64,000 nt of DNA from Halosegnis rubeus. Lineage in GTDB: Archaea > Halobacteriota > Halobacteria > Halobacteriales > Haloarculaceae. Location: contig NZ_QJOW01000003.1 of assembly GCF_009184545.1 (NCBI RefSeq), forward strand, positions 263,481 to 327,480. Reading direction: 5' to 3'. Position 1 is the stretch's first letter. The number at the start of each line of letters is the position of its first letter. The notes under the pieces were generated by a model, which did not search any database, had not been told where the DNA came from, and was given only the letters and a program-made list of their open reading frames with translations. The position numbers were made by a program, and so were the translations under genes. Positions 1 through 64,000 of the stretch are shown one piece after another.

Positions 1-1
1 C

Positions 2-925
2 CAGTTCGGACAGATTATCAACATGTACCAGCGCGCGTACGCCTCCTCCGCGCGCATCTTCGGGCTGATGGACGAACCCTCCCGCATCGTCGAGGACCCC
101 GACGCCGACGAACTCGTCGTCTCCGACGGCGAGGTCGTCTACGACGACGTGTCCTTCGGCTACGACGACACCGAGACGATCGTCGAGGACGTGAGCTTCG
201 AGGTCGACGGCGGGGACACGCTCGCGCTCGTCGGCCCGACCGGTGCGGGGAAATCCACGGTTCTCAAGCTCCTACTCCGGATGTACGACGTTGACGAGGG
301 GTCGATTACCATCGACGGGAAGGACCTGCGCGACGTGACGATTCCGAGTCTCCGCCGGCAGGTCGGCTACGTCAGCCAGGACACGTTCATGTTCTACGGC
401 ACGGTCGAGGAGAACATCTCCTACGGCACGTTCAACTCCGACCGCGAGTCCGTCGTCGAGGCCGCGAAGGCGGCCGAGGCTCACGAGTTCATCACGAACC
501 TGCCGGAGGGGTACGACACCGAGGTCGGCGAACGGGGCGTAAAGCTCTCTGGCGGCCAGCGCCAGCGCATCTCTATCGCCCGCGCGATTCTCAAAGACCC
601 CGAGATCCTCATCCTCGACGAGGCGACCTCCGACGTGGACACGGAGACGGAGATGCTCATCCAGCGGTCGGTCGACCGGCTGACTGCGGACCGGACGACG
701 TTCTCCATCGCCCACCGGCTCTCGACGATTAAGGACGCGGACAAGATCATTGTGCTCGAAGACGGCCGAATCGTCGAGCGCGGGAGCCACGACGACCTCA
801 TCGCCGAGGACGGACTGTACGCGCACCTGTGGGGCGTGCAGGCGGGCGAAATCGACGAACTCCCGGACGAGTTCATCGAGCGCGCCCAACAGCGCGACGC
901 CAACCGCATCGAGGCCGGGGAGTAA
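2..925 (+). CDS. ABC exporter, ATP-binding/permease protein (5' end outside window)
   Basis: C-terminal part of a half-transporter of the ABCB/MsbA type, which uses ATP to move a lipid, peptide or drug-like substrate across the membrane. The frame is open to the left edge (QFGQIIN before the first internal Met at 23), so the membrane domain lies upstream and the gene is cut by the window. The nucleotide-binding domain is complete: Walker A GPTGAGKST (near base 233), Q-loop region VSQDTF, signature LSGGQ (near 547), Walker B ILILDEATSD (near 607) and H-loop IAHRLST (near 709). Substrate cannot be inferred. Confidence 0.93.
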   Translation, partial: QFGQIINMYQRAYASSARIFGLMDEPSRIVEDPDADELVVSDGEVVYDDVSFGYDDTETIVEDVSFEVDGGDTLALVGPTGAGKSTVLKLLLRMYDVDEGSITIDGKDLRDVTIPSLRRQVGYVSQDTFMFYGTVEENISYGTFNSDRESVVEAAKAAEAHEFITNLPEGYDTEVGERGVKLSGGQRQRISIARAILKDPEILILDEATSDVDTETEMLIQRSVDRLTADRTTFSIAHRLSTIKDADKIIVLEDGRIVERGSHDDLIAEDGLYAHLWGVQAGEIDELPDEFIERAQQRDANRIEAGE

Positions 926-940
926 CCCCGAAAAGCGGGA

Positions 941-948
941 TTTTAAGA
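941..948 (+). promoter_or_regulatory. TATA-like element of the histone-deacetylase operon
   Basis: The sequence ttttaaga is centred about 29 bases before the ATG at 973, the spacing expected for a leaderless haloarchaeal transcript. No Shine-Dalgarno motif is seen before the histone start. Inferred from position only. Confidence 0.45.
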
Positions 949-972
949 CACTCTCGCTCACTCTTGGATAGT

Positions 973-1410
973 ATGAGCGTCGAGCTACCGTTCGCTCCGG
1001 TAGATACCATCATTCGTCGGAACGCGGGAGAGCTTCGCGTGAGCGCCGAGGCGGCCGCCGAACTGGCCGCCCGTATTCAGGAACGCGGCGCGGCGCTGGC
1101 GACGACTGCCGCAGAGCACGCCACCGCCGACGGGCGCAAGACCCTGATGGTCGAGGACTTCGCGTTCGAGGCGTCGTCGGACCCCGAACTCGAACTCCCC
1201 ATCGCCCCCGTCGACCGCATCGCCCGACTCGATATCGACGACCGGTATCGCGTCTCGAAGGACGCCCGCGTCGCCCTCGCAGCCGAACTGGAGTCGTTTG
1301 CCGACACCGTCGCGGCGGCGGCCGCGGTGCTCACCCGCCACGCCGCACGCCGGACAGTCAAGGAGGCCGACGTGGCCACGTACTTCGAACTCCAGCCGTA
1401 CTACGGATGA
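973..1410 (+). CDS. Archaeal histone, fused two-fold (doublet) form
   Basis: 145-residue protein with two histone folds joined head to tail (about residues 1-70 and 76-145). Both begin with the archaeal P-x-APVD-x-I-x-R signature (PFAPVDTIIRR and PIAPVDRIARL), and each has a long central helix and a C-terminal xxxDV/DF segment. Such doublets act as a covalent heterodimer; in haloarchaea the histone is reported to be scarce and to behave more like a regulator than a bulk packaging protein. It overlaps the downstream deacetylase by ATGA (1407-1410), so the two are translationally coupled. The ATG at 973 is chosen because it precedes the first fold and has a TATA-like box at the right distance. 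Confidence 0.93.
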   Translation: MSVELPFAPVDTIIRRNAGELRVSAEAAAELAARIQERGAALATTAAEHATADGRKTLMVEDFAFEASSDPELELPIAPVDRIARLDIDDRYRVSKDARVALAAELESFADTVAAAAAVLTRHAARRTVKEADVATYFELQPYYG

Positions 1411-2411
1411 GATTCGGCTACCGCGAGGTGTGTCTCCGCCACGACACCGGCGCTCGTCACCCCGAGAGCGCAGACCGGCTCCGGGCCATCAAGCGCGGAC
1501 TTTCGAAGGAGCACGGCGTCGCCTACGAGGAGGGACGCCTCGCCTCGGCCGAGGAGATTCTCGCCGTCCACGAGTCGAACTACGTCGACGAACTCGAACA
1601 GTTCTGTGCCGACGGCGGCGGCACGTGGGACGCCGACACCGTCGCGGTCGAGGCGAGTTGGGAGGCGGCCCGCGCCGCCGCCGGCCTCTCGCTGTGGGCA
1701 GGTGACGTTGCCCTCGACGGCGACGGCGGACGCGAGACGCCCTTCGCGGTCGGTCGCCCTCCCGGCCACCACGCCGAGGCCGACGACGCCATGGGATTTT
1801 GTCTCTTCAACAACGTCGCCGTCGCGGCCGCGGGCGCGCTCGAACGCGACGACGTGGACCGTGTCGCCGTCTTCGATTGGGACGTGCACCACGGCAACGG
1901 TACCCAACACATCTTCGAGGACGACCCCGACGTGTTCTACGTGTCGACCCACGAGCGCGGGCTGTTCCCCGGAACCGGCGACCTCCGCGAGACGGGCACC
2001 GGCGAGGGACAGGGGACGACGATGAACATCCCGTTCCCGGGCGGCTGTGGCGACGCGGAGTATCTCGCCGCGATCGATGAGGCCATCACGCCGGCGTTCG
2101 AGCAGTACGACCCGGACCTGCTGTTCGTCTCTGCGGGCTTTGACGCCCACCGGAAAGACCCCATCTCCCGCCAGCGCGTCTCTACCGAGGGATACGGGCT
2201 GCTCACCGACCGGATGATCGACCTCGCGGACCGGTGTGGTGCAGGGCTGGCGTTCGTCCTCGAAGGCGGCTACGGGCTGGAGGCGCTTTCGGAGTCGGTC
2301 CGGAAGGTGAACAGCGTCTTCGACGGCTACACGCCGGCCGAAAACGAGGAAGAAGTCGCCGCACGCGGTCGCTCGACAATCGACGACGTGCGAGAGGTTC
2401 ACGACCTCTAG
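1407..2411 (+). CDS. Histone deacetylase family protein (AcuC/HdaI-like amidohydrolase)
   Basis: 334-residue class I/II-type zinc deacetylase. The catalytic His pair (H121, H122 in PPGHHAEADD), the zinc ligands of the DxxH/D motifs (D159 and H161 in DWDVHHGNG, D246 in SAGFDAH) and the C-terminal EGGYG are all present, so it should be active. The substrate may be acetyl-lysine on proteins, or a small acetylated molecule as in AcuC and polyamine deacetylases. Its ATG overlaps the histone stop. That pairing suggests a chromatin-linked role, but archaeal histones lack the long acetylated tails of eukaryotes, so this remains inference. Confidence 0.92.
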   Translation: MRFGYREVCLRHDTGARHPESADRLRAIKRGLSKEHGVAYEEGRLASAEEILAVHESNYVDELEQFCADGGGTWDADTVAVEASWEAARAAAGLSLWAGDVALDGDGGRETPFAVGRPPGHHAEADDAMGFCLFNNVAVAAAGALERDDVDRVAVFDWDVHHGNGTQHIFEDDPDVFYVSTHERGLFPGTGDLRETGTGEGQGTTMNIPFPGGCGDAEYLAAIDEAITPAFEQYDPDLLFVSAGFDAHRKDPISRQRVSTEGYGLLTDRMIDLADRCGAGLAFVLEGGYGLEALSESVRKVNSVFDGYTPAENEEEVAARGRSTIDDVREVHDL

Positions 2412-2647
2412 AGGGTCGCGGCGACGGATTCGACGGCGTCGACGCGGGCCGGGTCGAACGTCCACAGCCCGTCCCACTCGTTTTCATCCGTCTGGAGACA
2501 TAAGAGCGCAGCCGGGGTGTCGGTGCCGGTGTGGACGACGAACCACGAATCGCGGTAGACCGGTGTCCTGCCGTCGTGGACCACGACCGTCCGCTGTGGT
2601 GGCTCTACGTCCAAGAGGTCACGGGACTGTTCGACCGGCGTAGCCAT
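2408..2647 (-). CDS. Conserved hypothetical protein, small acidic
   Basis: 79 residues from the ATG at 2647; an upstream Met (2674) would add nine residues but matches composition poorly. The sequence is predicted to be mainly beta, with the segment VHDGRTPVYRDSWFVVHTG and no Cys cluster, signal peptide or membrane segment. Not recognised. It converges on the deacetylase with a 4-base overlap and lies 39 bases beyond the stop of cca, so it may be the tail of the cca transcript. Confidence 0.6.
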   Translation of the reverse strand: MATPVEQSRDLLDVEPPQRTVVVHDGRTPVYRDSWFVVHTGTDTPAALLCLQTDENEWDGLWTFDPARVDAVESVAATL

Positions 2648-2686
2648 ACGCCACTGTGTTGTCACCGACGTCAATGAGATCTCCCC

Positions 2687-4039
2687 CTACACGTGCGGAT
2701 AGAAGTACTCCCGAAGCTCCGAGCCGAACTCCGCCGCGAGCGTAGCAACCTCTCCCGCCGCGAGGACGGTGTAGTCGTCATTGAGCGCACGCTCGATTGC
2801 CGGTCCGAGTGCGACCGAGAAGAGAGCGTCCTCGGCGAACGCCTCGGGCGTCCGGTAGTCGCGCTCGCGCTCGACGACGTACCGGTCCCCAGCGAGATAC
2901 GGTCCGGTCTCCGGTCCGTCGGCGTAGGCGTCGTAGAACCCCTCGGCGTGGTCGCGTACCCCCACCGGCGGTCCCTCGTGGCGTTCGATTGCCGGCAGCT
3001 TCGCAATCTGACACTCGACGAGCAGCGCCGCGGTGTCGTCGGCGACACAGGTCGCACGCAGCGGGTCGAATCCCCGGCGTCGAAGCTCCGACTCCAGTCC
3101 CGACAGTGACTTCTCCAACTGTGGGTAGAGTTGGTCGTCGACGATGTCGGGGGCGTCGAACCGGACCACAACGGGGTGGGTGTCACGCTCCTCGACGACA
3201 GCGTGGACCGCCTCGGCGTCAATCGGGTCGACGCGCCGCGGTTCGAACAGCGATTCCCGCGGGTCGGCGAGCAGGTCGCGGCTGTAGTGGATGAGCCGTG
3301 CGAGGTTCTCGGGAGCGAGCGAAGCGGCGACGTTGCGGTCGGGGTCCGTCGGGTCGATGACGACGAGGCTGTCCTCGAAACTGCTGGTCGCGTGCGCTTC
3401 GGGGTCGAAGCTGACGGGTGGGTTCCAGTCCACCACAGCGCGCACGAGCGGGACGAACCCCCCGTGTTCTAAGACGAGCAGCTCCGCGAGATACCCCGCG
3501 AAGCCACGGGTCCGGAGGTCAGAGCCGTACGCGCCGATGCCCTTCAGGAACGCTTTCGTGACGCGGGCGTCCCCCCGGAGATCGTCGTCCAATCGATCCT
3601 CCAGATACTCCGTGTGGAACGGGGTCCGGTCGACGGCCGACTGGATGTCGCCCGCCGACTCGACGGCGAAACAGGGGACGCAGTCGACGGCGAACCCCTC
3701 GACCTCCCCCTTGACGTAGGGGTGCTCGGCGAACTCCTCGTGGCCGTCGGGGACGACGGCGTGGCCCACCTGCAGGCCGTAGCGTTCGAGGTCGACCCGC
3801 GAGAGCTTCGGCGGGAACCGGACGAACAGGTCGATGTCGCGGTCGCCGGCGAGCCACGTTTCGCGTGCGGTGGAGCCGACGAGTCGCACGTCGGCGTCGA
3901 TTCCGAGGTCGGTGATAGCGTCGCGTGCACGCTCGCGGAGTCGGTCAGCGACGGCGTGGAGCCGCTCGCGTTCGTCGTCGGTTGGGGTCACGCGGTCGTG
4001 GATCCGCTCAACGACCGTCTCGACCGACGTGTCTGTCAT
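2687..4039 (-). CDS. cca: CCA-adding enzyme (archaeal class I tRNA nucleotidyltransferase)
   Basis: 450 residues, normal for the archaeal class I enzyme. It adds or repairs the 3' CCA of tRNAs using CTP and ATP without a nucleic acid template. The nucleotidyltransferase motif is seen as LVGSTARETW followed by the metal-binding D-x-D in GDRDIDLFVRF (about residues 52-72). The central and tail domains of the archaeal family follow, ending in LREYFYPHV. It sits head-on to two tRNA genes that do not encode CCA, which fits its role. Confidence 0.96.
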   Translation of the reverse strand: MTDTSVETVVERIHDRVTPTDDERERLHAVADRLRERARDAITDLGIDADVRLVGSTARETWLAGDRDIDLFVRFPPKLSRVDLERYGLQVGHAVVPDGHEEFAEHPYVKGEVEGFAVDCVPCFAVESAGDIQSAVDRTPFHTEYLEDRLDDDLRGDARVTKAFLKGIGAYGSDLRTRGFAGYLAELLVLEHGGFVPLVRAVVDWNPPVSFDPEAHATSSFEDSLVVIDPTDPDRNVAASLAPENLARLIHYSRDLLADPRESLFEPRRVDPIDAEAVHAVVEERDTHPVVVRFDAPDIVDDQLYPQLEKSLSGLESELRRRGFDPLRATCVADDTAALLVECQIAKLPAIERHEGPPVGVRDHAEGFYDAYADGPETGPYLAGDRYVVERERDYRTPEAFAEDALFSVALGPAIERALNDDYTVLAAGEVATLAAEFGSELREYFYPHV

Positions 4040-4129
4040 ATCCCGGCTTCGGCGGCGGTTGTGAAACCCGTGTCGGTGTCCGTTCCGAAGCGAAAGCCCT
4101 ATCTTGCAAATCGCGCTACGTGAGAGTGA

Positions 4130-4202
4130 GCCGCCTTAGCTCAGTTGGTAGAGCACCACGCTGTTAACGTGGTTGTCCCAGGTTCGAGCCCTGGAGGTGG
4201 CG
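4130..4202 (+). tRNA. tRNA-Asn (anticodon GTT)
   Basis: 73 bases. Acceptor arm GCCGCCT pairs with AGGTGGC (one G-T pair) with discriminator G. The D-arm TAGCTCAGTTGGTAGAGCA is standard, the anticodon stem CCACG/CGTGG encloses loop CTGTTAA with anticodon GTT, and the T-arm contains GGTTCGAGCCC. CCA is not encoded. No intron. Confidence 0.97.
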
Positions 4203-4256
4203 TCTCCGTCTGCTGATTCGGTACGCTGAAGTTCGCTGCCTGCCGACGACGAATAA

Positions 4257-4330
4257 GGGCCCTTAGCTTAGTCTGGTATAGCACTCCGCTCATAACGGAG
4301 CGGTCGTTGGTTCAAATCCGACAGGGCCCA
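4257..4330 (+). tRNA. tRNA with CAT anticodon, probably tRNA-Ile2 (tools may call it tRNA-Met)
   Basis: 74 bases. Acceptor GGGCCCT pairs with AGGGCCC, discriminator A; anticodon stem CTCCG/CGGAG with loop CTCATAA; T-loop GGTTCAAATCC. It lacks initiator features (no AGCGGG start, no three G-C pairs in the anticodon stem). Elongator tRNA-Met of well-studied haloarchaea carries an intron, while this gene has none. Its similarity to tRNA-Ile2 (CCCTTAGCT, GGTCG-TGGTTCAA) favours tRNA-Ile2, whose C34 is converted to agmatidine by TiaS, a gene also in this window at 62.4-63.7 kb. Met remains possible. Confidence 0.9.
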
Positions 4331-4335
4331 TCCAG

Positions 4336-4340
4336 TTTTT
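4336..4340 (+). terminator. Oligo-T terminator after the tRNA pair
   Basis: Five T residues begin five bases after the tRNA discriminator base, as is usual for archaeal transcription termination. Confidence 0.4.
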
Positions 4341-4393
4341 GCAGGGACGAACGCGACGACTGAACCGCTCGGCCGTCGGTTCGACGCGACTCC

Positions 4394-4705
4394 GTGTCCC
4401 AGTGTCTCGACCTTTCCTCGGGCCCCTTCAGAAACCCTGACACACTCTTTTTATGTACGATTCCTGCTAGCGCACTGGGCGTGAACGTCGCAGGTAACTC
4501 AGTTGACTGGACTGCTGGAGGTGCTGGAGCCGACAGCTCAGTCACGAGTGGATCACAGTTGATAGTTGACATCACTAGCGCAACCGATACCGCCAACGCA
4601 GAGATCTCTGAAAGCGAAGTTAGCTCCGACGACGAGGTCAGCGTCATCTGGGCACCGGACAACGGTGACACCTCTCAGACGCTCGCAACCAGCGAGACTC
4701 CCTAG
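4394..4705 (+). pseudogene. Remnant of a type IV pilin/archaellin-like secreted protein
   Basis: The reading frame has a nonsense-looking start, but from about 4480 it reads like the C-terminal half of a haloarchaeal pilin-type protein: acidic, Ser/Thr-rich, with GSQLIVDITSATDTAN and the closing beta motif VSVIWAPDNGDTSQTL. The expected N-terminal class III signal peptide and hydrophobic helix are absent, so this looks like the 3' end of a decayed gene. Base composition is more AT-rich than the neighbours. The pilin assignment rests on the pattern of the last 50 residues and is tentative; a fresh orphan protein is the alternative. Confidence 0.4.
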
Positions 4706-4987
4706 TCCGGCAAACTGATCTGTCTTTGGAGTCTTTTTTGAACACCAACTAGCCATGCGTGTTGGTCCTCCTTCCGTCGGCGTGGACCCGGAAATACGCT
4801 TGTCCTGATGGATATTGAGACGATAGACGACGAACAGTGTTGACGACCGGGACGACTGCACATCTCACGACGCTGCCGGTTACCCTCGCGGTCGGACCGT
4901 TCGTGTTCGCGTCGCGGTGACGTGTCGCGATACCGCGCTCGCACCAGAGACAACCGCTTTATCAGGCTGGACACTGTACAATCGACA
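4706..4987. other. Non-coding stretch before eIF1A
   Basis: About 280 bases without a credible gene. It starts with an oligo-T run (4734-4739) that could terminate transcription from the pilin-like remnant. It ends with a TATA-like ctttatca about 27 bases before the eIF1A start. Nothing else recognised. Confidence 0.5.
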
Positions 4988-5275
4988 ATGAGTGACGATA
5001 GTGGCGGGCGCAAGCCCCTACGGATGCCCGACGAGAATCAGCAGTTCGCCGTCGTGACGAACATGCTGGGCGGCGGGCGTGTCGAGGTTCGGTGTGCAGA
5101 CGGGAAAGAACGGATGGGCCGTATCCCCGGCCGGATGCGCTTCCGGACGTGGATCAACGAGGGCGACGTGGTGCTCATCGAGCCGTGGGACTGGCAGGAC
5201 GGCAAAGGCGACATCGAGTGGCGCTACGACGAGCAAGACGCCCAGCAACTCCGCGAAGAAGGCCACATCGAGTAA
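4988..5275 (+). CDS. eif1a: Translation initiation factor aIF-1A
   Basis: 95 residues with the S1/OB-fold of eIF1A (core motif [41 protein letters not shown]). It binds the A site of the 30S subunit and helps start-codon selection with aIF1 and aIF2. Length is normal for archaea. A TATA-like ctttatca lies near -27 with no Shine-Dalgarno motif, so the mRNA is probably leaderless and starts at this ATG. Confidence 0.96.
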
Positions 5276-5449
5276 CTACCGGGTGAAATCCTCGTCGTCG
5301 AACTCTTCGAGGACCCACTCTAGTTCTTCGATGGCGCGCAACAGCGCCACCTCCGTTTCGTCTTCCAACTGCGAGACTGGCGGGTCGTGGCGGTCGTACT
5401 CGGCTTCGAGCGCGGCGATTCGCTCGCGGATCGTCTCCTCTGTTCGCAT
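5276..5449 (-). CDS. Small conserved haloarchaeal protein, unknown function
   Basis: 57 residues starting at the ATG at 5449. Very acidic and predicted helical (IRERIAALEAEYDR; ALLRAIEELEWVLEEF), so it could form a coiled coil. The stop abuts that of eIF1A in convergent orientation. No family recognised. It could be a chance frame, but coherent codon use and helix periodicity argue for a real gene. Confidence 0.5.
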   Translation of the reverse strand: MRTEETIRERIAALEAEYDRHDPPVSQLEDETEVALLRAIEELEWVLEEFDDEDFTR

Positions 5450-5540
5450 ACTCGCCCGTGTACACCGGGAGTATTCAGCGTACCGCTTGCTACTACGTCC
5501 CATCCCCCGAACCCAAGCAACTCGAACACGTACACCGGGT

Positions 5541-5933
5541 ATGAGCGACATCCCAGAAACCGACGAAGAGTGGCGTGAACGACTCACCGAAGCGGAGTAC
5601 GAGATTCTGCGCGAGGAGGGGACCGACCCGAAGTTCTCCGGCGAGTACATCGGTAAGGACGACGACGGAGCCTACCGATGTGCCGGCTGTGGCGCGCTGC
5701 TTTTCGACTCGGACACGAAGTTCGACGAGGACGGCTCTGGCTGGCCCTCATTTTATGATGCCGTTGAGGGCGCAATCGAGTTCCGCGAGGACGATTCGCT
5801 CGGGATGACCCGAACCGAGACGGTGTGTGCCGAGTGTGGCGGCCACCTCGGCCACGTGTTCGAGGACGGCCCGGAGCCGACGGGCAAACGCTACTGTATC
5901 AACTCCACGGCTATCGACTTCGACGACGAGTGA
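5541..5933 (+). CDS. msrB: Peptide-methionine (R)-S-oxide reductase MsrB
   Basis: 130 residues. Reduces methionine-R-sulfoxide in proteins, with electrons from thioredoxin. The zinc-binding CxxC pairs are seen at C47/C50 (CAGCG) and C96/C99 (CAECG). The catalytic cysteine is C119 in KRYCINS. GSGWPSFYD and GHLGHVF are the substrate-site motifs. The ATG at 5541 matches the family's N-terminus; the same frame is open further upstream without similarity. It converges on the MFS gene of the opsin operon with no gap. Confidence 0.96.
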   Translation: MSDIPETDEEWRERLTEAEYEILREEGTDPKFSGEYIGKDDDGAYRCAGCGALLFDSDTKFDEDGSGWPSFYDAVEGAIEFREDDSLGMTRTETVCAECGGHLGHVFEDGPEPTGKRYCINSTAIDFDDE

Positions 5934-5934
5934 G

Positions 5935-7278
5935 CTACCACCGGCGGAGCGCGCCTGCGCCGTGCTGGCTTGCCAGCACGAGCACGAAGACAGCGACCGC
6001 AGCGAAGGCAGCACCGCCGCCGAGATAGAACACCCAGTCGATACCGACGTTGGTCTGGAGCCAGCCGCCGACGAACGGCGCGCCGATGGAGCCGGGCCGC
6101 CAGACGAACTCCCGAATCCCGAACGAAGACGCGACGCCGCCCCCTTCGGTGTTTTCGCCCTCGTCCGCGAACAGCGCCATGCTCGCCGGCTCGCGGAAGG
6201 CGTCAGCAATACCCAACAGTGCGTTACACGCGATGAGAGGGAGAAACGCCGGCGAGAGGTTGCCGAGTCCCGCGACCGCGGCCTCGACGCCGACCCACTT
6301 CACGGGAGCCGTCGCTGCCAGCCACTCCATCCCCGGAATGCCGGGCGGGAGCGCGAGCACGGACCCGACGCCGGGTGTAAACGGCACCGCGAGAGCGATG
6401 GCCCCGTAACCTGTGCCCCCGAGCGCGATGAACGCGGCCCGACCGAACCTGTCGGAGAGCCGGCCGGTGTACGGCTGAAACAGCATGTTCGCTCCGCGTT
6501 CGGCCGTAATGACGACCCCGACGGCGAAGGGCGCGTACGCCAGCCCGCCCTGTGCGACCTCGACACCGGCGTAGATGGGGACCCACGTCCGAACGAGCGT
6601 GACGGCGACCGCGTACTGGCCTCGGAACGTCGTCAGCGTCCGGAGCCGTTCGTTCACCGACAGCGAACTGAACGGGAACCCCTCGATACGGACGGGGTCG
6701 GGACGGACGAACAGGACGACGGCCACCATCGATACCACCAACAGCGCGACGAGTACCGCGTACACCGTCTGGAAGCCGTACACCTCATATAGTGCTCCGA
6801 CCGACAGCGCCCCGACGATACCGGAGGCGAGTCGCGCCGCGTTCGCCTTCCCGATGTGGTTAGCGCGCCCTCCCGTCGGCGCGAGTTCGCCAACGAGTGA
6901 CAGTGAGAGTAGCGACGCGCCCGTCGCGGCGAATCCCTGCATCGCCCGCGCGCCGACGAACTGCCACGAGCCGGAGACGAACGCGAAGGCCGTGTACGCG
7001 AGCGTCGCGATACCGATTGCGACGACGAGTGCCGTCCGTTTGTCGCCGGCGTCACCACCCCACGCGAACGGGACGATGGCGAGCGTCGAGGCGAGCGTGT
7101 ATCCCGACGTGAACAGCCCGAGCAACAGCGCTGACGGGTCGTAGAGATTGATGTACGTCGGGAGGAGCGTGGTGAGGGCGGCCAGCCCGAAGCCGCCGGC
7201 GAACCGGACGAGATACAGACTCAGAAACTGGAGCCGGTCGTCGTTCACACCGACGGTTTTCCCGTCCGCCTCAAGCAC
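5935..7278 (-). CDS. MFS transporter, last gene of the bacteriorhodopsin operon
   Basis: 447-residue major facilitator superfamily permease with about 12 hydrophobic segments. The loop motif between helices 2 and 3 is GGDAGDKRTA and that of the second half is GRLSDRFGRAAF. The GTG start at 7278 overlaps the blh stop by 8 bases, so it is translated with the retinal genes. The substrate is unknown. Co-location suggests export or uptake of a carotenoid-related compound or a role in light-powered transport, but this is inference from context only. Confidence 0.85.
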   Translation of the reverse strand: MLEADGKTVGVNDDRLQFLSLYLVRFAGGFGLAALTTLLPTYINLYDPSALLLGLFTSGYTLASTLAIVPFAWGGDAGDKRTALVVAIGIATLAYTAFAFVSGSWQFVGARAMQGFAATGASLLSLSLVGELAPTGGRANHIGKANAARLASGIVGALSVGALYEVYGFQTVYAVLVALLVVSMVAVVLFVRPDPVRIEGFPFSSLSVNERLRTLTTFRGQYAVAVTLVRTWVPIYAGVEVAQGGLAYAPFAVGVVITAERGANMLFQPYTGRLSDRFGRAAFIALGGTGYGAIALAVPFTPGVGSVLALPPGIPGMEWLAATAPVKWVGVEAAVAGLGNLSPAFLPLIACNALLGIADAFREPASMALFADEGENTEGGGVASSFGIREFVWRPGSIGAPFVGGWLQTNVGIDWVFYLGGGAAFAAVAVFVLVLASQHGAGALRRW

Positions 7279-8311
7279 GTTCCGATACGGCTCGCGTCCA
7301 GACCCCCTGTTTCGCGTCCATCCACGCCACCACGCCGACGTGGGGAAGCGTCAGCGCCGCGATCAAGACGAGATACAGCCCGACGAAGCCGGCGGCGGTC
7401 GTCGGTGGCTCCGGCACCAGCAGATAAAACACTCCGAGGAAGGCGAGCGAGACGGCTGTCAGAGGAGCGGCCTGGCGCGCAAACCGCCGGAGCGGCGTCC
7501 ACAGGTCGCCGGTCGCGAACGCCTCGACGGACGGTTCGTCGGTCAGCGCGAGCCGGCCGACGTGTCTGAGTGCGTGCCACAGACAGAAGTAGAGACCGAC
7601 GGCCAACAGCGGCGGGACCGTCAGGAAGAACGCACCGAGCAGCAGCGTCTCGCCGGCGTCCCGTCGCCACCCGTCGCCCACCCGTCGCCAGTAACCCAGG
7701 CCTAGGTGGACAGCAACGAGCGCGCCGTATCCCACGCCGACGGCGAGTCGGCTCTCCGGCGTGAATACGGGTGCGAGAAGCGATACGTCACCGGCGAAGG
7801 GCGCGATGAGTAGCTCGGCCACGCGCTCGTACTGAGCGGGGAACGCGACCAGCGGGACGAGCATCGGGAAGCCGCCACGAACGACCGCAGCGAGGGCACG
7901 CTGTGGGACCGAGTGCAGGTGTGCCGCCCCGGCGAAGGCGACGAGCGCGTGCATGTCCCCCTGCCCCCAGTGGGCGAGCGTCAGGACGATGAACGAGCCG
8001 AACCCGACCGCCGGCGCGAGAAACCACACCAGCGTGTAGCCGACGCCGAGAAGGAGATACACGCCCCCGACGACGAACGCGCCGCGTACCGTCGAGACGG
8101 CCGCCAGCCGCCCGGGAACGAGGTGGTCTATCGCGCCGTGTGGCAGTCCGACGAGGACGACGGAGACGACGAGCGGCACCAGCTGAATCGTCTGTGGCAC
8201 TTGCGGGTCGAACGCGAACACGAGCGCGAGCAGGCCACAACACACCCACCCCGGCCACAGCGTCAGCCGGCGGACCGCCTCCTCGCCGCCGTCGGGTGGA
8301 AACAGGGTCAT
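7271..8311 (-). CDS. blh: Brp/Blh family beta-carotene 15,15'-dioxygenase
   Basis: 346-residue integral membrane protein that cleaves beta-carotene into two retinal molecules, the chromophore of bacteriorhodopsin. Family signatures GLPHGAIDH (about residue 53), LAHWGQGDMHA, YFCLWHALRHVGRL and LTLPHVGVV supply the conserved histidines thought to bind iron. About ten hydrophobic segments. Its ATG overlaps the crtY stop by 4 bases and its end overlaps the MFS gene, placing it third in bop-crtY-blh-MFS. Confidence 0.94.
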   Translation of the reverse strand: MTLFPPDGGEEAVRRLTLWPGWVCCGLLALVFAFDPQVPQTIQLVPLVVSVVLVGLPHGAIDHLVPGRLAAVSTVRGAFVVGGVYLLLGVGYTLVWFLAPAVGFGSFIVLTLAHWGQGDMHALVAFAGAAHLHSVPQRALAAVVRGGFPMLVPLVAFPAQYERVAELLIAPFAGDVSLLAPVFTPESRLAVGVGYGALVAVHLGLGYWRRVGDGWRRDAGETLLLGAFFLTVPPLLAVGLYFCLWHALRHVGRLALTDEPSVEAFATGDLWTPLRRFARQAAPLTAVSLAFLGVFYLLVPEPPTTAAGFVGLYLVLIAALTLPHVGVVAWMDAKQGVWTRAVSERA

Positions 8312-9051
8312 GGCGCGGTGTCGATGCCGAGTCGGTCAGTCACCCACAGCCAGAGGATAAGTCCCTGGACGACGAACAGGTTCGTGAAGAAGAAAAACAG
8401 CGCCTCCTCGACCGGGAGCCCGGCGAGCGTCACCCCCGTCGTGTACGTCGGCGACAGCTCCCAGATACCGAGCGTGATGGCGACCATGTCGGCCGCACAC
8501 AGATACACTGTCGGGAGCCCGACACCGATACCGACCGTCTTCACGTGCTCGTACAGATACGGCCAGCCGAACGCCCACTGAATCGCGAGCACCGGGCCGG
8601 CCCACCCGAGCAGCGCGCCCAGATACGTCGTCTGGCCGCCGGCGAGATACAGCCAGATGCCGACGGCGCTAATCGCGACTCCGGCGAGTGCGCCCATCAG
8701 CCGGTTCGCCAGCGACACCGAAAGCGGCCGGTCGGTCGTCTCGACGAACTGATACAGCCACAGCGCCGTAATGAACGGCTGGACGAGGATGAAGAGGAGC
8801 TCCTCGACGGGGATGTTGACGAACCGCGCCAGGACGACCCCCTCGCCGTACGACCAGACGCCCTTCCCGATGAGGAGAATCTCCCACGGAATCGTGTACG
8901 TGAGCGCGATGGCGGCCAAAATGACGATACCGGCCCACTGGACCTGAGCGCGGGGAAGCCGGAGCCGGCGCACCCACACTGACAACAGGAGTATGAACAG
9001 GAACGGCGCCAGAAATACGACGTGAAACCCCAGATACGAGGGAACGGCCAT
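8308..9051 (-). CDS. crtY: Lycopene beta-cyclase (fused CrtYc/CrtYd type)
   Basis: 247-residue membrane protein made of two tandem lycopene cyclase domains of about 100 residues. Each contains the P-x-E-E signature: IPVEELLFILVQPF in the first and LPVEEALFFFFTNLF in the second. It closes both ends of lycopene to make beta-carotene, the substrate of the Blh dioxygenase encoded next, with which it overlaps by 4 bases. Six to seven hydrophobic segments. It starts 51 bases after the bop stop. Confidence 0.94.
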   Translation of the reverse strand: MAVPSYLGFHVVFLAPFLFILLLSVWVRRLRLPRAQVQWAGIVILAAIALTYTIPWEILLIGKGVWSYGEGVVLARFVNIPVEELLFILVQPFITALWLYQFVETTDRPLSVSLANRLMGALAGVAISAVGIWLYLAGGQTTYLGALLGWAGPVLAIQWAFGWPYLYEHVKTVGIGVGLPTVYLCAADMVAITLGIWELSPTYTTGVTLAGLPVEEALFFFFTNLFVVQGLILWLWVTDRLGIDTAP

Positions 9052-9102
9052 ACGGCTGGTCGTCGTGGAAGAAATAAAAAGACGGCTGTCCGCGGTGGCG
9101 CG

Positions 9103-9831
9103 TCAGTCGGCTGCCTGTGCGGACGTGGAAACGTCCTCCAGTGCGTCACGGCTGCGCAGCAGGACGAAGCCGAAGCCGACCTTCGCCGTCACGTCGAGGA
9201 TGGCGAAGGCGATTGTCTCCTGTGTGAGCGACAGTGCGCCGATGGTCGATTCGGTGCCGAGCACCCAGACGACCGGGTACAGCGACCACAACACCAGAAT
9301 CATCGTGCGGAGTCTCGAGAACGTCGCCGCGACGGCGCTGGACTGGCGTGCTGCCTGTCCGCTCAGCGTGCGGACGAGGAAGAACAGCACGGCAATCATG
9401 AAGGCAGTGCTGATTCCCCACCAGAGCATACGGTTCAGCGCGCTGGAGCGCGCGAGTGCACCTGCGAGACCCGTCAGAATCATCGCAACGTCGAGACCGA
9501 CAAGCGTCGCGATGGTGTTGCGGTCTGCACCCGCGAGCAGTGCGATGTCGAGCAGGAGTAGCGGCGTGGTGAACAGCCAGTCAGCGTAGCGTGCCCAGTA
9601 GATGTCGAGCGTCTCACCACCCACCGGCACCTCGATCAGACCATAGCCCGTTGCCATACTGAAGTACGACACGGATGCGATGGCCGTGATGAAGATTGTG
9701 ATGATGTAGAACTCCTGTTTTCGTTCGTTCTTTTCCCCCCAGCCCATCGCGATGAACGCGACAGTGCCGAGTGCCATGAGGGCCGTTCCGACCCACAAGA
9801 TTAGCGACTGCGTATCCGTTGGTTGGACCAT
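9103..9831 (-). CDS. bop: Bacteriorhodopsin, light-driven outward proton pump
   Basis: 242-residue seven-helix opsin. Counting from the Met encoded at 9831, the proton acceptor is D84 (RYADW), the proton donor D95 (LLLLD) and the retinal Schiff-base lysine K217 (LDVTAKVGF), with D213 and release-group glutamates E194 and E205. Asp at both the 85- and 96-equivalent positions marks a proton pump rather than a chloride pump or sensory rhodopsin. An upstream ATG at 9891 would add 20 residues. It is disfavoured because the TATA-like element and an inverted repeat lie between the two ATGs. First gene of bop-crtY-blh-MFS. Confidence 0.97.
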   Translation of the reverse strand: MVQPTDTQSLILWVGTALMALGTVAFIAMGWGEKNERKQEFYIITIFITAIASVSYFSMATGYGLIEVPVGGETLDIYWARYADWLFTTPLLLLDIALLAGADRNTIATLVGLDVAMILTGLAGALARSSALNRMLWWGISTAFMIAVLFFLVRTLSGQAARQSSAVAATFSRLRTMILVLWSLYPVVWVLGTESTIGALSLTQETIAFAILDVTAKVGFGFVLLRSRDALEDVSTSAQAAD

Positions 9832-9856
9832 AATCCACTCGGCAGTAAGACCGGGC

Positions 9857-9885
9857 TGTACATAATAACCATCCAAAAAGGTTAT
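9857..9885 (-). promoter_or_regulatory. Putative bop promoter with inverted-repeat activator site
   Basis: On the minus strand a TATA-like TTATTATG lies about 30 bases before the ATG at 9831. Overlapping and upstream of it is ATAACC-9 bases-GGTTAT (9865-9885), a perfect 6-base inverted repeat. Position just upstream of the TATA box is where the bop activator element of Halobacterium lies. The identity of the binding protein is unknown; no bat gene is in the window. Confidence 0.5.
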
Positions 9886-9988
9886 ATCCATCTACGAATT
9901 CGCTCTGCGAGGCACTGCTCAAACAAGGCCCGACGGCGGCATCTCCCTCCGGGGACGCGTTTAGGTGGTCGTCGCCCCGAGTCGAGGT

Positions 9989-10813
9989 ATGCCGCTCTCG
10001 CTTGACGCCACCCAACTCGACCGCTACTCTAGACACATCATCATGGACGAGATCGGGCCCGCGGGGCAGTCGACGCTGCTCGACTCGCGGGTGCTGTGTG
10101 TCGGCGCGGGCGGACTCGGTTCCCCGATCATCCAGTATCTCGCCGCCGCGGGCGTCGGCACGCTCGGGATTGCCGACGACGACGTCGTGGAGCGGTCGAA
10201 TCTCCAGCGCCAGATTATCCACGCCGACGCCGACGTTGGGGTCTCGAAGGCGGAATCCGCCCGCGGCTACGTCGAGCGACTCAACCCCGACGTGACCGTC
10301 GAACCCCACGAGGTGCGCGTCACCAGCGAGAACATCGAGTCGCTTATCGCTGACTACGACATCGTCGTCGACGGCTCCGACAACTTCGCGACGCGGTATC
10401 TCGTCAACGACGCCTGCACGCTCGCCGGCGTCCCCTTCACCCACGGCGCGATTCTCCGATTCGAGGGACAGGTGACCACTTTCGAGGGCGGAGACGGTCC
10501 CTGCTATCGGTGTCTGTTCCCCGAAGCCCCCGAACCCGGAACGGTCCCGAACTGTGCCGAGGTGGGTGTCCTCGGCGTGCTCCCGGGCGTCGTCGGCTCG
10601 ATTCAGGCGACCGAGACGCTGAAGCTCGCACTCGAGTACGGTGAGACGCTCGACGGTCGCTTACTCTTTTATGACGCCAGCGACACCAGCTTCGACGAGG
10701 TGCCCATCCAGCGCCGGCCGGACTGTCCGGTCTGTGGCGGCCGTATCGACTCCGTCCGCGAGGTAGAGTACACCGACAGCTGTGCGATTCACTCCTCCGA
10801 GACGACTTCGTAG
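9989..10813 (+). CDS. ubaA: SAMP-activating E1-like enzyme (UbaA; MoeB/ThiF family)
   Basis: 274 residues. Adenylates the C-terminal Gly-Gly of ubiquitin-like SAMP proteins for protein conjugation (sampylation) and for sulfur transfer to molybdopterin and tRNA. The Rossmann ATP-binding loop is GAGGLGSP (about residues 39-46). The active-site cysteine is C189 in TVPNCAEVG, close to the residue reported for Haloferax UbaA (C188). Two CxxC zinc pairs are present (C172/C175 in CYRCLF and CPVC near residue 249). It ends over the 3' end of the hypothetical gene on the other strand. Confidence 0.94.
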   Translation: MPLSLDATQLDRYSRHIIMDEIGPAGQSTLLDSRVLCVGAGGLGSPIIQYLAAAGVGTLGIADDDVVERSNLQRQIIHADADVGVSKAESARGYVERLNPDVTVEPHEVRVTSENIESLIADYDIVVDGSDNFATRYLVNDACTLAGVPFTHGAILRFEGQVTTFEGGDGPCYRCLFPEAPEPGTVPNCAEVGVLGVLPGVVGSIQATETLKLALEYGETLDGRLLFYDASDTSFDEVPIQRRPDCPVCGGRIDSVREVEYTDSCAIHSSETTS

Positions 10814-11085
10814 ACACCGTGGAGGTCGGTCTCAGTCACGGTCACGTCGATATCGACACCCTCCTCGCGCGGCTCCTCGCTGATGAGCGTGATGGCCTCG
10901 ATGGCCTCCCGTCGGAAGAACATCTTCACGCGCTCGAACCACGAGGGCGAGCCGCCCTTGCGACAGACGAGCAGATACCTTCCTCCCGCGCGCTCGGTCA
11001 GCTCCGGTTGTAGCTCGTACTCGTTGAACTCGTCGGGCGCGACGACGTGGATGACCTCCGCACGGATCGGGGCTGGCTCGCTCAC
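10789..11085 (-). CDS. Hypothetical protein downstream of the JAMM protease
   Basis: 98 residues, mixed alpha/beta, no signal peptide or membrane span. A basic patch (RKGGSPSWFERVKMFFRREA) follows a beta segment GGRYLLVCR. No family recognised. It starts 24 bases after the JAMM stop, so it is probably the last gene of that operon. Its 3' end overlaps ubaA by 25 bases in convergent orientation. Context links it loosely to sampylation, but nothing in the sequence proves that. Confidence 0.65.
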   Translation of the reverse strand: MSEPAPIRAEVIHVVAPDEFNEYELQPELTERAGGRYLLVCRKGGSPSWFERVKMFFRREAIEAITLISEEPREEGVDIDVTVTETDLHGVYEVVSEE

Positions 11086-11109
11086 ACCCGCTGTATGGTC
11101 CCGAGCTAA

Positions 11110-11496
11110 TTAGTCGAGTCGGACCGACTCGAACCGCTCTCCAGTCCAGCGGTACGCCCCGAGCGACGCGGCCGCCGGCGAGACGATGAGATACACGTAG
11201 CCGTCCCACGTCGCCAGTCGCTCGTCGGTCGCGCTCGGGACCGGTGGGTCACGCGGGTGTGAGTGATAGAAGCCGACGACCGTCTCCCCCCGCGTTTCCA
11301 CTGCATCGAGAATCTCGGCCTGTTCCACGGGGTCGAGTTCGTATCGTCGCCGGGGATCGTCGGCGACGTTCTCCGCCTGCTCGACGCGCGTCACCGTCGC
11401 GGCGTCCGGCCCGGCCAACACGCCGGCCACCTCCTCGGGTCGTCCCTCGCGAGCGTGTGCAAAGAGTGCCCCACGAGCTTCGTCGGTGAGTCGCAT
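11110..11496 (-). CDS. JAMM/MPN+ metalloprotease, desampylase type
   Basis: 128-residue stand-alone JAMM domain. The zinc signature is complete: E22 in EEVAGVLAG, then H78-S-H80-x7-S88-xx-D91 in YHSHPRDPPVPSATD. Haloarchaeal enzymes of this type (HvJAMM1) cleave isopeptide bonds between SAMPs and target proteins. The adjacent ubaA makes the E1 for the same modification, which supports this role. It begins 7 bases after the cobalamin-binding gene and is the fourth gene of a leftward operon. Confidence 0.92.
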   Translation of the reverse strand: MRLTDEARGALFAHAREGRPEEVAGVLAGPDAATVTRVEQAENVADDPRRRYELDPVEQAEILDAVETRGETVVGFYHSHPRDPPVPSATDERLATWDGYVYLIVSPAAASLGAYRWTGERFESVRLD

Positions 11497-11503
11497 CCGA
11501 TGT

Positions 11504-12412
11504 TCAGAGCCGCTCGGCGGCGTCGCCGGCGGGTCGGTCGAACTCGTCGGGGTAGAGACACCAGGCCAGCGCCTCCAGCGACTCCACCAGCCGAGGACCG
11601 GGCCGATTCATCAGGCTGTGGCCGTCGACGGCGTAGACGCGGTCGTCTTGTACCGCGGCCAGGTCGCTCCAGCCGTCGCGCTCAGTCAAGTCGTCCAGGT
11701 TCTCGTGGGTCTGGTCCAACTCGAAGCCACACGGCGCGACGACGACGACCTCGGGGTCGTACTCGCGGACGGTGTCCCACTCCAGCGGGCGGGAGGCGGC
11801 CTCCGGCTCCTGTAACCCGAACTCGCTGCCGAGTCGCTCCACCATCCCCGGTATCCAGTGGCCGGCGACCATCACGGGGTCGGTCCAGTCGAAGACGGCG
11901 ACGCGTTTCGGCTCGCGGTCGGGGACGCGGGACTCGATGGCCGCCACGCGCGACCGGAGTCGGTCGACGAGTTCGTGGGCGCGCTCCTCGCGACCGAGCG
12001 CCTCGCCCACCTGCTCGATGTCGCGATACAGGTCCGCGAGCGAGTGCGGGTCCGTCGTCAGCAGCTCACAGTCGAGCTCGTACTCCTCGATTGCCTCGCG
12101 CACGAGCACCTCGTCGACGGCGCACACGTCACAGATGCCCTGCGAGACGACGATATCCGGCGCGGCCTCCGCGAGCACGTCGCCGCGAATCTCGTAGACG
12201 CCGCCGGACTCGTCGGCCTCCTGCACCTGCGAGTCGATTTCGCCGGCCTCGGCCGTCGGGTCGACCCGCGCCCGGTTGGCGTTCGGCTTTCCGGCCGCTG
12301 CCGGCGGGTGGTCACACTCGTGTGAGGTGGCGACCGGCTCCGCTCCCAGCGCGTAGACGATCTCCGTCGCTGAGGGAAGCAGGGTCGCAACGTGTCGGTC
12401 GCTGCTGCTCAT
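11504..12412 (-). CDS. Cobalamin-binding protein, BtuF-like
   Basis: 302 residues from the ATG at 12412 (MSSSDRH); an in-frame Met at 12469 would add 19 unrelated residues. The type III periplasmic-binding fold starts at VATLLPSATEIVYALGAEPV. Unlike a classical BtuF it has no signal peptide, lipobox or Tat motif, so it should be cytoplasmic unless the start is wrong. It may bind B12 or a related corrinoid. It lies between the hydratase pair and the JAMM gene with short gaps (37 and 7 bases). Confidence 0.82.
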   Translation of the reverse strand: MSSSDRHVATLLPSATEIVYALGAEPVATSHECDHPPAAAGKPNANRARVDPTAEAGEIDSQVQEADESGGVYEIRGDVLAEAAPDIVVSQGICDVCAVDEVLVREAIEEYELDCELLTTDPHSLADLYRDIEQVGEALGREERAHELVDRLRSRVAAIESRVPDREPKRVAVFDWTDPVMVAGHWIPGMVERLGSEFGLQEPEAASRPLEWDTVREYDPEVVVVAPCGFELDQTHENLDDLTERDGWSDLAAVQDDRVYAVDGHSLMNRPGPRLVESLEALAWCLYPDEFDRPAGDAAERL

Positions 12413-12449
12413 ACCTCCCGTAGGTGGGCCGGCGTGTTCGATGTTCCGC

Positions 12450-12851
12450 TTACTGAACCGCGACTGCACTCCCCGTGATGACCGGCTCGTCGTCCTGGTT
12501 CGTCACCGTCACGGACGCCTCGATTCGCGTTTCGTCGTTCCCGTCCTCGATAGCGTCGATTTCGACGGTCGTGGTGAGGGTGTCGCCGGGCCACACCTGC
12601 GCGATGAACCGCGTGTCGAACTCGGCGAGCGCGTGGAGCCCGAACACCTCACGCACCAGCCCGGAGGCGACGCCCGCGGTGAACATTCCCTGTCCGAAGA
12701 CGGAGTCGTAGCCGGCGTCGGTGACGAACGGCTCGTCGTAGTGGATGCGGTTGAAGTCGCCGCTCGCGCCGGCGTACTTCACGAAATCTGCCCGGTCGAC
12801 GGGACCGGTGGTCTCGGTGAACGTGTCGCCGACGGCGTAGGCGGTGCTCAT
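12450..12851 (-). CDS. MaoC-like hydratase, catalytic subunit
   Basis: 133-residue single hotdog domain. The hydratase-2 signature is seen in YAGASGDFNRIHYDEPFV, where Asp (of GDFN) and His (of RIHYDE) are the catalytic pair. It adds or removes water on enoyl-/3-hydroxyacyl-CoA. Its ATG overlaps the stop of the FAS1-type partner by 4 bases, and together they resemble two-subunit HadAB-type hydratases. The natural acyl-CoA is unknown. Confidence 0.9.
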   Translation of the reverse strand: MSTAYAVGDTFTETTGPVDRADFVKYAGASGDFNRIHYDEPFVTDAGYDSVFGQGMFTAGVASGLVREVFGLHALAEFDTRFIAQVWPGDTLTTTVEIDAIEDGNDETRIEASVTVTNQDDEPVITGSAVAVQ

Positions 12852-13342
12852 TCGTCTCCCTCCGAGATGGCCTGTCCCGTCTCTATCGAGGTGCCGGTCG
12901 CGGTGAGCACCAGCTCGCCCGCCTCGTCGGTGAAGGCGGTTTCGAGCACGGCGAAGGTCATCGTCCCGCCTCCTTCGCCTTCGCGCTGGTACACGTCCGT
13001 CAGGGTGGTGTCGCCGGTAAGCGTGTCACCGACGTACAGCGGACGTTCGTACTCGTAGGCCTGCTCGCCGTGGATGACGCGTGCGGGGTCGAAGCCGAGG
13101 TTGAACGCTTCGCCGTCGGGTACGTAGCGAGGGAACTCCGCGGTCCGGGTGAACGTCGGCGGCGCGGGAATCGCCTCGTAGCCGGCCTGCTTGGCGGCGG
13201 CTTCGTCCAGATAGATGTCGGCCGGGTCGTGAATGGCGCGGGCGAACTCCGCGACCTTTCCGCGTTCGATCCCGAGGTCGGTCGCAGTCCGGTGGGTGTC
13301 TCCGACCTGCGCTTTCAGCTCCGCGAGCGGTCTCGATGGCAT
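12848..13342 (-). CDS. FAS1-like dehydratase domain protein, partner of the MaoC hydratase
   Basis: 164 residues of the N-terminal MaoC/FAS1 dehydratase type, a hotdog fold that lacks the catalytic Asp-His pair of the neighbour and usually provides the acyl-binding half (IPAPPTFTRT; VIHGEQAYEYERPLYVGDTL). First gene of the leftward operon hydratase A - hydratase B - cobalamin-binding - JAMM - hypothetical. Coupled by ATGA overlap to the next gene, so equal amounts are expected. Confidence 0.88.
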   Translation of the reverse strand: MPSRPLAELKAQVGDTHRTATDLGIERGKVAEFARAIHDPADIYLDEAAAKQAGYEAIPAPPTFTRTAEFPRYVPDGEAFNLGFDPARVIHGEQAYEYERPLYVGDTLTGDTTLTDVYQREGEGGGTMTFAVLETAFTDEAGELVLTATGTSIETGQAISEGDE

Positions 13343-13502
13343 ACCCGATAGCTTCCGGCCGAGGACAAAAAACTACGCCCGTTAGCTCGGCTGCACGCCG
13401 AGTCCGAGCTTCGGCGTGTCGACTGTCATCGGCTTCACCGACAGAACGCCCCGGCCGCCGTGGCCGCACCCCTGAAGTAGTCGCCACGCCTACGCTCGCA
13501 CA

Positions 13503-15557
13503 ATGAGCGACGCCGAGACCGGGCCCCTGCGTCCGGACCGTCCCGACGCCGAGAAGCCGTTTCGGGTCGACGCCCCGTTCGACCCCGCCGGCGACCAGCC
13601 CGACGCAATCCGAAAGCTCGCCGACGGCTACGAGTCGGGCGCGACCGAGCAGACGCTGCTCGGTGTCACCGGCTCCGGGAAGACGAACACCGTCGCGTGG
13701 ACCATCGAGGAACTCCAACAGCCGACGCTCGTCATCGCCCACAACAAGACCCTCGCCGCCCAACTGTACGAGGAGTTCCGCTCGCTGTTTCCGGACAACG
13801 CCGTCGAGTACTTCGTCTCCTACTACGACTACTACCAGCCCGAGGCGTACGTCGAGTCGACGAACACCTACATCGACAAGGAGCTCTCCATCAACGACGA
13901 AATCGACCGCCTGCGCCACTCGGCCACCCGGTCGCTGCTCACCCGCGATGACGTCATCGTCGTCGCCTCCGTCTCCGCCATCTACGGACTCGGTGACCCG
14001 GGCAACTACACCGAGCTGTCGCTGGAACTCGACCGCGGCCAGCGAATCGACCGCGACGAACTGCTCGCAGAGCTCGTCGACCTGAATTACGAGCGCAACG
14101 ACGTGGACTTCCAACAGGGCACTTTCCGGGTGCGGGGTGACACGGTCGAAATCTTCCCGATGTACGGCCGCTACGCCGTCCGCGTGGAGTTTTGGGGCGA
14201 CGAAATCGACCGGCTCACCAAGGTAGACACCGTCGCCGGCGAAGTCAAGAGCGAGGAGCCGGCCGTGATGATTCACCCCGCGGAACACTACTCCATCCCC
14301 GAGCAGACGCTGGAGGAGGCGACGAGCGAGATAGAGGAGCTGATGGAACAGCGCGTCAACTACTTCGAGCGACAGGGCGACTTGGTCGCGGCCCAGCGCA
14401 TCGAGGAGCGCACCACCTTCGACCTCGAGATGCTCCGGGAGTCGGGCTACTGTTCGGGCATCGAGAACTACTCGCTGCACATGTCCGACCGCGAGAGCGG
14501 GGACCCGCCGTACACGCTTCTCGACTACTTCCCGGACGACTTCCTCACCGTCGTCGACGAGTCCCACCAGACGCTCCCCCAGATTAAGGGCCAGTTCGCG
14601 GGCGACAAGTCCCGGAAGGACTCGCTGGTCGAGAACGGCTTCCGGCTCCCGACCGCGTACGACAATCGACCGCTCACCTTCGAGGAGTTCACCGAGAAGA
14701 CCGACCGCCGGCTCTACGTCTCCGCGACGCCCGGCGACTACGAGCGCGAGCACTCGAGCCAAATCGTCGAACAGATTGTCCGCCCGACCCACCTCGTCGA
14801 CCCGCGAATCGAGGTGACCGAGGCGCAGGGACAGGTCGAGGACCTACTCGGCCGCATCGACGAGCGCATCGAGCGCGGCGAGCGTGCCCTCGTCACGACG
14901 CTCACCAAGCGCATGGCCGAGGACCTCACCGAGTATCTCGAAGAGGCCGGCGTCGACGTGGCGTACATGCACGACGAGACAGACACCCTCGAACGCCACG
15001 AGATCATCCGGGACCTCCGGCTCGGCAACATCGACGTGCTCGTCGGTATCAACCTCCTGCGCGAGGGACTCGACATCCCCGAGGTGAGCCTCGTCGCCAT
15101 CCTCGACGCCGACCAGGAGGGGTTCTTGCGCTCGACGACGACGCTCGTCCAGACGATGGGTCGGGCGGCCAGAAACGAGAACGGGAAGGTCGTCCTGTAC
15201 GCTGACTCGATGACCGACGCGATGCTCGATGCCATCGAGGAGACGGAGCGTCGCCGCCGGATTCAGGAGCGGTACAACGAGGAACACGGCTACACGCCGA
15301 CGACGATCGACAAGGAGGTGGGTGAAACCTCACTCCCCGGCTCGAAGACCGATACCGGCGGCGCGGCGAATCTGGAGGCCGACACCACAGACGAGGCCGA
15401 ACAGCTGGTCGAGTCGCTCGAAGCCCGGATGGACGACGCGGCGGCGAATCTGGAGTTCGAGCTCGCGGCCGACATCCGCGACCGAATCCGGCGACTCGAA
15501 GCCGAGTTCGACCTCGACGTGACCGACGACGGCGTCCCGACGCCCGACGACCTGTAG
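13503..15557 (+). CDS. uvrB: Excinuclease ABC subunit B
   Basis: 684 residues, standard length. DNA helicase-like damage-verification subunit of nucleotide excision repair, acting with UvrA and with UvrC (encoded at 55.7 kb). Walker A is GVTGSGKT (about residues 54-61). The beta-hairpin motif is [15 protein letters not shown], the Walker B-type motif is VVDESH, the RecA2 motif VI is QTMGRAARN, and the C-terminal UVR coiled coil ([11 protein letters not shown]...[19 protein letters not shown]) that contacts UvrC is present. Bacterial-type gene common in haloarchaea. Confidence 0.97.
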
Positions 15558-15559
15558 AA

Positions 15560-15598
15560 CAAGCTAGCTTGTCTTACCACAAACAGCACAACTTTTTT
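15560..15598 (+). terminator. Palindrome and oligo-T after uvrB
   Basis: A perfect 12-base palindrome CAAGCTAGCTTG (15560-15571) lies three bases after the uvrB stop and is followed by T6 (15593-15598). The T run fits archaeal termination; the palindrome may be a protein site or a short stem. Confidence 0.45.
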
Positions 15599-15761
15599 GC
15601 CCTGCTCGCGGTAGGAGTCGGTACGGCCACCCCGACCCGACCGCCGCTTGGTACACGGTGGATGGGCTTCGTGTGGGTCGGCCGGGGCCGTCACTCAACA
15701 TCGTGAGCCGTCGGCTCGCCGAGCCGTCGATTTCATACCGGTCGCTCCCCTCCTCCCGAGT

Positions 15762-16658
15762 GTGCCCGCCGATATCCGTCTCGCCGTCGCGACGAACGCC
15801 GAGACGCTCGCCCGTATCCGCCAGCCGCTCGCCAACCGCGACATCCACGCCGAACACGTCCCCGTCTCCGAGCGCACGCTCCCGCTCGACGGCTCGCTCG
15901 GCGAGTTCGACGCCGGCTTCGTCTTCCCCTCGCGGCTGATGGAGGGAGGTGTCGCCGACGCCATGCTCGACGTGCCGTGGGTGAACAGCCGCGAGGATAT
16001 CCTCCGGTCGCGCAACAAGGCCGGCGCGCTCGCTCGCCTCTCGGCCGCCGACGTTCCCACTCCGAAGTCGGTGCTCGTCTCGAATCCCGTGAACGACGAC
16101 GACCTCGAAGCCGTCTGGGCGCAGTTCGACGCGCCGGTCGTCGTGAAACCGAACTCCACGACTCGCGGGACGGGTATCGCGAAGGTGTCCGATTTCGACT
16201 CCCTGCTCGGCGTGACGGATTATCTCGACCTGGTGCACGACTACCGGGCGACGGGCGACCGCTCGTATCTGATTCAGGAGTATCTCCCCGACGCGCGCGA
16301 CTACCGAGTCATGACCATCGACGGCGAGTACGTCGGCGCGGTCGAGCGCCGGCTGCCCGAGGATGCACTCGCCGAGGGTCAGTGGAAACACAACGTCCAC
16401 CGCGGGGCGGAAGCGACGGGCGTGGACCTCGACCCCGAACTCCGCGAGCTGGCGGAACGCGCGGCTCGGGCGCTTGATATCGATTGGCTCGGCGTCGACG
16501 TTCTCGTCACCGAGGAGGGTGCGGTGGTCAACGAGACGAACGCGCGACCCACGGTGGATACGGCGACGAAGTACGAGTCCGACTTCTACGACCGGCTGGC
16601 GGCGCTGATTCGGCGGCTACTCCAGGCCGATGTCGGCGGAGGTGTCGAGCCGCTCTAA
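15762..16658 (+). CDS. RimK family ATP-grasp ligase
   Basis: 298 residues from the GTG at 15762, which has a TATA-like gatttcat about 30 bases upstream; longer in-frame starts add low-complexity sequence. ATP-grasp enzymes of the RimK/LysX/MptN group join a glutamate or similar amino acid to a carboxylate. Visible are the nucleotide-binding strands (PVVVKPNSTTRGTGI), the YLIQEYLPDARDYRVMTI segment and the metal-binding NETNARPTV near residue 263. The acceptor is unknown: ribosomal protein, coenzyme or amino-group carrier are all possible. It converges on hsp20, overlapping by 42 bases. Confidence 0.85.
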   Translation: MPADIRLAVATNAETLARIRQPLANRDIHAEHVPVSERTLPLDGSLGEFDAGFVFPSRLMEGGVADAMLDVPWVNSREDILRSRNKAGALARLSAADVPTPKSVLVSNPVNDDDLEAVWAQFDAPVVVKPNSTTRGTGIAKVSDFDSLLGVTDYLDLVHDYRATGDRSYLIQEYLPDARDYRVMTIDGEYVGAVERRLPEDALAEGQWKHNVHRGAEATGVDLDPELRELAERAARALDIDWLGVDVLVTEEGAVVNETNARPTVDTATKYESDFYDRLAALIRRLLQADVGGGVEPL

Positions 16659-17006
16659 GCTCACGTCGAGCACGCCGTTGTTGAACGAAGCGCTCGCGGT
16701 GTGTTCGTCCACGCGCGCCGGAAGCTCGAGGCGTTCCTCGTACTCGCGGCGGGGGGTGGTGGCGGCGACGGTGAGCGTCTGGCCGTCACACCGGATGTTG
16801 ATGTCGTCTTTCTCGATGCCGGGCAGGTCGCCGACGACCCGGACGGCGTCTCCCTCCTCGTGAACGGAGAAGTGGGCGTCAGCGCCGAAGCCGGCGTCGT
16901 TCGGCTGCGCGGAGATATCGACGTTTTCGCCCGTCATCTCCTCCATCATGCGCTCGATTTCGCTGAAGATGTCGTCGAATGGGTCGTCGCGGTCGTCTCG
17001 TCGCAT
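16617..17006 (-). CDS. Hsp20/alpha-crystallin small heat shock protein
   Basis: 129 residues from the ATG at 17006. ATP-independent holdase chaperone. The N-terminal arm (DDPFDDIFSEIERMMEEM) is followed by the alpha-crystallin domain with VRVVGDLPGIEKDDINIRC, the YEERLELPARVD strand and the hallmark A-x-x-x-N-G-V-L in SASFNNGVLDV. The C-terminal I-x-I/V motif seems reduced to IGLE. The last 42 bases overlap the ATP-grasp gene on the other strand. Confidence 0.93.
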   Translation of the reverse strand: MRRDDRDDPFDDIFSEIERMMEEMTGENVDISAQPNDAGFGADAHFSVHEEGDAVRVVGDLPGIEKDDINIRCDGQTLTVAATTPRREYEERLELPARVDEHTASASFNNGVLDVSLERLDTSADIGLE

Positions 17007-17063
17007 ACACACTGGTAGGTGAGTTCGGTGGAAAAGCCTTCTGTCCGTGTCAACGAGTGACAA

Positions 17064-18077
17064 TCAGAAGCCGAGACCAATCGCGTCGTTCGTCCGCTGG
17101 ATGGACGTTTCGGCGTCCGTCTCGCCGAGGACGGCACGCACCGCGTCGACGTTCTCCGGCACTACGTCCGACTCCTGGTGAATCGCCTGGAACAGATACA
17201 GGTCGTCGTCCTCGATGGAGATGGACTTCTCCCAGACCGCGTTCTCCCAGATATCCCCGCGGGGGCGGTCGCGGTCCATCGCGAACTCCTTGAGCTTGCC
17301 CGCGCCGTCGATGTCGTGTTCGGGCGGAATCAAGAACAGTCGGGATTCGTCGGCCAGCAGCTCACGCACCTCGTCGGCGGTCGGCACGTCCTCCAGTTGG
17401 ACGTTCACCGAGTGGGTGTGCATCAGCGTCGCGGGCACCTTCATCCCGAGCGTGTCGATGCTCAACTCAGGGAAGATGGTGTTCACGTCCGGGCCATGGT
17501 GGGAGGGGAGCGTCACCGGGTCCGGCAGGGTGTCGTTGATGGGACCGCGACCGGTCTGGGCGGGGTCGCCCCCGCGGCGGACGAGCGTGACCCGTGCCTT
17601 CTCGACGTCGTACTCCTCTTGGAGGGGCGCGAGCAGTCGCGACAGCCCGGTCGTGTTACAGGAGACGACGCGGACGTGGTCGGCCCCCTCCACCTCGGCG
17701 AAGTTCGACCGGGCGTTGAAACTCGCGTCTACGAGGCCGGCGTCCTCACCGCCCTGATACAGCGCGGGCGTATCGTGCTCCTCGTACAGCGGTTTGTTCT
17801 CGGCCCCGATGCCCGACGGACAGGCGTCGACCACGATGTCCGAGCCGGCGACGAGGTCCCCGACCGGGCCGGCCACTTCGATGCCCGCCTCGGCGAACAG
17901 CTCCCGACGCTCGGGAATCGCGGCGTAGAGGTCGTAGCCGTTCGCGACGGCGGTCTCGGCCTCGTGGTTCGGGCGGGTCTTCGCGACGCCGACCAGTTCC
18001 ATGTCCGGCTGGGCCGCGACCGCGTCCGCGACCCGCTTGCCAATCGTCCCGTAGCCGTTGACTCCGACCTGAATCAT
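17064..18077 (-). CDS. gapB: Type II glyceraldehyde-3-phosphate dehydrogenase
   Basis: 337 residues of the archaeal (type II) GAPDH family, interconverting glyceraldehyde-3-phosphate and 1,3-bisphosphoglycerate. The Rossmann motif is [15 protein letters not shown] at the N-terminus and the catalytic cysteine lies in [11 protein letters not shown] (about residue 139). The [10 protein letters not shown] segment is characteristic of the type II family. In haloarchaea this enzyme is generally assigned to gluconeogenesis, with a separate bacterial-type GapA for glycolysis; that split is known from other species and not tested here. Confidence 0.95.
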
Positions 18078-18158
18078 ACGCGCTAATCACACCGGCGTCC
18101 CCTAACCGTTTCGAGGCCGCTCCGAAAGTGTTGAAGCCCGTGCGTGTCAATCGAAACC

Positions 18159-19109
18159 ATGACCGACCGCTCCGCGCCCGCCAGAACCACAGTCGAGCAG
18201 TGTCTCGCCCTCCGGTCGGACGAGACGTGTCTCGTCGTCACTGACGACACGCGCGAACCAATCGGCCGTGCGCTGTACGAGGCCGCACGCGAGATTACGG
18301 ACGACGCGAGTCTCGTCCGGTTCCCGCCACGCGACCAGCACGCCGAGGAGCCGCCCGAGCCGGTCGCCGCCGCGATGCGCGAGACCGACACCTTCCTCGC
18401 CCCGACGACGAAATCCCTCTCGCACACGCGTGCCCGCTCGGCCGCCTGCGAGGCCGGCGCGCGCGGCGCGACGCTTCCCGGCATCACCGACGAGGTGTTC
18501 ACCGTCGGACTGGACGCCGACTACGAGGAGATCGCCGCCGAGTGTGCGGCGATGCTCGAACTCGTGGCCGACGCCGACGAGATTCGCGTCACCGCCGACA
18601 ACGGCACCGACATCACCTTCCAGCCGGGCGAGCGCGAGTGGCACGAGGACACCGGTATCATCCACGAGCCGGGCAACTTCTCGAATCTCCCAGCCGGTGA
18701 GGTGTTCATCGCTCCCGAATCCGCCTCGGGAACCTACGTCGTCGACGGCACCATCAGCCCGCACGGCCTGCTCGATGAGGGGCACACCGTCGAGGTGACC
18801 GTCGAAGACGGCTACGTGACCGAGTTCTCCGACGACGAGGTGGCCGCGGAGTTCGAGCGCGCCAGCGAGGACGTGGGCCGTGACGCCTACAACCTCGCAG
18901 AACTGGGAATCGGGACGAACGTCGCCGTCACCGACCTCATCGGCTCCGTCCTCTTAGACGAGAAGGCGGCGGGGACAGTCCACATCGCCGTCGGCGACAA
19001 CGCCTCCATCGGCGGCGACACCGACGCGCCGATTCACTCCGACGGCGTCATCCGAGACCCGACGGTCTACGTCGACGGTGAGGAGATTTCGCTCCCACAG
19101 CCGGAGTGA
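18159..19109 (+). CDS. M29-like aminopeptidase family protein
   Basis: 316 residues resembling the thermophilic metallopeptidase (M29/AmpS) family. Recognisable are the early segment TDDTREPIGRALYEAA, SLSHTRARSAACEAGARGATLPGI, the metal-site region SNLPAGEVFIAPESASGTYVVDG, AELGIGTNV, and VHIAVGDNASIGG. The start at 18159 is preferred to a Met 15 bases upstream. The protein is shorter than typical M29 enzymes (about 400 residues), so peptide hydrolysis is inferred and specificity is unknown. It lies tail to tail with the toxin-like gene. Confidence 0.75.
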   Translation: MTDRSAPARTTVEQCLALRSDETCLVVTDDTREPIGRALYEAAREITDDASLVRFPPRDQHAEEPPEPVAAAMRETDTFLAPTTKSLSHTRARSAACEAGARGATLPGITDEVFTVGLDADYEEIAAECAAMLELVADADEIRVTADNGTDITFQPGEREWHEDTGIIHEPGNFSNLPAGEVFIAPESASGTYVVDGTISPHGLLDEGHTVEVTVEDGYVTEFSDDEVAAEFERASEDVGRDAYNLAELGIGTNVAVTDLIGSVLLDEKAAGTVHIAVGDNASIGGDTDAPIHSDGVIRDPTVYVDGEEISLPQPE

Positions 19110-19110
19110 G

Positions 19111-19458
19111 CTACCGCCACTGGTCGAGCCAGACGATCTCGTTACGTAGTGCGTCACGACTGTACTGCTCGCGGACGCGGTTGAGCGCGGTCACTGCAGC
19201 CGACGGGCTGTCGCGAACCCAGTTCGCGTCGGTGTAGACGACGACGCCAGCGTGGTCGACCGATTCACCGGTCGGGCCACCGAAATCCTTCATGTCGTGC
19301 GTGATGAGAACTGCGTCCTCGGCTGTCGCGCGCCGAAGCAGCGTCGCGTCGTCGGTGGCTTCACCGAGCAGGTCGTTTGCGCGAAACACGGTGTAGCCGT
19401 TCGACCGAAGCGTCGAGACGAACACCCGAGGAACGTGCTCGTCGGTGACGAGATTCAC
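19111..19458 (-). CDS. DUF5615 PIN-like toxin-type protein
   Basis: 115 residues with a Mut7-C/DUF5615 PIN-like fold: acidic residues of a nuclease active site appear at NLVTDEHVPR (about residue 6), in DATLLRRA and at VLITHDMKDFG (about residue 55). Such proteins are paired with DUF433 antitoxins and are probably RNases. The gene overlaps the upstream DUF433 gene by 4 bases, as in toxin-antitoxin operons. No toxicity data can be read from sequence. Confidence 0.85.
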   Translation of the reverse strand: MNLVTDEHVPRVFVSTLRSNGYTVFRANDLLGEATDDATLLRRATAEDAVLITHDMKDFGGPTGESVDHAGVVVYTDANWVRDSPSAAVTALNRVREQYSRDALRNEIVWLDQWR

Positions 19459-19736
19459 TCGATGAGCTCGCCCGGCGGTGACAGACTCTTCGATTCAAGC
19501 GCCTCTTCGTCTGCTTCACGCCCTGCCCGAACTGTCTCCATCTCATCGGGGTGCTCGTAGTAGTAGGCCAACGCGGTGTACACGGCTGCCAGCGACAAGT
19601 CCAGCTGGTCGGCGACATCTGCCGGGTCGTGACCGCCGTCAACGACGAGTTCGTACACGTCGAGCACGGCGACGCGCGTTCCCTCAATCCGGGGTACCTC
19701 CCCGCGAACGTCAGCCGTTCGGATGATGTCGACCAT
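19455..19736 (-). CDS. DUF433 antitoxin-type DNA-binding protein
   Basis: 93 residues from the ATG at 19736. The family pattern is VRTADVRGEVPRIEGTRVAVLDV followed by a helix-turn-helix (PADVADQLDLSLAAVYTALAYYYEHP). A TATA-like element GTTTATGT is centred about 28 bases before this ATG, which favours it over the ATG at 19754 (only about 10 bases from the box). It presumably binds and neutralises the DUF5615 partner and represses the operon. Confidence 0.85.
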   Translation of the reverse strand: MVDIIRTADVRGEVPRIEGTRVAVLDVYELVVDGGHDPADVADQLDLSLAAVYTALAYYYEHPDEMETVRAGREADEEALESKSLSPPGELIE

Positions 19737-19864
19737 ACCGGCTTTCGGGCTCATTCGTACATAAACCTCGGTACGAGCCGCACAGCGACACACGACACCG
19801 CCAGCCAGAGTAGCCACGACGCGCCCCACGACGCGCTTTTAGGTTCGGACACGAACTACCGATA

Positions 19865-20506
19865 ATGAGTCATGCACGCGTCGCGCTCGCCTGTCCGTCG
19901 TGTTCGCCGGACGAGCCGACCGCACACGAGGTACTGAAGGAGGCCGACCCCGCCACCGTCCGGTGTGGCGAGTGTGGCCACGTCCACAAAGAGTCGCTTC
20001 CAGAAGACGAGACCATCGAACGCCGGGTCGTCGTCTCGCAGTCGGGCGACTCCTTCTCCGCGCGCCACGGCGGCGACCCCGACGAGCAGTTCGAGGTGGG
20101 CCAGGAGTTCCTGCTTGACGCGCCCGAGGCACTGATGCAGGTGCGTGTCACCTCCATCGAGACCGACGAGGGGAGAGCCGAGGCGGCCGCCTTCGAGGAC
20201 GTGGAGACGCTGTGGACCCGCGCGGTCGGCAACGTCACCGTGAACGTCACCGTCAACCCGAAGGACGGCAAGCGCGAGGAGACGCGCTCGGTCGCGCTTC
20301 AGGTGCCGGGCGACGAGCAGTTCATGATCGACGAGACGGTCGAGTACGGCGACGAGAAGTTCACCGTCACCAGCTTCGTCGTCCGCGACGGCATCGACCG
20401 ATACGACCGCGAACAGTACCACTACACCGGCGACGCCGCGCTCGCGAAGGACCTCAAGCGAGTGTACGCCCGCGACGAGAAGACCACGGCGTGGTCCGCC
20501 TGGTAG
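19865..20506 (+). CDS. HVO_0476-type zinc finger protein
   Basis: 213 residues. An N-terminal zinc ribbon is formed by CPSC (about residues 10-13) and CGEC (34-37), followed by HVHKESLPEDETIERRVVVS and a beta-rich domain (VGNVTVNVTVNPKDGKREETR). The family is conserved across haloarchaea with unknown function; a nucleic acid or translation-related role is plausible but unproven. The pcm gene starts 7 bases downstream, so they are cotranscribed. Confidence 0.85.
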   Translation: MSHARVALACPSCSPDEPTAHEVLKEADPATVRCGECGHVHKESLPEDETIERRVVVSQSGDSFSARHGGDPDEQFEVGQEFLLDAPEALMQVRVTSIETDEGRAEAAAFEDVETLWTRAVGNVTVNVTVNPKDGKREETRSVALQVPGDEQFMIDETVEYGDEKFTVTSFVVRDGIDRYDREQYHYTGDAALAKDLKRVYARDEKTTAWSAW

Positions 20507-20513
20507 GCCGACA

Positions 20514-21134
20514 ATGGACGAGTTCGCGACGGCACGCGCCCGGCTTCGGGAACGGCTCGCCGCGCGCACCGACGCGAGCGACCGCGTGCTCGACGCCATC
20601 GAGCGCGTCCCGCGCCACGAGTTCGTCCCCGACCCGCGGGTGAACGAGGCCTACGCCGACCGCCCGCTCCCCATCGGCGACGACCAGACCATCTCCGCAC
20701 CGCACATGGTGGCGGTGATGTGTGACCGCCTCGCCCCCGAGTCTGGCGACGCTGTCCTCGAAATCGGAACCGGCTGTGGCTATCACGCCGCGGTGATGAC
20801 CGAACTGGGTGCGACCGTCTCCTCGGTCGAGTACCACGGCTCGCTCGCCGACGCGGCCAGCACGCGCCTCGACAGTCTCGGCTACGACGTACACGTCCGG
20901 CAGGGCGACGGCCGCGAGGGGTGGCCCGAACACGCACCCTACGATAGCGCGTATCTCACCTGCGCTGCGCCCGAGATTCCCGACGGGGTGCTCGACCAGA
21001 CCCGACCCGGCGGGACGGTCGTGGCTCCGGTCGGCCGCGGGAGCCAGCGACTCCTCGCCGTGACGGTCGACGAGGGTGGTGGGATTCGCGACCGGACCGA
21101 CCACGGGGGCGTCCGGTTCGTCCCCCTGCTCTAA
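20514..21134 (+). CDS. pcm: Protein-L-isoaspartate O-methyltransferase
   Basis: 206 residues. Repairs isoaspartyl damage in proteins using S-adenosylmethionine. Motifs: RVPRHEFVPD, RPLPIGDDQTISAPHMVAVM (substrate loop), the SAM-binding EIGTGCGYHAAVM (about residues 83-95), VEYHG, and DSAYLTCAAPEIP. Normal length. It converges with the DyP-like gene with a 4-base overlap. Haloarchaea often carry two pcm paralogues and the second is not in this window. Confidence 0.93.
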   Translation: MDEFATARARLRERLAARTDASDRVLDAIERVPRHEFVPDPRVNEAYADRPLPIGDDQTISAPHMVAVMCDRLAPESGDAVLEIGTGCGYHAAVMTELGATVSSVEYHGSLADAASTRLDSLGYDVHVRQGDGREGWPEHAPYDSAYLTCAAPEIPDGVLDQTRPGGTVVAPVGRGSQRLLAVTVDEGGGIRDRTDHGGVRFVPLL

Positions 21135-22420
21135 CGGGGTCGCGGGAGCGCGCGCTTCGACAGCGGCGGTACAAGCCAGTTCCCGCGGTTCGCGACGAAG
21201 ATGTACTCCAAGATGCCGTTGTTGACGCGCTGGCGGATGACCGGCGTCGCCTCGGTGAGGTCGGTCCCGTTCATCGCCGCCCGCACGGCGTCGAAACTAC
21301 TCATCTCGCGCTGGAGCGACGGGAAATGGAGCGAGGCGACGTTCTCGTCGGTCGACTCGAAGTGGCGACGCAGGAGCTTGACGCTCCCGTCGTCGTCGCG
21401 GTTGGCGCGGGCGGCCTTCTGTGCGTGGCCGACGCGTCCCGACTCCGTTGCCTGCTCGCGAATCGTGTCGAGCGTCTCGTCCACGCGGGAGTCGTCGCCC
21501 AGATTCTCGCCGATGCCCTCGACCCACTCCTCGTCGGCGTGTTCGGGCGAGAACATCTCCGCGACCCGCTCCTCGAAGTTCTGTTCGCCGTACCAGTCGT
21601 CCAGCCGTTGGCGGATGCGGGCGACGTGTTTCGTCGTCCCGTCGGCGAACGGTCCCGACTGGATGGTGACGCGGTCTTCGGTGGCCTGATTCTGCGCGAA
21701 TCCGGTCTTGAATCCCATGAACAGCGGGCTGGCGTCCGGCACCGGCCCGTCGTCGGGAACTCCCTCCAGTTCGGACTGGCGGTCGGCTGGCATCCCGTTG
21801 CCGACGAAGCCGGTGCGTCGGTCCTCGTCGCTCGCGAGACTCGCAACGCCGGACAGGGAGGCGTCGAACTCGACGCCGTTTGCGCTCTCGCGGTTGCCCC
21901 GCAGCGCCTCCTCGGCCGCGATGACGGCGTCCGCGTGGTCGCTCGCGAGGTGGACGAGCACGTCCTGTTCGTCGAAGGTCGGCTGCTCGAACGGGGACAG
22001 CGAGTGTGGCGGCGGGCAGTCGATGCCCGCCGGCAGCGACTCGTCGTACCGGTCGAAGTACGCCGGCGAGTAGGCGGCCGACCAGACGACCCCCTCGTGG
22101 CTCCACTCGAAGGCGCGGTTCAGGGAGGCGAAGGCACGTTCGACCTGCCGTCTATCGGCATCGGTCGGCCGACCGTCGCGCTCCAGGGTCAGGTACAACA
22201 GTATCTGGTGGCGCGGCAGCTGCTCGTTGCCGTGCTCGTCGTGGCGCACTACCCCGTCCCACGCGAACTGCCGGTTCGGCAGCGTAGACAGGTCGTCGGT
22301 CCCGGTTGGCCGGTTGACGGTATCCTCGCCGAGCGCGTCGAGACAGGCCGAGAGACTCGCCGCGCCGCCGGCCGCGACGGCCGCCTTCAGCACCTGTCGG
22401 CGGCTCCGGCCGTCGGTCAC
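21131..22420 (-). CDS. Tat-exported DyP-peroxidase-like protein (DUF7405 type)
   Basis: 429 residues. The N-terminus has a twin-arginine signal (SRRQVLKAAVAAGGAASLSAC) with a possible lipobox Cys, so it is exported folded. The body follows the dye-decolorising peroxidase plan: an early beta-alpha domain (HQILLYLTLERDGRP), FMGFKTGF where DyP enzymes have GxxDG, then GHAQKAARAN where they have the proximal haem His region. The Asp of GxxDG is replaced by Thr, so normal peroxidase chemistry is doubtful. It overlaps the Tp34-like lipoprotein by 4 bases; pairing of a DyP-type protein with a metal-binding lipoprotein recalls EfeB/EfeO iron systems. Confidence 0.65.
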   Translation of the reverse strand: MTDGRSRRQVLKAAVAAGGAASLSACLDALGEDTVNRPTGTDDLSTLPNRQFAWDGVVRHDEHGNEQLPRHQILLYLTLERDGRPTDADRRQVERAFASLNRAFEWSHEGVVWSAAYSPAYFDRYDESLPAGIDCPPPHSLSPFEQPTFDEQDVLVHLASDHADAVIAAEEALRGNRESANGVEFDASLSGVASLASDEDRRTGFVGNGMPADRQSELEGVPDDGPVPDASPLFMGFKTGFAQNQATEDRVTIQSGPFADGTTKHVARIRQRLDDWYGEQNFEERVAEMFSPEHADEEWVEGIGENLGDDSRVDETLDTIREQATESGRVGHAQKAARANRDDDGSVKLLRRHFESTDENVASLHFPSLQREMSSFDAVRAAMNGTDLTEATPVIRQRVNNGILEYIFVANRGNWLVPPLSKRALPRPR

Positions 22421-23451
22421 AGCGACACCTCCATCGGGTCGAACCCGAGGAAGGCCGTCTCGTACCCCTCGTGGCGGGCGGTCTGTGGCGGAACGGTCGG
22501 CGTCACCGTCACTGAGTCGCCCGGTGAGTCGACGACGGTGCCGTAGTGGTATCCCAACTCCGAGTCGAGCGTCCGGGTGAGTTCACCGTCGAAGCTCCCC
22601 GTCGCCGCCTCGACGGTCATCGCGGGAAGCGTCATCTGGTTGTACGGTGTGCGCGGGGAGACATAGAGGTAGGTGCCAGCGGCGTCGATGCCCGCCGGCG
22701 GCGAGTCGAGCGTGCCGACGACGAACTCGGCGTCGCCGCTGGTCGCGGAGCCGCGGACGTCGGGCAGAGCGTCGCGGTCGGGTGCGGTCCCGGTCGGCAT
22801 CATCTCCATGTTCGCTGGGTCGACCGCGGCGCGCTCGCCGGCGCGGTCCGGCGTTAGCTCTCGCGAGAGCCCGTCGCGGGCCGACTGGGAGTAGTCGAAC
22901 TCGATGGTCGCGCTCGCTGGTTCCTCGAATCGGCCCTCGAACGCCCCCGTTCGGCGGGTGGACATTCCGCCCACCGAGACAGTCACTTCGTAGCTGCCGT
23001 CGCCCGCGAGACCGGCGTTCGCGCCGTAGTGGGTCCCCATCCGCTGTGATAGCATCGGATAGACGACCTCCTCGAAGACGATGTCGCCGTCGCGCCGGAT
23101 GGTGAGCGACAGCCCCGTGTCGGGGAGCACCTGCATCGTCTCGCCGTCCCAGACGCTCGCCATGATGTGAACGTCGTCACCGGACCCGATACTGGTGCGC
23201 GTCGTGTCGCTTCCCGTCACGTTCCAGAACCGGTGCGGGTACGAGTACATCAGCCCGAACCGGTAGTCGCCGCCCTCTCCCATCCCGACCATGTCCATCC
23301 CTTCGACGTGTGTCGGATAGTAGACCGCGGCGGGACGGTCCCCGATGACCGGCGGATTGCCGGCCGGCTGGGTCGAGATGAGACTCGAACAGCCGGCAAG
23401 CGCCGCGGCTCCGAGCGTGCCACCGGCCTGCAGGAAGGTGCGTCGATTCAT
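22417..23451 (-). CDS. Tp34/P19-like metal-binding lipoprotein (first paralogue)
   Basis: 344 residues. Signal RRTFLQAGGTLGAAALAGC ends in a lipobox, with a Tat-like RR. The mature protein has an N-terminal Tp34/P19-like immunoglobulin-type domain with many Met and His residues (HVEGMDMVGMGEGG; YSYPHRFWNVTG; YPMLSQRMGTHYGAN) and a C-terminal domain ending PPQTARHEGYETAF. P19 and Tp34 bind Fe, Cu or Mn outside the cell for a partner permease, but no permease is encoded here. About 40% identical by eye to the gene at 26101-27159. Confidence 0.78.
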   Translation of the reverse strand: MNRRTFLQAGGTLGAAALAGCSSLISTQPAGNPPVIGDRPAAVYYPTHVEGMDMVGMGEGGDYRFGLMYSYPHRFWNVTGSDTTRTSIGSGDDVHIMASVWDGETMQVLPDTGLSLTIRRDGDIVFEEVVYPMLSQRMGTHYGANAGLAGDGSYEVTVSVGGMSTRRTGAFEGRFEEPASATIEFDYSQSARDGLSRELTPDRAGERAAVDPANMEMMPTGTAPDRDALPDVRGSATSGDAEFVVGTLDSPPAGIDAAGTYLYVSPRTPYNQMTLPAMTVEAATGSFDGELTRTLDSELGYHYGTVVDSPGDSVTVTPTVPPQTARHEGYETAFLGFDPMEVSL

Positions 23452-23498
23452 TACGCGAGGTAGACGCTCCCGTCAAAAACCGGTTCTGGTCCGACCGT

Positions 23499-23981
23499 CT
23501 AGTCGAGCAGGTCGTCCACGAGCCGGGTGAACCGGTCGACGAGCCGCTCGGGAATCGATGGGTCTGCGCGGTCGAGCAACGCGGCCGTCCGCTCCGGTTC
23601 CGGGACGACGAGCCGCCCGTCCTCGCTCGCGAGCAGACCGGCCTCGGCCAACCGGCCTCGGTGCCACGAGAGCGTGGAATCCGCGATACCGACACGGGCC
23701 GCGGTCTCGGTTGCGGTGAGGGGACCGTCATCGAGCAGGACGGCGACGATATCGGCGGCCGTCTCCCGCCGGAGGAGCGCGAGCGCTGCCCGCTCCCACG
23801 GGTCGTAGCCGGGCGGGTAGTAGTGGGTGCGGCCGAACTGCTCGTCGCCGACCACGTCCAGCCGACGGAGGTGATACTGCACCTGTCCGGGCGCGAGGTC
23901 GAGGTCGCGAACGAGCGCGTTGACGTGGATGCCGGGGTCGCTCCGGACGCGGGCGGCGATGCGGTCGCGCGTGCTCGTCAC
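23499..23981 (-). CDS. Two-domain winged-helix transcriptional regulator
   Basis: 160 residues with two winged-helix units. The first is IAARVRSDPGIHVNALVRDL...QVQYHLRRLDVVG; the second is LLDDGPLTATETAARVGIADSTLSWHRGRLAEAGLL. No metal-binding Cys cluster is seen; His residues in GRTHYYPPGYDPWE could sense metal. It lies inside the metal-lipoprotein cluster, overlapping the next upstream gene by 4 bases and ending 47 bases before the second lipoprotein. It is the obvious candidate regulator of that cluster. Confidence 0.85.
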   Translation of the reverse strand: MTSTRDRIAARVRSDPGIHVNALVRDLDLAPGQVQYHLRRLDVVGDEQFGRTHYYPPGYDPWERAALALLRRETAADIVAVLLDDGPLTATETAARVGIADSTLSWHRGRLAEAGLLASEDGRLVVPEPERTAALLDRADPSIPERLVDRFTRLVDDLLD

Positions 23982-24271
23982 TCACCGACACCTCCACGAC
24001 GGGCGGTGTAGACGGCCGCGACGACGAGCCCGACCATCACGGCGTCGAGCGCGTGTTCGAGGGTGTGGTGCGTCTGGTCTGGGAAGAGATCGAGCGCGAG
24101 CGCGACGCCCACGAGCGCCCGCGCGAGCACGGTCGCGAGCGCGAGCGTGACGAGCAGATACGGTACCGACCGGCGCTGGAGCAGCGCGGCCAGCGCCACG
24201 GCGACGACCAGCCCCGCCGCTACCGTGCCGACACCGAGCAGGAGCGAGAGCAGGACCGTCGCCATCCTCAC
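23978..24271 (-). CDS. Small three-helix membrane protein (DUF7471-like)
   Basis: 97 residues with three hydrophobic segments: TVLLSLLLGVGTVAAGLVVA, YLLVTLALATVLARALVGVA and ALDAVMVGLVVAAVYTA. Between the last two is DLFPDQTHHTLEHALDAV, a His-rich stretch that could bind metal. An internal Met two residues in is an alternative start. It overlaps the regulator by 4 bases. Function unknown; its position suggests a membrane partner of the secreted proteins or of the regulator. Confidence 0.75.
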   Translation of the reverse strand: MRMATVLLSLLLGVGTVAAGLVVAVALAALLQRRSVPYLLVTLALATVLARALVGVALALDLFPDQTHHTLEHALDAVMVGLVVAAVYTARRGGVGE

Positions 24272-24307
24272 TCCATCGGTCGCGAGTAAAAAAGAGGGTG
24301 TCGGCGG

Positions 24308-25195
24308 TCATCGGCGACCGACCCCCAAGAACAGAAGTGCGACAGCGACAACCCCGGCGAGGAGCCCGAAGCCGGGCTGGCTCCCCGTCGTCTCCGTCGG
24401 CCGCGGGGTGTCGGTCGCCGTCTCCGTCGCCGTCCCACTCGGCGTCGTCACCAGCGGCGGTGTCGGCGTCGCGCTCTCGCCGGTGACCGGCGGCGCGGCG
24501 ATCGTCACGTTCGTCTCAATCGGGCGCTCGCCCGCGAGCATCGGCGACTCGCCCGCGGCGTCGTCGGCCAACAGCACGCGAGCGTCGGCCCGGGCCGTCG
24601 CGTTCACGGCGAGCGTCACCGATTCGTGGGTTCCAGCGTCGAGTGCCGTCGTTCCGAGCGTCCGGCCGGTCGTGGCGTTCTGGACGACCAGATTGCCTGT
24701 CTCGGGGAGTGTCACCCGGCGAACCGTCACCGTCCCCTCGGCGTCCGGACGCAGGGTCTCGCTGGCCGTGACAACCGCACGCGGCCCCTTCGCGACCGTC
24801 AGTCGTTCGGTGGCCGCCGAGCCGAACGATTCGACGACGGGGTCTTCGTCGGGGTCGAACTCGCCGTCGCCGTCGTCGCGCCGCAGTACGATATGCACTG
24901 GCTGTGTCTCCCACTTCGCCCACGCGGACTCGTCGATGGTGACGCCCACGTCGATCCGATACCGCTGGCTCCGTATCGATGTGACGCCGACGACCTCGCC
25001 CGGCTCGCCGCCGTCGTCGCGCTGAACCGTGAGGTAGCCGTCGTTCGACGCGAAGGACGATTCCACGATGACCGTCCCGTCGGGAGTCTGTTGCGTGCCC
25101 GCGGTGACGTGGTTCAGGTGTGCAGCGACCGGGAGCGGCGCGCTCGCGAGGACGAGCACGCAGACGAGTGTAACCGCGAGCAGCCGTCGGGTCAC
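24308..25195 (-). CDS. Secreted DUF7282-type protein with PGF-CTERM-like anchor (copy 1)
   Basis: 295 residues from the GTG at 25195, which overlaps the stop of copy 2 by GTGA; another GTG at 25204 adds three residues. Sec signal (LLAVTLVCVLVLASAPLPVAAH), then HLNHVTAGTQQTPDG, a DUF7282-like beta domain with an acidic D/E-rich loop (DGDGEFDPDEDPVVESFG), a second beta domain, a Thr-rich stalk, and a C-terminus QPGFG plus hydrophobic helix plus RR. That tripartite tail is of the PGF-CTERM type processed by archaeosortase A and lipid-anchored. Function unknown. Confidence 0.8.
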   Translation of the reverse strand: MTRRLLAVTLVCVLVLASAPLPVAAHLNHVTAGTQQTPDGTVIVESSFASNDGYLTVQRDDGGEPGEVVGVTSIRSQRYRIDVGVTIDESAWAKWETQPVHIVLRRDDGDGEFDPDEDPVVESFGSAATERLTVAKGPRAVVTASETLRPDAEGTVTVRRVTLPETGNLVVQNATTGRTLGTTALDAGTHESVTLAVNATARADARVLLADDAAGESPMLAGERPIETNVTIAAPPVTGESATPTPPLVTTPSGTATETATDTPRPTETTGSQPGFGLLAGVVAVALLFLGVGRR

Positions 25196-26100
25196 GCTCG
25201 CCACCTCCCGGCGACGAGTACAAGCGCGCCCACTGTCGTGAGGAGCCCGAATCCGGGCTGGCTCCCCACCGTCGTAGCAGTCGTCGGCCCGGCCGTTTCG
25301 GTCGCCGTCTCCGTCGGCTCACTCGGTGTCCTCACGAGGTTGGGCGTCGCCGTCGCGGTCGCCGCGGCCTGTCGACCGCCGCCGAGCCGCTCGACGGTGA
25401 ACGTCGCGCCGACCGAGGCGTTGCCGGCGCGAATCGGTTCGCCGATACCGCCCGTCTCGTCTTCGCGGTAGAGGGTCGCGTCGAGTCTGGTCTCGCCCCG
25501 GTCGCTCCCGTCGAGTGCGACCGTGACGTGCTCGTGGCTCCCAGCCCCAATGGTCTCGGTGCCGACGCGCTCGCCGGTCTCGTGGTCCGTGACGACGAGA
25601 TACCCCTCCGTCGGTGTGGCGAGGTGACGCACGTCGAGGGTGCCACGGCGGGTCTGCTGGAGGTAGTGCTGGTCGGCCGCGACGACCGCGCGCTCGCCCG
25701 CGGCGACGGTGATACTCGCAGCGACGGACGAGCCGAATGACTCGATGGCGGGGTCCTCGTCGGGTTCGAAGGTGCCGTCGCCGTCGTCGCTCCGGAGAAC
25801 GAGGTGGACCGACTGTGGTTCCCACTCCGCCCACGCCGTCTCGTCGACGGTGACGTGCACGTTCGGCTGGAAGCTCCTGGCCGGCACCTCAGTCACGCCG
25901 ATGCGCTCGCCCGGCTCGCCGTCGTCGTCGCGGTGAACCGTCAGATACCCATCGCTCGTCAGGTAGACGGAGTCGACGACGAGCGTGCCGTCGGGTGACA
26001 CTTGCGTGCCGGCGGTGACGTGGTTGGCGTGGGCCGCGACCGGGAGCGGCACGCTCGCGAGCACGAGGACGACCGCGAGTGTGGCGACGACACGCCGCAT
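25192..26100 (-). CDS. Secreted DUF7282-type protein with PGF-CTERM-like anchor (copy 2)
   Basis: 302 residues, clearly a tandem paralogue of the downstream gene: same Sec signal end (VPLPVAAH), same HANHVTAGTQVSPDG start of the mature chain, same acidic loop (DGDGTFEPDEDPAIESFGSS) and same QPGFG-helix-R tail. The two diverge most in the second domain and Thr stalk. The ATG directly follows the stop of the first lipoprotein gene (stop and start adjacent at 26100/26101). The acidic DxDGxxxPDED loop could bind divalent cations such as Ca2+. Confidence 0.82.
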   Translation of the reverse strand: MRRVVATLAVVLVLASVPLPVAAHANHVTAGTQVSPDGTLVVDSVYLTSDGYLTVHRDDDGEPGERIGVTEVPARSFQPNVHVTVDETAWAEWEPQSVHLVLRSDDGDGTFEPDEDPAIESFGSSVAASITVAAGERAVVAADQHYLQQTRRGTLDVRHLATPTEGYLVVTDHETGERVGTETIGAGSHEHVTVALDGSDRGETRLDATLYREDETGGIGEPIRAGNASVGATFTVERLGGGRQAAATATATPNLVRTPSEPTETATETAGPTTATTVGSQPGFGLLTTVGALVLVAGRWRA

Positions 26101-27159
26101 TCAGACGGTCACCGTCACCGGCGGCATCTGTCTGAACGCCCGCTCGTACCCCTCGTGGCGGGCAGTCTGTGGCGGTACGTCCGTGGTGACTCGAAGCTGT
26201 TCGCCAGACTCGAACGGGGCGACGGTCGCGCCGTAGTGATAGCCGAGGTCGGGGTCGAGCGTCCGGGTGAGTTCGATTGTTCCGTCGCCGCGCTCGGCGG
26301 AAAGCGCCATCGCGGGCAACACCATCCCGTGATAGCGGGTACGCGCCGAGACGTAGAGGTAGGTGTCGTCGCCGTCGGCGCGGGCGGAACTCGTCCCGGT
26401 CGCGAGTATCGCGTCGTCGCTGTTTGGCGTCCCGAACACCGTGCCGGGAAGCGCGTCGACGGCCGGCGCGGTCGCCTGTGGCACTCCCTCCATCTGCATC
26501 GGTCGGAGCGCCCCGGGCTGGCCGGCCTGCTCGATCGACTCGGAGCGAACCGCATCGCGGTCGGTCTCCGTGAACGAGAAGTCGAGCTCTGCACTCGCCG
26601 GTTCGCGGAACCGGCCAGCGTAGCCGCCGGTGAGTTCGACGCCGTCCGGAACGCCGCCGACGGAGATACGCGCGGTGTACTGACCGTCGCTCGGTGTTTC
26701 TCCCGACTCGGCGAGCGAGAAGTTCCCGCCGTAGTGGTACCCCATCGTCTGGGACAACATCGGGTAGATGACCTCCTCCGAGACGAGGTCGCCGCCGCGC
26801 CGGATAGTGAGCGACAGTCCCGTCTCGGGGACGATACGGTCGGTGTCGCGGTCCCAGACGACCGCCATCGCGTGGATGTCTCCCGAGCGCGGGGTCCGCG
26901 ACCGTTCGCGGCCGGTCATGTTCCAGAAGACGTGTGGCGAGGTGTACATGAACGCGACCCGGTACGAGCCGGCGTCCGCCGTCCCCTGCATCGACATCGA
27001 CTCACGGAACGACTGGACGTAGATGCCGCCGGGCAGTTCCGCGTCCGTCCCGGTCGACGTGGGTGTGGCCGTTGCTGTCGACTCCGTGTTCGTGCTCGAA
27101 CAGCCGGCGAGAACTGCTGTGCCCGCCGCTACGGTCTGGAGGAGCCGCCGGCGATTCAT
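26101..27159 (-). CDS. Tp34/P19-like metal-binding lipoprotein (second paralogue, first gene of cluster)
   Basis: 352 residues. Signal RRRLLQTVAAGTAVLAGC with lipobox, then a Thr-rich linker. Metal-type motifs match the paralogue: SFRESMSMQGTADAG, YTSPHVFWNMTG, DIHAMAVVW, YPMLSQTMGYHYGGN, and a C-terminal GYHYGATVAPFESG / PPQTARHEGYERAF. It heads the seven-gene leftward cluster 27159-21131. Two such paralogues in one operon may differ in metal or partner. Confidence 0.78.
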   Translation of the reverse strand: MNRRRLLQTVAAGTAVLAGCSSTNTESTATATPTSTGTDAELPGGIYVQSFRESMSMQGTADAGSYRVAFMYTSPHVFWNMTGRERSRTPRSGDIHAMAVVWDRDTDRIVPETGLSLTIRRGGDLVSEEVIYPMLSQTMGYHYGGNFSLAESGETPSDGQYTARISVGGVPDGVELTGGYAGRFREPASAELDFSFTETDRDAVRSESIEQAGQPGALRPMQMEGVPQATAPAVDALPGTVFGTPNSDDAILATGTSSARADGDDTYLYVSARTRYHGMVLPAMALSAERGDGTIELTRTLDPDLGYHYGATVAPFESGEQLRVTTDVPPQTARHEGYERAFRQMPPVTVTV

Positions 27160-27214
27160 ACCGTCACGTAGTTACCGCCGGCAAAAATGATTCTGGTCCA
27201 ACGCGATGCCGTGA

Positions 27215-27358
27215 CTACAGCTCGATGTCCTCCTCATAGAGCCGGTCGAAGTCGAGCTCTTCCTCTCGTGTCGAGGCCGCCCGCTCCATGTCCGCTCGAC
27301 GACGCTGCTCGCGCTTGCTCCGACCTTTTCGTTCACGGCCGCGTTTGGTATCTCCCAT
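27215..27358 (-). CDS. Small basic-acidic conserved haloarchaeal protein
   Basis: 47 residues from the ATG at 27358. Very basic N-terminal half (MGDTKRGRERKGRSKREQRR) and acidic C-terminal half (REEELDFDRLYEEDIEL). Short proteins starting MGDTKRGRE recur in haloarchaea without known function; the charge pattern suggests an RNA- or DNA-associated partner. A longer in-frame start at 27409 gives an unrelated extension. Confidence 0.65.
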   Translation of the reverse strand: MGDTKRGRERKGRSKREQRRRADMERAASTREEELDFDRLYEEDIEL

Positions 27359-27445
27359 TGCAACTGTGTCAACACTTCTCATGGTAATAAGTGTGTTGGC
27401 AATTACCACAGGTGAGCGTACCGTGGTCGATCCGCGTCTCGGTTC

Positions 27446-28402
27446 CTACTCGCTCTGGAGGCGTGCCCGGTCGTGGTCGGCGTGGAAGTCGAAGTCGGGA
27501 CCCACGCCGATGAACTGGGTCGGGTTGATGTCGGTGTGAGTGGTGTAGTAGTGTTCCTTGATCTGGGCCATGTTCATCGTCTGCTCGATGCCCGGCGTCT
27601 GGTAGATGTCGCGCACGTACGGCCAGAGGTTGTCGTACTCGCGGATGAGCTGGACGTTACACTTGAAGTGGGTGTGATAGACGTTGTCGAACCGGACGAG
27701 CGTGGCGAACAGCCGGAGGTCCGCGAGCGTGAGCTGGTCGCCGACGAGATACCGCTGGTCGGCGAGTCGCTCGTCGTAGGCATCGAGCGCGTTGAACAGG
27801 TCCGCGACGGCGTTCTCGTACGCCTCTTGCGTGCCGGCAAAGCCAGCGCGGTAGACGCCGTTGTTGATAGGGTCGTAGATGTCGTCGACGACCTCGTCGA
27901 TCTCCTCGCGCAGGTGCTCGGGGTAGAGGTCGGTGCCGTTCCCCTCGAAGGCGGTCGAGACGTGACGCATCACCTCGATGGACTCGTTGTTGACGATGGT
28001 TTCCTCCTCGCGGTCCCAGAGCACCGGAACGGTGACACGGCCGGTGTACTCCGGGTCCGCCGCGATGTACGTCTCGCCCAGATAGTCGTGGCCGTTGATC
28101 GAGTCGGTGGTGCAGTCGTCCTTCTGGGGGGTGAACTGCCAGCCTCGCTCGTCGCGGTACGGGTCGACGATGTCCATCGAGATGTCGTCTTCCAGTCCCA
28201 TCAGCGAGCGGACCATCGCTGCCCCGTGTGCCCACGGGCACGCCCGTGAGATGTACAGGTGATAGCGTCCGGACTCGGCGGGAAACTGCTCGGTGCCGAG
28301 TTCGTCGCGGAACGTCGTCGGCGAGCGGTCGAACTCGCCGTCGTCGTCGCTGAACTCGTAGGTGTCCGTCTTCCACTCTCCGTCGACGTACATGTTGACC
28401 AT
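27446..28402 (-). CDS. Xi-class glutathione S-transferase family protein (thiol reductase type)
   Basis: 318 residues. The thioredoxin-like domain carries the Xi-class motif SRACPWAHG (catalytic Cys about residue 55) and VPVLWDREEETIVNNESIEV; the C-terminal helical domain has VGDQLTLADLRLFATLVRFD. Xi enzymes reduce glutathionyl-hydroquinones. Haloarchaea use gamma-glutamylcysteine in place of glutathione, so the true thiol is probably that compound; this is inference. Stands alone with its own upstream region. Confidence 0.88.
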   Translation of the reverse strand: MVNMYVDGEWKTDTYEFSDDDGEFDRSPTTFRDELGTEQFPAESGRYHLYISRACPWAHGAAMVRSLMGLEDDISMDIVDPYRDERGWQFTPQKDDCTTDSINGHDYLGETYIAADPEYTGRVTVPVLWDREEETIVNNESIEVMRHVSTAFEGNGTDLYPEHLREEIDEVVDDIYDPINNGVYRAGFAGTQEAYENAVADLFNALDAYDERLADQRYLVGDQLTLADLRLFATLVRFDNVYHTHFKCNVQLIREYDNLWPYVRDIYQTPGIEQTMNMAQIKEHYYTTHTDINPTQFIGVGPDFDFHADHDRARLQSE

Positions 28403-28529
28403 ACGCCGTATTCACGCGCGGGCCGTATAGGCGTGTGGCGACACGCGTGTCACCAGTCGACCGCGTCGTTACGCCACAACGCGGGGTTTCGAAGGCTTCA
28501 AATGCGTAGTCGGCGTTCTCTCCGATAAT

Positions 28530-29063
28530 ATGAGCGACAAGCCTGCCTCGATGTACCGTGACATCGACAAGCCGTCGTACACGCGACGCGAGTACATCAC
28601 GGGCATCCCGGGTTCGAAGATCGCCCAGTACAAGATGGGCCGCACCGACAAGGACGAAGACGAGTACGAAGTCCAGATCAGCCTCGTCGTCGAGGAGGAC
28701 GTCCAGATTCGCCACGGCTCGCTCGAGGCGTCTCGCCTCTCTGCGAACCGTCGCATGCTGAAGATTCTCGGCGAGGAGGGCGATTACAAGATGATTCTGC
28801 GCAAGTTCCCACACCAAGTCCTGCGCGAGAACAAGCAGGCGACGGGTGCGGGCGCAGACCGTGTCTCTGACGGGATGCGACAAGCGTTCGGCAAGATCGT
28901 CGGCACGGCCGCCCGCATCCAGAAGGGCGACCAGCTGTTCACCGCGTGGTGTCACCCGGAGGACGCCGACACGCTGAAAGACGCGTTCCGGCGCGCCTAC
29001 AACAAGGTCACGCCGCCGTGCCGTATCAAGGTCGAGCGCGGCCAGGAACTGCTCGTCTCGTAA
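28530..29063 (+). CDS. rpl10e: 50S ribosomal protein L16/L10e
   Basis: 177 residues, normal for archaeal L10e (uL16). Starts [22 protein letters not shown]; contains [13 protein letters not shown] and [11 protein letters not shown]. Structural protein near the peptidyl transferase centre and tRNA A/P sites. A TATA-like element lies about 29 bases before the ATG, so the mRNA is leaderless. Followed by a 613-base non-coding stretch with repeat copy A. Confidence 0.97.
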
Positions 29064-29232
29064 GCCGGCGACTTCTCTCCGTTTTCCTCTGGCCGGTGAG
29101 TCGCGACGCTCTGGCGGGGCTCCGACTGCTTTGTCTCTTTTCCGGGTGTGACCAGCCTCGGTGTCTCGGCTGTGTCACCTGGTGGGTTTAGCCCCGTAGC
29201 TGATGCCAACTCGAAAGCCGGACGCGTCGCTT

Positions 29233-29534
29233 GCTGGCTACCCTGTTACTTCTGGCTTGAAAGCCCTGGACGTGTCGCGGTCTTGCCGTGACATATCGGT
29301 CATTCGCGTTGCTTGACCAGGCAACCGAGGCGGTGGCCTACCGCACCGCGAACAGAGTGAGCGGGTGCGGTTCGGGGAAGGGTTGGGAGAGCGGCCGGAG
29401 GCCGCGGGCCAGCGAGCGGGAGCGAAGCGACATGCGAGCGCGCGGTGCGGATGCTGTATCCGGAGCCAAGCAACGAGAGTGGTCGCGGGACTGTCGGAGG
29501 TAAAATAAACACCGCGGTGCTGTTTTCCGAGACT
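29233..29534 (+). repeat. Dispersed intergenic repeat, copy A (long form)
   Basis: Lies in the 613-base gap between rpl10e and thpR, which holds no gene. Shared blocks: 29233-29265 (29/33 identical to copy D), 29286-29307 (19/22 with B), 29321-29350 (30/30 with C), 29365-29386 (19/22 with C), 29452-29479 (25/28 with B), 29463-29485 (22/23 with D), 29508-29522 (14/15 with C). Hairpins: 29340-29371 (ACCGCACCGC with GCGGGTGCGGT, one bulge) and 29391-29405 (GCGGCC-gga-GGCCGC). The tail block GAG-AAGCAACGAGAG recurs at 29529. Could be a structured RNA or a MITE-like element. Confidence 0.7.
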
Positions 29535-29676
29535 AAGCAACGAGAGCGATGTTGTGCTGGTGAACGCATCTCAAACAGCACGAAACGGGACCGTCGAACG
29601 AGCACAAGCGACAACCACACTAACCGAAACGCTACACACGGCCGACACCTATGGCCGGTGAGTTCCAAGCGGGGGT

Positions 29677-30219
29677 ATGCGAACGTTCGTCTCCGTCCCA
29701 CTCGGCGAGCTCTCCGACGCGGTCGCGGACGCACAGACTCCACTCAACATGTCGGGCGTGGACCCGATCGACCCGACGCAGGCGCACGTCACGCTCAAAT
29801 TTCTGGGCGAGACCGACGACCCCGACGCCGTCGTCGAGGCGGTAGAGCGCGCCGTCGCCGCTAGCGAGGTCACGCCTTTCGACTGCTACGTCGCCGGCTA
29901 CGGCGTCTTCCCATCGCTTGAGTACATCTCGGTCATCTGGGCCGGCATCACCCAGGGAAGCCAGCAGCTCACCACGCTCCACGAGCACGTCGATCGGGAG
30001 ACGACGGCCCTCGGCTTCGACGCCGAAGAGTACGATTTCACGCCGCACGCGACGCTCGCGCGGATGCGCGACGCGCGAAGCAAATCGGTGATTCAGGAGG
30101 TGGTCGCCGAACGCGACCCGGAGCTCGGAACGGCTCGAGTCGGCGGCGTCGAGCTCACGCAGTCGACGCGCACCGAAGCCGGGCCGGAGTACGAGACGGT
30201 CGCCGAGATTCCGCTGTGA
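29677..30219 (+). CDS. thpR: RNA 2',3'-cyclic phosphodiesterase (2H family, LigT/ThpR)
   Basis: 180 residues. Opens 2',3'-cyclic phosphate ends of RNA; older name 2'-5' RNA ligase. The two catalytic HxT motifs are HVTLKFLG (about residue 37) and HATLARM (about residue 127), roughly 90 residues apart as in the family. Starts MRTFVSVPLGELSDAV. Located 120 bases after repeat copy A and upstream of the ZIP transporter. Confidence 0.93.
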   Translation: MRTFVSVPLGELSDAVADAQTPLNMSGVDPIDPTQAHVTLKFLGETDDPDAVVEAVERAVAASEVTPFDCYVAGYGVFPSLEYISVIWAGITQGSQQLTTLHEHVDRETTALGFDAEEYDFTPHATLARMRDARSKSVIQEVVAERDPELGTARVGGVELTQSTRTEAGPEYETVAEIPL

Positions 30220-30283
30220 TTCGGCGCGCCTAAATCTATCGATAATCCGATAGGTACAGGAGTCTCGGGACCGTACCGTCGGC

Positions 30284-31066
30284 GTGGTCGCGTGGCAGGC
30301 GTTCGGACTAGTGTTCGTTGCCGGGCTCGTGACGGCGGTAGCCACGGGACTCGGCGCGCTCCCGTTCTTCCTCGTCGGGGAGGTGAGCCGCCGGCTCAAC
30401 GTCGCACTCTGGGGTGTCGCGTCGGGCATCATGCTCACCGCGAGCGCGCTCGGGCTCGTTCCCGAGGGGCTGGCCCACGGTGAGGTCACGACGGTCGTGG
30501 TCGGACTGCTCGTGGGCGTCGCGCTCGTGGCTCTCGCCCACCGGCTGCTCGACGACCACGAGTTCGACCCCGGCGAGTACGAGACCGCCGACGTGCGCCA
30601 GCTCGCGCTCATTCTCGGCGTCCTGACCGTTCACTCCTTTCCGGAAGGAATCGCCATCGGCGTCTCCTTTGGGGCGCTGAATCTCGACGCCGGGGTCGTG
30701 CCGCCGCTGGCAGTCGCGATGACCGTCGCCATCTCCGTCCACAACATCCCCGAGGGCGTGGCTATCTCGATTCCGCTGCGTGAGATGGGCGTCTCACCGT
30801 GGCGGATGGTCGGCTGGTCGATTTTCTCGAGTCTGCCACAGCCGCTTGGTGCGGTGCTCGCGTTCGCGTTCGTCAGGGTCGCGGCCCCACTGCTTCCCGT
30901 GGGATTCGGCTTCGCCGCCGGGGCGATGGTGGCGCTCGTGGTCGTGGAGTTCGTGCCCGAGGCGCTGGAGACTGGAAAGCCGCTCGCGCGAAACGGCTAC
31001 GATGTCTTCGCCGGCGGAACCGCACTCGGCGGGGCGGGAATGTGGCTCCTCTTGGTGGCCGTGTGA
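30284..31066 (+). CDS. ZIP family divalent metal transporter
   Basis: 260 residues with about eight hydrophobic helices. The ZIP binuclear metal motifs are in helices 4 and 5: [15 protein letters not shown] and [19 protein letters not shown] proteins move zinc, iron or similar divalent ions into the cytoplasm. A cytoplasmic loop [15 protein letters not shown] has His and acidic residues. Start GTG at 30284. It precedes the ribosomal operon by 53 bases; a link to translation is not implied. Confidence 0.88.
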
Positions 31067-31119
31067 CTCCGCAGAGAAAGGACAGGGATAAATGCCCGGG
31101 CGTCAAATCTTCGTGCACT

Positions 31120-31272
31120 ATGGGTAAGAAGTCGAAGGCGCAAAAGAAGCGACTCGGGAAGCTGGAGCGACAGAACAGTCGCGTGCCGGCGTGGGTCATC
31201 ATGAAGACCGACCAGGACACCGTCCGTAACCCGAAGCGACGCAACTGGCGGCGTAACGACACGGACGAATGA
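31120..31272 (+). CDS. rpl39e: 50S ribosomal protein L39e
   Basis: 50 residues, very basic: [19 protein letters not shown], then [15 protein letters not shown] and [10 protein letters not shown]. Lines the exit tunnel of the large subunit in archaea and eukaryotes. A TATA-like gataaatg lies about 31 bases upstream. The stop overlaps the rpl31e start by 4 bases. First gene of rpl39e-rpl31e-tif6-rplX-pfdA-ftsY. Confidence 0.97.
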
Positions 31273-31544
31273 GCGCGAACGATTTCGAGGAGCGTGTCGT
31301 CACTGTTCCGCTCCGCGACGCGAAGGCGGAAGCGAAGACGGCTCGCGCCGACAAGGCGATGAGCATCGTCCGCGAGCACCTCGCAAAGAACTTCGCCGTC
31401 GACGAGGAGGACGTTCGACTCGACCCGTCCATCAACGAGAAGATCTGGGAGCGCGGTCGTGCAAAGCCCCCGTCGAAGCTCCGCGTTCGCGCGGCGCGAT
31501 TCGACGAGGACGGCGAGACGGTCGTCGAAGCGGAGACCGCATAA
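31269..31544 (+). CDS. rpl31e: 50S ribosomal protein L31e
   Basis: 91 residues, typical length. Contains [19 protein letters not shown] and the conserved [23 protein letters not shown]. Located around the tunnel exit of the large subunit. Coupled to rpl39e by ATGA overlap and followed by tif6 one base after the stop. Confidence 0.97.
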
Positions 31545-31545
31545 C

Positions 31546-32208
31546 GTGCTCCGGGCGGCTCTCTCTGGCTCGTCAGCCGTCGGCGTCTTCGCGCGCGCCA
31601 CCGACGACGTTCTGCTGGTCCGCCCCGACACGGCCGAGTCACAACGCGAGCAACTGGGCGAAGAGCTCGACGTGCCGGTGTGTGCGACCACCGTCGCCGA
31701 GTCCGGCACCGTCGGCTCGCTCGCGACCGGCAACGAGAACGGACTGCTCGTCTCCAGCAACGTCACACAGAACGAACTCGACCGCATCGGCGAGGTCACG
31801 GACCTCCCGGTCCACGAACTCCCCGGGAACATCAACGCCGTTGGCAACGTCGTCCTGTGTAACGACGCCGGCGCGTACGTCCACCCGGACCTGACCCGCG
31901 AGGCGGTCAAGGCCGTCGAGACGGCCCTCGACGTGCCCGTCGAGCGTGGCACCGTCGCCGACGTCAACACCGTCTCGATGGCGGCGGTCGCGACCAACGA
32001 CGGCGTGCTCTGTCACCCGAAGACGAGCGACGAGACGCTGGACTTCCTCGCGGACCACCTCGACGTGCCGGCCGACATCGGCACCATCAATTACGGCGGC
32101 GCGCTCGTCGGTTCGGGGCTCGTCGCCAACGAAGCCGGCTTCGTCTGCGGTGAGTCGACGACCGGTCCGGAGCTCGGCCGCATCGAGTCGGCGCTCGGAT
32201 ATCTGTAG
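31546..32208 (+). CDS. tif6: Translation initiation factor aIF-6
   Basis: 220 residues from the GTG at 31546, with the repeated alpha-beta pentein fold (repeat edges such as [46 protein letters not shown]). Binds the large ribosomal subunit and prevents premature joining with the small one. No ATG lies at the fold's N-terminus, so GTG is the start. Only one base separates it from the rpl31e stop. Confidence 0.95.
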
Positions 32209-32256
32209 TCGTCGCAGGTCGGAAGGTACTTCCCGCTCGCGCGGTCTTTTCCAGGT

Positions 32257-32430
32257 ATGAGTGAATACACAGTGAGCGGTCGATTCGTCGCCCGCGACGG
32301 GTGGCAGGCGTTCGAGACGGCTATTGAGGCGGAAAACGAGTCGGTCGCGAAAGAGCGGACCTACGCGAACCTCGGCTCCCAGCACGGGCTCAATCGGACC
32401 CAGATCGAAATCGACGGGGTGGACGCATGA
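32257..32430 (+). CDS. rplX: 50S ribosomal protein L18a/LX
   Basis: 57 residues: MSEYTVSGRFVARDGWQAFE, then ESVAKERTYANLGSQHGLNRTQIEID. The family is the archaeal LX/L20a type, a small single-domain relative of eukaryotic L18a (eL20). The stop overlaps the prefoldin start by 4 bases, tying it into the ribosomal-chaperone-secretion operon. Confidence 0.95.
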   Translation: MSEYTVSGRFVARDGWQAFETAIEAENESVAKERTYANLGSQHGLNRTQIEIDGVDA

Positions 32431-32906
32431 GCCTCGGTGGTGGCGGTGGCGGCGGCCAGATGCAGGAGATCCAACAGCAGATCGAGGCGATGAACGCCGA
32501 AGTCGAGTCCATCGAGGGCGAAATCCAGGAGCTGCGCGACGAGCAGTCCGACATCGACGAGGCCACGGAGGCCATCGACGTGCTTGAGGACGGCGACACG
32601 GTGCAGGTTCCACTCGGTGGCGACGCGTACGTCCGCGCCAGCATCGAGGACATGGACGAGATCATCGTCTCGCTCGGCGGCGGCTACGCGGCCGAACACG
32701 AGCAGGACGACGCCATCGACACGCTCGAACGCAAGCGCGACTCCATCGACGACCGCATCGAGGAGCTGCAGGAGGAAGTCTCCGAGGTCGAAGCCCAGAT
32801 TCAGGACCTCGAACAGCAGGCCCAGCAGATGCAACAACAGCAGATGCAGCAGATGCAACAGCAGATGGGCGGGCTTGGCGGCGAGGAAGGCGGCGACGAG
32901 GAGTAA
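32427..32906 (+). CDS. pfdA: Prefoldin subunit alpha
   Basis: 159 residues. Two coiled-coil helices (MQEIQQQIEAMNAEVESIEG and RKRDSIDDRIEELQEEVSEV) flank the beta hairpins VQVPLGGDAYVRA and IIVSLGGGYAAE, the alpha-prefoldin design. Forms a jellyfish-shaped hexamer with beta subunits that passes unfolded proteins to the thermosome. Unusual Gly-rich N-terminus (SLGGGGGGGQ) and a Gln/Met-rich C-terminus. Four bases separate it from ftsY. Confidence 0.95.
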   Translation: MSLGGGGGGGQMQEIQQQIEAMNAEVESIEGEIQELRDEQSDIDEATEAIDVLEDGDTVQVPLGGDAYVRASIEDMDEIIVSLGGGYAAEHEQDDAIDTLERKRDSIDDRIEELQEEVSEVEAQIQDLEQQAQQMQQQQMQQMQQQMGGLGGEEGGDEE

Positions 32907-32909
32907 GCG

Positions 32910-33983
32910 ATGTTCGACTCCCTGAAGGAGAAGCTCGGCAAGTTCAAAGACGACGTCGAGGAGGAAGCCGACGAGCCGGAGCCGGACGCGGAACCCGAAG
33001 ACGCCGCCGTGGAGTCCGACGGCGATGCTGCCGACGCGCCGGCAGCCGACGCGTCCGAGGAACCGGACGACGCCGGCGACCCGGAAGTGAACCCGAAGGG
33101 AGATTCGCTCACCGAGCGGGCGAAGCTGTTCGCCTCCGGACAGGCGAAAATAACCGAAGCGGAGCTCGAAGAGCCGCTCGAACAGCTCGAGTTCGCGCTG
33201 CTCGAAGGCGACGTGGAGATGAGCGTCGCCCGCGACATCGTCGAGCAGCTGCGCGAGGAGCTGGTCGGGACGGCCCGCGCACAGGTGAAGACGGGCGAAA
33301 TCGTCGTTGAGGAAGCCATCGGCAACGCCATGCTCGATGTCATCGACGTGGGCGGGATGGACTTCGACGAGGAGATTGCCGCCCACGAGATGCCGATCAC
33401 CATCATCTTCACCGGCGTCAACGGCGTCGGGAAGACGACGACGATTGCAAAGCTCGGGAAGTACCTCGACGACCGCGGCTACGACGTGGTGTTGGCAAAC
33501 GGCGACACCTACCGTGCCGGGGCGAACGAACAGCTCCAGGAGCACGCCGACACCCTCGATTTAAAGCTCATCAGCCACGAGCAGGGTGGTGACCCGGCGG
33601 CCGTCATCTACGACGCCGTCGAGTACGCCGAGGCCAACGAGGTCGACGTGGTGCTCGGCGACACGGCCGGTCGACTCCACACCGCCGACGACCTGATGGC
33701 GCAGTTGGAGAAGATCGACCGCGTTGTCGGGCCGGATATGACCATCTTCGCCGACGAGGCGGTCGCCGGACAGGACGCCACCCACCGCGCAAAGCAGTTC
33801 AACGACGCAGCAGAAATCGATGGTGTCGTCCTCACGAAGGCCGACGCCGACTCGCAGGGTGGTGCCGCAATCTCGATTGCCGAAGTGACTGGCAAACCAA
33901 TCCTCTTTCTCGGCACCGGACAGGGGTACGACGACTTGGAGACGTTCGACCCCGAGGTCATCGTCGAGCGGCTGACGGAGTAG
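32910..33983 (+). CDS. ftsY: Signal recognition particle receptor FtsY
   Basis: 357 residues. A highly acidic, low-complexity N-terminal A domain (about residues 12-70) is followed by the NG GTPase domain: G1 GVNGVGKTTT, DTYRAGANEQL, G3 DTAGR and the G4 motif TKAD (in VVLTKADADS). Docks the SRP-ribosome complex to the membrane in partnership with SRP54, encoded 1.1 kb downstream. Ends with an oligo-T run (33994-33998) just after the stop. Confidence 0.97.
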   Translation: MFDSLKEKLGKFKDDVEEEADEPEPDAEPEDAAVESDGDAADAPAADASEEPDDAGDPEVNPKGDSLTERAKLFASGQAKITEAELEEPLEQLEFALLEGDVEMSVARDIVEQLREELVGTARAQVKTGEIVVEEAIGNAMLDVIDVGGMDFDEEIAAHEMPITIIFTGVNGVGKTTTIAKLGKYLDDRGYDVVLANGDTYRAGANEQLQEHADTLDLKLISHEQGGDPAAVIYDAVEYAEANEVDVVLGDTAGRLHTADDLMAQLEKIDRVVGPDMTIFADEAVAGQDATHRAKQFNDAAEIDGVVLTKADADSQGGAAISIAEVTGKPILFLGTGQGYDDLETFDPEVIVERLTE

Positions 33984-33993
33984 CTGCCGAACC

Positions 33994-33998
33994 TTTTT
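33994..33998 (+). terminator. Oligo-T after ftsY
   Basis: Five T residues eleven bases after the ftsY stop. Likely end of the rpl39e-ftsY transcript, though it lies close to the next start at 34007 and may also serve that gene's promoter. Confidence 0.4.
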
Positions 33999-34006
33999 AC
34001 CCGCCT

Positions 34007-34505
34007 GTGACGCCCGTTCGGGAGATACACCGCCGAACGCTACTCGCTACCAGTGGCGCTGTTCTCACGACGCTGTCGCTCGCTGGCTGTGCGAGTGACG
34101 ACACCGACGACCCGGCGTTCACCGAGGGGGACCCACGAGGTTCCGACGCCCGAGGACGCGGCCCGCGTCCGCGTGTCCCTCTCGTTGTGGAGCGAGTCGG
34201 AGTCGTTCAATCTGCTTCGCCACGCCGTTGCGCGACTCGGCCCGGAGCCACCGGAGACGAAACAGGCGTTTCCGGACGCGGGACAGAACACTTCCGCCCT
34301 GCCTGATGGGCCGTACGACGGCCTTCGGGAGCCGCTGCACCTCGCCGAGGGGTGGCGCGAGTACAGCTTCGAGTGGAACGTTCCGGCAGACGTAGCCCAA
34401 TTGTTCGTCTCTGCGGGCGTGAGCGTCGTCTGGGAGACGGACGCGACCCACTTCGTCGACGATGTGCGCGTCGAGTTCACCTCACGGTGGCGGCGTCACG
34501 CGTAG
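34007..34505 (+). pseudogene. Frameshifted lipoprotein gene
   Basis: From the GTG at 34007 the frame gives a lipoprotein signal (RRTLLATSGAVLTTLSLAGC) and an acidic start (DDTDDPAFTEGD), then loses sense. From about 34130 the next frame carries a coherent body: TPEDAARVRVSLSLWSESES, PFD-like GPYDGLREPLHLAEGWREYS and VVWETDATHFVDDVRVEF to the stop at 34503. The two join across a run of five G at 34126-34130; removing one base gives a single 165-residue lipoprotein. Either a true pseudogene, a phase-variable tract or a sequencing error. Function not recognised. Confidence 0.7.
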
Positions 34506-34545
34506 ATGCCCTCGGCGCTCGGCGGCAAAAGACGCGTCGCGCGGC

Positions 34546-35001
34546 TCAGTTGTCGCCGTACTCGCGGCGGTAGCTCTTGAACTCCGTGCGGTGTGCTTCC
34601 TCGTCGGCGAGAATCTCGACCGCGAGGTCCTCGCTGACGGGGTCGTCTGCGGCTTCTGCGGCCTTGATGAGCGACCGATACGTCTGGATGGCGTCGTCTT
34701 CCGCCTTGATGACGCCGTCGATGACGGAGACCACGTCAGCCGGGTCCTCCGGCGGCTGGAGGCTATCCTGTCGGGCGACGAACTCACCGCTCGCCGGCGG
34801 GCGCGCGTCCAGCTGCTTGAGCCGTTCGCCGATCATCTGAGCGTGTTGAATCTCCTCTTGGGTCGCGTCCTGTCGCAGCCCCTCCTTCACCTCCTGTGCG
34901 CGGACACCGTCGAGGACGATGCTGTTCGTGAGATAGTTCATGATCGTCTCCATCTCGTCGCTGTACGCCTTTTGGAGTAGCTGGATTACTTCGTCTGACA
35001 T
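34546..35001 (-). CDS. Ferritin-like domain protein
   Basis: 151 residues, four-helix bundle. Iron-type ligands are placed as in rubrerythrin/bacterioferritin relatives: E in YSDEMETIMNYL (helix 1), E..H in ATQEEIQHAQMIGERL (helix 2), E in VIKAEDDAIQTYRSL (helix 3) and E..H in LADEEAHRTEFKSY (helix 4). No rubredoxin domain. Probably oxidises or stores iron or scavenges peroxide; whether it forms a Dps-like shell cannot be told. Monocistronic, opposite to its neighbours. Confidence 0.85.
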   Translation of the reverse strand: MSDEVIQLLQKAYSDEMETIMNYLTNSIVLDGVRAQEVKEGLRQDATQEEIQHAQMIGERLKQLDARPPASGEFVARQDSLQPPEDPADVVSVIDGVIKAEDDAIQTYRSLIKAAEAADDPVSEDLAVEILADEEAHRTEFKSYRREYGDN

Positions 35002-35124
35002 AATTTTCGAGCGTCGGCGCGTGCCGACTGACAGTGAAACTTATCGCGCGGCCGGCAGATAACCCTACCGCCGCCCCGCCCCGACGGAAAAGGGTTTACC
35101 GTGTCGGTAATCTAGGTCACGCAA

Positions 35125-36516
35125 ATGGTACTTGACGACTTGGGGAGTTCACTCCGCGGCAGCTTAGACCAGCTGCGCGGCAAATCCCGCCTCGACGAGG
35201 AGGACGTCGAGGACATCGTGAAGGAGATACAGCGGTCGCTCCTCCAGGCCGACGTGTCGGTCGACCTCGTGATGGACCTCTCGGAGGATATCCGCCAGCG
35301 CGCACTCGACGAGGAGCCGCCCGGCGGCACCTCCGCGCGCGACCACGTCCTCCGTATTGTCTACGAGGAGTTAGTCGACCTCGTCGGTGAGTCGACGGAC
35401 CTCCCGCTCGAAGACCAGACCATCATGCTCGCCGGTCTCCAGGGGTCGGGGAAGACGACCACCGCCGCCAAGATGGCGTGGTGGTTCTCGAAGAAGGGGC
35501 TTCGCCCGGGCGTCATCCAGACGGACACGTTCCGTCCCGGCGCGTACGACCAGGCGAAACAGATGGCCGAGCGAGCCGAGGTAGAGTTCTACGGCGAGCC
35601 GGACAACGACAATCCCGTCGAAATCGCCGAACACGGGATGGAAGAGCTGTCGGACGTGGACGTGCTCATCGTCGACACCGCTGGTCGCCATGCCCTCGAA
35701 GAGACGCTCATCGACGAACTCGAACAGATCGAGTCGGTCGTCGAGCCGGACCGGAATCTGCTCGTGCTCGATGCCGCAATCGGACAGGGCGCGAAAGAGC
35801 AGGCCGACCGCTTCGACGACGCAGTCGGCATCGACGGCGTGACCATCACCAAACTCGACGGGACTGCGAAGGGTGGTGGTGCTCTCGCGGCCGTCGACCG
35901 CACGGACTCCTCGATTGCGTTCCTCGGGACCGGCGAGGAGGTGCAGGACATCGAGCGGTTCGAGCCGGACGGGTTCATTTCGCGGCTGCTCGGGATGGGC
36001 GATCTCAAACAGCTCACCGAGCGCGTCGAGCGCGCGATGGAGGAGACTGGCCAGGACGAGGACGACTGGGACCCCGAGTCGATGATGGACGGGGAGTTCA
36101 CCCTCCACGACATGCGCAAGCAGATGGAGGCGATGAACAACATGGGACCGCTCTCGCAGGTGATGGACATGATTCCGGGACTCGGCGGCGGGCTGAAAGA
36201 CCAGCTTCCCGACGACGCCATGGACGTGACCCAAGAGCGGATGCGCGATTTCGAGGTCATCATGGACTCGATGACCGACGACGAACTCCAGAACCCCCGC
36301 TCCATCTCGAAGTCACAGATCGAGCGTATCGCCCGCGGCTCCGGCAAAGAGGAAGAGCAGATTCGGGAACTGCTCGAACAGCACAAGATGATGGACCGGA
36401 TGATGGACCAGTTTTCCGGCATGGGCGACGGCGACATGCAGCGCATGATGAAACAGATGGGCGGTGGCGGCGGTGGCGGCGGCGGTCTCGGCGGCATGGG
36501 TCCCTTCGGCGACTGA
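35125..36516 (+). CDS. srp54: Signal recognition particle 54 kDa protein
   Basis: 463 residues. N domain, then GTPase: G1 [23 protein letters not shown]3 VDTAGRH, G4 [11 protein letters not shown]. The C-terminal M domain is rich in Met ([21 protein letters not shown]), forms the signal-peptide groove and binds 7S RNA, and ends in a Gly-rich tail. Works with FtsY, encoded upstream. The 7S RNA gene is not in this window. Confidence 0.97.
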
Positions 36517-36577
36517 ACTCCGATTTTCTAACTCGTTTGCCGTTCGCTCGCCTCGACCGTTCTCTTGTTGTGAGCAG

Positions 36578-36757
36578 CTTGTAATCCCCGGACGTGGCGG
36601 GGTCTCGCCGGCGGGTACACCGCCGGCTGCCCGGGAGCGCGTCGCTTTCCCACTGTCTCCGTGACGTATCGGTCGCTCGCTGCGCTCGTTCCGGATAGTG
36701 GTCACGGAGCCGACCACGCGAGCGTGCAGTGCTGTCTCCGGAGCCGAGCAACGACAG
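36578..36757 (+). repeat. Dispersed intergenic repeat, copy B
   Basis: Lies in the 286-base gap between srp54 and the next gene. Shared with copy A: 36578-36605 (23/28), 36659-36680 (19/22) and 36730-36757 (25/28), in the same order and strand. It lacks the 30-base block of copies A and C but has its own perfect hairpin GCCGGCGG-gtaca-CCGCCGGC (36607-36627). No coding potential. Confidence 0.6.
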
Positions 36758-36802
36758 TTACACCACCCAAACCGATTAGCGAGCAGCGAGCGAACACGAA
36801 TC

Positions 36803-37204
36803 ATGAACACTGCTCCGGTCCGTGAACATCTCCTCGGCGAGCGCCGCGAGTGGGTCCAGACCGCCATCGACTGCGCCGACGCGGTCGCGAGCGGCTGGGG
36901 CGGCGCGACGACGACCGACAGTGAGACCGTCGTGTCGCCGTATCGGACGACGCTCGACCGGGCGGGCGTACTCGCCAACGCGCCGGCGGTCTTACGCGAG
37001 TGTGTCGAAGCCGCGGGCGAACGGCTATCCGCCAACCCCGTCGCCGCTCCGCCGTACGTCGTCGTGACGAGCGAGGGACTGCTGCTCCGGGCGACGCTCG
37101 ACGAGCGACTGCTCGTCCGCGTGCGGGTGTTCGGACTCGCGGACGGGACCTACGAGCGGGTGAACGAGTCTCCGGCCGAGACCGTGGCCGTCGAACTCGC
37201 CTAG
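36803..37204 (+). CDS. Conserved hypothetical protein
   Basis: 133 residues from the ATG at 36803. An N-terminal helical part (REWVQTAIDCADAVASGWGG) is followed by a beta-rich half (PPYVVVTSEGLLLRATLDER, LLVRVRVFGLADGTYERV). No signal, membrane span or metal motif. Family not recognised. Its stop overlaps the end of the SDR gene on the other strand by 4 bases. Confidence 0.65.
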   Translation: MNTAPVREHLLGERREWVQTAIDCADAVASGWGGATTTDSETVVSPYRTTLDRAGVLANAPAVLRECVEAAGERLSANPVAAPPYVVVTSEGLLLRATLDERLLVRVRVFGLADGTYERVNESPAETVAVELA

Positions 37205-37959
37205 AAGAAGGTCAGCTTCTCGCGGTCGTACAAGTCGAGTTCGCTCACCATTGACGGGGACTGGGTGGCGACGAACCGGACGGCCTCGGCGACCTCCGTC
37301 GGCTCGACCGCCTCGCCCGGCTCGAACTGCTCTTCGAACGGCGCGGCGTCGAACGCGTCGTCGTCAGTTTCGACGGCGAACTCCGTCCGAACGGCGGCGG
37401 GGTTGATAACGGTCACCGCCATGTCGCCGCCGACCTGCGCGGAGACGGATTTCGCGAAGCCGCGCGTCCACCACTTCGTCGCGGCGTACACCGGATTGAA
37501 CGGCCGCGGATACTGGCCGGCGAAGCTCCCGATGAAGACGAGGGTCCCCGCCGACTCCCGGAGATGCGGAAGCGCGGCGCGGGTCGCGAAGAACATCCCG
37601 TCGCAGTTGACGCGCATCATCGTGTGGTAGTCCTCGCTCGAAAGCGATTCCACGTCGCTGCCCGCCGCGAGCCCGGCGTTGTTGACGAGGATGTCGAGTG
37701 AACCGAACCGCTCGACCGCCGTCTCGATGAGCGTCTCCACCTGCCCTTCGTCGGTCACGTCCGTCGGGACCACGGCAGCAGTCACGTCGTGGTCCGACTC
37801 GATATCGGTCGCGAGCGCGTCGAGTCGGTCCTCGCGGCGCGCGGCGAGGACGACGTTCGCACCCCCGTCAGCGAGTTCGCGTGCGGTCTCGGCACCGATT
37901 CCCGAGCTCGCGCCGGTCACGATTGCCGTCTTCCCGTCGATCGATTGGCCAATCTCCAT
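37201..37959 (-). CDS. SDR family NAD(P)-dependent oxidoreductase
   Basis: 252 residues, classical short-chain dehydrogenase. Cofactor motif TGASSGIGAETA (TGxxxGxG) near the N-terminus, with AARRED afterwards favouring NADP; NNAG at about residue 90; catalytic Ser in VFIGSFAGQ, then Y-x-x-x-K in VYAATKWWT. The substrate is unknown. Contains the Val-Ile-Asn-Pro-Ala-Ala segment typical of the family after the active site. Confidence 0.88.
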   Translation of the reverse strand: MEIGQSIDGKTAIVTGASSGIGAETARELADGGANVVLAARREDRLDALATDIESDHDVTAAVVPTDVTDEGQVETLIETAVERFGSLDILVNNAGLAAGSDVESLSSEDYHTMMRVNCDGMFFATRAALPHLRESAGTLVFIGSFAGQYPRPFNPVYAATKWWTRGFAKSVSAQVGGDMAVTVINPAAVRTEFAVETDDDAFDAAPFEEQFEPGEAVEPTEVAEAVRFVATQSPSMVSELDLYDREKLTFF

Positions 37960-37996
37960 GGCCGTGGCTCACGGCGGAGCTACGTCGCTCTTTCGG

Positions 37997-38449
37997 CTAC
38001 AGCGAATCGATGTCGGCGAGGAGTTCGTCGGCGTGGTCCTCGGGGTCGACGCCCTCGTACGCGAGGACGACCGTGCCGTCGCGGACGACGTACGTGTTCC
38101 GGAACGTTCTCTTGACGGTGTCGCCGAAGACGTTCTTCTCGCCGTAGGAGTCGTACGCGCTCGCCACCGCGCCGTCGGGGTCCGAGAGCAACTCGACGGT
38201 CAGCGAGTGCTCCGCACGGAAGGCCGCGAGGTCCTCGACCGGGTTATCGCTGACACCGAACACGTCGATACCGCGCGACTCGTACTCGTTCCACGCGTCA
38301 CGGAAAGAGCAGGCCTCGGTCGTACAGCCGGGCGTGTCTGCCCGCGGATAGAAGTAGACGACCACCGTCCCCTCAGTGGGGAGCGCGACCGACTCGCCCG
38401 CGTGATTGTCGAGTGCAAAGGCTGGTGCGTCGTCGCCGGGTTCGAGCAT
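37997..38449 (-). CDS. Thioredoxin-dependent peroxiredoxin (BCP/PrxQ type)
   Basis: 150 residues from the ATG at 38449. Reduces hydrogen peroxide and alkyl hydroperoxides. The peroxidatic Cys lies in the P-x-x-x-T-x-x-C region, RADTPGCTTEACSFRD (about residue 42), with the resolving Cys five residues later as in atypical 2-Cys PrxQ. Starts MLEPGDDAPAFALDNHAG. A second BCP-type gene lies at 43253-43696. Confidence 0.93.
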   Translation of the reverse strand: MLEPGDDAPAFALDNHAGESVALPTEGTVVVYFYPRADTPGCTTEACSFRDAWNEYESRGIDVFGVSDNPVEDLAAFRAEHSLTVELLSDPDGAVASAYDSYGEKNVFGDTVKRTFRNTYVVRDGTVVLAYEGVDPEDHADELLADIDSL

Positions 38450-38527
38450 ACTGGAGTGTCGGGTGTCGCCCCGAAGAACACTCTGGGTTCGGATACGCTT
38501 TTGCCGGCGAGCCGACACGGAAGAGGT

Positions 38528-38941
38528 ATGAAGCGGTCCACCGCGGTCGGCGTCGCGCTCGCAGTCCTGCTCGCAGCGGTAGGGACCGCCGCGCTCGTCA
38601 CCTACACCGCGGACGACTACCTCGACGGCCGGGAGCTGTCCGTCGAGCTGAACGCCACCGACACGGGGGAGCTGGTGACCGTCGGCCACGAGGGCGGTGA
38701 CACCCTCGACGCGACCAACACCGGCGCGCTCCGGATTACCGTCACGAACACGACCGGCGACACCGACGCCGTCGTCGCCAGCCGCCGTATCGCGACGACG
38801 GACCCGACGTTCCCCTTCGCCGCAAGCAACACGACTAGCATCCACGCGCCGGACGCCGAGTCCGGAATGCGCGTGACAGTCGTCTGGGTCGCGCCGACCA
38901 ACAGCGGCGGCGAACAGACCTTCCTCGAGACGGCGCTTTGA
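38528..38941 (+). CDS. Single-span exported protein with pilin-like C-terminal domain
   Basis: 137 residues. A short basic start (MKRSTAVG) and one hydrophobic segment (VALAVLLAAVGTAALVTY) anchor a Thr/Asp-rich beta domain outside the cell, with GHEGGDTLDATNTGALRITV and closing VTVVWVAPTNSGGEQTF. The C-terminal pattern resembles haloarchaeal pilin-type proteins, but the start lacks the class III signal K/R-G followed by QxSxE. Adhesion or surface role is a guess. The remnant at 4394-4705 ends with a similar motif. Confidence 0.65.
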   Translation: MKRSTAVGVALAVLLAAVGTAALVTYTADDYLDGRELSVELNATDTGELVTVGHEGGDTLDATNTGALRITVTNTTGDTDAVVASRRIATTDPTFPFAASNTTSIHAPDAESGMRVTVVWVAPTNSGGEQTFLETAL

Positions 38942-38983
38942 GTTTCCAGCGGTAGCAACACCTTTGCGCCCGGCTTCGGTTGT

Positions 38984-39754
38984 ATGCGTATGCGACACGA
39001 CGAACAAACAGTGTTCATCACGGGTGCGGGACAGGGTATCGGCGAAGCGGCGGCAAAGCGATTCGCGAACGAGGGGGCCTTCGTCGTCGTCACGGACGTG
39101 AACGACGAGACCGGCGAGGCGACCGCCGCCGACATCAACGACGAGACGCCCGGCGAGGCGACCTTCACGAGCCTCGACGTGACGAACCGCGAGGGGTTCG
39201 AGGCCGCCATCGACACGACCGCAGAGGAGTACGGTCTCGACGTGGTCGTCAACAACGCGGGCGTCGGCCACCCCCCCTCGAACGTCGAGGACACCGACCA
39301 GTCGACCTTCGATTTCGTCTTCGACGTGAACGTCCGCGGCGTCTGGAACGGCTGTCACGCCGCGCTCCCTCACCTGAAAGAACAGGGCTCTGGCAACATC
39401 GTCAACATCGGCTCGCTCGCCTCCTACTACGGGCTGCCGAAACAGAGCGTCTACTCGCTCACGAAGGGCGCGGTGTTGAACTTCACGCGCGCCGTCGCCG
39501 CCGAGGCCGGTCGGTCGGGCGTCCGGTGTAACGCCGTCTGTCCCGCCTTCACTAACACGGAACTAGGTAACCACTTCTTCGAGACCCGCGACGACCCCGA
39601 GAAGGCCAAGAAGCTGATGCTCCAGCGGTACCCGCTCGGGCGACTCGGCGAACCCGAAGAGATTGCCGACGCCATCTCTTTCCTCGCCAGCGACGAGGCC
39701 TCCTACATCACCGGCGAGGGGCTGCGCGTTGACGGCGGCTTCTCCACATCGTAA
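38984..39754 (+). CDS. SDR family oxidoreductase
   Basis: 256 residues (254 if the ATG at 38990 is used). Cofactor loop TGAGQGIGEAAAKRF; Asp after strand 2 (VVVTDVND) favours NAD; NNAGVG; catalytic SLASYYGLPKQSVYSLTKGAV (Ser, Tyr, Lys). The C-terminus ASYITGEGLRVDGG is the 3-oxoacyl-reductase-like ending. Substrate unknown. Directly upstream of mutS (48-base gap) without functional connection. Confidence 0.88.
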   Translation: MRMRHDEQTVFITGAGQGIGEAAAKRFANEGAFVVVTDVNDETGEATAADINDETPGEATFTSLDVTNREGFEAAIDTTAEEYGLDVVVNNAGVGHPPSNVEDTDQSTFDFVFDVNVRGVWNGCHAALPHLKEQGSGNIVNIGSLASYYGLPKQSVYSLTKGAVLNFTRAVAAEAGRSGVRCNAVCPAFTNTELGNHFFETRDDPEKAKKLMLQRYPLGRLGEPEEIADAISFLASDEASYITGEGLRVDGGFSTS

Positions 39755-39802
39755 CCAGTCACATATCCACAGTTTCATACCTTCCACCCCGTCAGCACAG
39801 GT

Positions 39803-42442
39803 ATGACTGCGGAGGGAATCGTCGGCGAGTATCTCGACTTGCGCCGCGAGGCCGACGCCGACGTGTTGGCGATGCAGATGGGCGACTTCTACGAGTTCTT
39901 CGGCGAGGACGCCGAGTTCGTCGGCGAGGAACTCGACCTGAAGGTGTCTGAACGCTCCTCGGGCGGGGAGTCGTACGCGATGGCCGGCGTCCCGGTTGAC
40001 GACCTGACGCCGTATCTGACGGCGCTCGTCGAGCGGGGCTACCGGGTCGCCGTCGCCGATCAACACGAAATCGAGGGCGGCCACGAGCGCCGCATCGACC
40101 GCGTCGTCACGCCCGGCACGCTCGTCGACCCGACGGGCGACGACGCACAGTACCTCGCGACGGTCGTGCGCGGCGACGACGGCCTCGGACTCGCTTTCCT
40201 CGACATCACGACCGGGCGCTTCCACGTCACTGCCACCGAGGGCGAGGACAGCGAGTCGCGCGCCCTGACCGAGCTGTACCGGTTCGCGCCGACGGAGATT
40301 CTCCCCGGGCCAGACCTCCGGGGCGACGACGACGTTCTCGACCGCATCCGCGAGCGGCTGGACGCGACGCTCACGGTGCACGCGACCGACGATTTCGCGC
40401 CCGGCCGAGCGAACCATCGACTGCGCGACCAGTTCGGCGACGCCGCCGACGCCATCGGACTCGACGGCGAGGCGGCCACGCAGGCGGCCGGCGCGGCGCT
40501 CGCGTACGTCGACGAGACAGGGACCGGCGTGCTCGCGTCGGTCACGCGACTCCGGACCTACACGCCCGACGACCACGTCACCCTCGACGCGACGACACAG
40601 CGCAACCTCGAACTCACGGAGCCGATGACCGAGCGGGGCGTCTCGCTGTTCGACACCCTCGACCACACCGAGACGAGCGCCGGCGGTCGCCTGCTGAAAG
40701 AGTGGCTCGGGCGGCCGATTCGCCGCCGGGGAGAACTCGAGGCCCGCCAGCAGGCTATCGGCGCGCTCGCCGCCGACGCGATGGGTCGAGACCGCCTGCG
40801 CGAGTCGCTGGCGGGCGCGTACGACCTCGAACGGCTGGCGTCCCGTGCCGTGTCCGGAAGTCTCGACGCCCCCGCCATGCTTCGGGTTCGCGACACCCTC
40901 GCGCTCCTCCCCGACCTCGTGGACGCGGTCGAGTCGAGTCCGCGACTGGCCGGTTCGGCCGTCGCCGACGTGCTCGACTCCCTCGACCGCGCGGCGGCCC
41001 GCTCGCTCCACGACGACCTCGCGGAGGCGATTACCGACGACCCGCCGTCCACGCTCACCGAGGGTGGGTTGATTCGTCCCGAATACGACGAGGAGCTGGC
41101 CGCGCTCGTCGAGCGCCACGAGACAGCCCTCGACTGGCTGGACTCGCTGGCCGCGCGCGAGCGCAAAGAACACGGGCTTGCACACGTCAGCGTCGGCCGC
41201 AACAAGACCGACGGCTACTACATTCAGGTCGGGAAATCGAGCGCCGACGACGTGCCCGACCACTACGAACCGGTGAAGACGCTGAAGAACTCACAGCGGT
41301 TCACCACGCCGGAGCTCCGCGAGACTGAACGCGACGTAGTGCAGTTGGAAGAACAGCGGGGCGAACTGGAGTACGAACTGTTCCGGGAGCTTCGCGAGCA
41401 GGTGGCCGCCGCCGCGCCGCTGTGTCAGGGGGTCGGCGAGACGTTGGCCGAACTCGACGTGTACGCCGCCCTCGCGACCCACGCCGCCGGCAACGACTGG
41501 GCCCGTCCCGAACTCACCGACGAGGACGTGCTCGCGGTCGAGGCGGGCCGCCATCCCGTCGTCGAGCAGTCAGTCGAGTTCGTCCCAAACGACCTCCACT
41601 TCGACCGCGACCGCCGGTTCCTGCTCGTCACCGGCCCGAACATGAGCGGGAAATCGACGTACATGCGACAGGCCGCGCTCGTCACCCTGCTCGCCCAGAT
41701 CGGCTCGTTCGTCCCGGCCGACGCCGCGACCGTCGGACTCGTCGACGGAGTGTTCACGCGCGTCGGCGCGCTCGATGAACTCGCGCAGGGTCGCTCTACG
41801 TTCATGGTGGAGATGCAGGAGCTCTCGAACATCCTCCACTCCGCGAGCGACGACTCGCTGGTCATCCTCGACGAAGTGGGGCGGGGGACGGCTACCTACG
41901 ACGGTATCTCCATCGCGTGGGCCGCGATGGAGTATCTCTCCTCGGCACAGCCGAACTCGCCGTCTCCGAAGGTGCTCTTTGCGACCCACTACCACGAACT
42001 CACGCGCCTGGCAGACCACATCGCCGGCGTGGAGAACGTTCACGTTGCGGCCGACGGGGAGGGCGACGACGTGACCTTCCTCCGGACGGTCGAACCGGGC
42101 GCGACCGACCGCTCGTACGGCATCCACGTCGCCAGCCTCGCCGGCGTTCCCGGACCGGTCGTGGACCGCGCCCGCGAGGTACTCGACCGCCTCCGCGAGG
42201 ACAAGGCCATCGACGTACGCGGACGGGCCGCAGACGGGACGAGCGAGACCACGCAGGTCACTTTCGACCTCTCCTCCGGACAGTTCGAGGCCGGAGACGA
42301 GGACGGCGAGGCCCCGGCGCAGGCTCTCGACCCCGACGCCGAGGCTGTCCTCGATGCCCTGCGGGAGGTGGACGTAACCGAGACCTCGCCGGTGGAACTG
42401 CTCGGGCAGGTCCAGGAGTGGCAGTCGCGATTAGAGGAGTAG
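39803..42442 (+). CDS. mutS: DNA mismatch repair protein MutS
   Basis: 879 residues, MutS1 type. The mismatch-binding phenylalanine motif is at the N-terminus, QMGDFYEFFGEDA (F-x-E), and the ATPase domain has Walker A GPNMSGKST, Walker B VILDEVGRGTATYDG and FATHYHEL. C-terminal dimerisation domain present. Works with MutL at 49988-51928. A MutS1/MutL system in archaea is largely limited to haloarchaea and a few groups and is considered bacterial in origin. Confidence 0.97.
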   Translation: MTAEGIVGEYLDLRREADADVLAMQMGDFYEFFGEDAEFVGEELDLKVSERSSGGESYAMAGVPVDDLTPYLTALVERGYRVAVADQHEIEGGHERRIDRVVTPGTLVDPTGDDAQYLATVVRGDDGLGLAFLDITTGRFHVTATEGEDSESRALTELYRFAPTEILPGPDLRGDDDVLDRIRERLDATLTVHATDDFAPGRANHRLRDQFGDAADAIGLDGEAATQAAGAALAYVDETGTGVLASVTRLRTYTPDDHVTLDATTQRNLELTEPMTERGVSLFDTLDHTETSAGGRLLKEWLGRPIRRRGELEARQQAIGALAADAMGRDRLRESLAGAYDLERLASRAVSGSLDAPAMLRVRDTLALLPDLVDAVESSPRLAGSAVADVLDSLDRAAARSLHDDLAEAITDDPPSTLTEGGLIRPEYDEELAALVERHETALDWLDSLAARERKEHGLAHVSVGRNKTDGYYIQVGKSSADDVPDHYEPVKTLKNSQRFTTPELRETERDVVQLEEQRGELEYELFRELREQVAAAAPLCQGVGETLAELDVYAALATHAAGNDWARPELTDEDVLAVEAGRHPVVEQSVEFVPNDLHFDRDRRFLLVTGPNMSGKSTYMRQAALVTLLAQIGSFVPADAATVGLVDGVFTRVGALDELAQGRSTFMVEMQELSNILHSASDDSLVILDEVGRGTATYDGISIAWAAMEYLSSAQPNSPSPKVLFATHYHELTRLADHIAGVENVHVAADGEGDDVTFLRTVEPGATDRSYGIHVASLAGVPGPVVDRAREVLDRLREDKAIDVRGRAADGTSETTQVTFDLSSGQFEAGDEDGEAPAQALDPDAEAVLDALREVDVTETSPVELLGQVQEWQSRLEE

Positions 42443-42498
42443 CGGGGTTCCTCTCCGGTTGCGACAGTCGCTTTGTGCGTGTCACCGTGCTGTCGGGT

Positions 42499-43251
42499 GT
42501 GTCTGACACAGCTACACTCGATGGAGCGGTCGCCCTCGTGACTGGCGCGTCCTCCGGAATCGGCGAGGCGACGGCGGAACTCCTCGCTGAGGCGGGGGCG
42601 AGCGTCGCCGTCGCCGCCCGGCGTGAGGCTGAACTCGAAGCCCTCGCCGAGCGCATCGAGGCCGACGGCGGCGACGTGCTCGTCGTCCCGACGGACGTGA
42701 CCGACCGAGAGCAGGTCCAGGCGATGGTCGACGAGACGGTCGAGACGTTCGGTCGACTCGACATCCTCGTCAACAACGCCGGCGTCATGCTGCTCGAAGC
42801 GGCCCAGACCGCCGACCTCGACGACTGGCACCAGATGGTCGAGGTGAATCTGCTCGGGCTGATGACCGCCACCCACGCCGCCCTCTCCGTGATGGAAGAC
42901 CAGCAGTCGGGCCACATCGTCAACATCTCGTCGGTCGCGGGCCGGAGCGCGTCCGCGACCGCGGGCGGCTACAACGCCACGAAGTTCGGCGTCAACGGCT
43001 TCACCGAGGGGTTACGCCAGGACCTCACCGACGACGGGATCCGTACCACTATCATCGAGCCGGGGCTGGTGGAGACGGAACTCGCAGACCACATCCCGGA
43101 CGAAGAAATCAAGCAGGGCGCGCGGGCGTGGGCCGACTCAATCGAACCGCTCCAGAGCGTCGACATCGCGCGCTCGATTCGGTTCGCGGTCTCCCAGCCA
43201 CAACACGTCAGCATCAACGAGATGCTGATTCGCCCGACCCAACAGGAGTAG
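42499..43251 (+). CDS. SDR family oxidoreductase
   Basis: 250 residues from the GTG at 42499 (VSDTATLDG). Motifs: TGASSGIGEATAELL, AARREAELEAL (NADP-type), NNAGVM, IVNISSVAGRSAS and GGYNATKFGV (catalytic Ser, Tyr, Lys). Similar to clavaldehyde-dehydrogenase-like SDRs; substrate unknown. It converges with the peroxiredoxin, one base apart. Confidence 0.88.
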   Translation: MSDTATLDGAVALVTGASSGIGEATAELLAEAGASVAVAARREAELEALAERIEADGGDVLVVPTDVTDREQVQAMVDETVETFGRLDILVNNAGVMLLEAAQTADLDDWHQMVEVNLLGLMTATHAALSVMEDQQSGHIVNISSVAGRSASATAGGYNATKFGVNGFTEGLRQDLTDDGIRTTIIEPGLVETELADHIPDEEIKQGARAWADSIEPLQSVDIARSIRFAVSQPQHVSINEMLIRPTQQE

Positions 43252-43252
43252 C

Positions 43253-43696
43253 TTACTCGGCGAGCGCGCGCGTCTCGTCCAGCACTTCACGCGCGTGGCC
43301 TGCGGGGTCTGCCATCTCCGGGTCGTACGTCGCGACGACCTCCTCACCGTTGAGCACGAAGGTCAGCCGTTCGGTGTATCCCTCGCTCGTATCGAGACCG
43401 AACGCTTCTGCCACCGTTCCATCCGGGTCGGCGAGCAGTTCGAACTCCAAGCCGTGTTCCTCAGCGAAGTCGGCATGCGACTCCGTATCGTCCATTGAGA
43501 CGCCGTAGACGGTGATTCCCGAGTCGCGATACTCCGGCAGGGCGTCTTGGAACTCGTTGGCTTCGATGGTACACCCGCCGGTGAAGTCTTTCGGATAGAA
43601 GTAGACGACCGTCGGCTCCTCGAAGGCGGGCGCCACGTCCTCGCCGTGTTGGTTCTTCGCACGAATCTCCGGTGCCGCGTCGCCGACTGTGAGCAT
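43253..43696 (-). CDS. Peroxiredoxin (BCP type) with FTGGCT active site
   Basis: 147 residues from the ATG at 43696, which has a TATATA box (43719-43724) about 26 bases upstream. The active-site region reads YPKDFTGGCTIEANEF: the usual Pro before Gly-Cys is Gly here, and the peroxidatic Cys is kept, but the resolving Cys of PrxQ five residues on is Asn. It is therefore a 1-Cys-like variant, unlike the paralogue at 37997-38449. Partner thiol unknown. Confidence 0.88.
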   Translation of the reverse strand: MLTVGDAAPEIRAKNQHGEDVAPAFEEPTVVYFYPKDFTGGCTIEANEFQDALPEYRDSGITVYGVSMDDTESHADFAEEHGLEFELLADPDGTVAEAFGLDTSEGYTERLTFVLNGEEVVATYDPEMADPAGHAREVLDETRALAE

Positions 43697-43702
43697 ACCA
43701 CA

Positions 43703-43715
43703 TTCCAGGGTGGAA
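43703..43715 (-). promoter_or_regulatory. Inverted repeat operator candidate for the peroxiredoxin
   Basis: TTCCA-ggg-TGGAA is a perfect inverted repeat located between the TATATA box (43719-43724) and the peroxiredoxin ATG at 43696, over the expected transcription start. Position fits a repressor site. The regulator is unknown. Confidence 0.4.
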
Positions 43716-43739
43716 CCTATATATTGGTTCGGGTGTCCG

Positions 43740-44007
43740 AATCTCACTGCATCGTCTTGCCGCCGACGCCTGTATGATTTCCCCTCATTCATGTTCGTTT
43801 CCCCCGTGTCGAGCACCAGCGGCACACAACTCATCCTTACAACGGCCCGAAATTCAAAAAATTCATATACGGCGTCGGAGTTACGAACTGCTAAATTATA
43901 TAGGAATATATATCATGGTGTGTTACACGGCAGCTAAATGAGGTAAACATAGCTGGTGGGAGGGATAATATAAACTGCTTTACTCAGTACTGAGGTAGCA
44001 TTTGGTG
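43740..44007. other. AT-rich intergenic region between peroxiredoxin and pstS
   Basis: About 270 bases with no gene and the lowest G+C in the window. It contains runs such as aattcaaaaaattcatata (43848-43868) and aaattatataggaatatata (43891-43910), a TATA box for pstS and a palindrome. Probably the regulatory region of the phosphate operon. Confidence 0.55.
43965..43994 (+). promoter_or_regulatory. pstS promoter with palindromic operator candidate
   Basis: TATA box ataatataaa (43965-43974) lies about 38 bases before the pstS ATG. It is followed by the perfect 12-base palindrome CTCAGTACTGAG (43983-43994), placed between the TATA box and the expected start of transcription, where a repressor would block initiation. 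Phosphate-responsive control is inferred from the operon, not seen. Confidence 0.5.
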
Positions 44008-45060
44008 ATGACACGTGACCTGTCCAGCGGTGTGTCGCGGCGCAAGTTCCTGCTTACATCGAGTGCAGTCGGCGCGGCCGGCCTGGCGGGATGTACGCAG
44101 AACAACGACGGCGGGAGTTCCGGAGGCTCCGGCGGCTCTGGAGGGTCCGACGACTCTGACGACTCCGACTCGACGGCGACCGGGCAGCCGTTGTCTGGGA
44201 CCATCAACATCGCCGGCTCTTCGACGGTGTTCCCACTGTCGACCGCCCTCGGTGAAATCTTCCAAGAAGACAACCCCGAAGTGAACATCAACGTTCAGTC
44301 GACCGGCTCGGGTGGTGGCTTCGCGAACTTCTTCTGTGTCGGCGATACGGACTTCAACAACGCATCTCGTCCGATTAAGCCCGAGGAAGAAGAGCAGTGT
44401 TCATCCAACGGCGTGGAGCCGGTCGAGCTGACCGTCGCGACAGACGCGCTGACCGTCATCGTCAACAACGACAACGACTGGGCGACGGAGCTGACCGTGG
44501 ACCAGCTCGCGGACCTCTGGTCTGCAGAGACGCAACCCCAGCAGTGGAGCGACGTGAACAGCGACTGGCCCGACCAGGATATCGAGCTGTTCGGGCCGTC
44601 TGACGCGTCGGGCACGTACGACTACTTCATTGAGTCCGTCCTCGGTGAGGAGGGTCCAGGGCACCGCCAGGATTACTCCGGCACCGAACAGGACCGCACC
44701 ATCGTGCAGGGCGTCGAAGGGTCGGAGTACGCGATCGGCTATCTCGGCTTCGCGTACTACACCGAGAACTCCGATCGCGTCCAGGCGGTGGCAATCGACG
44801 ACGGCGACGGACCGGTCGAACCGTCGCTGGAGACCGCACGCACAGGCGAGTACACGCCGCTGTCGCGACCGCTGTTCACCTACCCGAAGGTGTCGGCGCT
44901 GTCAGAAGACCACATCGCAGAGTACGCTCGCTTCTTCGTCGAGAACACGACCAACCAGGACCTCGTCGCGGGAGATGTCGGCTACGTCCCGCTGACCGAC
45001 GACCAGCAGGCCGAGCAGATGTCGACGCTCGAGGACGCTATCGAGCGCGCGAACGACTGA
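44008..45060 (+). CDS. pstS: Phosphate ABC transporter substrate-binding lipoprotein PstS
   Basis: 350 residues from the ATG at 44008. Twin-arginine signal SRRKFLLTSSAVGAAGLAGC with lipobox, then a Gly/Ser/Asp linker that tethers the domain. Phosphate-binding fold: TINIAGSSTVFPLSTALGEIF, QSTGSGGGFANFFCVGDTDF, LFGPSDASGTYDYFIESVLG. Binds phosphate outside the cell and delivers it to PstCA. Followed by 51 bases containing T5 (45077-45081) before pstC. Confidence 0.95.
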   Translation: MTRDLSSGVSRRKFLLTSSAVGAAGLAGCTQNNDGGSSGGSGGSGGSDDSDDSDSTATGQPLSGTINIAGSSTVFPLSTALGEIFQEDNPEVNINVQSTGSGGGFANFFCVGDTDFNNASRPIKPEEEEQCSSNGVEPVELTVATDALTVIVNNDNDWATELTVDQLADLWSAETQPQQWSDVNSDWPDQDIELFGPSDASGTYDYFIESVLGEEGPGHRQDYSGTEQDRTIVQGVEGSEYAIGYLGFAYYTENSDRVQAVAIDDGDGPVEPSLETARTGEYTPLSRPLFTYPKVSALSEDHIAEYARFFVENTTNQDLVAGDVGYVPLTDDQQAEQMSTLEDAIERAND

Positions 45061-45111
45061 GCCGACGAACGAAGTGTTTTTCCACGTACGAGCAAGCCAA
45101 CCTATATAGAA

Positions 45112-46071
45112 ATGGGCACCGATGACATCTCGGCGGAGTTGACCCGCAACACGAAGAACGCCCCACCGGAGCTACTAACACGGGTGTTCTTTTTCATCTG
45201 TGCGGCCCTGTCCGTCGTTACGACCGCCAGCATCGTCGTCTTACTCGTGAGTGAGGCGGCCAAGTTCTTTTCGGTGACTGCACCCCTCGTCGGATTCGCC
45301 GGCGAGACGGTCTCGATGGTCGATTTCCTGACCGGGACGACCTGGCAGGTCGGCAGTGGTGAGTACGGTGTCCTCGCTCTCGTCTCGGCGACTATCCTCA
45401 TCACAGTCGGTGCAGGTGTTATCTCGATTCCGCTCGGCGTCGCGACGGCGATTTACCTCAGCGAGTACGCCTCGACGCGGGCGAGAAGCATCCTGAAGCC
45501 GGCACTCGAGGTACTCGCGGGCATCCCGACGGTCGTGTATGGCTTCTTTGCACTCATCTACATCACTCCCGCTATCCAGACGCTGTTGCCCGACACGGGG
45601 ACGTTTAATCTCGCCGCGGCGAGTACCGTCGTCGGTATCATGATTATCCCGATGGTAGCCTCCATCAGCGAGGACGCGATGTCGGCCGTTCCGGACGAAC
45701 TCAAGCAGGCCGGCTACGGGATGGGCGCGACGAAGTTCGACGTGTCCACTGGCATCGTCGTCCCTGCCGCCTTATCGGGCATCTTCTCGTCGTTTATTCT
45801 CGCGCTCTCGCGGGCAATCGGGGAGACGATGGCAGTGACCGTCGCAGCGGGGTCACAAGCGAACTTCCTCCCGCCGTGGGACCCGACGTCGTATCTTGAG
45901 GGTGCACTTCCGATGACGGCTGCGATGATTCAGTTATTGCTCAGCGACATTACCGGCGGTGGGCTGGCGTATCGGAGTCTGTTCGCCATCGGACTCACGC
46001 TGTTTGTCCTCACACTCACGATGAATATCATCAGCGACGTTATCACACAACGGTATCGAGAGGAGTACTGA
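45112..46071 (+). CDS. pstC: Phosphate ABC transporter permease PstC
   Basis: 319 residues with about six membrane spans. The permease EAA-type loop is VPDELKQAGYGMGATKFDVSTGIVVPAALSGI; the family's LAGIPTVVYGFFAL segment precedes it. N-terminal cytoplasmic segment of about 25 residues. One base separates it from pstA. Confidence 0.95.
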   Translation: MGTDDISAELTRNTKNAPPELLTRVFFFICAALSVVTTASIVVLLVSEAAKFFSVTAPLVGFAGETVSMVDFLTGTTWQVGSGEYGVLALVSATILITVGAGVISIPLGVATAIYLSEYASTRARSILKPALEVLAGIPTVVYGFFALIYITPAIQTLLPDTGTFNLAAASTVVGIMIIPMVASISEDAMSAVPDELKQAGYGMGATKFDVSTGIVVPAALSGIFSSFILALSRAIGETMAVTVAAGSQANFLPPWDPTSYLEGALPMTAAMIQLLLSDITGGGLAYRSLFAIGLTLFVLTLTMNIISDVITQRYREEY

Positions 46072-46072
46072 G

Positions 46073-47710
46073 ATGGCAACCGAAGACCGCACCATCGACG
46101 GATTCGGGCAGGTCAGCCGGACAGTCGGAACGGTTTTCCGCTATCTCCTGTTGGCCGCGACGCTCATCGGCATCGTCGCTTTGGTCATCCTGTTGTTGTT
46201 CGTCGCCAACGACGCCATCCAGCCGTTGACTGCCGACCCAGGCTGGCACCTGACGTTCTTCGCAACGCTCGTCGTTCCGACGCTCGCCGTCGGCGGGTAC
46301 CTCGCGAGCCGGAATCAGTCGGCGGCTGCCGTCGGCGTCGGCACTATCGGTCTCGCCGTCGTTACCACGATGTTCGCCGGTGGCCTGTCTCTCATCTTCG
46401 TCGATATCGTCGACTCCATCACGTGGGCCGCCGCCGTGCTCACGCTCGCTGTTCCGACGGCAGCTGTCGTCGCCATCGCTCGCGTCTCGAACCGGTCGCC
46501 GCTCGAACTGCTTGCGGTCGCCGTCATCCTGTACTACGTCTCGCTGTTCGGCGTGCCCGGCCCACTACGTAGCGTGGTCGGCACCGGTCAGCTACTCCCC
46601 GGTGTCGGCAGCGCCGTCGCGTCGATACCGGTTCTCCCGGTCGACTGGATGCTGCTGTTTGCGACGTTTACACTTCCCGTCGCTGTCGTCGTCCGCTACT
46701 ACGCCCGCCAGCTCGTCGACGACCGGACCGCAACCGCAATCGTGGCGGTGGGGCTGGTCGCTGTCGCTATCGCGGCGACCGCTGCGCCGACTGCTGGCAT
46801 CACCCCCGTTCCGGCGACCGTACTCGCATCGGTCGTACTGTTGCCGACAATGACGTACGTCACGACGACGGCGTTGTCGCGACCTCACGACAGAGTCGGA
46901 CTCGCGCTCCCGGGGGCGGTCTTCGGTGGGTCGCTCCTGGGTGCGGTCGCCGTTCGTACACTCGGATACGCCGGACCACAGGCCTGGGTTGACTGGCAGT
47001 TCCTCACCAGTGCGCACAGCCGAAATGCAATCGACGCCGGACTGTATCCCGCGATCGGTGGCTCCATCCTGCTGATGCTTACTGTCGCCGTGCTCTCGTT
47101 CCCGCTCGGTGTCGGCGCGGCGATTTACCTCGAGGAGTACGCTCCGGACAACAAGCTAACCCGGCTCATCGACGTGAACATCTCCAATCTCGCGGGCGTC
47201 CCGTCCGTCGTGTACGGGCTGCTCGGACTGGGCGTGTTCGTGCGCTACTTTGGACAGCCGAGCGGGACGGTACTGGTCGGTGGCGCGACGCTCGCCCTGT
47301 TGATTCTCCCCATCGTCATCATCTCTTCTCGGGAGGCAATTCGGTCGGTCCCGAACGAGCTCCGGCAGGCGTCGTACGGAATGGGCGCGACCCGGTGGCA
47401 GACGGTGAAGAACGTCATCCTTCCCCGCTCGTTCTCGGGGGTCCTCACGGGGACGATTCTCGCACTCGGCCGTGCTATCGGCGAAACCGCGCCACTTATC
47501 ATGATCGGCGCACCCGACGTGTTGTTCTCGCTCCCGGCGGACCTCTCGTCGAAAGTCTCGGCGATGCCACTGCAGGTGTTCGCGTGGTCGAGCCTGTACG
47601 CCACCCCAGAGTTCTACCAGCGTGCGGTCCCGGCAGGTGTGGTCGTGCTCGTGAGCGTCCTGCTCTCGATGAACTCCGTCGCAATCGTGCTGCGTAACAA
47701 GTTTGAGTAA
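46073..47710 (+). CDS. pstA: Phosphate ABC transporter permease PstA with long N-terminal extension
   Basis: 545 residues, nearly twice the usual length of about 290. The C-terminal half (from about residue 310) is a standard PstA permease with [16 protein letters not shown] and the EAA-type loop [31 protein letters not shown]. The first 300 residues add about eight hydrophobic segments of unknown role. Long PstA forms occur in other haloarchaea. It may add stability in high salt or sense the membrane. Confidence 0.93.
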
Positions 47711-47729
47711 TCAGTATGAGTACACACCA

Positions 47730-48599
47730 ATGAGCGGCGATGACGGACGAACCGACGGTGGCACTGTCGACCCGACGGACGACGACCTCGCCATCCAGAC
47801 CGATGTGAGCGCGAGCGTCCAGTCGCGCGACCAGCGGGTCGCAAGCACCGAAACTGTCGTCAGGGCAGAGAACGTCAACGTGTTTTATAACGACGCGCAG
47901 GCGCTGAATGACATCTCCCTGGAGATTCCGGAAAACCGCGTTACCGCGATGATCGGTCCCTCGGGCTGTGGGAAATCAACCTTCCTCCGGTGTATCAACC
48001 GGATGAACGACCTCATCGCCGCCGCACGCGTCGAAGGAAACCTCTTCTTGCGGAACAAGAACGTCTACGACGACGACGTGGACCCGGTCGCGCTCCGCCG
48101 GCGCGTCGGCATGGTGTTCCAGACGCCGAACCCGTTCCCGAAGTCCATCTACGAGAACGTCGCCTACGGACTCGAAATCCAGGGCGTCGACGGAGACTAC
48201 GACGAAATCGTCGAAGAGTCGCTGCGCCGCGCGGCGCTGTGGGACGAGGTGAAAGACCAGCTCCACGAGTCGGGGCTCGACCTCTCGGGTGGCCAACAGC
48301 AGCGACTCTGTATCGCTCGCGCCATCGCGCCCGACCCGGAAGTCATTCTGATGGACGAGCCGGCCTCCGCACTGGACCCCGTCGCAACTTCGAAGATCGA
48401 GGACCTCATCGCCGACCTCGCGGAGGAGTACACGGTCATCATCGTCACCCACAACATGCAGCAGGCGGCCCGCATCTCCGACAAGACGGCGGTGTTCCTC
48501 ACCGGCGGCGAACTCGTGGAGTTCGGCGACACGGACGAGGTGTTCAAGAATCCGAGCTCCGACCGCGTCGAGGATTACATCACCGGCAAGTTCGGATGA
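47730..48599 (+). CDS. pstB: Phosphate ABC transporter ATP-binding protein PstB
   Basis: 289 residues from the ATG at 47730; a TTG at 47703 could extend it by nine. An acidic disordered leader of about 45 residues precedes the ATPase: Walker [25 protein letters not shown], signature [14 protein letters not shown], Walker [15 protein letters not shown]-loop [13 protein letters not shown]. Powers the PstCA channel. Its stop overlaps the next gene by 4 bases. Confidence 0.95.
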
Positions 48600-48880
48600 C
48601 CGACGACCGCGACCCCGAAGCGACGCTCGACGAGTGGAAGGCGTCGATGCAGGCCGACCACGAGGCGGAGATTCACAATCCCGACCTGAACGACGACCAC
48701 CGCATCGAGTCGGTCGTCCAGGCGAGTGTCCGAATCGGCTTCCGCTACGAGGACGGCGACCTCGTCGAAACCGAGCGTGAACGCGTCGACCCGCCCGAAC
48801 CTGAGCTGTTCTCCTGTGTCTGTGGCGTTCGCGGGATGACCCGCGAAGAGGCGGTGGCGCACATAGCGGCTACGCAGTAG
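48596..48880 (+). CDS. Unknown small protein coupled to pstB
   Basis: 94 residues, acidic, with [20 protein letters not shown], then EVRIGF-like beta strands ([19 protein letters not shown]) and near the C-terminus [19 protein letters not shown], a CxC-G motif that could bind a metal as a half zinc finger. It overlaps the pstB stop by ATGA and occupies the place where phoU normally follows pstB. No similarity to PhoU helices is seen. Family not recognised. Confidence 0.7.
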
Positions 48881-49886
48881 CCTGCCACGCCCGAGCGCGG
48901 TCACAGACGAAGTCCGCGTAGCGCGCTCGTGCTCGTTCCCACAGCTTCGTGTTCTCGCGACACGCCTGTTCCAGTTCGGCGAGCTGGTCGCCGTCGTGCG
49001 TCGAGGCGAGACACATCGATTGAAACACCAGCGACTCGCTCGGCTCGTCGACATCCGTCTCCGGCTCCGTGAGCCGCGTGCGAATCCGCGACTCGTCCAT
49101 TCCGAGGTGAATCGCCGACCTCGGGAGGCTGCGGCCCATCCTCGGTGTATCGCCCAGTCCGGTAATCATCCGAGCGTGAAGTCCAGCAATCGTTCCCGTC
49201 ACCGGCGCGTCTGCCAGCAGCGATCGCGCCGCCGGGAGCAGTCCACGCTCATCCGCACCGAGCGCCAACACGACCCGGTCGTACCCGTCGCGCAGTGGAT
49301 GCACGAAGTCCGCCAAGTGTAACACTGCACTGTGTGTTACCGCCGCGTCGGAGGTCGCGTTCGATGGCTCTTTCGCGGAGTGTTCGTACGCCTGCTTCAC
49401 CCGACGCTCCCATGCTGTCGGCTCTAACTCTTTCCAGTGGCTCCCGTCGTAGTCCGGTGCGAGCAGCTGTGCAGTGTGCATCACGTCCCGGGCCTCCTCC
49501 TGCGTGCGAAGCCGCCCACTCTCGGAGTCGATACCGCAGTCGTGTGCGAACGCACGGAACCGCTCGGCGAGTCGTCTGACCTCGTCCAGCGAGTGGCCGC
49601 CGTGGTACGGTTCGAGGTCGGCGAGTACGAACTGAGTATCGACGCCGACCTGCTGTAGCTGTGCGACGGTGAGCAACTGTCCGAGCGTGCCCAGATGTGG
49701 TGGACCGGTCATCCCGACACCAGTCGTCACCAGCGTCCCCTCGTCTGCCAGCCCGCCCGTGACACCGTCTGCGGCGACGAATTTCCGTGCGAGCCACGAC
49801 GCCGGTCGGTCACCGGCCCCGAACGTCACTCGCCTACACCCGTCCTCGCTCCGTAGCTGCTCGTAGTGGTCGGCCAGTCGAGCCAT
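48870..49886 (-). CDS. Class I aminoacyl-tRNA synthetase-like protein (degenerate TrpRS paralogue)
   Basis: 338 residues from the ATG at 49886. The catalytic-fold layout follows tryptophanyl-tRNA synthetase: a HIGH-like motif GPPHLGTLGQ (61-70), FVLADLEPYHGG, then LALGADERGLLPAARSLL and, where KMSKS should be, PRMGRSLPRSAIHLG (248-261). The second Lys is lost, and the C-terminal anticodon-binding domain is short. Activation of an amino acid may be impaired, so a moonlighting or amino-acid-ligase role is possible. Tyrosyl-type is the other option. Confidence 0.7.
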   Translation of the reverse strand: MARLADHYEQLRSEDGCRRVTFGAGDRPASWLARKFVAADGVTGGLADEGTLVTTGVGMTGPPHLGTLGQLLTVAQLQQVGVDTQFVLADLEPYHGGHSLDEVRRLAERFRAFAHDCGIDSESGRLRTQEEARDVMHTAQLLAPDYDGSHWKELEPTAWERRVKQAYEHSAKEPSNATSDAAVTHSAVLHLADFVHPLRDGYDRVVLALGADERGLLPAARSLLADAPVTGTIAGLHARMITGLGDTPRMGRSLPRSAIHLGMDESRIRTRLTEPETDVDEPSESLVFQSMCLASTHDGDQLAELEQACRENTKLWERARARYADFVCDRARAWQATA

Positions 49887-49903
49887 ATCCGCAGTTCCAC
49901 CGA

Positions 49904-49915
49904 ACGATATATACG
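49904..49915 (-). promoter_or_regulatory. TATA box of the TrpRS-like gene
   Basis: The minus strand reads AACGTATATATCG centred about 24-28 bases before the ATG at 49886, so the transcript is probably leaderless. This supports choosing 49886 over the ATG at 49982. Confidence 0.5.
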
Positions 49916-49987
49916 TTACCGTGAGCCTTGCTGTCGCATACCAAACTCGGGCGCGGGATTGATACCTGCGGGCCACACCCATCCCGT

Positions 49988-51928
49988 ATGACCAACATCC
50001 GCCGGCTCGACGACGCGACGGTGGACCGTATCGCCGCCGGCGAGGTGGTCGAACGGCCCGCCTCCGTCGTCAAGGAGCTGGTCGAAAACAGCGTCGACGC
50101 CGGCGCTGGTCGCATCGACGTGACCGTCGCGGCCGGCGGCACCGAGCGCATCGAGGTGCGCGACGACGGCTCCGGGATGTCGCCCGACGATCTCGAACTC
50201 GCCGTCACGGAACACGCAACCTCGAAGATTCGCGACATCGACGACCTCGAAGGCGGGGTCGCGAGCCTCGGTTTCCGCGGCGAAGCGCTCCACGCCATCG
50301 GTGCCGTTTCGAAGCTCACCGTCCGGTCGCGCGAACCGGGCGCGAGCAAGGGTGCACAGCTCCGCGTCGAGGGGGGGAATGTCGTCCGGCAGGAGACCGT
50401 CGGCTGCCCGGAGGGGACGACCGTCGTGGTCGAGGACCTCTTTTACAACGTGCCCGCACGCCGGAAATACCTCAAGAGCGAGGCGACGGAGTTCAGCCAC
50501 GTCAACAGCGTCGTCTCCGGCTACGCGCTCGCGAACGCCGACATCGCCGTCTCGCTCACCCACGGCGACCGCGAGACGTTCGCGACCGAGGGCCGGGGCG
50601 ACCGACGCTCCGCGATTATGGCCGTCTACGGCCGCGACGTGGCCGCGAACATGGTTCCCGTCGACGGGACCGACGAGCCTGGCCCGCTCGCCGACGTGGG
50701 CGGGATGGTGTCGCACCCGGAGACGAACCGCGCCACCCGCGAGTACGTCAACGTCTTCGTCAACGGTCGGTGGGTGACGGCCACCGCCGTCCGGGACGCC
50801 GTCGTCGAGGCGTACGACCGCCAGCTCGCCGGCGACCGCTACCCCTTCGCCGTCATCGACCTCGACGTCGACCCGGCGACCGTCGACGTGAACGTCCACC
50901 CCCGGAAGCTGGAGGTTCGCTTCGCCGACGAGGACGGAATGACACGGCAGGTGCGCGGGGCCGTCGAATCGGCCCTGCTCGACGCGGGCCTGCTCCGAAC
51001 GAGTGCGCCCCGCGGTCGGTCGAAGGCCGCACAGACCGAGATTTCACCCGGTGAACGCGACGGTCGCGACACCCCGGAGAGTGACACCACGGCGACGCGC
51101 TCTGTCGACGCTGACACGACGGGTTCCGAGTCGGAGGGTCGCGAGTCGAGCCCGAGCGATTCGGTAGCGAGCGAGCCCGCTTCATCGAGCGCGACCGACG
51201 ACGCCGAAACGCCGGCCTGGCACGCCGAACCGACGGACGACAGCACAGAGTCACGCGAGCCGGCGCGCCGTCGGTTCCGCGAGCCGGCGACGCAGACGAC
51301 GGTCGACGGGAGCGACCCCGCCCCGGAGTTCGACCGGCTCCCGTCGATGCACGTGCTCGGCCAGCTCCACGACACCTACGTCGTCGCGGAGACCGACGAC
51401 GGACTCGTGCTCGTGGACCAACACGCCGCCGACGAGCGGGTGAACTTCGAGCGCCTGCGCGAGCGATTCGCCGGCGAGGTGGTGACACAGACGCTCGCGG
51501 AGCCGGTCGACCTCTCCCTGACGGCGAAGGAGGCTGCCCTCGCTGACCCGGCCAGCGAGGTGCTCGCACAGCTGGGGTTCACGACGACGCTCACGGGCGA
51601 GCGAACCCTCCGCGTCTCGACGGTGCCCGCGCCGCTGGCCGACGTTTCGGGTCCGGAACTCGTCCGTTCGCTGATCGACGACTTCGCCGACGGCGACCCC
51701 GAGCGCACCGTCGAGCGGGCCGTCGATGACCTGCTCGGGGACCTCGCCTGTTACCCCTCGATCAAGGGGAACACATCGCTCACGGAGGGGACGGTGACGG
51801 ACCTGCTCGCCGCGCTCGACGACTGTGAGAACCCCTACGCCTGCCCGCACGGGCGACCGGTCGTCATCGAGGTGGGCCGTGAGGAGATCGAAAATCGGTT
51901 CGAGCGGGACTATCCGGGCCACAGCTAG
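49988..51928 (+). CDS. mutL: DNA mismatch repair protein MutL
   Basis: 646 residues. GHKL ATPase motifs: ELVENSVDAGA, DDGSGM, HATSKI, SLGFRGEALHAIGAV. An acidic Ser/Asp/Thr-rich linker (about residues 350-440) leads to the C-terminal domain, which carries the metal-endonuclease motif DQHAADERVNFE (DQHAx2Ex4E) near residue 476 and CPHGRPV near the end. It should nick DNA itself, as in MutH-less bacteria. Acts with MutS at 39.8 kb. Confidence 0.97.
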   Translation: MTNIRRLDDATVDRIAAGEVVERPASVVKELVENSVDAGAGRIDVTVAAGGTERIEVRDDGSGMSPDDLELAVTEHATSKIRDIDDLEGGVASLGFRGEALHAIGAVSKLTVRSREPGASKGAQLRVEGGNVVRQETVGCPEGTTVVVEDLFYNVPARRKYLKSEATEFSHVNSVVSGYALANADIAVSLTHGDRETFATEGRGDRRSAIMAVYGRDVAANMVPVDGTDEPGPLADVGGMVSHPETNRATREYVNVFVNGRWVTATAVRDAVVEAYDRQLAGDRYPFAVIDLDVDPATVDVNVHPRKLEVRFADEDGMTRQVRGAVESALLDAGLLRTSAPRGRSKAAQTEISPGERDGRDTPESDTTATRSVDADTTGSESEGRESSPSDSVASEPASSSATDDAETPAWHAEPTDDSTESREPARRRFREPATQTTVDGSDPAPEFDRLPSMHVLGQLHDTYVVAETDDGLVLVDQHAADERVNFERLRERFAGEVVTQTLAEPVDLSLTAKEAALADPASEVLAQLGFTTTLTGERTLRVSTVPAPLADVSGPELVRSLIDDFADGDPERTVERAVDDLLGDLACYPSIKGNTSLTEGTVTDLLAALDDCENPYACPHGRPVVIEVGREEIENRFERDYPGHS

Positions 51929-51954
51929 ACGGCCTGTACGAGCCAGCTACCGAC

Positions 51955-52416
51955 TCACGCGCGTTCCTCGTCGCTCTCGTCATCGGTCGTCCGGAGGACG
52001 TAAAGCGCGAGCGTCAACACCAAAAGCAGGATGGCGAACGTGCCGGCGAACATCAGGTCGTCGGTGCCGATGACGTCGCCGGGCCGGAAGCTGATTATCT
52101 TCCGGGAGACGGCGATGAGCGCCGCGATGATGACGATACGGACCACGTCCCCCTCGCGGGTGTAGGCGACGACCGTCTGGTAGATTTCAACGATGATGAA
52201 CAACAGTAGGGCAGTGTCGATGAAGTCGACGACGACTTGCGGGTCGGCGATTCCGGCCGGCGCTCCCGGCTGCACCGAGTCGTAGGTGGCCTCCGCGATA
52301 CGGATGAGCAGGTCGCCGACCCCGATGATGAACAGCCCCATGAGGATATACGCGGTGGCGATTTCGGCCAGATGTATCCCCTTCTGTGACGGTTCGATGA
52401 GCCGGTCGTAATCCAT
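51955..52416 (-). CDS. psiE: PsiE family membrane protein
   Basis: 153 residues from the ATG at 52416. Four hydrophobic segments (AYILMGLFIIGVGDLLIR, VDFIDTALLLFIIVEIYQTV, VRIVIIAALIAVSRKII, FAGTFAILLLVLTLALYVL) as in phosphate-starvation-inducible PsiE proteins. The conserved LFIIVEIYQTV segment between spans 2 and 3 fits the family. Function unknown in any organism. It lies 3.4 kb from the pst operon, so common phosphate control is plausible. Confidence 0.88.
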   Translation of the reverse strand: MDYDRLIEPSQKGIHLAEIATAYILMGLFIIGVGDLLIRIAEATYDSVQPGAPAGIADPQVVVDFIDTALLLFIIVEIYQTVVAYTREGDVVRIVIIAALIAVSRKIISFRPGDVIGTDDLMFAGTFAILLLVLTLALYVLRTTDDESDEERA

Positions 52417-52486
52417 ACGTGGTTTCAGACTGCCACACTGATAGTTCCGGGGAAAAACCCAGTAATTACCCGTCCGAGGGATTCGT

Positions 52487-53857
52487 ATGGGCGATATCGA
52501 CGACCGGGTCACGGTCGAGACGGGCGTGTTCGCGGCCGCGCGGCAGTTTCTCGCGCTCGAACGTGACGTGCTCGTGCTCTCGCTCGCGATGTTTGCCTTC
52601 TCGCTCGGCTATCAGGGAACGAACCAGTACATGGCGGCGTACCTCTATGCGCTCGGTGCCGGCCCAGTCGTCGTCGGGCTGTTCGGCTCACTCGGCAATC
52701 TCATCTCGGCGGTCTACCCGTATCCGGGCGGTGTCGTCAGCGACCGTATCGGCTCGCGGCGCGCGCTCACGCTCTTTGGCCTGCTCTCTGCGGTCGGGTT
52801 CGGGCTGTGGGCGGTCGCCGGCGCGATCCCCCCGCTCGTGACCCCCGCGCTCGCGGTCGGTCCCGTCGGCGTCCCCTCGCTGACGATTCCCGTCCTGCTG
52901 TTCGTCGGGCTGTTTCTGGTCCAGTGTTGGAAGTCGTTCGGCCTAGGTGCGACCTTCGCCGTCGTCCGGCAGGCGAGCGGGCCCGGCGAGCTTGCGGCGG
53001 GCTTTGCGGCCCCCGAGACTCTGCGTCGGCTCGCCTTCCTCGTCGGCCCGTTACTCGTCGCCGCCGCGTTGTCCGTCTTCGAGTTCGAGCGCGGCTTCCG
53101 GGTCGTGCTCGCCGGCGCGGCCGCGTTCGCGCTCGTCGGCACGCTCGTCCAGCATCTCCTGTACGACGCGTCGGCCGACTCGCTGGGTGACTCGTTTGCC
53201 GGCGTCGGGACCGTCCTCGCCGACTTTCGCTCGCTCCCCTCGGAACTCCCGCCCTTGCTCGCGGCCGACACGCTCGTCCGATTCGCCAACGGGATGGTGT
53301 ACGTCTTCTTCGTCGTCTACGTCGAAGCGGCACTCGCCGGCCCGGTCGCGATACCGCTGGTCGGGTCGCTGTCACCGGCGGCCTTCTTCGGTGTCTTGCT
53401 CGCCGTCGAGATGGCAGTCGCGGTCGTGAGCATGCTCCCCGTCTCGCGGCTGGCAGACCGCGCCGGGCTGAAATCGGCGGTCGGTCTCGGCTTCCTCGTG
53501 TACGCGTCGTTTCCGGCGCTGCTCGTGTTCGCGCCGACGGACGGACTCGTCATCGCCGGGACGCGGGTTCCGCCGGCGGCGCTGTTCGTCCTCCTGTTCG
53601 CCTTCTCCGGGCTTCGATTCGCCGGCCTGCCGGCACACAAGGCACTCATCGCGGGACCGACCGAGCGCGACGCCGCCGGTCGAACGACGGGGAGCTACTA
53701 TCTCATCCGGAACACGCTCACGATACCGTCGGCGCTCGTCGGCGGCATCCTGTACGCGCGCTCGCCGACCGTCGCGTTCGCGACCGCGACGGCCGTCGGA
53801 CTGGTCGGCGTCCTCGTCTTCGCGCGCTACGGCGAGCGGTTCAGCTCGTCTGCATGA
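52487..53857 (+). CDS. MFS transporter
   Basis: 456 residues with about 12 hydrophobic segments. Motif A region is PGGVVSDRIGSRRALT and the second half has SRLADRAGLKSAVG. Substrate not identifiable. It starts 71 bases from the divergent psiE gene and its 3' end overlaps the sensor-kinase fragment on the other strand by 17 bases. Confidence 0.85.
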   Translation: MGDIDDRVTVETGVFAAARQFLALERDVLVLSLAMFAFSLGYQGTNQYMAAYLYALGAGPVVVGLFGSLGNLISAVYPYPGGVVSDRIGSRRALTLFGLLSAVGFGLWAVAGAIPPLVTPALAVGPVGVPSLTIPVLLFVGLFLVQCWKSFGLGATFAVVRQASGPGELAAGFAAPETLRRLAFLVGPLLVAAALSVFEFERGFRVVLAGAAAFALVGTLVQHLLYDASADSLGDSFAGVGTVLADFRSLPSELPPLLAADTLVRFANGMVYVFFVVYVEAALAGPVAIPLVGSLSPAAFFGVLLAVEMAVAVVSMLPVSRLADRAGLKSAVGLGFLVYASFPALLVFAPTDGLVIAGTRVPPAALFVLLFAFSGLRFAGLPAHKALIAGPTERDAAGRTTGSYYLIRNTLTIPSALVGGILYARSPTVAFATATAVGLVGVLVFARYGERFSSSA

Positions 53858-54008
53858 GCCGCGTCTGTGGCATCTCGACGCCCGTCACCTCGATGCGCGT
53901 CCCACCGTCATCGCGCTCGCGCACCTTGACGTCCCAGCCGTGGGCCGCAGCGATGGAGGCGACGAGATACGTCTGGGGGGTGACTGCGGCCCTTGGCGGA
54001 GTGTTCAT
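53841..54008 (-). pseudogene. C-terminal fragment of a sensor histidine kinase
   Basis: 55 residues from an ATG at 54008. The segment TYLVASIAAAHGWDVKVRERDDGGTRIE-type layout matches the last 40 residues of haloarchaeal HATPase domains (family pattern xLxIVxxIAxAHGWxVxVxExxxGGTRFExxGV). The HisKA domain and the N, G1 and F boxes are missing, so this is the tail of a lost kinase gene, or a short orphan made from one. Confidence 0.5.
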
Positions 54009-54030
54009 CGAGATAACAAATAATCGCCGA

Positions 54031-54327
54031 CTACAGCTGGAGATACTGGGCGTGGCGGCTCCCGTCGAACTCCAAGACGTTCTCCTCGGCCACGTAACCC
54101 GCCTCGATTGCCACCTCGACCGTCCGTGTGCCGACGAGATTAGCCACCGTACACCGGGCGAGCGCCGCCGTCACCTCGCTCTCGTCGGCCGGTTCGCCGT
54201 CGTAGAAGTCGGGGTCGACGGTAATCGACACCTCCCCCGCCTCGAACGTTTCGCCGAGGTCGTCTGCGTCACAGACGGACACGAGCACGCCTTCTGGCGT
54301 CTCCCGCTCGACGAGCAGCATGCTCAC
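54031..54327 (-). CDS. DUF424 family protein
   Basis: 98 residues. Family pattern MLLVERETPEGVLVSVCDADDLGETFEAG, then ARCTVANLVGTRTVEVAIEAGYV and LEFDGSRHAQYLQL. Conserved in archaea, structure alpha/beta, function unknown; a link to translation is often suggested by genome context. Its ATG overlaps the TPR gene's stop by 4 bases, so they are cotranscribed. Confidence 0.9.
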   Translation of the reverse strand: MSMLLVERETPEGVLVSVCDADDLGETFEAGEVSITVDPDFYDGEPADESEVTAALARCTVANLVGTRTVEVAIEAGYVAEENVLEFDGSRHAQYLQL

Positions 54328-55052
54328 CGCACCATCTCCTCCTCACGCTGCTGGCGCACTTCCTCTGCTTCGTCGACCAGCTCCTCGGCACGCTCTTCTT
54401 GCCCGGTCTTCTCGTAGGCGCGCGCGAGCTCTTCGAGCAGTTCCGGCGACCGGAAGCCGAGCCGCTGGGCGTTCTCGAAGGCGTTGACCGCCTCTTCGGC
54501 CAGCCCACGTTCGAGCAGAAAGAAGCCGCGGTTGTACCACGCCTGCGGGTTCCGCGAGTCGAGCTGGACGGCGTTTTCGGCGTGTTCGAGCGCTTGTTCC
54601 GTGCGGCCGTCCTCCCAGAGCGCGTACGCGAGATTCGTCTCTGCGGCCGCCGCGTGCTCCCCCTCGGCGTCGATGTACAGCGCCTCGCGGTAGGAGTCGA
54701 TGGCCGCCTCCCACTCCTCGAGTTCAGCGTGGGCGGCTCCCTTGTTCACCCACGCTTCCTGTCGAACGGAGTCGTCGTCGGTGAACTGGGCCACGCGGTC
54801 GAAGGTGTCGACCGCCTGCTCGTACCGCTGGATTCCCATGTACGAGAGTCCAACGTCGATGAGTTCGTCCGCGTCGACGTCTTCGGCGACCGTCTGGCGA
54901 CGGTCGAGCGTGTCCGCGATGACGCGTGAGTCGACCGGGTCCACCTGCCCGGGGTCGACGCTGAGTTCGGGCGGGTCGAGGTCGAACCCCTCGTAGGGGT
55001 CGTCGAATCCCTCACCTTCCGAGAACTGATGGTCGTCGTGCTCGTCGGTCAT
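54324..55052 (-). CDS. Tetratricopeptide repeat protein
   Basis: 242 residues from the ATG at 55052. An acidic N-terminal region of about 60 residues is followed by four to five TPR units from about residue 66: GLSYMGIQRYEQAVDTF, WVNKGAAHAELEEWEAAID, NLAYALWEDGRTEQALEH, WYNRGFFLLERGLAEEAV, ELLEELARAYEKTGQEERA. A protein-protein scaffold in the cytoplasm; partner unknown. Precedes DUF424 in a two-gene operon. Confidence 0.9.
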   Translation of the reverse strand: MTDEHDDHQFSEGEGFDDPYEGFDLDPPELSVDPGQVDPVDSRVIADTLDRRQTVAEDVDADELIDVGLSYMGIQRYEQAVDTFDRVAQFTDDDSVRQEAWVNKGAAHAELEEWEAAIDSYREALYIDAEGEHAAAAETNLAYALWEDGRTEQALEHAENAVQLDSRNPQAWYNRGFFLLERGLAEEAVNAFENAQRLGFRSPELLEELARAYEKTGQEERAEELVDEAEEVRQQREEEMVR

Positions 55053-55164
55053 TGTCTTCGTTGGGGTGTTGAACGGCAAAAGGGCTACGTCCACTGTACG
55101 ACGTTCCGAGATATGGGGACTATCTGTGTTGTTCGGACGGCTCTGATTTCGACTGCTCTGACTG

Positions 55165-55634
55165 CTCTGTTGTGAACAGCCGGAAAGTCCCGACCGAGTA
55201 AACGCGACACACCCGTCTGGGCACGACGCGCAGCGTCGTGCTGACCCTGAAGTCTGCCGTGGCAGCCTTCAGGACTCCGTTCAGTCCACCCGAACCGCCC
55301 ACACGCCTCCCCAACCGATTCGCTCCCTACGGTCGCCCATCCGCTGTCAGCGCGAGCGCCGACACGCCGTCGCTCGGTGGTCTCGCGACGACCTCACGCT
55401 GGCTCGCGCGACAAGCGCGCTCGGGCCATGCCACCGCACCGCGTCGCTCGATTGAGCAACCGAGGCGGTGGCCTACCGCACCGCGCCTCTGGCGCGTGTG
55501 CGGTGTGGGGAAAGGTTGGTGCGGTCCATCGCGCCCTCGTGGCGCGACGCGACCGCTGCGGTCGCGGTGCGGTTTCCCCGATGCCAAGCTATCAGGGTGG
55601 TGCTGTCGAATTCAGGCCAAACAGCGCGGTGCTG
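55165..55634 (+). repeat. Dispersed intergenic repeat, copy C (long form)
   Basis: Fills most of the 607-base gap between uvrC and the TPR gene, which holds no gene. Shared with copy A, in order: 55456-55485 (30/30), 55498-55519 (19/22) and 55620-55634 (14/15). Hairpins: 55475-55504 (13-bp stem around tct with one bulged T) and 55549-55565 (GCGACCG-ctg-CGGTCGC). Both occur at the same place as the hairpins of copy A but with different arm sequences. Further upstream lie two more strong stems at 55221-55272. Both flanking genes run on the minus strand. Confidence 0.7.
55221..55272 (+). other. Two consecutive perfect or near-perfect hairpins
   Basis: GCACGACGC-gca-GCGTCGTGC (55221-55241) and CTGAAG-t-CTGCC-gt-GGCAG-c-CTTCAG (55247-55272) stand five bases apart. 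Could be a bidirectional terminator between the two minus-strand operons or part of a structured RNA. Confidence 0.5.
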
Positions 55635-55659
55635 GTCGGTATACTAATCCGACCCACCG

Positions 55660-57390
55660 TCACAATCGGGCCGAAATCGTCGCCGCGGTGGACGGGCCGA
55701 CCCCCTTCACGTCTCCGAGTTCCGACTCACTCGCGGCGCGAACTCCCTCGACGCTTCCGAACCGACGGAGCAGCCGCTTCCGGAGTTCAGGGCCGACTCC
55801 CGGCAGATCATCGAGCGTGGTCGAGACCTCGTCGCGGACCTGCTGGTGGTAGGCGACGGCAAAGCGGTGGGCCTCATCGCGCACGCGCTGGAGGAGCCGC
55901 AGGTGGTCGGCGTCCGACGCCCAGTCGTAGGTGCGGTCGGGCGTGACGACGAGTTCTTCGTCCTTCGCGAGCCCGATAGCGGGCACCTCCCACCCCACGG
56001 CGTCGAGGGCCTCGCGCGCGGCGTCCAGTTGTCCCTCGCCGCCGTCGATGAGCAGGAGGTCCGGGTCGGGGCGGTCGTCGCGACCCTCGACGGCGCGTTC
56101 CGCGCGCCACCGGAGCAGTCGGCGCATGTTCGCGTAGTCGTCGTTCTCGTCGGTGAGCTTCTTGCGCCGGTAATCCGACTTCTCGGCGTCGCCGTCGAGG
56201 AAACACACGTCCGAGCCGACGACCGCCTTCCCCTGTGCGTGGCTCACGTCGAACCCTTCGATTCGGTCGGCGGCGTCGAGACCGAGCGCCTCGGCGAGTC
56301 GGGCACACTCGTCGCGGCGGCCGGTCTGTCGGCGCGCGTTCTTGAGCGCGAGGTCGACGAGCGTGGCCTCACGGCCCGCGCCCGGCACGCGAACGTCCGT
56401 GCCCTCGCGGTCCAGCCACGCGAGCACGTCCTCGTCGTCGGGGCGCTCGGGCAGGAGAACTGCGTCGGGGAGGTCTCGCTCGGCGAAGAACTGCGGGAGG
56501 AACGCCGACAGCAAGGGGGCGACCTCGCGCACCTCGCTGGCGGCGACGCGGTGGCGCTCGCGGTCCACCAGCTTGCCGCGCTCGCTGACGAGGCGCGCGA
56601 CGGTGGCGTCGCTCCCTTCGATACTCACTCCGAGCACGGCGACCCGCTCTTCGGGCGCGTCGCTCTGTATCGCCGCCGCGCCGCCCTCGTGGAACGACTC
56701 CACGACGGAGAGTCGGTCGCGGAGATTCGCCGCGCGCTCGAACTCCTGTTCGCTCGCGGCCGTCTGCATCGCCTGCTCCATCGGCTCCGCGAGCACGCCC
56801 GTCTCCCCGTCCAGGAATCGACGGACCGAATCCACGTCGGTGAGATACGAGTCGGCGTCGATTTCATCCACGCAGGGGGCGGTACAGATACCGACCTCGT
56901 AGTCGAGACACGGGCGGTCGCGGCCGTCGAACTTGTAATCCGAGCAGCCGCGGACGCCGAACGTCTCGCGCAGCGCCTTCACGACGGTCTCGACCCGGCC
57001 CTTGTCCGTGTACGGACCGAAGACGGTCGCGGCGTCGTCGGGGTCGCGCGTCACCTCGATGCGGGGGTACTCGTGGTCCGTCAGTTGGACCAGTGGGTAG
57101 GATTTGTCGTCTTTCAGCCGGACGTTGTACTTCGGCTGGAACCGCTTGATGAGATTCGCCTCGAGCAAGAGCGCCTGCGTCTCCGTCTCCGTGACGGAGA
57201 AGTCGATGCGCTCTGCGCGCGCGACCATCCGGCGGATTCGCTCGCCCCGGGGGTCGGCGTAGGAGCGAACGCGGTCACGCAAGTCGACGGCCTTCCCGAC
57301 GTACAAGACCGCGTCTCCGCGCTCGAACTGGTAGACGCCGGGCTTGTCGGGGAGGTCGCTCGCCCGCTCGCGCACGGCGTCGGTGTTCAC
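55660..57390 (-). CDS. uvrC: Excinuclease ABC subunit C
   Basis: 576 residues from the GTG at 57390 ([10 protein letters not shown]), the start that fits the GIY-YIG domain: [28 protein letters not shown] motif ([17 protein letters not shown]) contacts UvrB; the RNase H-like nuclease follows ([32 protein letters not shown]), and the C-terminal helix-hairpin-helix pair ([31 protein letters not shown]) binds DNA. Makes both incisions in nucleotide excision repair. Confidence 0.97.
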
Positions 57391-57466
57391 AGCCGCCGTA
57401 GGGGGCTGGCGGCTTTCAGCGTGTCGCGACCGGTAGGGTGAACTGTCGGGGGGCGCGACCAAGAGT

Positions 57467-57718
57467 ATGGTCCAGTGTTGGCTCGTCGAACGGGACTACG
57501 GCTCGCGGAATCTCATCACGCTCGTCTACGCGACCCCGGACGGCGAGCAGATCAACCGCAAGGAGGTGCCGATCACCGCGATTCGCAACGGTGCCGTGAC
57601 GGTGACCGCCGCCACGGACGTGGACGAGACCGACCTCTCGGCCGCGGACGACCCCGAGCGCTACCGACAGGAGGTCGAGCGCGTCCGGAGCGACCACGAC
57701 CCCGACGACGAGCTCTGA
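57467..57718 (+). CDS. Conserved hypothetical protein upstream of gfcR
   Basis: 83 residues: [26 protein letters not shown], then beta-strand pairs ([19 protein letters not shown]) and an acidic C-terminus. No domain, signal or metal motif recognised. Lies 72 bases upstream of gfcR, divergent from uvrC. Confidence 0.65.
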
Positions 57719-57763
57719 CACCACGAGAGTGAATAGCTCACGGTTGAAAGAGACCGTAACCCC

Positions 57764-57791
57764 CATAGTTGCACAACGACGCATAGCTGCA
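57764..57791 (+). promoter_or_regulatory. Direct repeat at the gfcR start, operator candidate
   Basis: CATAGTTGCA (57764-57773) and CATAGCTGCA (57782-57791) are 10-base direct repeats 18 bases apart, differing at one position, the second ending on the A of the ATG. Their place over the start of the transcript suggests autoregulation. Inference only. Confidence 0.45.
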
Positions 57792-58501
57792 TGAACCGTG
57801 CAGAGAAGGCCGCCCTGCAGCTGCAGGCGGTCGACGTGTTGCGGACGCTGAAAGAGACCCGGACGTACGACGAACTCGCCGCCGAGACGGGACTTCCCGC
57901 GGGTGACCTGAATCGCTACGTCAACGGGCACGTCCTGCCGGGCGTCGAGCGCGCCGAAGCCGTCGTGGGGGGCGTCGGCCGCGACACGCTCGAAGCCGAG
58001 CTCGAAGCGCGCATCCGCCACGACGACGACGGCTACATCGACAACTCCCGCGTCGTCTTCGACCAGTCGCTGCTCGAACTCGTCGCGCCCGTGGCCGGCG
58101 AGAGCTTCGACTTCGAGACGCCGGACGTGGTCTTGACGGCCGCGACGGACGGGATTACGCTCGCGGCCGCGATGGCGGCGCACTTCGGCGCGACCGTCGC
58201 GTACGCGAAGAAATCGAAGGAAACCGCAGTCGAGGAGTTCATCGAATCGCGCCAGCGGCTCGATTCGGGTATCGAACTCACCTACTATCTCCCAGCCCGC
58301 GCTATCGATGCGGGCGACAGCGTCCTCGTCGTCGACGACCTCATCCGGTCGGGCGAGACGCAGGAACTCCTCCTCGACATCACCGAGCGCGCCGGCGCAG
58401 ACGTGTCGGGCGTGTTCGCGCTCATCGCGGCCGGCGAGGAAGGTATCGACCGCGCCAAGACGCGCGTCGATGCGCCGGTTGGGGCGCTCACGACGCTGTG
58501 A
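57791..58501 (+). CDS. gfcR: GfcR-type transcriptional regulator (HTH plus phosphoribosyltransferase-like domain)
   Basis: 236 residues. An N-terminal helix-turn-helix (YDELAAETGLPAGDLNRYVNG, about 30-50) is fused to a phosphoribosyltransferase fold: GYIDNSRVVFDQSLLELVAP, PDVVLTAATDGITLA, and the PRPP loop VLVVDDLIRSGETQ with the two acidic residues. Haloferax GfcR activates glucose and fructose degradation genes including gap; purine or PRPP binding is inferred from the fold. The annotated orotate phosphoribosyltransferase activity of relatives is doubtful. Next gene is a purine permease. Confidence 0.9.
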   Translation: MNRAEKAALQLQAVDVLRTLKETRTYDELAAETGLPAGDLNRYVNGHVLPGVERAEAVVGGVGRDTLEAELEARIRHDDDGYIDNSRVVFDQSLLELVAPVAGESFDFETPDVVLTAATDGITLAAAMAAHFGATVAYAKKSKETAVEEFIESRQRLDSGIELTYYLPARAIDAGDSVLVVDDLIRSGETQELLLDITERAGADVSGVFALIAAGEEGIDRAKTRVDAPVGALTTL

Positions 58502-58590
58502 GCCGGTGACGGCCGGTATTCTCGGCGGTTAAGCGTCGTCGCGCTGTCTGAGAACCTCGTCATGCGCTACCGCACGACTATCCATACTTG

Positions 58591-58600
58591 TGTATAATAA
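58591..58600 (+). promoter_or_regulatory. TATA box of the NCS2 permease
   Basis: tgtataataa lies about 55 bases before the ATG at 58652, so transcription should start near 58622 with a leader of about 30 bases. Flanking ATAC-4 bases-GTAT (58584-58595) is a weak inverted repeat. Confidence 0.4.
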
Positions 58601-58651
58601 CGCGAATAAGAAGAGAAATCTTAACACGACCCTGCCCGCAGTGCTGCCCAC

Positions 58652-60112
58652 ATGGGCATCCGCGAGACCCTCGGTGAGTACTTCGGGTTCGCCGAGCACG
58701 GAACGAACCTCGACAGGGAGATACGGGCGGGGATAACGACGTTCCTGACGATGTCGTACATCGTCGTGGTGAACCCCTCTATCATGACCGACCAGCCGGA
58801 GACGGAGTTCCTCGACGGCATCGCCATCCAGGGGCTCTCGGCGGGACAGATCGAGCAGAAACTCGCCGTCATCACCATCCTCTCGGCGTTCACGGCGACG
58901 CTCGTCATGGCGCTGTACGCGAACCGGCCATTCGCACAGGCCCCCGGCCTCGGGCTAAACGCCTTCTTCGCGTTCACCGTCGTCGGGTCGCTCGGCGTCC
59001 CATGGCAGACGGCGCTCGCGGCCGTCTTCGTGGAGGGCATCATCTTCGTCCTCCTGACGGTCGCCGGCGTCCGCAAGTACGTCATCGAGGCGTTCCCGGA
59101 GCCGGTGAAGTTCGCCGTCGGAGCCGGTATCGGCGCGTTCCTCGCCATCATCGGGTTGGAGGCGATGGGCATCGTCGTCAACGACCCGGCGACGTACATC
59201 ACGCTCGGCGGGGTGGCGAGTGATCCCGTCGCCATCCTCTCCGTCGTCGGGCTGTTCTTCACCTTCGCGCTGTACGCCCGCGGCGTCCGCGGCTCAATCA
59301 TCATCGGCATCCTCGCGACCACCCTGGCGGGCGTCGTCGTCACCTTCGCCGGTCTCGTCCAGCCCGGCGTCGTCGCCTCGCCCGCGATACAGCAGGGTGG
59401 CTTCGATGCGAGCGCGCTGACGAGTCCCGACTACGACATCCGGCCGCTCGCCGGCGCGTTCGTCTCGGGCCTCGTCGGCGACCCGGCCGCGAACCTCGAC
59501 GCGTTCGCGTTCTCGCTCGTCGTGTTCACGTTCTTCTTCGTGGACTTCTTCGACACCGCGGGGACGCTCACGGGCGTCGGGCAGGCCGCAGGCTTCCTCG
59601 ATGAGAACGGCGACCTCCCCGAGATAGAGAAACCTCTACTGTCGGACGGTATCGGCACCACCGTCGGCGCGATGCTCGGCACCTCGACGGTGACGACGTA
59701 CATCGAGTCCGCGACCGGCGTCGAGGAGGGCGGCCGCACCGGGATGACGGCGCTCGTCGTCGCGCTGCTGTTCCTCGGGTCGCTCGTCCTCGTCCCGCTC
59801 GCGGCCTTCATCCCGCTGTACGCCAGCCACATCGCGCTGGTCGTCGTCGCGGTCATCATGCTCGGCAACCTCACCGACATCCAGTGGGACGACGTGACCC
59901 ACGCCGCCCCGGCAGGGATGACCGTCCTCATCATGCCGTTCACGTACAACATCGGCTACGGCATCGCGGCGGGCATCATCACCTACCCCATCGTGAAGGC
60001 CGCAGCCGGCGAGTTCGAGGACATCCGGCCGCTGCAGGTCCTACTCGCCGCGCTGTTCGTCATCTACTTCATCGTCCGTACGGGCGGCGTCCTCTCGGCT
60101 ATCGGCGGCTGA
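58652..60112 (+). CDS. NCS2 family purine permease (AzgA-like)
   Basis: 486 residues with about 12-14 hydrophobic segments. AzgA-group signatures: YFGFAEHGTNLDREIRAGITTF, TMSYIVVVNPSIM, FAQAPGLGLNAFFAFTVVGS, FFFVDFFDTAGTLTGVGQAAGF and TSTVTTYIESATGVEEGGRTG. Such permeases import adenine, guanine or hypoxanthine with protons. Exact substrate unresolved. Sits 150 bases after gfcR, so their expression may be linked. Confidence 0.9.
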   Translation: MGIRETLGEYFGFAEHGTNLDREIRAGITTFLTMSYIVVVNPSIMTDQPETEFLDGIAIQGLSAGQIEQKLAVITILSAFTATLVMALYANRPFAQAPGLGLNAFFAFTVVGSLGVPWQTALAAVFVEGIIFVLLTVAGVRKYVIEAFPEPVKFAVGAGIGAFLAIIGLEAMGIVVNDPATYITLGGVASDPVAILSVVGLFFTFALYARGVRGSIIIGILATTLAGVVVTFAGLVQPGVVASPAIQQGGFDASALTSPDYDIRPLAGAFVSGLVGDPAANLDAFAFSLVVFTFFFVDFFDTAGTLTGVGQAAGFLDENGDLPEIEKPLLSDGIGTTVGAMLGTSTVTTYIESATGVEEGGRTGMTALVVALLFLGSLVLVPLAAFIPLYASHIALVVVAVIMLGNLTDIQWDDVTHAAPAGMTVLIMPFTYNIGYGIAAGIITYPIVKAAAGEFEDIRPLQVLLAALFVIYFIVRTGGVLSAIGG

Positions 60113-60200
60113 ACGAACGACCGTGCCTGGCGACCGTCGTCACCGGGTAACTCGTCGGCTATCAGTAAGTTAATGCTGGCGTGGGTCCCGATTTTTGAGC

Positions 60201-61157
60201 ATGACGACGCTCGGAACCGCGACGGCCGCCCCCGGTGAGCAGGCCACCGGTCGGCTCACCGTCGGCGAGGCTCGCGACGGCTCCGAGGTCGCGCTCCCGG
60301 TCTGTGTCATCAACGGCGAGCGCGACGGCAAGACGCTCTACGTGCAGGCGGTTTCTGACGGCGACGAGCTCAACGGGCTCGGGGTCGTCCAGCGGCTCGT
60401 CCCCCGGCTCGACCCCGCCGACATCGCCGGCGAGATTCTCATCGTCGGCATCGTGAACTGGTACGGCTTCCAGGTCGCCGAACACCGCAACCCAATCGAC
60501 GACACGAAGACGAATCGGGCGTACCCCGGCAACGAGACGGGGACGACGTCCGAGCGCATCGCTCACGCCACCTTCTCGGCGGGCGTCGGTGCCGATCTCG
60601 CCGTCGACCTCCATCAGGGGTCGACCAGCCAGATGATCAACGAGGTGCGGGTGCGGTGTGGTCGCCGCCACCGGCTCCACCGCGAGTGTCTCGACCTCGC
60701 GAAGACGTTCGACTGCGGACACATCCTCGACCAGCGCGGCCCGAGCGGCCAGCTCGCCCGCGCGCTCCCCGACGAGGGCGTCCCGACCATCGATCCCGAA
60801 CTCGGAGGCGCGGTCGGCTGGGACGAGGAGTCGATTCGCTACGGCGTGCGCGGGATGATGAACGTCCTCACCGACTACGGCTTCCTCGACGGAACGGTCG
60901 CGGAGTCGAAACAGACCCGCGCCAGCGGCTTCGACCAGTACGGCTCGCCCGCGGGCGGGCTCGTGGACCTCCATCCCGAACTCGGCGACGAGGTGGCCCG
61001 CGGCGACACGCTGTTCGAGATTACCGACGTGTTCGGCTCCGTCAAAGAGTCGGTTACGGCAGACAGCAGCGGCATCTTCTGGCGTGCACGCCGCCTCCCG
61101 CAGGTCGCACAAGGCGAGTACGTCTGCTCGGTCGGGACCGGCGTCGACTCGTACTGA
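60201..61157 (+). CDS. Succinylglutamate desuccinylase/aspartoacylase-like hydrolase with altered zinc motif
   Basis: 318 residues from the ATG at 60201. The M14-like zinc motif H-G-x-E reads VSDGDELNG at 51-59, so the first His ligand is Asp53 while Glu56 is kept; the second His is H138 in AVDLHQGST. The NRAYPGN segment matches the substrate-Arg motif. A C-terminal beta barrel (GDEVARGDTLFEITDVFGSV) is typical of the family. It may use a different metal or be an N-acyl hydrolase with altered chemistry. Natural substrate unknown. Confidence 0.8.
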   Translation: MTTLGTATAAPGEQATGRLTVGEARDGSEVALPVCVINGERDGKTLYVQAVSDGDELNGLGVVQRLVPRLDPADIAGEILIVGIVNWYGFQVAEHRNPIDDTKTNRAYPGNETGTTSERIAHATFSAGVGADLAVDLHQGSTSQMINEVRVRCGRRHRLHRECLDLAKTFDCGHILDQRGPSGQLARALPDEGVPTIDPELGGAVGWDEESIRYGVRGMMNVLTDYGFLDGTVAESKQTRASGFDQYGSPAGGLVDLHPELGDEVARGDTLFEITDVFGSVKESVTADSSGIFWRARRLPQVAQGEYVCSVGTGVDSY

Positions 61158-61211
61158 CCCTAACGCACAGCGTACCGACACCACCAAACCGCCGACAGCC
61201 CTGTCTCTCGT

Positions 61212-62276
61212 ATGCTCGTCTGTTCCGTCTGTGGCGACCGCTACGACCGCTACGGCGCGGCGTGGCGGTGTGACTGCGGTGGGCCGCTCGATTTCGCCGA
61301 CCAGCCGCTTCCCGATTCCGGACCCGATATCGACGCCACGCGCGGGCTGTGGACCTTCGGGTCGTTCCTCCCGACCGGTCCCGCGGTCTCGCTCGGGGAA
61401 GGGTTCACGCCCCTGACCGAGAGCACGGAGTGGAACTGTGCGTTCAAACTGGAGTACGTGTTTCCGACGGGGTCGTTCAAGGACCGGGGCGCGACGACGA
61501 CGCTCTCGCTCGCGGCCGAACGGGGCGTCGACCGCGTCGTCGAGGACTCCTCCGGCAATGCGGGCGCGGCCATCGCTACCTACGCCGCCCGCGCGGGTAT
61601 CGACGCGAGCATCTACGTCCCGGCGTCGGTGAAGGCCTCGAAGCTCCGGGCCATCGAGCGCGCCGGTGCAGAGGTCGTCCGGGTCGAGGGGTCCCGCGGC
61701 GACGTGACCGACGCCTGTGTCGAGGCCGTCGAGTCTGGCGCGGGCTGGTACGCGAGCCACGCGTGGAACCCAGCCTTCTTCGCCGGCACGGCCACGTTCG
61801 CGTACGAGGTCGCCGCCCAGCGTGGCTGGGAGGTTCCCGATGTCATCGTTACGCCGCTGGGCCACGGGACGCTCTTCCTCGGCGCGTACCGCGGCTTCCG
61901 CGCCTTGCAACGCGCCGGCTGGACCGACTCGATGCCCAGACTGCTCGGCGCACAGGCCGCCGGCTACGCCCCCATCGCCGACGAGCTTCACGGCCCGAGC
62001 GACGAGGAAAACGGCCTTGCCGACGGCATCCAGATTCGCGACCCCGCCCGCGAGACCCAGATTCACGAAGCAATCGAGGCGACCGACGGCGACGCTATCG
62101 CCCTCTCGAAATCGCGCGTGAGCGAGACGCTGGATTCGCTTCACGCCGCCGGCTTCTACACCGAGCCGACGTGTGCCGTCGCGCCGACGGCGCTTGAAGA
62201 GTACCGTGCGCGCGGCGTCGTTTCGCCCGACGACGACGTGGTCGTTCCCCTCACGGGGAGTGGGCTGAAGGGCTGA
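61212..62276 (+). CDS. Threonine synthase-like PLP-dependent enzyme
   Basis: 354 residues. Short zinc-ribbon-like start (CSVCGDRYDRYGAAWRCDCGG), then fold type II PLP domain: FPTGSFKDRGATTTLSL contains the Schiff-base Lys, and SSGNAGAAIATYAARAG the phosphate-binding loop. Ends with PLTGSGLKG. Threonine synthase makes threonine from O-phosphohomoserine; related enzymes act as lyases. Haloarchaea have several paralogues, so the exact reaction is not certain. Confidence 0.88.
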   Translation: MLVCSVCGDRYDRYGAAWRCDCGGPLDFADQPLPDSGPDIDATRGLWTFGSFLPTGPAVSLGEGFTPLTESTEWNCAFKLEYVFPTGSFKDRGATTTLSLAAERGVDRVVEDSSGNAGAAIATYAARAGIDASIYVPASVKASKLRAIERAGAEVVRVEGSRGDVTDACVEAVESGAGWYASHAWNPAFFAGTATFAYEVAAQRGWEVPDVIVTPLGHGTLFLGAYRGFRALQRAGWTDSMPRLLGAQAAGYAPIADELHGPSDEENGLADGIQIRDPARETQIHEAIEATDGDAIALSKSRVSETLDSLHAAGFYTEPTCAVAPTALEEYRARGVVSPDDDVVVPLTGSGLKG

Positions 62277-62323
62277 GACTGATTCTCGATTATTCTCTGG
62301 TGCTCCGTCCGTCCCCGGCAATA

Positions 62324-62407
62324 CGACCACGCTCGTTGCTTGGCTCAGGAGAAACCGCACCGTGACACGGCCGTGGCTTTCAGGCCGGTAGTAACAGAGT
62401 AGCCAGC
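62324..62407 (-). repeat. Dispersed intergenic repeat, copy D (short form)
   Basis: On the minus strand, 62407-62375 matches the 5' block of copy A (29/33) and 62346-62324 matches its 3' block (22/23), but the roughly 150-base middle with the large hairpins is missing. Lies in the 152-base gap between the threonine synthase-like gene and tiaS. Also contains the palindrome CACGGCCGTG. Confidence 0.65.
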
Positions 62408-62428
62408 CTACGCAAAATCGGCTCCACA

Positions 62429-63694
62429 CTACGACTCCGGATGCACGGGCGCATCGAATCCACCCCGAATCAGCGGTCGAGCGACGTGGCGTCTCGCGTG
62501 GGGTGGAACCTCGTACCAGCCGACCTCGATATCGCGCGCAATCTCTTGGTCCACCTTCCCGGAAGCCGTCGTCCCGCAGTCGCCGCGACACCGGTATCCC
62601 TGCCCGCGACCGGCAGACTCCATCCGGCGACCACACTCGGGACACTCCGGCGTCACGCGCTCCGTCTCCCGAAGCGAGCGCACGGCGACCTTCTCCAGTT
62701 TCACGGTTCCGTCGGTCACCTCGCCGCAGGCGGTCACGTCGTCGCCGACTCGAAGCGCGCGCACCCAGTCGCGAAATCGCCCGGTCGGGGCGAACGCGGC
62801 GGCATTGAGCCGCGCCTCGCCGTCGGCGAGTTCGAGGAAGACGTGGCCACCTTCCCGGGTGTCAGGTGCAGTCGAAACGGTGGCGTCGAGTCGGTAGCTT
62901 CGGCCGTCACGAGCCGTCTCAAGGGTCCCAGACGCGAGGTGCGCGTCGGTCCCCTGATTCGTCTCGAAGGTACACCGACGCTCGATAGCCTCGGAGTCGA
63001 CCGCACGGGCACACTCGCGGGTGGCGTCGGGGTCGTCACCCCGAATCGCGTGGAGTACCGGTCCCGGAGTGTGGGGAACGGCGACGAGGTCTCCGGTCGT
63101 TCGGTCCACGGTGTCCCACACCGTCGGGTAGTGGGCGTCGGCCGCCGCGAACAGCGAGTCGGCGTCGACACGGCGGTCGGTCCCCCAGCGGTCGCGCTCG
63201 CGGTAGCTGATGATCTCGTAGCTGGTGTCGACTCCCGCGCGTTCCCAGGCGCGTTCGGCACCGACGGCCGCCAGCGCGCCGACGAGACCCTGTTCGGTCT
63301 CCCAGCCGGCGGTCTGGTAGCCGTAGCGTTCACAGATGTCGCGAGCCGCCTCTGGCGAGAGTATCTCGCGCATCGCGCGGTCGGTCCAGCCTGCGACCTC
63401 GGGCGGAACGTCCGCAGGTGAGCCAGACGCGACGACGACGCCGGGATTCGTCCGGTCGTCCGCGAGCTCGGCGTCTGACTCGACGAGTTCACGGGCAGCA
63501 TCGAAGGCCGTCTCGGGGTCGCTGTCGGTGACGACGGCGAGGGCGGCGTTCCCGCGGGTCTTGTACGGGACGGCGGGGTTCAGCCGCACGAGGAGACACC
63601 GCCCGCCCACCCGTTCACGGAGGCGGGCGGCCGCGTAGGTCGTGCACATCCCACGCTCGCGGGAGTCGGTGTCGTCGATACCCACGACGGTCAT
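62429..63694 (-). CDS. tiaS: tRNA(Ile2) 2-agmatinylcytidine synthetase TiaS
   Basis: 421 residues. Starts [18 protein letters not shown], the family's ATP-binding/catalytic core (TiaS kinase-like domain), followed by an OB-fold-like region and a C-terminal zinc ribbon: [10 protein letters not shown] and CRGDCG. Uses agmatine and ATP to convert C34 of tRNA-Ile(CAU) to agmatidine so that it reads AUA. The CAU tRNA at 4257-4330 is a plausible substrate. Its end faces repeat copy D. Confidence 0.96.
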
Positions 63695-63781
63695 ACCAGC
63701 CCTCTTTCGCCGGCGAGTAAGGCGGTTTCGCTGTCAGAACGCCACAACCCTCTTATGTGGGGAACGGACTATACCCTCTGT

Positions 63782-64000
63782 ATGTCACGGCAAGCACTGG
63801 TCGGAAACATCTCTGCGATGCTGTCGGACGCCGGGTTCGCCGTCAGCGACCGCATCGCCGTCCGACCCAAGAGCTTCGACCTCGCGGCACGACGTGGCGA
63901 GGACGTGCTTTTGATGAAGGTGCTCGCCAACGTCGACGCCTTCGATGCCGCGACGGGGATGGAGATGCGCCGACTCGGCCACTATCTCAACGCCACGCCG
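63782..64000 (+). CDS. HTH-type transcriptional regulator (3' end outside window)
   Basis: First 73 residues only: [51 protein letters not shown]. Matches the N-terminal part of a conserved archaeal family of putative HTH regulators of about 320 residues, in which a nuclease-like sensor region precedes the helix-turn-helix. The DNA-binding part lies outside the window. A TATA-like cttatgtg lies about 27 bases before the ATG. Confidence 0.75.

Follow-up and report, generated by a model that had tools for sequence, protein, structure and literature searches.

Structured repeats dispersed through the genome are familiar from bacteria and have seldom been described in archaea. Integron attC sites vary in sequence, are conserved in structure and are used as folded single strands. 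REP/BIME elements (REPINs), found with RAYT/TnpA-REP, are intergenic stem-loops in inverted pairs with a variable linker and a strand-specific fold (PMC8266576), and a REP is defined as a palindrome of 20-50 nt preceded by GTAG (PMC8266576). A survey of REPs includes an archaeal set that holds no haloarchaeon (PMC12306157). The PATEs of Haloquadratum walsbyi are non-coding, are built of palindromic modules, occur in many copies and become ends-only by loss of the core (PMC3119063). Among DNA structures, AGCGA-quadruplexes (PMC5442326) and GNA/GNNA mini-hairpins (PMC4686876) were described in vitro with synthetic or human DNA, the latter together with a GNA/GNNA loop rule for extraordinarily stable DNA mini-hairpins (PMC4686876).

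The window analysed in this study, the whole stretch of 64,000 nucleotides from Halosegnis rubeus, contains four gaps that are members of a large, haloarchaea-specific, modular and non-coding intergenic repeat family. The family is apparently undescribed so far, in agreement with an earlier note on this DNA, which knew of no named family. In the whole window only two tRNAs reached the gathering threshold of Rfam release 15, and six long loci searched at a relaxed threshold gave only tRNAs and chance-level matches. No description of the family was found in the literature searched, from which subscription journals were mostly absent, so that an earlier description there is possible.

Repeat copies in the window and in other genomes

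The four gaps (29064-29676, 36517-36802, 55053-55659 and 62277-62428) contain no called gene and hold the copies A, B, C and D, respectively. Copy A has ribosomal protein L16/L10e on one side and a LigT-like protein on the other, copy B is flanked by SRP54 and an unassigned protein, copy C by a TPR protein and a UvrC-like protein, and copy D by a PLP-dependent enzyme and TiaS. The earlier note had described these gaps as gene-free and as sharing blocks of sequence; both points hold, and a pairwise check reproduced the block matches exactly (30/30, 29/33, 22/23 and 25/28). The blocks also occur beyond the four places. BLASTN with copy A as query gave 36 non-self matches (37 with self) in more than 25 places of the same genome, with a best non-self E-value of 4.6e-53, and a full-length copy as query gave 49 matches. 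These match counts and E-values exclude chance, and the genome holds more than 25 intergenic sites of the modular family, its copies having been collected by BLAST and pattern searches.

Long copies in this genome showed a constant order of modules: left units, D1, optional plain hairpins, D2, D3, tail and right end. Left units have the sequence GAAAGCCCCGGRCGTGTCGC and at times stand in tandem about 55 nt apart. D1 is closed by TGAAAG..CTTTCA and GGGCGTGTCGC..GCGACACGCCC and has the inner stem CCGTGAC-A-TATCGG..CCGATA-GTG-GTCACGG. The plus-strand limits of D2 are CCTCCCCARCCGAYTC and GCCACCGCA, the tail carries GCGAGCGGGAGCGAAGCGACACGCGAGC and the right end is GCCAAGCAACGAGAGTGGTCG. The window copies are mostly shortened members of the family. 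Copy C has all modules, with D1 as a remnant, and is the only window copy with D2, while copies A (left units, truncated D1, D3, tail and right end), B (D1 and right end) and D (ends alone) are shortened forms.

The features of copy A lie on the plus strand. Two tandem left units (GAAAGCC..GGAC.CGTGTCGC-like) make up its left end (29210..29299), and the truncated D1 consists of the 5' arm CCGTGACATATCGG (29286-29299) without the 3' arm. Module D3 (29321..29390) holds the 30-base block and then GGGGAAGGGTTGG. The tail (29391..29448) contains the hairpins GCGGCC-GGA-GGCCGC and GCGAGCGGGAGCGAAGCGACATGCGAGC, and a 28-nt core of it is found again, exactly, in other genera; the right end (GAGCCAAGCAACGAGAGTGGTCG) spans 29455..29552, with a second right-end unit at about 29530-29552. 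Copy B (36581..36760, plus strand) consists of D1 followed by the right end (36730-36760), without D2 or D3. Its D1 has two optional hairpins, GCCGGCGGG..ACCGCCGGC and GGGAGCGCG..CGCTTTCCC, and the inner stem CCGTGACGTATCGG..CGGATAGTGGTCACGG (36659-36707). On the plus strand of copy C, the D1 remnant (55182..55291) has two optional hairpins (ACGACGCGCAGCGTCGT and CTGAAGTCTGCCGTGGCAGCCTTCAG) and closes at CGTTCAGTCCACCC; the anchor 20-mer lies at 55306-55325, D3 with the 30-base block at 55456..55523, and the tail hairpins, including GCGACCGCTGCGGTCGC (55549-55565), together with the right end (55573-55603) at 55531..55603. Module D2 of this copy (about 55300..55440) is folded on the minus strand. 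Copy D (62324..62407, minus strand) is a left unit fused directly to a right end. Just upstream of the window, at about 261.2-261.5 kb of contig C8, a D3-tail element (L005/L129) lies between apparent tRNA genes.

Comparison of orthologous sites revealed turnover of modules. The related genome G004 has copies with differing module sets at sites orthologous to those of the window, copy B being orthologous to its locus L093, and its counterpart of copy A is an ends-only copy. The form of copy D, which the earlier note had described as keeping both ends without the middle, thus recurs in the G004 orthologue of copy A, and it was also found at loci L112, L113 and L270. In ends-only copies GTCGCGGT is common to both flanks of the lost core, which suggests loss of the core by deletion between short direct repeats. 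A gap between divergent genes in the genus of another relative, G136, holds the repeat with different arms in five species and a remnant in one, and the repeat is absent in five; the flanks are too diverged for the exact insertion junction to be read. This distribution fits either old copies with compensatory change and occasional loss, or repeated insertion. The V2 arms of these orthologues (GGCGCGGC/GCCGCGCC against GGCGCGACC/GGTCGCGCC) appear to favour old copies with compensatory change over repeated insertion.

Modules were also observed alone or in other contexts. Loci L080 and L083, from other genera, contain D1 without D2, with different stems and the same inner loop, and the modules therefore have separate histories. 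Left units GAAAGCCC..GCGCTCGC precede D1 in tandem, with a spacing of about 50-60 nt resembling an iteron array, at L107 (reverse strand), L159 and L284. A lone tail hairpin GCGAGCGGGAGCGAAGCGACACGCGAGC lies just 3' of a stop codon in two species of genus g2 (L087 and L088, about 1490-1535); the gene 5' of it is the same in both and is aspartyl-tRNA-synthetase-like by eye. At L097 (G003:C1, about 1412300-1412615) a 17-nt tandem array of GGCTACTGTTCCGGTCC, with about 20 units, directly adjoins a D2 copy.

D2 is the module that is conserved best and spreads furthest among genera. Its anchor 20-mer CCTCCCCARCCGAYTCGCTC was found, with at most one mismatch, in 126 of the 293 genomes of the order and in up to 82 copies per genome in this search; the backward control pattern gave zero matches in the same 293 genomes. 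The highest per-genome count, 129 anchor sites, was found for G136. BLASTN detected D2-like copies also in genomes without the 20-mer, so that 126 is a lower bound. An exact scan for CCTCCCCARCCGAYTCGCTC covered 84,980 species genomes and gave at least 80 loci, all from Halobacteria among the matches listed. Outside the order, the D2 structural pattern was absent from all genomes of the phylum that were sampled. No repeat match came from the phage records and viral contigs searched, and haloarchaeal plasmids carry a few copies.

Structure and covariation of D2 and D3

On the minus strand (the reverse complement of CCTCCCCARCCGAYTC), D2 has three structural parts: the outer stem, the hairpin V2 of variable sequence and the helix V1, a G.A zipper. 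The minus-strand consensus is TGCGGTGGCGCGCGCT-[V2]-GYGCGAGGGATGA-GC-GA-[V1]-GA-GC-GAATCGGCTGGGGAGG; it is about 110 nt long and begins with TGCGGTGGC. The links GCGAGGGATGA and GAATCGGCTGGGGAGG are purine-rich and nearly invariant across many genera. In V1 two Watson-Crick pairs alternate with tandem G·A, and the helix is usually capped by a C(GNA)G loop; in copy C the zipper reads GC-GA-CC-(GTA)-GG-GA-GC (55322-55336, minus strand). Of the distinct 15-nt versions of V1, 40/40 have the inner G·A steps, and the two inner steps of the distinct 23-nt versions occur in 41/42 and 42/42; the search pattern itself fixes the outermost tandem G·A, which was excluded from the evidence. The Watson-Crick pairs between the G·A steps vary as GC, CG and AT with pairing kept, and the top mutual-information pairs of V1 are exactly the symmetric ones. 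V1 loops are mostly GNA (30/40 of the 15-nt and 26/42 of the 23-nt versions); they are closed by C-G in 64 cases, by T-A in 11 and by G-C in one. The arms of V2 are fully variable, and its end often has the same G·A step with a GNNA tetraloop. At L108 (reverse strand, about 610-760) a D2 copy has V1 enlarged by several extra hairpins with unrelated arms.

Covariation in D2 is decisive. In an alignment of 40 rows, 96.3% of cells were paired, compared with 80.6% after shuffling and at most 45% when slid by 1-3 columns. Double-changed cells numbered 116 against 33 in shuffled rows, the shuffling taking no account of the kinship of copies, and 13 of the 21 pairs had double changes. Selection on structure rather than sequence, as proposed in the earlier note, is thus borne out by covariation far above both the shuffled and the slid controls. 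The folding energy of D2 alone is no better than that of shuffles (MFE z-score near zero), and the structural case therefore rests on covariation and not on stability; a full-length element has an MFE z-score of -5.3.

For D3, the stem reads ACC..GGT in 11 copies and GAC..GTC in nine, with zero mixed ACC/GTC or GAC/GGT combinations. The hairpins reported for copies A and C in the earlier note are present. Their outer arms (ACCGCAC/GTGCGGT) are identical in the two copies and not different as it had stated; covariation of this stem is seen with more copies and not between A and C alone. The inner part of copy A at 29349-29363 does pair, not by plain pairing but by Watson-Crick dinucleotides with tandem G.A between them (GC-GA-AC-AGA-GT-GA-GC, plus strand). 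This zipper forms the tip of a predicted plus-strand three-way junction (29321..29390) made of CAACC/GGTTG, AGGC/GCCT and ACCGCACC..GGTGCGGT. Given this predicted junction with its zipper, D3 appears to be a reduced partner of D2 in inverse orientation. G-rich runs end both the D2 minus strand (GGCTGGGGAGG..GTGG) and the D3 plus strand (GGGGAAGGGTTGG), and these ends might fold into a quadruplex of two tiers when potassium is high.

Genomic setting and nature of the folded strand

No called gene contains any of the 180 distinct D2 copies. Analysis of the flanking genes of 163 copies revealed 47 convergent, 31 divergent and 85 tandem arrangements, and the 3' end of the gene pointed toward D2 on the right in 90/163 and on the left in 89/163, that is, without strand bias. 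G·A zippers were 66 times denser between genes than within them, a descriptive figure, since the set of 80 loci was chosen for D2. In G136 all 20 close pairs among 100 of the 129 anchor sites are inverted, 167-311 bp apart. The opposite arrangement was seen at L161 and L166. Among the G136 sites listed, single copies show no grouping by orientation along the chromosome (p = 0.57 and 0.10), which gives no support for a replication-strand role; an early hint of orientation domains disappeared with the fuller site list. D2 as an intrinsic or archaeal terminator was also rejected: it has no U-run or AT-rich stretch and no orientation rule, and 31/163 copies lie between divergent genes.

Wobble pairs are strand-polar. 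On the minus strand, G·U against A·C is 18:4 in V1, 5:2 for the outer Y/R pair and 33:14 in V2 under neutral scoring, used instead of strict scoring, which penalises wobble and is biased (2 GT, 5 AC). The outer stem of D2 has 45 G·U and zero mismatches in 240 cells. The excess of G·U over A·C identifies the minus strand as the functional strand of D2. D2 as a plus-strand RNA gene was rejected since G·A and G·U lie on the minus strand, and D2 as a perfect duplex cruciform was rejected since TC/TC on the plus strand is unable to pair.

We prefer, with a probability of roughly 0.6, to read the family as haloarchaea-specific modular intergenic repeats with a REP/BIME-like role, conserved as a folded single strand. 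This reading draws on what was observed: the structure and its polarity by strand, the placement between genes, the inverted pairs, and orthologous sites at which copies differ or are missing. Hairpins keep pairing on one strand while their letters change, and it follows that selection preserves a folded single strand. The D2 minus strand folds into the outer stem, the V2 hairpin and the V1 G.A zipper, joined by GCGAGGGATGA and GAATCGGCTGGGGAGG. A host protein may recognise this fold by its invariant links and its G.A ladder, which would leave the arm sequences free to drift with pairing kept, and inverted pairs would set one folded unit on each strand. Copies would persist at orthologous places while optional hairpins are gained and lost, and deletion of the core between copies of GTCGCGGT would produce ends-only copies. 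That the family constitutes a new functional nucleic-acid class, a clade-wide multi-copy folded single strand (possibly single-stranded DNA) with a Watson-Crick/tandem sheared G.A ladder, read by a dedicated haloarchaeal protein, is put forward tentatively, at odds below even.

Whether the folded D2 strand is single-stranded DNA or RNA stands at about equal odds, and each possibility, taken by itself, has roughly one chance in three. As single-stranded DNA, the minus strand would fold during replication, repair or transfer, and a DNA enzyme specific for its structure would bind or cut it, as happens with attC sites or IS200/IS605 ends. The D2 loops C(GNA)G and C(GNNA)G, with their free middle bases and the strong preference for a closing C-G pair in V1, follow the DNA mini-hairpin rule (PMC4686876) and not the RNA GNRA rule, and AGCGA-rich DNA forms G-A/G-C folds (PMC5442326). 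The frequent G.U in the outer stem, poorly tolerated by DNA, argues against this possibility, as do the unclustered orientation of D2 along the chromosome and the genomes rich in the repeat in which Y1 transposase is missing (12/30). As RNA, the D2 minus strand and the D3 plus strand would belong to small non-coding RNA genes or transcript structures. Strand-polar wobble points this way and is what RNA would naturally show: its level in D2 is close to that of tRNAs, whose stems in the same loci contain 6.3% G·U. The standard RNA model also predicts the V1 zipper on the minus strand, and the tail hairpin just 3' of a stop codon at L087 and L088, in another genus, is consistent with a transcript structure. 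Against RNA, no promoter-like AT peak was found on either side of D2, a result that together with the missing orientation rule fits DNA; the V2 tetraloops are mostly GNYA and not GNRA (pyrimidine as third base in 13/20); and the lack of orientation bias toward flanking genes, with about one-fifth of copies between divergent genes, speaks against a role as read-through RNA.

A non-autonomous mobile element (MITE or PATE) that depends for its movement on an IS200/IS605-type Y1 transposase is unlikely. Y1 transposases underlie the mobility of both REP and IS605/PATE elements. The palindromic modules, the many copies and the ends-only forms resembling PATE core deletions (PMC3119063) suit such an element, as do the orthologous site that has or lacks the repeat within one genus and the two Y1 genes of this genome. 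Among the 30 repeat-rich genomes, picked by copy number of the anchor 20-mer, 12 had no Y1_Tnp (PF01797) match, however, and in a BLASTN comparison with all fetched loci the two IS605-like loci of this genome matched no part of the repeat. An exact insertion junction was not seen, and the arms differ strongly between copies of one genome. The MITE option of the earlier note is therefore disfavoured, since the distribution of the family follows that of no candidate transposase and a clean empty site was not seen. The copies are not decayed remnants of a gene or insertion sequence either, given the absence of D2 from called genes and the dissimilar IS605 loci. Functionless palindromes kept complementary by template switching or gene conversion at the DNA level are very improbable: plain hairpin modules are indeed exchanged freely between copies and V2 arms are nearly all Watson-Crick under strict scoring, but such correction would convert G.A to Watson-Crick pairs, G.U exceeds A.C on one strand only and the links hardly vary among many genera, so that the invariant G.A positions contradict it for D2, while for the optional hairpins it is possible.

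Comparison with known systems

The repeat spans many genera of an order that includes genetically tractable species, fills much of some intergenic gaps and provides strong candidate annotations for haloarchaeal intergenic sequence. It conserves an unusual helix in which normal and G·A pairs alternate. Use of the fold would require a protein that reads it, and this protein can be sought and found by way of the nearly invariant links. A fold made of single-stranded DNA would be a rare example, outside mobile elements, of chromosomal DNA that is conserved in folded single-stranded form.

The repeat is REP/BIME-like in outline and lacks two defining REP features. Like REP/BIME it is multi-copy and extragenic (0/180 in genes, up to 129 sites per genome) and occurs in inverse pairs (20/20 close pairs, 100 of the 129 G136 sites). 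Unlike REP/BIME it has no GTAG-led palindrome of 20-50 nt, D2 being about 110 nt or more and starting with TGCGGTGGC; full elements are 400-650 nt long, modular, archaeal and equipped with G.A zippers, and Y1/HUH transposase (PF01797) is missing in 12/30 repeat-rich genomes. With PATEs it shares the haloarchaeal host, the non-coding nature, palindromic modules, many copies and ends-only forms. It differs from PATEs, which have IS605-like ends and were compared by description only, in its dissimilarity to the two IS605 loci of its own genome and in reaching high copy number without Y1. Like attC it varies in sequence and is conserved in structure, although no integrase or cassette array was seen with it. 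With AGCGA-quadruplexes and mini-hairpins it has in common the alternation of G-C and G-A pairs and the C(GNA)G and C(GNNA)G loops; since the Watson-Crick pairs between the G.A steps covary, it is the hairpin that is conserved and not a fixed AGCGA quadruplex.
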